Virus record (IMG/VR): IMGVR_UViG_3300006929_000159
Location: 1-21,127 of that record
DNA from: a virus
Length of the DNA stretch: 21,127 nucleotides
Strand: one strand, 5' to 3'
How positions within the stretch are numbered: position 1 is the first letter of the stretch; every line of letters starts with the position of its first letter. Shown here in pieces: positions 1 through 21,127 of the stretch. The notes under the pieces are model-generated. The model ran no database searches. It worked only from the letters and a program-made list of their open reading frames with translations, and was not told the origin of the DNA. The translations under genes and the position numbers were made by a program.

Positions 1-213
1 ACGCTGAACCAGATGGATCGCAGCGTCATCAGGCACAGTCAGGCTGGTTGCTAGGCTGGCTATATATGAAGTGTTGGGCCGCTTCTGTAAGCCAGTGACA
101 ACTGAAGGAAACGCATTCTTCATATCTTGGCAGCTTGTGCGTAATCTGATCGGGGCTGGTTGCTGGCTGACACCGTTAGTCATATTGGGAAGACTGCTGG
201 CGACTAGAGGCAC
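1..213 (-). CDS. Tail tubular protein B (T7 gp12-like), N-terminal part
   Basis: This is the first 71 codons of a gene that runs off the left edge. T7 gp12 forms the nozzle of the short tail and sits below the gp11 ring. The frame opens with GTG directly after the TAA of the gp11 gene and reads MPLVASSLPNMTNGVSQQPA, followed by a GLQKRPNT segment. Both stretches match the family's N-terminal pattern (short leader, G-[IV]-SQQP, then a GLxKRP element). The GTG start at 213 is preferred over the ATG at 183 because T7 gp12 has about ten residues before its SQQP motif, and GTG reproduces that spacing. The Shine-Dalgarno sequence is weak, so coupling to the upstream gene is likely. Confidence 0.88.
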   Translation of the reverse strand, partial: MPLVASSLPNMTNGVSQQPAPIRLRTSCQDMKNAFPSVVTGLQKRPNTSYIASLATSLTVPDDAAIHLVQR

Positions 214-837
214 TTAGTAAACCCCACGATCAAAGCCAAAGCGTGTTGTGATGCTTATCGGTGTAACGCTATCAGTAATCATGTTGTGATCCCCAGCCCA
301 TGCTTCATCATTACGCATTGCAGCAAGGGCGCGGGCTTCATCAGCGGCAATAAACTCTGACATCGTGGTAGAGCCGAGGTGCCGCTCTTGGAATACGCGG
401 GCAGCGCGGAGGGTGATATACCGGCGCACAGTTTCAGGTAAATCAGTGAACTCTAACAATACAACCAGATCGACAGTGATGGTTGTCGCGTCCGGTGTGT
501 AGGTGTGGTTCTTCCTGTCGTACAAGAAACCACCGCGCAGAACTAAATCGAGATCGGTATGGGTTGATGAAGTGGTGGTGTTTACCCCATCAATCCGAGC
601 GGTATTAACAGGGACAGCAAACTTGTTGTTTGTGTCTTTCGTAATTGAGTACCCAATTTCTGTATTAAAGTACCAACCCTGAGACTGCACCTCGCGGCTT
701 ACTGAATTAAGAATTGTCTGAGCAATCGTGGCATCCACCACGTTGTCATCTTCAAGAGTGTTCACAGGGCTTTCACCAATGTGAGACATCATCACATTGA
801 CGGCCTCAAGCTCTGTCGTAGGCGTAATAATTGCCAT
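214..837 (-). CDS. Tail tubular protein A (T7 gp11-like)
   Basis: This 207-residue protein is close in length to T7 gp11 (196). It forms the adaptor ring between portal and tail nozzle. The N-terminus (MAIITPTTELEAVNVMMSHIGESPVNTLEDD) has the family's opening pattern of a helix, an xIGExPVNTL element and an acidic turn. A Q-x-x-GWYFNTE segment follows near residue 53, also typical of gp11. A modest ribosome site (AGGGA, about 7 nt upstream) precedes the ATG at 837. It is the first gene after the capsid terminator, as in T7, so its expression should depend on read-through or a separate promoter. Confidence 0.93.
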   Translation of the reverse strand: MAIITPTTELEAVNVMMSHIGESPVNTLEDDNVVDATIAQTILNSVSREVQSQGWYFNTEIGYSITKDTNNKFAVPVNTARIDGVNTTTSSTHTDLDLVLRGGFLYDRKNHTYTPDATTITVDLVVLLEFTDLPETVRRYITLRAARVFQERHLGSTTMSEFIAADEARALAAMRNDEAWAGDHNMITDSVTPISITTRFGFDRGVY

Positions 838-860
838 TGGTTATCCCTGTATCAAAATTG

Positions 861-899
861 AAAAAAAGGGACACCCTGGATTTCTCCAAGGCGTCCCTT
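861..899 (-). terminator. Strong intrinsic terminator after the capsid gene (T-phi position)
   Basis: Read on the minus strand, 899-885 pairs with 880-866 in a 15-bp stem (two G-U pairs) closed by a GAAA tetraloop, followed by seven U residues (867-861). It lies 13 nt past the capsid stop codon and before the gp11 gene, exactly where T7 has its major late terminator T-phi. In T7 that element lets the polymerase partly read through, giving far more capsid transcript than tail transcript; the same role is inferred here. Confidence 0.95.
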
Positions 900-912
900 G
901 ATTAGAACTGAC

Positions 913-1881
913 TTAGGAAGTCGCGTTCTTGATTGCGATCATGCACTCTGGGCGAAGAGTACCATGGCCTACGGCCATCTTACTGATCATCAATGTGCCC
1001 TGTCTGCGAATGTCATATTCTGCTTCAGAAGCAATCGACAATAGCTCGACAGTACCGAGCGCACCTTTCTGCATGACAACAGCAAGATAGCTGCTGGCAT
1101 CAACACCGTACTTGTTACCAGCGGTGTCGGTAGTCGCGGAGGTGTGATCGACGGCAAGGTTGTTACTCATTACAACCTGCATACCCGCAACGTTGATCAC
1201 GGTGCCGTCAGAGTAGACACCATTGCTACCACCGAAATCGCGGTTAACAATTTTGTCGTTCTGCACGATGCCGTAATAGGCAGCGGGAGTGATGAATACA
1301 AAACGGTCCTCTTTCGGAACGTTCTTTTCATCCAGCTTTTGAGCAGCCGTATAAATCTGACCAACCAGCGTAGTTACATCGGCAGCGGTGCCCATGTTAA
1401 GTGCCGCAGATTGGAGGATTTGCTCAGAGGTGCCCTGATCTGCAATAGCAGTCGGCGGGGTTGCGGAGTCCTTGACAGCCATAGACAGCAGGTTGCGATC
1501 ATACGTCTGAGCAAGGGCCTGACCAAGCTGAGTGGAATACTCACTACGGACATCGTAATGATTTTTCGCTTCATCAATATTGGCAATGAAAGCATGTGAG
1601 ATTAGAAGATCATCAATCGTGATCACTTTCTCATTGTGCTTAATTGCAGTACCGACGATCTCGTTTCCTGGCGTGTGGTAGGATGCCGCACTTTTACCAA
1701 TGGCTGGGAATTGGGCGCTCTTTCCGCTTGAGATATTGCGAACTCGCACCCGCTCTTTCATAACGGTATTCGCGTTAAATGAGGCCATAACCTCACCAGA
1801 GAATACCTTTAAGAAAAGAGCATCGTAACCTGTTCCCGTGTTTTCAACGAGACCAAGCCTTGAGACTGTGGCATTAGCCAT
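913..1881 (-). CDS. Major capsid protein (T7 gp10A-like)
   Basis: This 322-residue protein (T7 gp10A is 345) has the HK97-fold capsid signatures of T7-like phages. These include an N-terminal GLVENTGTGYDALFLKVFSGEV segment (given as key residues: G-Y-x-A-L-F-L-K-x-F-x-G-E-V near 18-31), FPAIGKS near 58-64 in the extended-loop region, and a YDIRRQGTLMISKMAVGHG segment near the C-terminus. An AAGGA ribosome site lies 9-10 nt before the ATG at 1881. The gene has its own 143-bp leader with a promoter-like motif and two hairpins, and a strong terminator right after it, which fits very high late expression. I see no slippery site for a gp10B-type frameshift product before the stop. Confidence 0.95.
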   Translation of the reverse strand: MANATVSRLGLVENTGTGYDALFLKVFSGEVMASFNANTVMKERVRVRNISSGKSAQFPAIGKSAASYHTPGNEIVGTAIKHNEKVITIDDLLISHAFIANIDEAKNHYDVRSEYSTQLGQALAQTYDRNLLSMAVKDSATPPTAIADQGTSEQILQSAALNMGTAADVTTLVGQIYTAAQKLDEKNVPKEDRFVFITPAAYYGIVQNDKIVNRDFGGSNGVYSDGTVINVAGMQVVMSNNLAVDHTSATTDTAGNKYGVDASSYLAVVMQKGALGTVELLSIASEAEYDIRRQGTLMISKMAVGHGTLRPECMIAIKNATS

Positions 1882-1946
1882 AGCTTCGATCCTTTTCTAA
1901 CAGAGTTAAAGATAAGTTCTTCAACGACTTCACGGGAACAGGATTA

Positions 1947-1958
1947 TCCCTCGTAAGG
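1947..1958 (-). promoter_or_regulatory. Promoter-like motif in the capsid gene leader
   Basis: On the minus strand this reads CCTTACGAGGGA and lies 66 nt upstream of the capsid start. It resembles the CCTTACTAGAAGGGA motif at 5636-5650 but with three fewer bases between the CCTTAC and GGGA parts. T7 has its strong phi-10 promoter in the equivalent place. The unequal spacing is a real objection, because T7-type polymerases need fixed spacing. Confidence 0.3.
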
Positions 1959-1983
1959 GGTCCAGTAGATGAAGGTATGAAGA

Positions 1984-2023
1984 CTTAGGCCGTCACCTAA
2001 GCGCCCTCCTAAAGAGGAGCGGC
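1984..2023 (-). other. Two adjacent RNA hairpins in the capsid leader
   Basis: Just after the stop of the HNH-like gene, the minus-strand transcript can fold a stem with a CTCCT/AGGAG-type core plus three more pairs across a one-base bulge (2003-2023). It is followed by a perfect 6-bp stem, CTTAGG/CCTAAG, with a 6-nt loop (1984-2001). Neither has a U-run, so they are not ordinary terminators. They could be RNase III processing sites or stabilising 5' structures for the capsid message; the role is inference. Confidence 0.45.
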
Positions 2024-2024
2024 A

Positions 2025-2243
2025 CTATTTCATTGAACGGTTTTTACTCTTGGAAATAATCGAGAGGTTGCTGCTGGAGTTGTTGTGGGTGTTCCTGTCT
2101 CTGTGGTGAACATCCTTACCAGCTACAGCGGCTTTGCCTTTTTTCTTGATCATCAGTGAGCGGGCTTTGTTTCGTCCTGCCCGTCTTTTCTTTTGCGCTG
2201 GCTTCCCGTGGTAATCACGGTATTCCTTTTTGTAGTCGCGCAT
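2025..2243 (-). CDS. Small HNH-endonuclease-like basic protein
   Basis: This 72-residue, strongly basic protein has a lysine/arginine-rich N-terminal helix (DYKKEYRDYHGK followed by KKRRAGRNKAR). A C-terminal GKDVHHRDRNTHNN-SSNL-SKSKNRS region carries the pattern of the HNH/beta-beta-alpha-metal fold: a VHHxD strand, NN in the turn, SNL, then NRS. Similar short proteins occur widely in podoviruses. They may be nicking or packaging-associated nucleases, or simply DNA-binding proteins; nuclease activity is not shown. Its ATG directly follows the TAA of the oxygenase gene, so the two are likely co-translated. Its place between scaffold and capsid genes is not the T7 arrangement, so the oxygenase-HNH pair looks like an insertion. 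Confidence 0.75.
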   Translation of the reverse strand: MRDYKKEYRDYHGKPAQKKRRAGRNKARSLMIKKKGKAAVAGKDVHHRDRNTHNNSSSNLSIISKSKNRSMK

Positions 2244-2792
2244 TTATTTAAATGGTTCCTCACCCAAGGCCCAAGCAACAATTGCTTTCCGAGTGCCCAA
2301 CAGAACTGGGTTAGCTCTGTGCCATAAGAAGCTGGGAAAAATTGCAGCCTGTCCAGTTTGTTTAGTCGGTTGTTCCCCATCCTGAGTTTTAACCTTTAGC
2401 CGCCCTCCAATGTAGTCAGACGGTTCTGTCAAATTAATGGACATTGTAAGTTTGCGGCGAAGAACATTAGGTTCATTGTGCCCGCAATCAGTGTGCATTA
2501 GATACCAATTGAACGGGTGGTAGACCGTGTATTGGAGTTTTTCAATTCGATCTATTGTAAACCCAAAGAACTCTGCTGCTTCCGTGAATGCCGTTTCAAT
2601 CGGCTTATGAATATATTCCAATTCAGGTGAACGGTTCACCCACGATAGTTCACATTTACGCGCTAGTCCGAAGCCATTTCCCGCCATGATTCCGGCGGGT
2701 TCTGTTGCAAGCTCTTCAAGATCACCACTAATGTCGGCACAGGCTTCAGGCTCAAACACCTTTTTTTGGATTACCTGAATTGGGTGGTTCAT
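2244..2792 (-). CDS. 2-oxoglutarate/Fe(II)-dependent oxygenase (prolyl-hydroxylase type)
   Basis: This 182-residue double-stranded beta-helix enzyme of the P4Hc/PKHD type would hydroxylate a substrate using O2 and 2-oxoglutarate. The iron triad is visible as H100-x-D102 (in YLMHTDCG) and H158 (in FLWHRANPV). R168 in GTRKAIVAWALG would bind the 2-oxoglutarate carboxylate. The length fits a stand-alone minimal catalytic domain. Its ATG overlaps the scaffold stop in an ATGA junction and the HNH-like gene follows with no gap, so it is embedded in the head-assembly operon. Related genes are common in marine phages, usually of unknown target. The substrate could be a virion protein, a host translation protein or a nucleic acid; the sequence does not decide. 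Confidence 0.88.
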   Translation of the reverse strand: MNHPIQVIQKKVFEPEACADISGDLEELATEPAGIMAGNGFGLARKCELSWVNRSPELEYIHKPIETAFTEAAEFFGFTIDRIEKLQYTVYHPFNWYLMHTDCGHNEPNVLRRKLTMSINLTEPSDYIGGRLKVKTQDGEQPTKQTGQAAIFPSFLWHRANPVLLGTRKAIVAWALGEEPFK

Positions 2793-3559
2793 CCGCGCCT
2801 AGTTTCCAAGATGTTGGAATTGTCCAATCGTTTGGCAACGTCAGCGCGAAATGCTGGGTCATTTTTATATTCTGTCGAATTCATGTCTGTCATTAGTTCA
2901 GCCATGGACCGATACGTTCCACCTACGTTCCCAGACACACCACCTTCAACCTGGCGGGCGGGTTCAGCGCCTTCGGAAGCAACATAACGTGCCTTGAGGC
3001 CATTAACCGCTAGGTCGATGGACGCCATGTCGTTTGAATTAACGGCTGTATTGTATGCGTCGATCTCAGCTTCACTTAGATTCTCACCAGCCCAAGCAAC
3101 CATGCTCCCATAGGCTTCCTGTCCACCCACAGTTTCATAGACTTTACCCTGCGCTACTTCAGCTTGTGCCTGAGTAGCATCGATGTAGCTGTTAACAATG
3201 TGGCGGGGGATGCCAGCTTTTTCTAGGCTGTCATATGCCTGATCGGATAGCTGGCCGTTCTCAGCATATTCATTCGACAAACTATCGAAGTTGATACCTG
3301 CCGACTCTACAGCTTCTCGTGCTTCATCGTTTGATGGGACATCTTCTTTAGATTGACTGCCTTGGCGTTTCTCAAGTTCACCATAGGCTTTCGCCATGTC
3401 CTCAGCGGACCTAAATTTTTCAGGAAGCCAATCAGGTCGGTCATCTTTAGGTGCGTCTTGCTGTTCTGGTTCAGTAGAAATACCAAGTTTTTCTGCTGAC
3501 TCCTCAAGAGTAGGCCCTGACGATGTATCTTCTTCGGCAATGGTAACTGTCTCAACCAT
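2789..3559 (-). CDS. Capsid assembly scaffolding protein (T7 gp9-like)
   Basis: This 256-residue acidic protein lies between portal and capsid genes, as T7 gp9 does. It acts inside the procapsid to guide capsid assembly and is then expelled. The key signature is DWLPEKFRSAEDMAKAYGELEK around residues 43-65 (key residues P-E-K-F-x-S-A-E-D-x-A-K-A-Y-x-E-L-E), the conserved motif of this family. The rest is predicted helical and low in aromatics, as expected of a scaffold. Its ATG immediately follows the portal TAG, with a GAGGAG ribosome site inside the end of the portal gene. Its stop overlaps the oxygenase start by four bases. Confidence 0.92.
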   Translation of the reverse strand: MVETVTIAEEDTSSGPTLEESAEKLGISTEPEQQDAPKDDRPDWLPEKFRSAEDMAKAYGELEKRQGSQSKEDVPSNDEAREAVESAGINFDSLSNEYAENGQLSDQAYDSLEKAGIPRHIVNSYIDATQAQAEVAQGKVYETVGGQEAYGSMVAWAGENLSEAEIDAYNTAVNSNDMASIDLAVNGLKARYVASEGAEPARQVEGGVSGNVGGTYRSMAELMTDMNSTEYKNDPAFRADVAKRLDNSNILETRRG

Positions 3560-5194
3560 CTATTCCGTTTGCTCCTCAAGTTGTGCGGCCATTTGCTGCA
3601 TCATTTCAGGGTCCATGCCCTGAGCAATTTCACTAGCTGCATTGACTGCGGGACCAGCGGCCCCACCCACGGCTTTGGTTGCCATGTCCATCATGCCCTG
3701 CTGCTGCATTTGGCTTTGCTGTTGCTGTTGTGCGGCTTGCTGTTCCTGCTGAAGTTGTTCAGCGGATTTAACTAAGCCATCCATATCGATGCCGAGGCTT
3801 GTTCCTCGACGTTTGATGTAATCAGACACGTTAAGGTGTTGGGCAATGACCTCAGGCGGTAGCATTTGTAGCCCCTGAAGGAACATTTCCAGTTTTTCAA
3901 GATCGTGCCCGCGTCCCAGCGCCTCAAGGCCCGTGACAATCGAGGGCGTCACTATGCCTTTAGGCAATGATGGCAATCGACGTTGTTTGACCATCCGGTC
4001 AATTACGCGGTTCACCATGGGTAGTTGAAATTCTTCTGACATTAGCGAGAAGCTGCCGCCGAGGGCGTCATCAAGCATCTGTGACATGCGCCTGATTTCG
4101 GTCGCGGTTACCCGTTCGCCATCGCGTTGCACAGCGGTGTTTTCCAAGAATGCAAAACTGAGACGCTGTTCAATTCCTTGAGCGGTCTCCCGTGCAACCC
4201 GCATGTCCTGGTATTTGTCAGTCTGAAGCACTGTTACTTCATTGGCATTTCCACTGACGATTGCGCCATTAGGTGCTTCAGCAATATCACGGGCGCGTGT
4301 GGTGCCGTTTGGGTTTACCATGAAGACAACCTTGGCAGACGCCGCTGTGGCTTCTAGTACGGCCTTACTGATTCCTTCTAGTGAAATTAGGTCACCCTTG
4401 TACTCCTCAACATATGACCTCCCCCAATCTTCACCATCGATCCGCGTCCAGCGCAGGGGGAGCATTGGAGATTTATCAATAGGCCATGATCCCTCAGATC
4501 GGGGAACCATGTTACCGTTGATCTCCTGATGCAGCCGCCATTTTTTGGTATCACGGTACATTGCCGTGTAAACATCAACCTCAGCATCAACGACTGATTT
4601 CTGTTCATTTCTGGGCATGGTCTCCATGACCATCTGGCGGATGTCATCATCAAGGACTGTGGGATTTACAGTCTCTTTAATAATGATCTGCATCGGGGCA
4701 CCCATAGGGTCGCGCTTGACCACATACCTCCGCATATCGAAGACCCTAGCGCCTTCTTTTTTAGGCAGGTAGATGAGAACGTTGCCAGCAACTATTAGCT
4801 GTTTTAGTGCTTCAAAAATCGGAGACCTAAGATTCTGGCTTTCAATTTCTGCCTGAACAGACCTTTCAATTTTATTAAGAGCTTCCTCTACTTTGGCCCG
4901 CTGCCCTTGCTCCTGTGCCAATTCTTCCGCAGTAAAATCATCAATTATGAATCGGAAAAATGGTGTGTTTGGAGGTAGTAGGGAGAGCAATAGCTTTGAA
5001 GCCAGATTGTTTACGCCCCTTGCCCCAACCCCTTGGTAGGGTGTGTGGAGAATAGTTCCTGAAGAATGCCCTGATTCTGGCATCAACGCTGGGATCGTTA
5101 GTTTGGCGCATTCTCGCGCTCGATTCAGATACGTCTCACGTTCTGCCGCAAGCTGTTCATATCTGGAAGCACAAGTCTTGCCATCAATCTGCAT
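3560..5194 (-). CDS. Portal protein / head-tail connector (T7 gp8-like)
   Basis: This 544-residue protein compares well with T7 gp8 (536). Twelve copies form the ring at the capsid vertex through which DNA is packaged and ejected. The N-terminal region with L-x-x-ER-x-x-Y-L-x-R-A, followed by the TPYQGVGARGVNNLASKLLL segment around 51-70 and the LLPPNTPFFRF segment, is characteristic of the family. The C-terminal 60 residues are rich in glutamine and methionine (a QQEQQAAQQQQQSQMQQQG run), suggesting a flexible or coiled tail after the barrel region. Its ATG shares one base with the TGA of the preceding gene. Confidence 0.95.
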   Translation of the reverse strand: MQIDGKTCASRYEQLAAERETYLNRARECAKLTIPALMPESGHSSGTILHTPYQGVGARGVNNLASKLLLSLLPPNTPFFRFIIDDFTAEELAQEQGQRAKVEEALNKIERSVQAEIESQNLRSPIFEALKQLIVAGNVLIYLPKKEGARVFDMRRYVVKRDPMGAPMQIIIKETVNPTVLDDDIRQMVMETMPRNEQKSVVDAEVDVYTAMYRDTKKWRLHQEINGNMVPRSEGSWPIDKSPMLPLRWTRIDGEDWGRSYVEEYKGDLISLEGISKAVLEATAASAKVVFMVNPNGTTRARDIAEAPNGAIVSGNANEVTVLQTDKYQDMRVARETAQGIEQRLSFAFLENTAVQRDGERVTATEIRRMSQMLDDALGGSFSLMSEEFQLPMVNRVIDRMVKQRRLPSLPKGIVTPSIVTGLEALGRGHDLEKLEMFLQGLQMLPPEVIAQHLNVSDYIKRRGTSLGIDMDGLVKSAEQLQQEQQAAQQQQQSQMQQQGMMDMATKAVGGAAGPAVNAASEIAQGMDPEMMQQMAAQLEEQTE

Positions 5195-5421
5195 CAGTTA
5201 GACGTGTTAACCCCAGACCCATCAGAACCGCTGGAGGTCTTGGCAATGTTGAGAGGGGTTTGATATTTCTTGGTGCCTTTAGCCTTCTTTTTCTGCTTAT
5301 CAGCAGTCGTATTATCATCGGCTTTCTCTGGCACTACCTGCTCCAACATAGGGGGAGGGGGCGGCGGCGGGGCGGGGGGCGGCGGCGGGGCTGGGGCCGG
5401 GGGACTACCTCCAAAACACAT
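5194..5421 (-). CDS. Small virion/tail assembly protein, T7 gp7.3-like, with polyproline N-terminus
   Basis: This 75-residue protein lies directly upstream of the portal gene, the position of T7 gene 7.3. It begins MCFGGSPPAPAP and continues with long proline runs up to residue 24. A lysine-rich middle follows, then a C-terminal PLNIAKTSSGSDGSGVN element that resembles the C-terminal SLSVARSSGGGIN of T7 gp7.3 (comparison from memory). gp7.3 is a minor virion protein needed for tail assembly or host adsorption. An AAGGAA ribosome site precedes the ATG. The proline codons create a very GC-rich block (5345-5400) unlike its surroundings. Translating such a run normally needs host elongation factor P. 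Confidence 0.6.
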   Translation of the reverse strand: MCFGGSPPAPAPPPPPAPPPPPPPMLEQVVPEKADDNTTADKQKKKAKGTKKYQTPLNIAKTSSGSDGSGVNTSN

Positions 5422-5439
5422 GGCACATATTTCCTTCTA

Positions 5440-5628
5440 TTAATTTGCTAGGATGTTTTCTTGCTGGTCTTCCATAACCCGTTGGAGATGCCTGACGACA
5501 CTTATTTGCCCGACTCGAAACCATAACTCGCGGTCGGTTAAATTGATGTCATCTATGCCAAATGCGACATCTGGAAAGTTTGCTGCAAGATAATTGATTA
5601 AATCTTCTGATATTAAGGGTGTTGGCAT
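5440..5628 (-). CDS. Conserved small phage protein of unknown function
   Basis: This 62-residue protein has a clear ribosome site (AAGGAAAC-ATG), and the promoter-like motif lies 8-22 bases upstream, so it is the first gene of the structural transcript. The pattern is an N-terminal helix (LINYLAANFPD), an acidic turn, then ELWFRVGQISVVRHLQRVMEDQQENIL. The C-terminal E-L-W-F-x-x-G-Q-x-x-V-x-x-L-x-x-x-x-x-x-Q-E-N-I-L form looks like one seen in other podoviruses between the DNA-metabolism and portal genes. I do not recognise a function. It might correspond in position to the small T7 genes 6.5-7, but I see no sequence basis for equating them. Confidence 0.75.
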   Translation of the reverse strand: MPTPLISEDLINYLAANFPDVAFGIDDINLTDRELWFRVGQISVVRHLQRVMEDQQENILAN

Positions 5629-5635
5629 GTTTCCT

Positions 5636-5650
5636 TCCCTTCTAGTAAGG
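5636..5650 (-). promoter_or_regulatory. Candidate phage RNA polymerase promoter for the structural genes
   Basis: Minus-strand CCTTACTAGAAGGGA sits between the terminator of the reductase transcript and the first gene of the structural block. It resembles the T7 promoter's 3' half (CTCACTATAGGGA) in order of elements: CTxACTA, then a short A-rich step, then GGGA. A close relative, CCCTACTAGATGG, occurs at the start of the RNA polymerase gene (17657-17669). Placement right after a terminator is the main support; activity is inferred. Confidence 0.5.
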
Positions 5651-5653
5651 CCG

Positions 5654-5678
5654 AAAAAGAGGGACCCGAAGGTCCCTC
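5654..5678 (-). terminator. Intrinsic terminator after the ribonucleotide reductase gene
   Basis: The minus strand forms a perfect 8-bp stem (GAGGGACC paired with GGTCCCTC, 5678-5671 with 5666-5659) closed by the extra-stable UUCG tetraloop and followed by five U residues (5658-5654). It begins 5 bases after the reductase stop and divides DNA-metabolism genes from structural genes. Confidence 0.95.
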
Positions 5679-5683
5679 AAAGG

Positions 5684-7393
5684 TTATTCACATGATTTTT
5701 GACCCGTCATTGGGTCTATAAAACAGGCTTCAGCGCTGTTTTCTTCTTCTTCCTTAACTTCATTTAAAATCCCATAGCGTTTGCCGTCAGCGCGGAAGGT
5801 CGTTATTCCCTTACAGCCGTTTTTCCACGCTTTGTAATACAAATCTTTGAATTCATCGTAAGTGACATCAGCGCCAACATTGCAGGTTTTGGAGACTGCG
5901 CTGTCCATGTATTTTGAGGCCAGCGACAGCACTGCAACGTGATCATCAGCGGATATTTCATTGGCTGTTTTGCCGGTCACGCCTTGGCGATAAGCATAGT
6001 CTTCGACGCGCTCAATCTGGTGGCCGTCAAACTGCTGGATTGTCCGGTCATAGAACATCGCAAACGGTGGTTCGATGCCGCTCGAAACATTATCGGCAGT
6101 CAGTGAGATCGTTCCGGTAGGGGCAATAGATGTTAGGTGGCTGTTCCTGATTCCGTTTTCTGCAATCTTGTCTCTTATTTTCTTAGGCAGGTTCTTCACA
6201 AAACCGGAAGCTAGAAATTTATCTTTATTGAAAAGAGGAAACGGACCTTTATCCGCCGCAATGTCGCATGACGTTGAGTAGCATTCGTCCCTCAGCGCCC
6301 GAAGACATTTGTCGGTAAATTCCATAAAATCGGGTGAGGCGTAAGCATGGCCCATAAGCTCACCAGCATTGCCGAGACCAGTAACGCCAAGACCCATGCG
6401 CCTTTTTGCAGCCGCTTCCTCTCTCTGCGCGGCAAGCGGGTAGATTGTCCGGTCAACAACATTATCCATCGCTCTAACCACAACATTGATATCATCCTTG
6501 TACTGTTCCCAATTAAATTTCTTTGTTTCAACATCGACGTATTTAACGAGATTGAATGACCCCAATAGGCAAGCGCCATAGGGTGGCAACGGTTGCTCAC
6601 CACAGGGGTTGGTCGCTTCAATATTTTCGCAATAGTGCAGGTTGTTCATCTTGTTGATTGTGTCGATGAAAAGAACGCCAGGTTCTGCCCAATCCCAAGT
6701 CGAGCGCATAATCATGTCCCACAGTGCCACTGGGTCCACCTCGCGATAGACCTCACCGTTGAACTTTAATGAAAACGGTTTGTTTGCTGACAGGCAGTGC
6801 ATGAACTCATCAGTAACTCCGACGCTAATATTAAAACCCGTTAGGTCTGTTGAGTTGTGTTTTGAGGTAATAAATTGCTCAATGTCTGGGTGATCAATCC
6901 TCAAAACACCCATCTGTGCGCCACGGCGGTGGCCGCTAGACGCAATGGTTTGGCAGACAGCATCAAAGATACCCATAAAACTGACTGCACCTGACGCCTT
7001 ACTCTCAAGAGATTTGATGCGATCCCCACGGGGACGAAGGCGGGAAAAATCATACCCTATACCGCCGCCGCGTCTCATGGTTTCCGCTGCTTCACCAGCC
7101 CTTGCCATTACACTGTCCATCGAATCTTCAATGGTGCCGGATACAAAACAGTTAAAAGCGGTTGTTACACGCGCAGACCCCATTGCGTTCTGGACGCGCC
7201 CTGCTGGTAAAAACCTAAGGTGTCGCAGGGTGTCTTTGAATTCTTCAAAATGTTCCGGCGTGTCTTTCAGACTGTCAGCTATTCGGACAACTTTTGAATA
7301 AAAGTCTTCACCAGTTTGGCGGTATTTTTGCGAATCTATTTCTATAGAGATCGGTAGGGTCATCCCGTAATGGGCATTGGCAAGCAGCGGCAT
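5684..7393 (-). CDS. nrdJ: Adenosylcobalamin-dependent (class II) ribonucleotide reductase
   Basis: The enzyme converts ribonucleotides to deoxyribonucleotides using vitamin B12 as radical source, supplying dNTPs for phage replication. The 569-residue protein starts at the ATG at 7393, one base after the stop of the DUF3310 gene; an upstream in-frame ATG (7525) lies inside that gene and is not used. Catalytic features are C82 (NCFVSG), the NPCGE motif with N262, C264 and E266, C504 (SKTCNVGA), the APTGTISL phosphate loop near 425, and a glycine-rich RRGGGIGYDFS at 108-117. No N-terminal ATP-cone regulatory domain is present. The C-terminus ends C557...C568, probably the shuttle cysteine pair that receives electrons from thioredoxin or glutaredoxin. 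No class I small subunit is nearby, which fits class II. Confidence 0.95.
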   Translation of the reverse strand: MPLLANAHYGMTLPISIEIDSQKYRQTGEDFYSKVVRIADSLKDTPEHFEEFKDTLRHLRFLPAGRVQNAMGSARVTTAFNCFVSGTIEDSMDSVMARAGEAAETMRRGGGIGYDFSRLRPRGDRIKSLESKASGAVSFMGIFDAVCQTIASSGHRRGAQMGVLRIDHPDIEQFITSKHNSTDLTGFNISVGVTDEFMHCLSANKPFSLKFNGEVYREVDPVALWDMIMRSTWDWAEPGVLFIDTINKMNNLHYCENIEATNPCGEQPLPPYGACLLGSFNLVKYVDVETKKFNWEQYKDDINVVVRAMDNVVDRTIYPLAAQREEAAAKRRMGLGVTGLGNAGELMGHAYASPDFMEFTDKCLRALRDECYSTSCDIAADKGPFPLFNKDKFLASGFVKNLPKKIRDKIAENGIRNSHLTSIAPTGTISLTADNVSSGIEPPFAMFYDRTIQQFDGHQIERVEDYAYRQGVTGKTANEISADDHVAVLSLASKYMDSAVSKTCNVGADVTYDEFKDLYYKAWKNGCKGITTFRADGKRYGILNEVKEEEENSAEACFIDPMTGQKSCE

Positions 7394-7394
7394 T

Positions 7395-7730
7395 TTAAAG
7401 TTCGACCTTTCCTTGAAGTTGGTTAATACGCATTTCGGCGTAGCGAATGACTTTACGGAGATCAGTGATTTCCGATTCCACTGGGTCAGCGTCAGGGTAA
7501 TCCTTGAACCCTGCGCGAGAGGCATATTTGATTATGTTGCCACGCCAGAATTCCATGGAGTTCCGCATGATGTAAGTGATCGGTTCGATCTTCCAGCGCG
7601 TGTAATGAGAAGGCTTGGAGACAACACAGTCTTCTTTCTCTCTAGCTAACCTGTGTTCTCTAAGTTTCCTGACGATATATTTGTCGCGGTCTTCTTTTGG
7701 GTATTCACGCTCGTCTGAGGTGGCATCCAT
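7395..7730 (-). CDS. DUF3310-family protein
   Basis: This 111-residue protein carries the DUF3310 pattern: KPSHYTRWKIEPITYIMRN near 39-57, then FWRGNIIKYASRAG (residues 62-75; family form W-x-G-N-x-I-K-Y-x-x-R) and a C-terminal ESEITDLRKVIRYAEM helix. Members are frequent in podoviruses and other phages. They are sometimes labelled nucleotide-kinase-like, but the biochemical role is not established. The N-terminal 38 residues are highly charged. An AGGAGGA site 10 nt upstream of the ATG at 7730 supports the start, which lies 85 bases inside the end of the exonuclease gene. It is directly followed by the reductase, suggesting a role in nucleotide metabolism by association only. Confidence 0.88.
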   Translation of the reverse strand: MDATSDEREYPKEDRDKYIVRKLREHRLAREKEDCVVSKPSHYTRWKIEPITYIMRNSMEFWRGNIIKYASRAGFKDYPDADPVESEITDLRKVIRYAEMRINQLQGKVEL

Positions 7731-8464
7731 AATTTTACAATCCTCCTCTTATGGTCATAATCTTGGTATCGGCAGATGCGCGATACTTGGGCTTGAACCA
7801 GTGCATGGCTGCTAGTAAGTCCGCTTTTCTCATAGGCAGAAACAACGGCTGACCATGGGTCATCACCGGCCTTATCTAAAATTTGTTCTGCTTTTTTGGG
7901 GCCAATTCCAGGGCACCCGAAATAGTTATCGGTGCGATCCCCTGTCAGCATCTGAAGCCAATGCTGTCGGTCACCATCAGCCTCAGTAATTTTGATTATT
8001 TTTTCTAATTTATGAGACCAGTGCAGACCTGGAATTTGTAAAAGGTCTTTGTCAGCAGAATACATAATCCGTTTGCCACCCCACTTTGAATCTTTGTCAG
8101 GGTAGGTCAGGAGTATTCCCAAAACGTCATCAGCCTCTAACGTTTCGCGAGTAATACAGGTGTATTGGTGTTCCATGTGGCGGCGTAAAGCTGAAAAAGC
8201 TATTGGCTTGCGAACACCAATTCGATTTGCCTTGTAGGTGTCTAAAACTTCTTTCCGAAAATTAGTTTTGTCTGTCAGGCAAACAACTGCGCTGTCGGCT
8301 TTTGTCTGACCAATGATTTTATCTATTGCGCTTGCTATTGTTTTCTTTGCTTCAGCGATATCAACCCACGCAGCAACAACTTCATTAGAAAACTCAACCC
8401 CCTCTTCGGCGGCAGCAGCGACCTGATACAAAAGTATGTCGCCATCTATTAAAACTTTCGTCAT
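7646..8464 (-). CDS. 5'-3' exonuclease (T7 gp6-like, FEN/5'-nuclease family)
   Basis: T7 gp6 degrades host DNA and removes RNA primers. This 272-residue homologue opens MTKVLIDGDILLYQ, with metal-binding aspartates D7 and D9. LTDKTNFRKEV, YKANR and the LEADDVLGIL acidic cluster follow in the first half. YSADKDLLQIPGL, then LTGDRTDNYFGCPGIGPKKAEQIL, form the 5'-nuclease helix-hairpin-helix. The start at 8464 has a GGAGGA site 6 nt upstream and lies one base past the stop of the PAPS-reductase-like gene; the longer reading frame up to 8533 is discarded. T7 gp6 ends around the YLWRP element. Here KLWMP is followed by about 20 extra residues that overlap the DUF3310 gene. Confidence 0.93.
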   Translation of the reverse strand: MTKVLIDGDILLYQVAAAAEEGVEFSNEVVAAWVDIAEAKKTIASAIDKIIGQTKADSAVVCLTDKTNFRKEVLDTYKANRIGVRKPIAFSALRRHMEHQYTCITRETLEADDVLGILLTYPDKDSKWGGKRIMYSADKDLLQIPGLHWSHKLEKIIKITEADGDRQHWLQMLTGDRTDNYFGCPGIGPKKAEQILDKAGDDPWSAVVSAYEKSGLTSSHALVQAQVSRICRYQDYDHKRRIVKLWMPPQTSVNTQKKTATNISSGNLENTG

Positions 8465-8465
8465 G

Positions 8466-9263
8466 TCAGTCCTCCAGTTCTTCATCAGGCATGTCACCGA
8501 AACAGCCACACCCACCCCACTCAAAAAGATCAATTTCAGATTGATGCCGCCCCCGGAATTCTCGGAGCGTTAGTGGTTTGGTCGTTCCGCCTCTGCGATC
8601 TTTGAGGATGGAAACATCTTTATTGAGGAGTGCCCTCATTTCCTCTTCCTTCATCTCGGCTTCAGCATATTTTTCTGGGAGTTTTTCCAAGAGAAGTTTG
8701 AAGTGGGCTTGTCCTGCTTTGATGCAGAAACCTCCACAGTTATTGTGTGGAAATCCCATCGCGTATAACCGTGGAGGATCGATTCCAATTTTTTCCAGTT
8801 CTTGGGACATCTGATTGGGCCAGATTATTGGCGGTTCAGTTAAAACCCCTTCCACTTGGTAGGGATTCCAATACAATTTGGACCGTTCCAGCCTATGTTC
8901 TTCATCAACATTCATTCCTAGATGTAAAACGACAGAGTCAGGGTCTGGGTAATTATCCTTGACCCAGCGCTTTGCAATTTCACGTTTTAACACACGCGAA
9001 CACGGGTCAATGCGGGAGTTACCTAAATACTTTACGTCTTTAAAAACCTCCCACGGGTTACGACCATCCGCCAGCCATGTGATTTCGCAGTTTAGATAGT
9101 CTGCACCCTCGCGGAGAAACCGATACAAATCTTCATCTTCATATTTTGTGTCGGTAAATAGCAATCTCATGTTTTGATTACCGTGCTTTTCTTTACACCT
9201 AACGGCAGTGAAAAATGATGACATTCCGCCACTAAAAAACACCACATGGTCTTGGTTTGACAT
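8466..9263 (-). CDS. PAPS-reductase/ATP-pyrophosphatase-fold protein, unknown substrate
   Basis: This 265-residue protein has an N-terminal PP-loop (FFSGGMSSF, residues 9-17). That places it in the adenine-nucleotide alpha-hydrolase superfamily with PAPS reductases, DndC and tRNA-thiolation enzymes, which adenylate or sulfur-activate a substrate. Five cysteines sit in conserved-looking contexts: C88 (RIDPCSR), C176 and C180 (HNNCGGFCIKAGQ), C252 and C254 (GGCGCFGD). They could bind Zn or an Fe-S cluster. KDVSILKDRRGG near 215-226 is also typical of this phage/bacterial subfamily. The sequence does not show sulfate reduction; DNA or RNA modification is equally possible. It starts a gene string with the exonuclease after a 38-bp gap that holds a direct repeat. 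Confidence 0.87.
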   Translation of the reverse strand: MSNQDHVVFFSGGMSSFFTAVRCKEKHGNQNMRLLFTDTKYEDEDLYRFLREGADYLNCEITWLADGRNPWEVFKDVKYLGNSRIDPCSRVLKREIAKRWVKDNYPDPDSVVLHLGMNVDEEHRLERSKLYWNPYQVEGVLTEPPIIWPNQMSQELEKIGIDPPRLYAMGFPHNNCGGFCIKAGQAHFKLLLEKLPEKYAEAEMKEEEMRALLNKDVSILKDRRGGTTKPLTLREFRGRHQSEIDLFEWGGCGCFGDMPDEELED

Positions 9264-9288
9264 ATGGTAGGCCCTTCTAAATGGTAGG
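9264..9288 (-). repeat. Direct repeat between DNA polymerase and PAPS-reductase-like genes
   Basis: Minus-strand CCTACCAT occurs at 9288-9281 and again at 9271-9264, 17 bases apart, with TAGAAGGG between them. The TAGAAGGG part is shared with the candidate promoter at 5636-5650. The second repeat copy runs into the ATG of the downstream gene. It may be a weak promoter or regulator site for the genes from 9263 downward; evidence is only the repeat and the location. Confidence 0.3.
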
Positions 9289-9301
9289 GAAAAAGGTATA
9301 G

Positions 9302-11071
9302 TTAGTGCGTTTCAGCCCAAGTGTTACCCACTCGAAATTCGCCTGTAATTGGAACCCTCAGATTGAAATACTCACCAGCTTTTTCGATGGATGCGACGGC
9401 TGTCTTGCCCACTTCTTCGGCAAGGTCCTCATCACACTCAACCTGTATTTCATCGTGTATCCAACAGACCTGCTGGACGCGATCGCGCCAGCCCATGCGC
9501 TCAACCTCACGATCAAACTCTATAAGCCAGCGTTTTGCAGTGGCGGCACCAGCCGCTTGCAACAGGACGTTAAGTGCGCGGTAAGATGAACGAACAGGGA
9601 GGCGTCGTTGATCTAGTCCTTTGAGGTATCCGACTTGATCAACTTTTTCCTGAACGGCAGATATGAGAGCGCCGAGTCCTTTATTCTCTTCAAGGAATCG
9701 AGCCTTGACCTGAGAAGCTCGTCCTTTTCGTAGGCCGGTGACAGCAGCCAATCGATTGACTCCAGCACCGTAAACCAAAGCATAAATAAAACGTTTAGCA
9801 GTATCGCGATCAGCAAGACCAGCGGCCTTTTGATTATGCGTATGAATGTCTCCATTTAGTACCTCTTTTGCGTAAGCCCCGCCGTCAAACGGAGCGGTAA
9901 AATGACCCAGCATCCTTAATTCAATGCCAGACTGATCAACCCCCACTAGTGCTTTCCCGTCCGGTACTGTGAACAACTCACGGCACTCTTTGCCAAACGG
10001 AGCATGCGATGATGGAACTTGTTGAAGATTTGGTTCGCGCATAGATGCTCGACCAGTGACCGTGCCGTTGGTGAGGACTGAGCCATGAATACGGTTACCT
10101 CGAATTGATCCGAGCCAACTACGTCTGCCATCGGACAGCATCCCCAAACGCTTCTGAATCATAAAAAATTCAGCGAGGATTTTGCCTTGCGGGAAGGACA
10201 AATCCATCAGGATGGTTTCATCCAATTTGGCCCGCCCGTCAGGCGTATGCTCTTTGGGTTGCCATCCAAGTTCCTCCAGCTTTAGCTGGATGTGATGGCG
10301 GCTGTTTGGATTGAAGACGTTGTGCTTTATTTTCGAGTAGGACGCACCAGCGGTTACAGCGGGCTTGTTCTTGTAGTTAATGGATCGTTTTGGGGTAACG
10401 ATTTCTGTTGCTGACCACCAAGGCGAGAACACCGATTGAAGCTGGTCATCCAGTTCAGCCCGTCTACGCTGTAGCTTGGCACACAAATCGAGTGCCTTGG
10501 GTTCATCAAAACGGAACCCGTGCCGCTCTTGTCGCGCAATCAGCCACTGAACATCGTGTTCGAGTTCGATGGCTGTTTCTGGGTACTTGTGATCCTGGAT
10601 CAGCTTCCAGAGCTTGTCGGTAACGGCGGTGTCCTTGATGCAATAGAACATCATGTCCAGATTGAACTTCTCCCAACCGCCTTGGTAATCGTCCTTGTGA
10701 CACCCTAACCTGTGTCCCCATGCGGCGAGTGAATGACTGCCTTTGAGCTTGTTGGGGAGGCTTACTGTTTTAGCCCAATCCGTTTCCGAAATATCAGACC
10801 AAATCAGACGGGACATCGTGAGGGTGTCGCGGACCTTCGCGGGTTCTACACTGAACCACGGGAAGCACTTTTGAATAGCAGGAATATCAAACGCTATAAC
10901 GTTATGCCCTACTATCATATCTTTCTTCAGGAGAGACCGAAGGCCATCTTCGATTTGATGAGGTGCATAACTTTCTGTCATGCCGGTGTCTGTATCTCGG
11001 ATGGCGAGACAGTGAATGGTGTTCAGTTCGGGCAGTAAGCCGTTTGTTTCAATATCGAAGATGAATGCCAT
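9302..11071 (-). CDS. DNA polymerase, family A (T7 gp5-like), with 3'-5' exonuclease
   Basis: This is the replicative polymerase. The N-terminal proofreading domain has D6 and E8 (FDIET), D62 (HNVIAFDIPA) and D147 (YCIKDTAVT). The polymerase domain has motif A (VGVDQSGIELR, D379), motif B (RDTAKRFIYALVYGAG, K426 and Y434) and motif C (IHDEIQVE, D540 and E541). The start at 11071 has a GGGGAAA ribosome site. At 589 residues it is shorter than T7 gp5 (704). About half the difference falls between residues 218 and 252, where T7 carries its thioredoxin-binding loop (roughly 33 residues here against about 68 in T7, compared from memory). The thioredoxin clamp may therefore be reduced or absent. 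Confidence 0.96.
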   Translation of the reverse strand: MAFIFDIETNGLLPELNTIHCLAIRDTDTGMTESYAPHQIEDGLRSLLKKDMIVGHNVIAFDIPAIQKCFPWFSVEPAKVRDTLTMSRLIWSDISETDWAKTVSLPNKLKGSHSLAAWGHRLGCHKDDYQGGWEKFNLDMMFYCIKDTAVTDKLWKLIQDHKYPETAIELEHDVQWLIARQERHGFRFDEPKALDLCAKLQRRRAELDDQLQSVFSPWWSATEIVTPKRSINYKNKPAVTAGASYSKIKHNVFNPNSRHHIQLKLEELGWQPKEHTPDGRAKLDETILMDLSFPQGKILAEFFMIQKRLGMLSDGRRSWLGSIRGNRIHGSVLTNGTVTGRASMREPNLQQVPSSHAPFGKECRELFTVPDGKALVGVDQSGIELRMLGHFTAPFDGGAYAKEVLNGDIHTHNQKAAGLADRDTAKRFIYALVYGAGVNRLAAVTGLRKGRASQVKARFLEENKGLGALISAVQEKVDQVGYLKGLDQRRLPVRSSYRALNVLLQAAGAATAKRWLIEFDREVERMGWRDRVQQVCWIHDEIQVECDEDLAEEVGKTAVASIEKAGEYFNLRVPITGEFRVGNTWAETH

Positions 11072-11102
11072 TCGGTTTCCCCTTTAATCAGGTGCCCCGA
11101 CA

Positions 11103-11324
11103 CTAATTACGGAAAATTGACGGGACATATGGAGTGTAGGTATAGGCGTACTCTTTGAAGTTTTGTTTTGACCGCAACTCTAGCGCGGTAATTCGAGTAT
11201 CCATCTGGTGGTCTTTATGGTAGCCGTACAAACTGCTGGCACTACCTAAAGCCATCAACGGGATGCAGCCGCTTGCCAGTGACAACAGTATTGCGACGGC
11301 TACGCACTTAAAGAGAGATTCCAA
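11103..11324 (-). CDS. Small predicted lipoprotein of unknown function
   Basis: This 73-residue protein opens with TTG; an AGGAG ribosome site 6 nt upstream supports that start. Residues 1-20 form a lipoprotein signal: M-E-S-L-F-K, a hydrophobic core VAVAILLSL and a lipobox ASGC with C20 as the modified cysteine. The mature 54 residues hold a short hydrophobic stretch (IPLMALGSASSLYG), a charged helix (KDHQMDTRITALELRSKQNFKEY) and a tyrosine/proline-rich end. The product should be anchored in the cell envelope. Possible roles are superinfection exclusion or an outer-membrane spanin-like function, but no partner is visible. Location among replication genes argues for expression well before lysis. 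Confidence 0.72.
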   Translation of the reverse strand: MESLFKCVAVAILLSLASGCIPLMALGSASSLYGYHKDHQMDTRITALELRSKQNFKEYAYTYTPYVPSIFRN

Positions 11325-11333
11325 TTTGATCTC

Positions 11334-11675
11334 CTATGCTAGTGAATATTCCGCGTAGGTCCTGCCGCGACCGTCATCCTTAATAACTTTGGTAATCTCA
11401 ACGCCGCTTTCGCGTAGCTCAAAAATTCTTGCGGCAAGGCGGTAGACACCAAACACGCCCATAGCTTCAAGTGGGCTGATCGATTTACCTGCTTTCAGGT
11501 GTTTTAAGATCATGTCGTTTTGAGATTGTTTGTTACGCATTTTCCATCCTCCTTCACGATGTTGAACTTCATTCATCACTTCCGCGTACTGACTGACCAG
11601 CGCGGGGTCTCTAGTTGCATCAAGGGCTAACCGTTCTGCCCGTTCAAAAAGATCGTCATCAGAAATCCTCAGCAT
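11334..11675 (-). CDS. Winged-helix DNA-binding protein (HTH_39-like)
   Basis: The 113-residue product starts at ATG 11675 (GAGGTGA site upstream), 17 bases inside the end of the primase-helicase gene. The C-terminal two thirds resemble the small phage winged-helix family: ILKHLKAGKSISPLEAMGVFGVYRLAARIFELR, then a wing with VIKDDGRGRTYAEYSL (key elements G-K-S-I-[ST]-P-L-E-A and R-L-A-A-R-I-x-x-L-R). The N-terminal 45 residues are acidic and helical. A second, better ribosome site (GAAGGAGG) stands 7 nt before an internal in-frame ATG at 11540, which would give a 68-residue product of the winged helix alone. The target is unknown. Confidence 0.8.
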   Translation of the reverse strand: MLRISDDDLFERAERLALDATRDPALVSQYAEVMNEVQHREGGWKMRNKQSQNDMILKHLKAGKSISPLEAMGVFGVYRLAARIFELRESGVEITKVIKDDGRGRTYAEYSLA

Positions 11676-13275
11676 CAAAATTCACCTCAAGCATTCGTCC
11701 GGTTTCACGGTTGAATTCCAAGGCAGTGCCAATGCCTGTTTCGCCACTATGGCGATTCTTCAAGATACGAAGTTTGGTTCGATGGGCTTGTTCAGGTGAC
11801 TGCTGGTTACGCTCACACCCAATCACCATGTCAGCGAGGTGGCCGATTGCGCCACTACCGCGCAACTGTGCGAGGGAGGTTTGCCCACCTTCTTCATGGG
11901 GCTTGCCTTCTGGCCGCTTCAAATGGCTGACAAGGATCAAGCCGACGCCTGTTTCTTCAACAAGCTGTCGTAACTTGGTCATTATCGAGTCGATAAGGAC
12001 TCGCTCATTTCCAGATGCTGACGCATCCTCAATTCCGCCGCTAACGACAATGGAAAGATGGTCGAGAATAATCCAACCGCAGCCGAGAGCCGCGAGGTAG
12101 CGACATCTTTCAAGAAGATTATCGCCAGCCAGACTGCCAAAGTGATCATATAAAAACAGCCGCCCACTACCAGCAGTAGCATTGAACCCCCGACGCAAAT
12201 CGTCTTTTTCAATATCTTCGACGCCAAGATTGAGGCGTTTATTAATTTCGAGTCCGACAAATATTCTAAGGGTGTGGCGAACACTTTCTTCAAGGCATAT
12301 AACACCTAGCGTCTCTCCTTCTTTCAAAAGGTGGTGACCAATCTCTTTAACAATTTGTGATTTGCCGATGCCGGAACCGGCGGTAAAAACCGTCAGTTCT
12401 TTCTTCCGTAGACCACGGGTCTTTTCGTTAAGCTGTGCCCAAGGGTAAGGGATACATTCGCTATCATCTTCTCGAATGAATTCATCCCAGAGATCAACAC
12501 CGGCAACTATTCCGTCAGGGCGATATTCTTTAGCTTGCCAAATCGCGGTTATTAGCTCAGAGCTTTTCCCTGCCATCAGCATCTCTGATGCGTCTTTCAG
12601 GGGCAGCTTTGCGATCTTGGCTTTTCCTGGAGGTAATAGCTTGGCGCACTCCAGCGCAGCTTCTTGACCAGCGTCGTCCTGATCAAACATGAATATGGTG
12701 GTGTCGAATTTCAGCAAGTAGTCGAGAGATCGGGCCACAGCCTTGGCCGCACCTTGTGCGCCATTAGGCACAGATACGACAGGCCACTTGTTTCCCTGAG
12801 CTTGTGACAGGGATATAGCATCAACTTCACCTTCTGTGACGACAATCATCTTACCTGCGGACCATAGATGCTGCCCGAAGAGGCCAGCTTCTTTCATGTC
12901 CCCACGGGAGGTGAAATCTTTGTTAGGAAATCTGATTTTCTGAAAGACGACCTTGTTGTCTTTAATGTAGTTAGCAACTTGGACAGGCTTGTCGTTCAGT
13001 TCAGAAACCGAATAGCCCCACAGTTTACAGGTATCTTCAGTTACTCGTCGTTTTCCGAGGGCTTGGTATTCGCCTTTCGGGAGTAAACCTTTTTTGATGG
13101 GAGTTTCTTCTGTTGAAACAATTTTGAGCGCAGGGCTGCTGCTGTCGGGTTCCTGCGCTTTGGTGTAGGTCTCACACTTGTGGCAGAACGTGTGCCCATC
13201 GCTATAAATCCCTAAGGCATCGGAAGACCCGCAGTCACTACACGGGGCATGTTCAACAAACTGCGAGTCTTCCAT
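11659..13275 (-). CDS. Primase-helicase (T7 gp4-like)
   Basis: This replisome enzyme primes lagging-strand synthesis and unwinds DNA as a hexamer. In the 538-residue protein the zinc finger has C12, C15, C31 and C34. A TOPRIM primase domain has E148 (VVTEGEVDA) and D198/D200 (MFDQDDAG). The RecA-type helicase has Walker A AGSGIGKS (299-306), catalytic glutamates around EE 329-330, Walker B IILDH (D405) and a conserved VSHLKRP. The last residues (NFDAEDF) are acidic and end in phenylalanine, like the T7 gp4 tail that docks onto gp5. AGGAG precedes the ATG at 13275. I see no obvious internal start corresponding to the shorter T7 form 4B. Confidence 0.96.
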   Translation of the reverse strand: MEDSQFVEHAPCSDCGSSDALGIYSDGHTFCHKCETYTKAQEPDSSSPALKIVSTEETPIKKGLLPKGEYQALGKRRVTEDTCKLWGYSVSELNDKPVQVANYIKDNKVVFQKIRFPNKDFTSRGDMKEAGLFGQHLWSAGKMIVVTEGEVDAISLSQAQGNKWPVVSVPNGAQGAAKAVARSLDYLLKFDTTIFMFDQDDAGQEAALECAKLLPPGKAKIAKLPLKDASEMLMAGKSSELITAIWQAKEYRPDGIVAGVDLWDEFIREDDSECIPYPWAQLNEKTRGLRKKELTVFTAGSGIGKSQIVKEIGHHLLKEGETLGVICLEESVRHTLRIFVGLEINKRLNLGVEDIEKDDLRRGFNATAGSGRLFLYDHFGSLAGDNLLERCRYLAALGCGWIILDHLSIVVSGGIEDASASGNERVLIDSIMTKLRQLVEETGVGLILVSHLKRPEGKPHEEGGQTSLAQLRGSGAIGHLADMVIGCERNQQSPEQAHRTKLRILKNRHSGETGIGTALEFNRETGRMLEVNFDAEDF

Positions 13276-13284
13276 TTGTTTCTC

Positions 13285-13713
13285 CTAAACGATCAAATCT
13301 ATTTTTTGAGTCCGGTCTTTCCACCATTTCTGAACGTCAAAACCAGGACATTCTTTCTTCACATTGGGGAAATCGCGGTGGCCCCTGAGGGATGCCTCTG
13401 GGTATCTATCAAGTAAGTCACTAATCAGATTTTTGAGCGCATCAAACTGCTCGTCAGTAAAATCAGAAGTTCCAACCAGACAGATGCCAATTGAGGTTTG
13501 ATTAAATCCACGAACGTGAGCGCCTATGGCGTCGATGTCGCGTCCGTTTTCAACGGTGCCATCTCTGCGAATGATTTTGTGATATCCGCAGCCAATCCAG
13601 CCACGTTCTTTGTGCCACCTGTCGATCTCGGCAAAGCCTATGTCCATGTCGGGTGGGGTCGCGGCGCAATGAATTGCGATCCAGTGCGTGTCAGTTCTTT
13701 TCTTCGTTGCCAT
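13285..13713 (-). CDS. N-acetylmuramoyl-L-alanine amidase (T7 lysozyme gp3.5-like)
   Basis: The 142-residue zinc amidase cuts peptidoglycan; in T7 the same protein also binds and inhibits the phage RNA polymerase. Zinc ligands H15 (AIHCA), H112 (LRGHRDF) and C122 (KKECPGF) and catalytic Y44 (CGYHKII) and K120 are all in place, so it should be active. RDGTVENGRDIDAIGAHVRGFN and SIGICLVG further match the family. The ATG at 13713 is chosen because AAGGAGG lies upstream and the homologous T7 N-terminus has similar length; it starts 23 bases inside the endonuclease gene. The polymerase gene in the same phage makes dual function plausible but not shown. Confidence 0.94.
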   Translation of the reverse strand: MATKKRTDTHWIAIHCAATPPDMDIGFAEIDRWHKERGWIGCGYHKIIRRDGTVENGRDIDAIGAHVRGFNQTSIGICLVGTSDFTDEQFDALKNLISDLLDRYPEASLRGHRDFPNVKKECPGFDVQKWWKDRTQKIDLIV

Positions 13714-14185
13714 GGGGTGGGGGCCTCCTTGCCTCCCGTAACCACTCCTCCGGTACACTGCCCTTGGCGTATTTGTATGAATGTCTGTCGCACCACATTG
13801 CGTATGTGGTTTTTGACTGTTTCGATATTCGCTGGTTGGGGTTTGAAAATACGAAGCGGATGTCGCGATCAGGGTGTTGATCTCTGATTAACAAATGCTT
13901 CTGGCGATCCGCTGTAACGAACCGGCCCTTGGTTTCAACAATGATACCGTTTGGTAGACAGAAATCAGGGGAGTATCTCGAAACCTTCGCGGGCTTAACA
14001 TACTCAATCCTGTCGTCTTTGTGTTCGTACCTGAAATCTACTCCAGCGGACTTGAGTTGTTCTGCGACACGTTCCTCAAGCCCGCTTCTAAATCCCAACC
14101 GTAACCCAACAGATTTAGAAGTCTGTGGGGATTTCCTCTTCGTCCTCTTGCGTGAACGCGAAGGGGTCCTCTTCGGCTGGGGCAT
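13691..14185 (-). CDS. Endonuclease I, Holliday-junction resolvase (T7 gp3-like)
   Basis: The enzyme resolves branched DNA and breaks down host DNA. Active-site residues of the T7 enzyme are all recognisable: E37 (RSGLEERV), E54 (RYEHKDD), D74 (YSPDFCLPNG), E84 and K86 (IVETKG). HLLIRDQHPDRDIRFVFSN follows, also as in T7. The ATG at 14185 gives 164 residues (T7 149). The extra N-terminus is very basic (KRTPSRSRKRTKRK) and is encoded in the region that overlaps the acidic tail of the ssb gene by 71 bases. A GGAGGAGGG site lies 11 nt upstream. A longer frame to 14245 is open but lacks support. Confidence 0.93.
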   Translation of the reverse strand: MPQPKRTPSRSRKRTKRKSPQTSKSVGLRLGFRSGLEERVAEQLKSAGVDFRYEHKDDRIEYVKPAKVSRYSPDFCLPNGIIVETKGRFVTADRQKHLLIRDQHPDRDIRFVFSNPNQRISKQSKTTYAMWCDRHSYKYAKGSVPEEWLREARRPPPHGNEEKN

Positions 14186-14729
14186 CTGTCTTGAAACCCT
14201 CCTCCATTTCGTTAAATCCAAAGGCTTCAGCGTTTTCTCCTCCACCCGTTTTAAGATCGATGATTTGCACGGCGACGGGCTGTAGCTTCACGCCCTTTTT
14301 TGGGATGTCGTAGCAATACACATCGAAAGCGACGATCATCTTGGTGCCGCCCCACGGCTCGACGCCGCCCAGTGGTTGTGGGGGTGAAGAAGTGTCGAAC
14401 AGTTTGGGTTTCCGTTCCCACATTTCGCCGTCTTTGCGGACAACGTTTTTGACCCTCAGCTTGAACATAATGTTGCCGGTGGGATCACCGTCGTCATCGG
14501 TTTCGACTTGCCAAAGATTGCCGCCGTCTTTCGGCACCGGCTTACCCGTGTGGTCTTTATGAATTTTTCCCAATGACGCCATTAGGGTTTGTGCGGCATC
14601 ACCAGCAACCCGCACATCGGCTTTCCAAATTCCAGCATCGTGGAACTTGGTGTCAGGCCGGTGCAAGGCGGGGTATACCGCCTCACCCACAGGTGTGGAG
14701 AAGCGGGGCAACTTAGTGGATTGAGCCAT
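14115..14729 (-). CDS. Single-stranded DNA-binding protein (T7 gp2.5-like)
   Basis: This 204-residue protein corresponds to T7 gp2.5 (232), which coats single-stranded DNA and links polymerase and helicase. The OB-fold region shows K-[LF]-x-x-P-x-G-x-A-x-[YF]-P at the N-terminus (PRFSTPVGEAVYPALHRPDT) and WKADVRV, FKLRVKN, and GTKMIVAFDVYCYDIPKKGVKLQPVAVQIIDL further on. The C-terminal tail is strongly acidic (EEDPFAFTQEDEEEIPTDF) and ends in phenylalanine, the hallmark needed for protein contacts in gp2.5. The ATG at 14729 has AAGGAG 7 nt upstream and is chosen over 14753. The gene overlaps both neighbours. Confidence 0.93.
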   Translation of the reverse strand: MAQSTKLPRFSTPVGEAVYPALHRPDTKFHDAGIWKADVRVAGDAAQTLMASLGKIHKDHTGKPVPKDGGNLWQVETDDDGDPTGNIMFKLRVKNVVRKDGEMWERKPKLFDTSSPPQPLGGVEPWGGTKMIVAFDVYCYDIPKKGVKLQPVAVQIIDLKTGGGENAEAFGFNEMEEGFKTDAPAEEDPFAFTQEDEEEIPTDF

Positions 14730-14982
14730 TATGGTCTCCTTTATCTGTCTCATTCATCTTGCCGTGCAGCAGCGCAATCAGATTGGTAAGTAGGAGCGCG
14801 GTTTGCTCCCAAGTCAGTGCGACCGTGTCGGGGTTATCCAGATCACCTTCTGTGTTTTCTTGCTGGATAAAAATTCCAGAAGCAGACGCATACAACTCGG
14901 TGTGTAGCGGCCCATCGTCGTCATCCAACTCGCCACGCTTGTCGGAGAAAAGCTGCACAACATTGTCTCTATCACCAGCCAT
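14713..14982 (-). CDS. Small acidic protein of unknown function
   Basis: The 89-residue product begins at the ATG at 14982, which has GGAG six bases upstream; the ATG at 14994 has none. The protein is acidic, with a GELDDDDG run, and ends in a hydrophilic tail overlapping the ssb start by 17 bases. TWEQTALLLTNLIALLHGK is an amphipathic helix. I do not recognise it. In T7 this interval, between polymerase and ssb, holds gene 2, an inhibitor of host RNA polymerase, but position alone does not justify that name. Confidence 0.75.
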   Translation of the reverse strand: MAGDRDNVVQLFSDKRGELDDDDGPLHTELYASASGIFIQQENTEGDLDNPDTVALTWEQTALLLTNLIALLHGKMNETDKGDHNGSIH

Positions 14983-15043
14983 ATTCTTCTCCATGTTCAG
15001 CGAGACGCTGCTGAAATTCGTAGTCGTCTAGGTCTTCATCCAT
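14972..15043 (-). CDS. Possible 23-residue acidic peptide upstream of the small acidic protein
   Basis: A short frame reads MDEDLDDYEFQQRLAEHGEE and ends YGW. It has an AGAGGG ribosome site 5-6 nt before the ATG, and its stop lies 8 bases past the next gene's ATG, so it would couple translation into that gene. It may be a leader rather than a functional protein. No family is recognised. Confidence 0.4.
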   Translation of the reverse strand: MDEDLDDYEFQQRLAEHGEEYGW

Positions 15044-15103
15044 GTGGACCCTCTCAGTTGAGCTAATGGTAATTCTTAGTATGTCACTAAACCCATCAAC
15101 CAA

Positions 15104-15121
15104 TACCAGTTGGTAGGGATT
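15104..15121 (-). promoter_or_regulatory. Palindrome and promoter-like motif downstream of the RNA polymerase gene
   Basis: Plus-strand TACCAGTTGGTA (15104-15115) is an inverted repeat of TACCA around GT, merged with the minus-strand motif AATCCCTACCAA (15121-15110). The CCCTACCA core recurs in the gap at 9281-9289. Sites for the phage polymerase lie just after the polymerase gene in T7 (phi-1.1), so a promoter is conceivable. The same 12 bases also occur inside a coding region (8856-8867), which weakens the case. Confidence 0.25.
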
Positions 15122-17660
15122 AGGAGAAAAAGAAGTCATTTTTCATCACCTCCTCAATTTCAAAGTCTCCGCGAACCGGCGCGGCATCCAGTTTCTTATT
15201 ATCCTTTTCTGACAACAGAGATCGAACCTCTCTCTCAAAATCACCTAGGACATCGTGATTCTTAAAGACATTCACAAAAGCTGGCTTGATGCAGCGATCC
15301 AGGAAATCAGGTAAATCAGCGCAGTGAACGCCATAGCTGTCGTGAATCATATTAAAGTACATCCGCCCTCGACCTAGTTCGTTTTCAATTGCTAGGGCGT
15401 TATTGACAGCCTCGCGGAGGATGCAGCCATCCAGACTGTGTACCCAATTTGGGGCAACGGAGGATGCCATGCGGCGCTGGTCTAGCTGATCAGTGTCATG
15501 GTGAAGGTCGAGTTTAAAGACAACACCATCAAGGAAAGTCTGGACACGCTGGGTGGTCTGTTCGTAACGCGCTTGCTGAACTGGTGCGCCATCGGGGGTG
15601 TACCAAATCAGCGGTATTGGCTTCTCCGATTTGCTCACCAGCCGTGACGCTGTCTGTAACCACTTCATACAAGACCGAGCGGCAGGGATCGTATCATCGA
15701 TGGCCTTCCAGACATGACCAGCGACATAGCTGATAAACGGGCCGTCCTTCTCATCACCCATCGGGTGGGGTTCACCCTTCTCGACTCGCTCGTTGATCCC
15801 GTCGCGCACATACTTCATACACGCATGGAAGGTGCCAGAGTATGGGACTACCATGGTGGGGCGTTTGCACTCCTTGCGCCCAATCCCAAAATCCAGCGCA
15901 GCTTTTGCGTATTGTATTTTATCGGTACTAGATTCAACCCACATTGCGTGATTAGCGAGATCAGCAACCCTCTGGTAAATGTCCATGCGCTCATTTGTGT
16001 CAGTCAAGTTGACATGCGTGGCACCCTCTCGGTCGCGCAAGGCGGCACTAAATATTTGCATACCACTGCATGTGGCATCGACGTTGGCGGGCAGGTGGGA
16101 AACGAACCCCAAGCCCTCTTGATTAAACCGCGACCATTCCATGGCCCAACGAATAAACTGAAAAGGTTCATCGGCCTCGCACCAGCGGAGATCGTTAAGG
16201 GGGTCAGCGGCGACCTCTAGGATCATCTGTTGGTTATCGACTGTCCAATCAGCCCGCTCCTGTAGAGGCAGTTTGTCCATACCAAAGTGGTTGGCACCAA
16301 TGATTGCCAGCCATGCTGCCTGTTCCTCAGTTTCGATCTTTTTACCTTGGGCAAACTCCAGCATCGCTTTGACAAAATCTGGCCCCTGCGGGTTCAGATA
16401 GGTTGGCACAGGATATAGACGCCAGCGGCTGTCGGCCTGCATGGGGAAATAGATTTCAGGCTTGTCCTCAAATTTCTTGGCAAGGTGGACAACCCTAGCA
16501 ACCATCAGGCGCTTACTGATCCTGCGCCGATTGCGATCATGGACGTAATAACAGTCCCGTCTGTACTGGTTCTTGACCTCACCAGCTTCATCAGCACCTT
16601 CAGGCGCTTCAGGGATCGGCTCGATGTCGGAGAGGGGGAGTCCCGCTAACTCCCTATTAAGATCGAAGATATGCTCAAGTATCTCAGGCATCACTGGGCT
16701 GATCCTGTAAGGGGTCTCTTGAATCGCATTGATTGCAGCCAGCGGGCGCTCAAGGTCCATATTAGAAAGTTCCTCAAGGAAGTTCCGTTTGACGCCTTTA
16801 ATCAGTGGGTAGGGCGTAACGTGATTGGTGTAATATCCGCCCCCGAATAGATCGCCGTTCCGCCATGGCTTCGGGGGTGCCAACATGGGAAGGTAAACGG
16901 TGAATACATCTTCATTATTCTTAATCCGCTCACTGATCTTCTCTATCATCGCTGGGGTGGCCTGAACGATTCTGCGGCGACGGCGCTGTTCGGATACTAA
17001 AGGCATCGTCACCATGCCTGTCGAGTTAGAGAACAGTTCTGTCAGTTTGACCCCAAGGATCAGACAGTCCTTTTTGTCCCACACCTGCCACGCCATCCTT
17101 AACTGACCAAACTTCCGCTGGATCATTTCCTTCCGGCGTCTGCGAGGAAGGTCGCGCCTGTCAAAATCCTTCAGCATCTTACGGGCTAGAGCGCGGTGGT
17201 TTTCCTCGAAATAGCGGATACGCATTTCGTCATGGATCATGGTGCAGCCGCGTATTGCGAGGGCGCTGAGGGCGGTGGTCTTACCGTCCCGATTTGTGAG
17301 CGGTACATAGTTCAGTACAGCTTTGGTGAACAAATAGGCCACCGTTGGAACGTCAATATCCTTCAACAGGATGGAGGCACGGTGACGCCTTCCAGGTTTT
17401 CCGCTGTCAGCATCATCAACAAATTTCTGAATTGCGTCCTCAAACGGCTGGATCACATGATTGAGGATGGCGCGTCCAGTATGCGTTGACGAATAATCCC
17501 CGCGCTGCTGGGCCTTTTGGTGCAATCGGTTATATCGGTTGATCGTTTCTTCGCGCATATAGCGTTCAAGTTTTTTCTGTGCTTCAAGGGTTTTTGCTGC
17601 TTCAATCAATATAAATCTCCGGTTTTCTGCTGTGCGTGGCAAGTCTGTATTCCCAACCAT
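15120..17660 (-). CDS. Single-subunit DNA-directed RNA polymerase (T7 gp1-like)
   Basis: This 846-residue enzyme (T7 883) transcribes middle and late phage genes. Catalytic residues correspond to T7: D528 (NVDATCSGMQIFSA), R595, K599 and Y607 (GIGRKECKRPTMVVPYS), and D774 (NMIHDSYGVH). The C-terminus FEIEEVMKNDFFFS matches the T7 foot. The specificity loop lies about 684-715; by eye R705 aligns with T7 R746, and Q707 falls where T7 has N748, implying a different promoter. The ATG at 17660 has no ribosome site and overlaps a promoter-like motif. A TTG at 17609 has GGAG 7 nt upstream and would give 829 residues, so the true start may be there. Confidence 0.97.
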   Translation of the reverse strand: MVGNTDLPRTAENRRFILIEAAKTLEAQKKLERYMREETINRYNRLHQKAQQRGDYSSTHTGRAILNHVIQPFEDAIQKFVDDADSGKPGRRHRASILLKDIDVPTVAYLFTKAVLNYVPLTNRDGKTTALSALAIRGCTMIHDEMRIRYFEENHRALARKMLKDFDRRDLPRRRRKEMIQRKFGQLRMAWQVWDKKDCLILGVKLTELFSNSTGMVTMPLVSEQRRRRRIVQATPAMIEKISERIKNNEDVFTVYLPMLAPPKPWRNGDLFGGGYYTNHVTPYPLIKGVKRNFLEELSNMDLERPLAAINAIQETPYRISPVMPEILEHIFDLNRELAGLPLSDIEPIPEAPEGADEAGEVKNQYRRDCYYVHDRNRRRISKRLMVARVVHLAKKFEDKPEIYFPMQADSRWRLYPVPTYLNPQGPDFVKAMLEFAQGKKIETEEQAAWLAIIGANHFGMDKLPLQERADWTVDNQQMILEVAADPLNDLRWCEADEPFQFIRWAMEWSRFNQEGLGFVSHLPANVDATCSGMQIFSAALRDREGATHVNLTDTNERMDIYQRVADLANHAMWVESSTDKIQYAKAALDFGIGRKECKRPTMVVPYSGTFHACMKYVRDGINERVEKGEPHPMGDEKDGPFISYVAGHVWKAIDDTIPAARSCMKWLQTASRLVSKSEKPIPLIWYTPDGAPVQQARYEQTTQRVQTFLDGVVFKLDLHHDTDQLDQRRMASSVAPNWVHSLDGCILREAVNNALAIENELGRGRMYFNMIHDSYGVHCADLPDFLDRCIKPAFVNVFKNHDVLGDFEREVRSLLSEKDNKKLDAAPVRGDFEIEEVMKNDFFFS

Positions 17661-17669
17661 CTAGTAGGG
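17657..17669 (-). promoter_or_regulatory. Promoter-like motif at the RNA polymerase gene start
   Basis: Minus-strand CCCTACTAGATGG matches the candidate promoter CCTTACTAGAAGG at 5638-5650 in 11 of 13 positions. It contains the ATG annotated as the polymerase start. If translation actually begins at TTG 17609, this is 5' leader, and the polymerase could drive its own gene. T7 itself does not place a strong promoter there, so this is tentative. Confidence 0.35.
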
Positions 17670-17809
17670 GTTAGAATAAATAAAAACACCTGCAAAAACA
17701 GTGGGTTGAGTAACAAAGATGTCAGGTCCTTACGGATGGTATACATTTACAACATCAGAGTGGCTATTGTCTCACTTAAAAAAGGTAATAATTTCAACGG
17801 CTTGTAGGG

Positions 17810-17857
17810 CACGGGGTGTCACACTGTACCGAAACGCGTCACACCCCGTGTCACACT
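17810..17857 (-). repeat. Inverted and direct repeats at the 3' end of the integrase gene
   Basis: A perfect 10-bp inverted repeat, CACGGGGTGT (17810-17819) and ACACCCCGTG (17841-17850), surrounds 21 bases. Overlaid on it are three copies of a G-Y-GTCACAC element, at 17816-17825, 17836-17844 and 17848-17857; the outer two share GTGTCACACT exactly. The last copy overlaps the integrase stop codon. There is no following U-run, so it is not a standard terminator. The layout suits integrase arm-type sites, attP or a regulator's operator; which one is inference. The rest of 17661-17809 is AT-rich and shows no gene or tRNA fragment that I can recognise. Confidence 0.6.
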
Positions 17858-18956
17858 ATGAGACAACCCGCAGGGAAGGTCTCTGAGGCTCAGACGGGGC
17901 CTCAACCATCTCAAATAAATCAGTAGGCGCTAAGTGCATATAGCGCATCGTAGTGGTGAGGTCCTTGTGCCCCATCCATTCTTTGATCCGCTTGGCGTCC
18001 ATGCCCTTCTGGGCGAACCTAGACGCGCAGGTGTGTCTCAATATGTGAGGCACATAGTTGGGGTTGTCTTCTTCACCAAGCAACGCCCGCACCTCTTGGA
18101 AACGGCGGTGGTATCTATCGTAGATTAGGCCCTCAAAAGGGGAAGACAGCCCCAGCGCCTTGCTGTACTCAAGCGCCTCTGCTGCTGCCTCAGGCAGTGG
18201 TATGGTGCGCCACAGGCCGTCTTTAGTCTCCCAGAAGGTGACTGTAGGACGGCTGACCCCATCGACCATTACGCGATCCCCAGTGCCATAGGGTGCGGAG
18301 ATGTCCGACCATTCAATCGGTACTCCAACGGTGACGCCAGGACGATATCGTGCCCGCTCAAGAATCTCGCCAATTCTACAACCAGTGGAAAGCATAAATC
18401 GGGTAGCGTGATATTCGAGGTCTAGGCCGAGGTGGCGAAACGCTGCAAGCATCTTGTCTTCGTCAGCTTGCGAGAGAAACCACAGACGGCCATTGCTGAC
18501 CTTCTGGTGCGGCCTGTTGGGCAACACAGAGATCAGTCCCATGTCTTTGGCGTGTTTGAGAATGCCGAAGAGGCACCCCACCTTATGATTAATGGTCGCT
18601 GGGGCCAGATTAGCTGCCCGCATCTGGGTCACCCATTCTATGATAGACGCTCCGTCGATGGATGCGACTGATCGATGGGGCGTGAAATGGGCAATGCAGT
18701 CACGCATGTGGCCGAGCATATTGAGGTAGCTCTTTTTCTCACCCCAGATATATTCCGCTGCCACTGGGAAGAACCCGCCGACAACGCCCCCAGTGCTTAT
18801 CGTGTGCGCTGCTGGGATGGGAAGGTTCTGGGAGATGCACAGACGCGCTGCGGCTTCCCATGCCTCTGCCAGTTCCTTTGTCTCAAACGATGGACGAACC
18901 GAGCGGCCATCATAGGTAACGCGGCCCTGCCATTTGTTTCCTCGTTTTGCTGCCAA
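17856..18956 (-). CDS. int: Tyrosine recombinase / phage integrase
   Basis: The 366-residue enzyme would integrate the phage genome into, and excise it from, a host chromosome. The catalytic set is complete: R194 (STGCRIGEIL), K245 (WETKDGLW), H304 and R307 (PHILRHTCASRF), H330 (WMGHKDLTTT) and nucleophile Y339 (MRYMHL). An N-terminal AT-hook-like basic segment (AAKRGNKWQGRV, a strand-type arm-binding fold) and an SAM-like core-binding domain precede it. The start is TTG at 18956, one base after the stop of the upstream regulator gene, with GGGGGAAG upstream. Integrases next to the polymerase gene are known in marine T7-like phages, some of which do integrate into host tRNA genes. Confidence 0.95.
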   Translation of the reverse strand: MAAKRGNKWQGRVTYDGRSVRPSFETKELAEAWEAAARLCISQNLPIPAAHTISTGGVVGGFFPVAAEYIWGEKKSYLNMLGHMRDCIAHFTPHRSVASIDGASIIEWVTQMRAANLAPATINHKVGCLFGILKHAKDMGLISVLPNRPHQKVSNGRLWFLSQADEDKMLAAFRHLGLDLEYHATRFMLSTGCRIGEILERARYRPGVTVGVPIEWSDISAPYGTGDRVMVDGVSRPTVTFWETKDGLWRTIPLPEAAAEALEYSKALGLSSPFEGLIYDRYHRRFQEVRALLGEEDNPNYVPHILRHTCASRFAQKGMDAKRIKEWMGHKDLTTTMRYMHLAPTDLFEMVEAPSEPQRPSLRVVS

Positions 18957-18957
18957 A

Positions 18958-19284
18958 TTATTCTTCCCCCATAATTCGTTTCATTTCTGTGAAAACCGCA
19001 CGGCCTTTGGGCGTGAGTTTCACAATCCTATACCGGCGATCACTTGGATCAATTTCAGAAACAATAAAGTCCATTCCTGGAACACCTTGTTTCCGCCACT
19101 TCGACCAGTACGAAACGTTTCGCGATAGTGTGGCGTTCGGACACTTCATTAAAGCCTCCACGTTACGCATCGTTGTGCCATTTTCTCCGGCAGTCGCGAC
19201 GATCAAAAACGTCTCCAACTGGTGGAGAGAAATTGAGTCGTCTAGCTCTCGCATATACCGCAGCAGAGCGATCAGACGGGGCAT
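18958..19284 (-). CDS. MarR-like winged-helix regulator
   Basis: The 108-residue protein has a helix-helix-wing layout: ISLHQLETFLIVATAGENGTTMRNVEALMKCPNATLSRNVSYW (about 18-60) forms the recognition region, and DRRYRIVKLTPKGRAVFTEMKRIM (82-105) is the MarR wing with the typical R-x-x-x-V-x-L-T-x-K-G. It lacks the full dimerisation helices of free-living MarR proteins, so it is a compact form. An AAGGA ribosome site lies upstream of the ATG at 19284. It is co-transcribed with int, one base apart, and an inverted repeat stands just upstream (19309-19331). It may control the lysis-lysogeny choice or host genes. Confidence 0.85.
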   Translation of the reverse strand: MPRLIALLRYMRELDDSISLHQLETFLIVATAGENGTTMRNVEALMKCPNATLSRNVSYWSKWRKQGVPGMDFIVSEIDPSDRRYRIVKLTPKGRAVFTEMKRIMGEE

Positions 19285-19308
19285 ACCTATTCCTTCTTAT
19301 TTAAAACC

Positions 19309-19331
19309 TATCGGGCAGATAAAACCCGATA
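19309..19331 (-). promoter_or_regulatory. Inverted repeat upstream of the MarR-like gene
   Basis: A perfect 7-bp repeat, TATCGGG and CCCGATA, is separated by 9 bases. It lies between the stop of the 19333-19839 gene and the regulator start, and is followed on the minus strand by GGTTTTAAAT. It could be an operator for the adjacent regulator (winged-helix dimers bind such repeats) or a weak terminator with only four U residues. Both are inference. Confidence 0.5.
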
Positions 19332-19332
19332 A

Positions 19333-19839
19333 TTACGCTTCTTTCAGTAGTCCTAGTGACGGACTCCAATGCAAAATATCCCGCATCCCGTCGCCAGCAC
19401 CGCCAACTTGTGTGGCTATTAATCTGTTTTCATTGCTAACCTTGGATGGTCTGTCTTGTGACCACCTAGTCATGTCAATGACGGTATTTTCTTTTTCAAC
19501 AAAAACAGGAAAACACAGAAGCGCTGGGACCATGATGTCTAATTCGTGTGCTACATCATTATTCAATTTTAAAAACATCGAATGGCTGTCCAACAAAACA
19601 TCTAAAGTAGTCTTATAGCCTTCCTCAGTTTGTAAAATCTGCTTTTTCCATGCGGGGATTTCGTTCCCAGTGTGGTCTTGTGGAGTAGTTATTCCAAAAA
19701 TCTGTTTAACATCAAACTCAATACCCAAAACTTCGCGTTGGCTATGTGCCCAAGGGTTCGTGCATGGTGTGGACAAACTGAACGTGCAGCGGGCGATATA
19801 ATTTTCCAGTGCTTTCTTTAATCCTGACTGTAGGTCCAT
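19333..19839 (-). CDS. Hypothetical early protein
   Basis: The 168-residue product starts at the ATG at 19839, nine bases after GGAG. The ATG at 19848 abuts that site and is less likely. I recognise no family. It has a hydrophobic segment with prolines (LDIMVPALLCFPVFV, near 104-118) too short and polar-flanked to call a membrane span. It has several cysteines (C17, C24, C112) and an ending rich in glycine and serine. Position in the early region, upstream of the regulator and integrase, suggests a host-takeover or regulatory protein. Confidence 0.8.
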   Translation of the reverse strand: MDLQSGLKKALENYIARCTFSLSTPCTNPWAHSQREVLGIEFDVKQIFGITTPQDHTGNEIPAWKKQILQTEEGYKTTLDVLLDSHSMFLKLNNDVAHELDIMVPALLCFPVFVEKENTVIDMTRWSQDRPSKVSNENRLIATQVGGAGDGMRDILHWSPSLGLLKEA

Positions 19840-19951
19840 TAGTGGCATCTCCGATTTTTTTGAAAAAGAGGATACACATACAGAGTAGCATGGGTTGTGG
19901 GTGTGTGTCTATTGATAAAAAGTATAATATGGAGGGAAGGTGATAGATGGT
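19840..19951. other. AT-rich intergenic gap without a recognised gene
   Basis: These 112 bases separate two early genes. On the minus strand they hold TATTATACT, which resembles a bacterial -10 box, but no good -35 box at 16-18 bases. They also hold a CA-rich run (ACACACACCCACAACCC) and a GGAG ribosome site for the gene starting at 19839. A host promoter is possible but not supported well enough to mark. Confidence 0.5.
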
Positions 19952-20191
19952 TTAATCGCAGGACGCCAAACGGGTCATAATCGCTCTGAATCCGCCAGGT
20001 TTTGAGTATCTCGAACTCACGCGGGTGTCATATCCGCAGGGGTGCCATCGCGTCGTATACGAATCGATACCAGCGGATAGACCATCTTCGGTTTCTGATT
20101 CGACGCATACTTGAACCTGATTGCCATAACCAGGATCGCGGTGATCTAGCGCGGTGATGGTGTAGTTTGCTTCTTTAATATCTTGGGTCAT
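19952..20191 (-). CDS. Hypothetical small early protein
   Basis: The 79-residue product begins at the ATG at 20191, preceded by CAGGAG at 6-7 nt. An open frame continues upstream to 20296 but runs into the terminator at 20279-20307, so that longer start is rejected. The protein is polar, with a RWHPCGYDTRVSSRY segment in its second half and cysteines at C28, C52 and the penultimate position. No family is recognised. Confidence 0.75.
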   Translation of the reverse strand: MTQDIKEANYTITALDHRDPGYGNQVQVCVESETEDGLSAGIDSYTTRWHPCGYDTRVSSRYSKPGGFRAIMTRLASCD

Positions 20192-20278
20192 ATAGTTCTC
20201 CTGGTTTTTGCGGGAAGGTTCGGGAAGGTCAATGATAGTTAGCGTGATCTGGCCGAATTTTGGGTCCAGAATCAGGAC

Positions 20279-20307
20279 AAAAAGAAACCCCCGCACGATG
20301 GCGGGGG
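20279..20307 (-). terminator. Strong intrinsic terminator in the early region
   Basis: Minus-strand CCCCCGC and GCGGGGG pair in a perfect all-GC 7-bp stem (20307-20301 with 20294-20288) with a 6-base loop, followed by TTTCTTTTT (20287-20279). It follows the 40-residue membrane peptide gene by 30 bases, so it should end the transcript of the first early genes. The opposite strand carries CTTTTGTT after the stem and may also terminate weakly. Confidence 0.92.
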
Positions 20308-20336
20308 CTTTTGTTGGTTTTCTAATATGGCCGCAA

Positions 20337-20459
20337 TTAAACCGGCGGGCTTTTCAAATCGATAAGCATTCGGGTTAATGCGGGTTCGGCCATTAAAACC
20401 ATATAGAAAAACACGAACAAAACCACAAGGCCGATTGTATCTATTAAGATGTTTTTCAT
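20337..20459 (-). CDS. 40-residue single-span membrane peptide
   Basis: The frame reads MKNILIDTIGLVVLFVFFYM, then VLMAEPALTRMLIDLKSPPV. Residues 8-24 form one clear transmembrane helix with a short N-terminal side and a polar C-terminal side. The ATG overlaps the TGA of the upstream gene (ATGA junction), and that gene's end supplies an AAGGGTGA ribosome site, so coupling is likely. No family is recognised. Early phage membrane peptides often act in host takeover or exclusion; that is only a guess here. Confidence 0.7.
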   Translation of the reverse strand: MKNILIDTIGLVVLFVFFYMVLMAEPALTRMLIDLKSPPV

Positions 20460-20647
20460 ATCTTCACCCTTATTTCATTCGCCACCCATCGCGCCACAAT
20501 ATGCGCGGGCAATGTTATCCCGCGTTCTGGCCCCTTTGCGCCTATCGTGATTTGCGTGTGGTTCGGGCAGATCTGATTAATATGGTTTGCGGGTTTTATG
20601 TTATAGACATTCCACACGCGGCCTTGGGTATCGGTTACGGTTTGCAT
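20456..20647 (-). CDS. Hypothetical small early protein
   Basis: The 63-residue product starts at an ATG sharing one base with the TAA of the preceding gene, with a G-run (GGGGGG) seven bases upstream as likely ribosome site. TDTQGRVWNVYNIKPANHIN, PNHTQITIGA and the C-terminal VARWVANEI suggest a small beta-rich domain with a terminal helix. One cysteine (C27) and three histidines are present. No family is recognised. Confidence 0.72.
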   Translation of the reverse strand: MQTVTDTQGRVWNVYNIKPANHINQICPNHTQITIGAKGPERGITLPAHIVARWVANEIRVKI

Positions 20648-20859
20648 TAGACTGCCCCCCTGGCAACAAATTCATAGAGTCTTGTATTGGTTTGGTGACA
20701 TATTGAAATGGTCCGCAAGATTTCACGGCGGGTCTCTCGGTCCATTTTTAGCCAACCCTGGCGACGGCCTTTTAGGCGGGAAATGAAATAGCGCACAACG
20801 TCGCGGTAGGAATCGGATACGTGGCAACGCGCTACAATGCGAGAAATAGCGAATTCCAT
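20647..20859 (-). CDS. Hypothetical small basic early protein
   Basis: The 70-residue product is basic and helical: SRIVARCHVSDSYRDVVRYFISRLK, then RRQGWLKMDRETRREILRTISICHQTNTRLYEFV. The alternation of arginine/lysine clusters with helices suits a nucleic-acid-binding protein, but I do not recognise a named family. Its ATG overlaps the TAA of the upstream gene. Its C-terminus (FVARGAV) nearly repeats that gene's C-terminus (FVRGGAV). Confidence 0.75.
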   Translation of the reverse strand: MEFAISRIVARCHVSDSYRDVVRYFISRLKGRRQGWLKMDRETRREILRTISICHQTNTRLYEFVARGAV

Positions 20860-21127
20860 TAGACTGCCCCCCCGCGCACAAAGCCCGATTGATCGCCTAT
20901 GGCGTCACCCTTGGCCCTAAGCCCAACAATACAGGGGCTAGGGTCATTCGGGCGGTAATCCGATAGATCGCCATCAATCACGGGCCATGCGCGATCACCT
21001 AAAATCAGTGTGCCGGGCAATGGTTGCCCCTTTTTAGTGTCGAAAACTACAGCGACGTTGCCCCCGCGTTCTAACCAATCGATAGCATCCGCGTCGTTAT
21101 TTTCGGCCAGTGAAAAGGTTAAATGAT
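20859..21127 (-). CDS. Early phage protein, C-terminal part (possible DUF7227-like)
   Basis: The frame is open from the right edge to a TAA at 20859-20861, so the start lies outside. The visible 88 residues read HLTFSLAENNDADAIDWLER, then GGNVAVVFDTKKGQPLPGT, PVIDGDLSDYRPND and IVGLRAKGDA with a final SGFVRGGAV. The order of a ring of NN-x-A, a GGxVAVVF strand, PVIDGD-x-x-D and IVGLRAKG resembles the C-terminal part of plasmid/phage proteins annotated from memory as DUF7227-like. Their function is unknown to me. Its reading frame, with no stops across the whole stretch, and the coupled downstream ATG support a real gene. Confidence 0.75.
   Translation of the reverse strand, partial: HLTFSLAENNDADAIDWLERGGNVAVVFDTKKGQPLPGTLILGDRAWPVIDGDLSDYRPNDPSPCIVGLRAKGDAIGDQSGFVRGGAV

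Follow-up and report, generated by a model that had tools for sequence, protein, structure and literature searches.

Two-frame use of an SSB gene end: an acidic tail and the basic N-terminus of endonuclease I share one stretch of DNA in a T7-like virus

In a 21,127-base virus fragment (IMGVR_UViG_3300006929_000159, hereafter the window, to which all coordinates refer unless another contig is named), the end of a gp2.5-like SSB gene is also read, one base over, as the beginning of an endonuclease I gene. This arrangement raises the question of how the same letters can specify an acidic tail in one protein and a basic N-terminus in the other, whether the second reading is used, and whether the basic residues that it adds to the nuclease are likely to serve the enzyme.

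The 71-nt overlap and its gene context

A Pfam search of the window revealed that its minus-strand gene set follows the T7-like phage order (Table 1). As a tyrosine integrase gene lies beside the RNA polymerase gene, the phage may be temperate. No tRNA genes were found in the window, and a PAPS-reductase-like protein (PF01507, slightly under the curated cut-off) appears to be encoded among the replication genes (8466–9263, minus strand). Judged from profile and structure matches, the assignment of the two overlapping genes to endonuclease I and to the gp2.5-like SSBs is firm. The Phage_endo_I profile gives a whole-domain match that spans nuclease residues 25–157, and the T7 endonuclease I structures 1m0d, 2pfj and 1fzr match the nuclease with E about 1e-38. 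The core residues of T7 gp3 (SGLE, PD, E-KG) are all present, with S34, G35, L36, E37, P73, D74, E84, K86 and G87 being invariant in the nuclease alignment (A1). The SSB in turn is matched by a gp2.5-like profile, while a profile built from its relatives matches the T7 gp2.5 structure; its acidic C-terminal tail with an aromatic last residue (...EDEEEIPTDF) is common to these relatives.

Table 1. Features of the locus, with the SSB stops of five related contigs in the last row (numbered on those contigs)
Feature	Coordinates	Strand	Basis or remark
Tyrosine integrase, PF00589	17856–18956	−	Pfam; just upstream of the T7-type RNA polymerase
RNA polymerase, T7-type	15120–17660	−	Pfam
gp2.5-like SSB	14115–14729	−	phrog_112, E 1.1e-21; 1je5, E 1.4e-20
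AGGAGG, Shine-Dalgarno-like, 12 nt upstream of the nuclease ATG, within SSB codons M-E-E-G	14198–14203	−	
Nuclease ATG, formed by the SSB Asp codon GAT and the next G (T-D-A: ACA GAT GCC)	14183–14185	−	Sequence
Overlap of acidic SSB tail and basic nuclease N-terminus, two frames	14115–14185	−	Translations; relatives
Nuclease Thr-Ser-Lys, the +1 reading of the SSB end Asp-Phe-stop	14114–14122	−	Translations
Endonuclease I, T7 gp3-like junction-resolving nuclease, 164 aa, ATG at 14185	13691–14185	−	PF05367, E 1.6e-51
Amidase	13285–13758	−	Pfam
T7-type primase-helicase, family A DNA polymerase, 5'-3' exonuclease		−	Pfam
Ribonucleotide reductase, head-tail connector, capsid		−	Pfam
SSB stop in related contigs	near 1505–1514 (L063, L067, L061, L093); 612 (L064)		

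The overlap runs from the first base of the nuclease ATG to the last base of the SSB TAA. The nuclease frame is +1 relative to that of the SSB and neither frame is interrupted, which confirms the 71-nt overlap and the frame relation proposed in the first-pass annotation. The SSB ends in TDAPAEEDPFAFTQEDEEEIPTDF before its stop and the nuclease begins with MPQPKRTPSRSRKRTKRKSPQTSKSVGLRLGFRSGLEE; the acidic tail APAEEDPFAFTQEDEEEIPTDF of the former corresponds to MPQPKRTPSRSRKRTKRKSPQTSK in the frame of the latter. A start made of GAT followed by G is the commonest context among overlapping relatives (30/59 clusters), and the imprint that the SSB end leaves in the nuclease recurs in these relatives as TSK, TSN or ISK. 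The Shine-Dalgarno-like AGGAGG was not seen in the closest relatives, so that its use can only be inferred; we likewise infer that in this phage the nuclease is translated from the ATG at 14185.

At the other end of the nuclease gene, a smaller version of this arrangement appears, from the sequence alone, at the junction with the amidase gene (13691–13758, minus strand). Shifted by one base, the codons for the last nuclease residues ...HGNEEKN and the stop give the likely amidase start MATKKRTD; the likely amidase ATG lies inside CAT followed by GGC, and acidic nuclease codons would again give Lys.

Conservation and codon constraint in relatives

Relatives were gathered from viral contigs, genomes and annotated phages by their resemblance to the window or to one of a few further loci, and their nuclease starts were picked by rule, from the start codon and a ribosome-site score. 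In the closest relatives (83–84% nuclease identity) the overlap is 65 nt long and no ATG, GTG or TTG occurs from the SSB stop to the nuclease core; initiation must therefore lie within the SSB gene. Across 227 non-redundant junctions, the +1 overlap is obligate in 126, which have no start codon past the SSB stop, while 26 overlap in +1 but could also use a later start and a single one is in +1 with no standard start. The window falls among the 26 because of a single TTG past its SSB stop. The remaining junctions have the nuclease in the +2 frame with a start at or after the SSB stop (58), in frame 0 (10) or far from the SSB gene (6). None of the 227 has a long +2 overlap, as expected from the fact that GAT followed by GA makes TGA in +2; within the last 60 nt of the tail, a stop is met in +2 in 54 of the 59 overlap clusters and in +1 in 11 of the 59. 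Overlaps in +1 are also annotated in public phages, namely CRP-118 (41 nt), CRP-804 (35 nt), CRP-403 (38 nt), CRP-171 (23 nt), HTVC041P (44 nt), S42-C7 (44 nt), HTVC121P (32 nt) and HTVC011P (65 nt). Whether related phages share the overlap, a question raised by the first-pass annotation, is thus answered by these junctions: the overlap is conserved.

Two further arrangements were observed among the relatives. In five contigs (L063, L064, L067, L061 and L093) DFI are the last SSB residues and the stop codon coincides with the beginning of the nuclease core (FRSGLE), which places the entire nuclease N-terminal peptide inside the SSB gene. In Bordetella phage BB8 (L027, 1427–1613), the endonuclease is annotated from a TTG, so that nothing but LKYGFRSGLE remains of its N-terminus; an open basic +1 frame runs into the SSB tail and holds a GTG 23 nt inside it; the annotated start may thus be too late.

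In order to detect selection on the second frame, synonymous change in the SSB gene was compared between overlap and body for 35 disjoint sister pairs whose overlaps measure 26 nt or more; the last 14 SSB codons of 24 non-overlap pairs served as controls. In the overlapping pairs, the share of same-residue SSB codons that differ falls from 32.0% for the body to 16.5% for the overlap, a ratio of 0.52 (bootstrap CI 0.35–0.72), while in the controls it is 22.4% for the tail and 21.4% for the body (ratio 1.05, CI 0.79–1.39). The suppressed variation that the first-pass annotation had suggested looking for is therefore present, with synonymous SSB change about halved in the overlap and not in the controls. 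When matched by amino acid, 48 synonymous differences were seen in the overlap versus 83 expected. Simple conservation of the overlapped tail does not explain this, since changes at codon positions 1 and 2 are more rapid there than in the body. The suppression is a family-level signal and does not come from the closest pair, as the window and its closest relative alone show no lower synonymous change in the overlap (5/10 vs 62/119).

The suppression also differs between residues, in a contrast found at follow-up and resting on small counts. Glu swaps (GAA/GAG), which exchange Lys and Arg in the nuclease if a purine follows, occur near the body rate (ratio 0.82, CI 0.46–1.32). Asp swaps (GAC/GAT), which exchange Thr with Met or Ile, were seen in 1 of 30 cases when the last two residues are excluded (ratio 0.11, CI 0–0.44); in non-overlap tails the Asp swap ratio is 1.03. 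The nuclease reading is under selection.

These observations bear on whether the nuclease instead begins at or after the SSB end, with the upstream frame untranslated and the reduced synonymous change reflecting a ribosome-binding site or another RNA signal. The TTG of the window, 16 nt past the SSB stop, would give M-GFRSGLE, and the 26 junctions with a possible later start also carry a start codon there. No ribosome-binding site is visible for this TTG, however, and the relatives in which the overlap is obligate make a start past the SSB stop unlikely. Moreover, non-overlap tails, which must also hold the nuclease ribosome-binding site, display no suppression, and the codon pattern tracks the nuclease residues. 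We therefore regard a late start as highly improbable.

Charge of the second reading and the likely role of the basic arm

Each nuclease codon in the overlap takes its first two letters from the end of one SSB codon and its third from the start of the next. As the first-pass annotation correctly stated, GAA and GAG are read in +1 as Lys or Arg; if the next base is A or G, this holds whichever synonym is used. If the next base is G, GAC yields Thr and GAT yields ATG. Of 20,000 synonymous recodings made from the SSB tail of the window, 100% left the +1 frame open. The net charge of the overlapped stretch, observed at +9, was 9.0 ± 1.2 in these recodings and 8.8 ± 1.2 in a further comparison with random recodings. 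By comparison, stretches of 24 codons from the SSB body have a mean charge of +3.0 in the +1 frame and are open in 37%. Over 92 loci, the mean charge of the overlapped stretch is +4.05 versus +3.83 in the recoding null. Open frame and charge thus follow from the SSB amino acids, and basicity beyond synonymous recoding is small across loci and nil for the window. Chance does not account, however, for the conserved start or for the codon constraint seen in relatives.

A Glu/Asp preference of overlapped tails was considered and is not claimed, since the raw difference (0.54 vs 0.27–0.38, p 1e-5 to 1e-6) loses significance once loci are clustered by nuclease identity (p 0.07–0.15). An alignment of 13 diverse SSBs was too divergent for a pattern scan.

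The first-pass annotation took the extension to be absent from T7 gp3, which is wrong. T7 gp3 begins with MAGYGAKGIRKVGAFRSGLE, and its N-terminal peptide, MAGYGAKGIRKVGAFR, is basic and shorter than that of the window by 17 residues before FRSGLE. The 16 N-terminal residues of T7 endonuclease I are predominantly basic, and in their absence facilitated diffusion or sliding on duplex DNA is lost and junction cleavage is slower (PMC9547003). In our clusters, the median N-terminal peptide has 22 residues and a net charge of +5 in overlapping nucleases versus 14.5 residues and +3 in non-overlapping ones (p 2e-5 for charge), and no overlap cluster has a net charge at or below 0. Charge per residue is +0.23 in the N-terminal peptide versus +0.04 in the rest of the nuclease, and the arm of the window is among the 9 of 150 overlapping junctions that reach +11. 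Basicity is therefore a family trait, found in T7 gp3 and in non-overlapping nucleases alike, and the overlap adds to the length and the charge of the arm. The earlier proposal that the SSB tail forces the charge of the nuclease N-terminus thus holds for the overlapped stretch but not as a family-wide cause. Non-overlapping relatives without a basic extension, which were thought to speak against it, make up only 8% of the non-overlap clusters. AlphaFold gives a pLDDT of about 47 for nuclease residues 1–30 and above 90 over most of the core, and the arm is accordingly predicted to be disordered.

The extra residues might nonetheless be a pure by-product, idle in the nuclease and produced by any acidic tail read in +1, with the overlap retained for compactness or coupled translation. 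The agreement of the overlapped charge with random recoding and the loss of the Glu/Asp bias after clustering are both in line with this. Yet the nuclease frame is codon-constrained in a manner that tolerates Lys/Arg swaps and not Thr/Met swaps, the corresponding segment of non-overlapping nucleases is basic too, and the peptide has a function in T7 (PMC9547003). Where the overlap comprises 12 or more full codons, the charge also lies slightly above the null (+0.42, p 0.0007, with related loci not being independent). On balance, we find the by-product account unlikely, although it is the strongest of the rivals.

Electrostatic contact between the two products, which the first-pass annotation deemed conceivable, would make them a co-encoded interacting pair in which the acidic SSB tail binds the basic nuclease extension. 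Their charges are opposite, and the T7 gp2.5 tail binds other replication proteins (PMC5686142). However, opposite charge follows automatically from the code in such an overlap and is no evidence of binding, and in T7 both charged ends are present while the two genes lie 400 nt apart. The idea is thus conceivable but unsupported, and we consider it improbable.

By analogy with T7, the extra residues are most likely a functional DNA-contact arm written on the SSB tail. We hold with good confidence that the locus represents a conserved same-strand overlap in which the nuclease initiates within the SSB gene and carries a disordered basic arm, which prolongs the basic peptide known from endonucleases I of the T7 family and most likely keeps the enzyme on DNA. 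An acidic SSB tail is an easy site for such an arm, as the +1 reading turns Glu codons into Lys or Arg, Asp codons followed by G supply ATG starts, and stops are rare. More tentatively, the +1 frame of acidic SSB tails could have been used repeatedly as a source of DNA-binding arms, a functional basic nuclease arm being acquired or extended as the start moved upstream into the tail, with Asp providing the start, Glu the charge, and selection sparing only Lys/Arg-neutral changes; we give this broader scenario somewhat less than even weight. A nuclease tree based on few columns and with few supported branches requires a minimum of 15 switches between the overlapping and the non-overlapping state (21 when shuffled), so that repeated gains are plausible in a tree too poorly resolved to prove their independence.

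In this natural case the genetic code itself would tie together two charge needs within a single short stretch, that of an acidic tail for protein contact and that of a basic arm for DNA contact; more than 100 phage relatives serve as replicates, and relatives lacking the overlap as controls. A further consequence is that, in some phages, endonuclease I calls that place the start past the SSB stop are probably too short.

Comparison with known systems

A literature search, conducted mostly outside the subscription journals, found no description of an SSB/endonuclease I overlap. Among the closest counterparts are the Roseobacter and Pelagibacter phages CRP-118, CRP-403, HTVC011P and HTVC121P, which share with the window the genes, their order, the +1 frame, the basic N-terminus and the TSK-type imprint. 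The annotated overlap in phages of these hosts is 23–65 nt, and that of the window is among the longer and more basic ones. T7 gp3 (PF05367; PDB 1fzr, 1m0d, 2pfj) belongs to the same family, with 49% core identity to the window nuclease, and in both a disordered basic N-terminal peptide precedes the FRSGLE helix. This peptide has 14 residues and a charge of +3 in T7, and 31 residues and +11 in the window. In T7, gene 2.8 sits between the SSB and nuclease genes, whereas in the window the two genes overlap.

The rule that acidic codons become basic residues in another frame is already in the literature, where the acidic tail of HMGB1 becomes an Arg-rich tail (PMC12871928). The HMGB1-type frameshifts are mutations that replace the tail, whereas in the window two neighbouring genes make use of one frame each. 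Overprinting with dual-frame constraint (e.g. PMC3744397) likewise translates one DNA stretch in two frames; the overlap in the window is short and terminal, and it extends a protein that already existed instead of creating a new gene.
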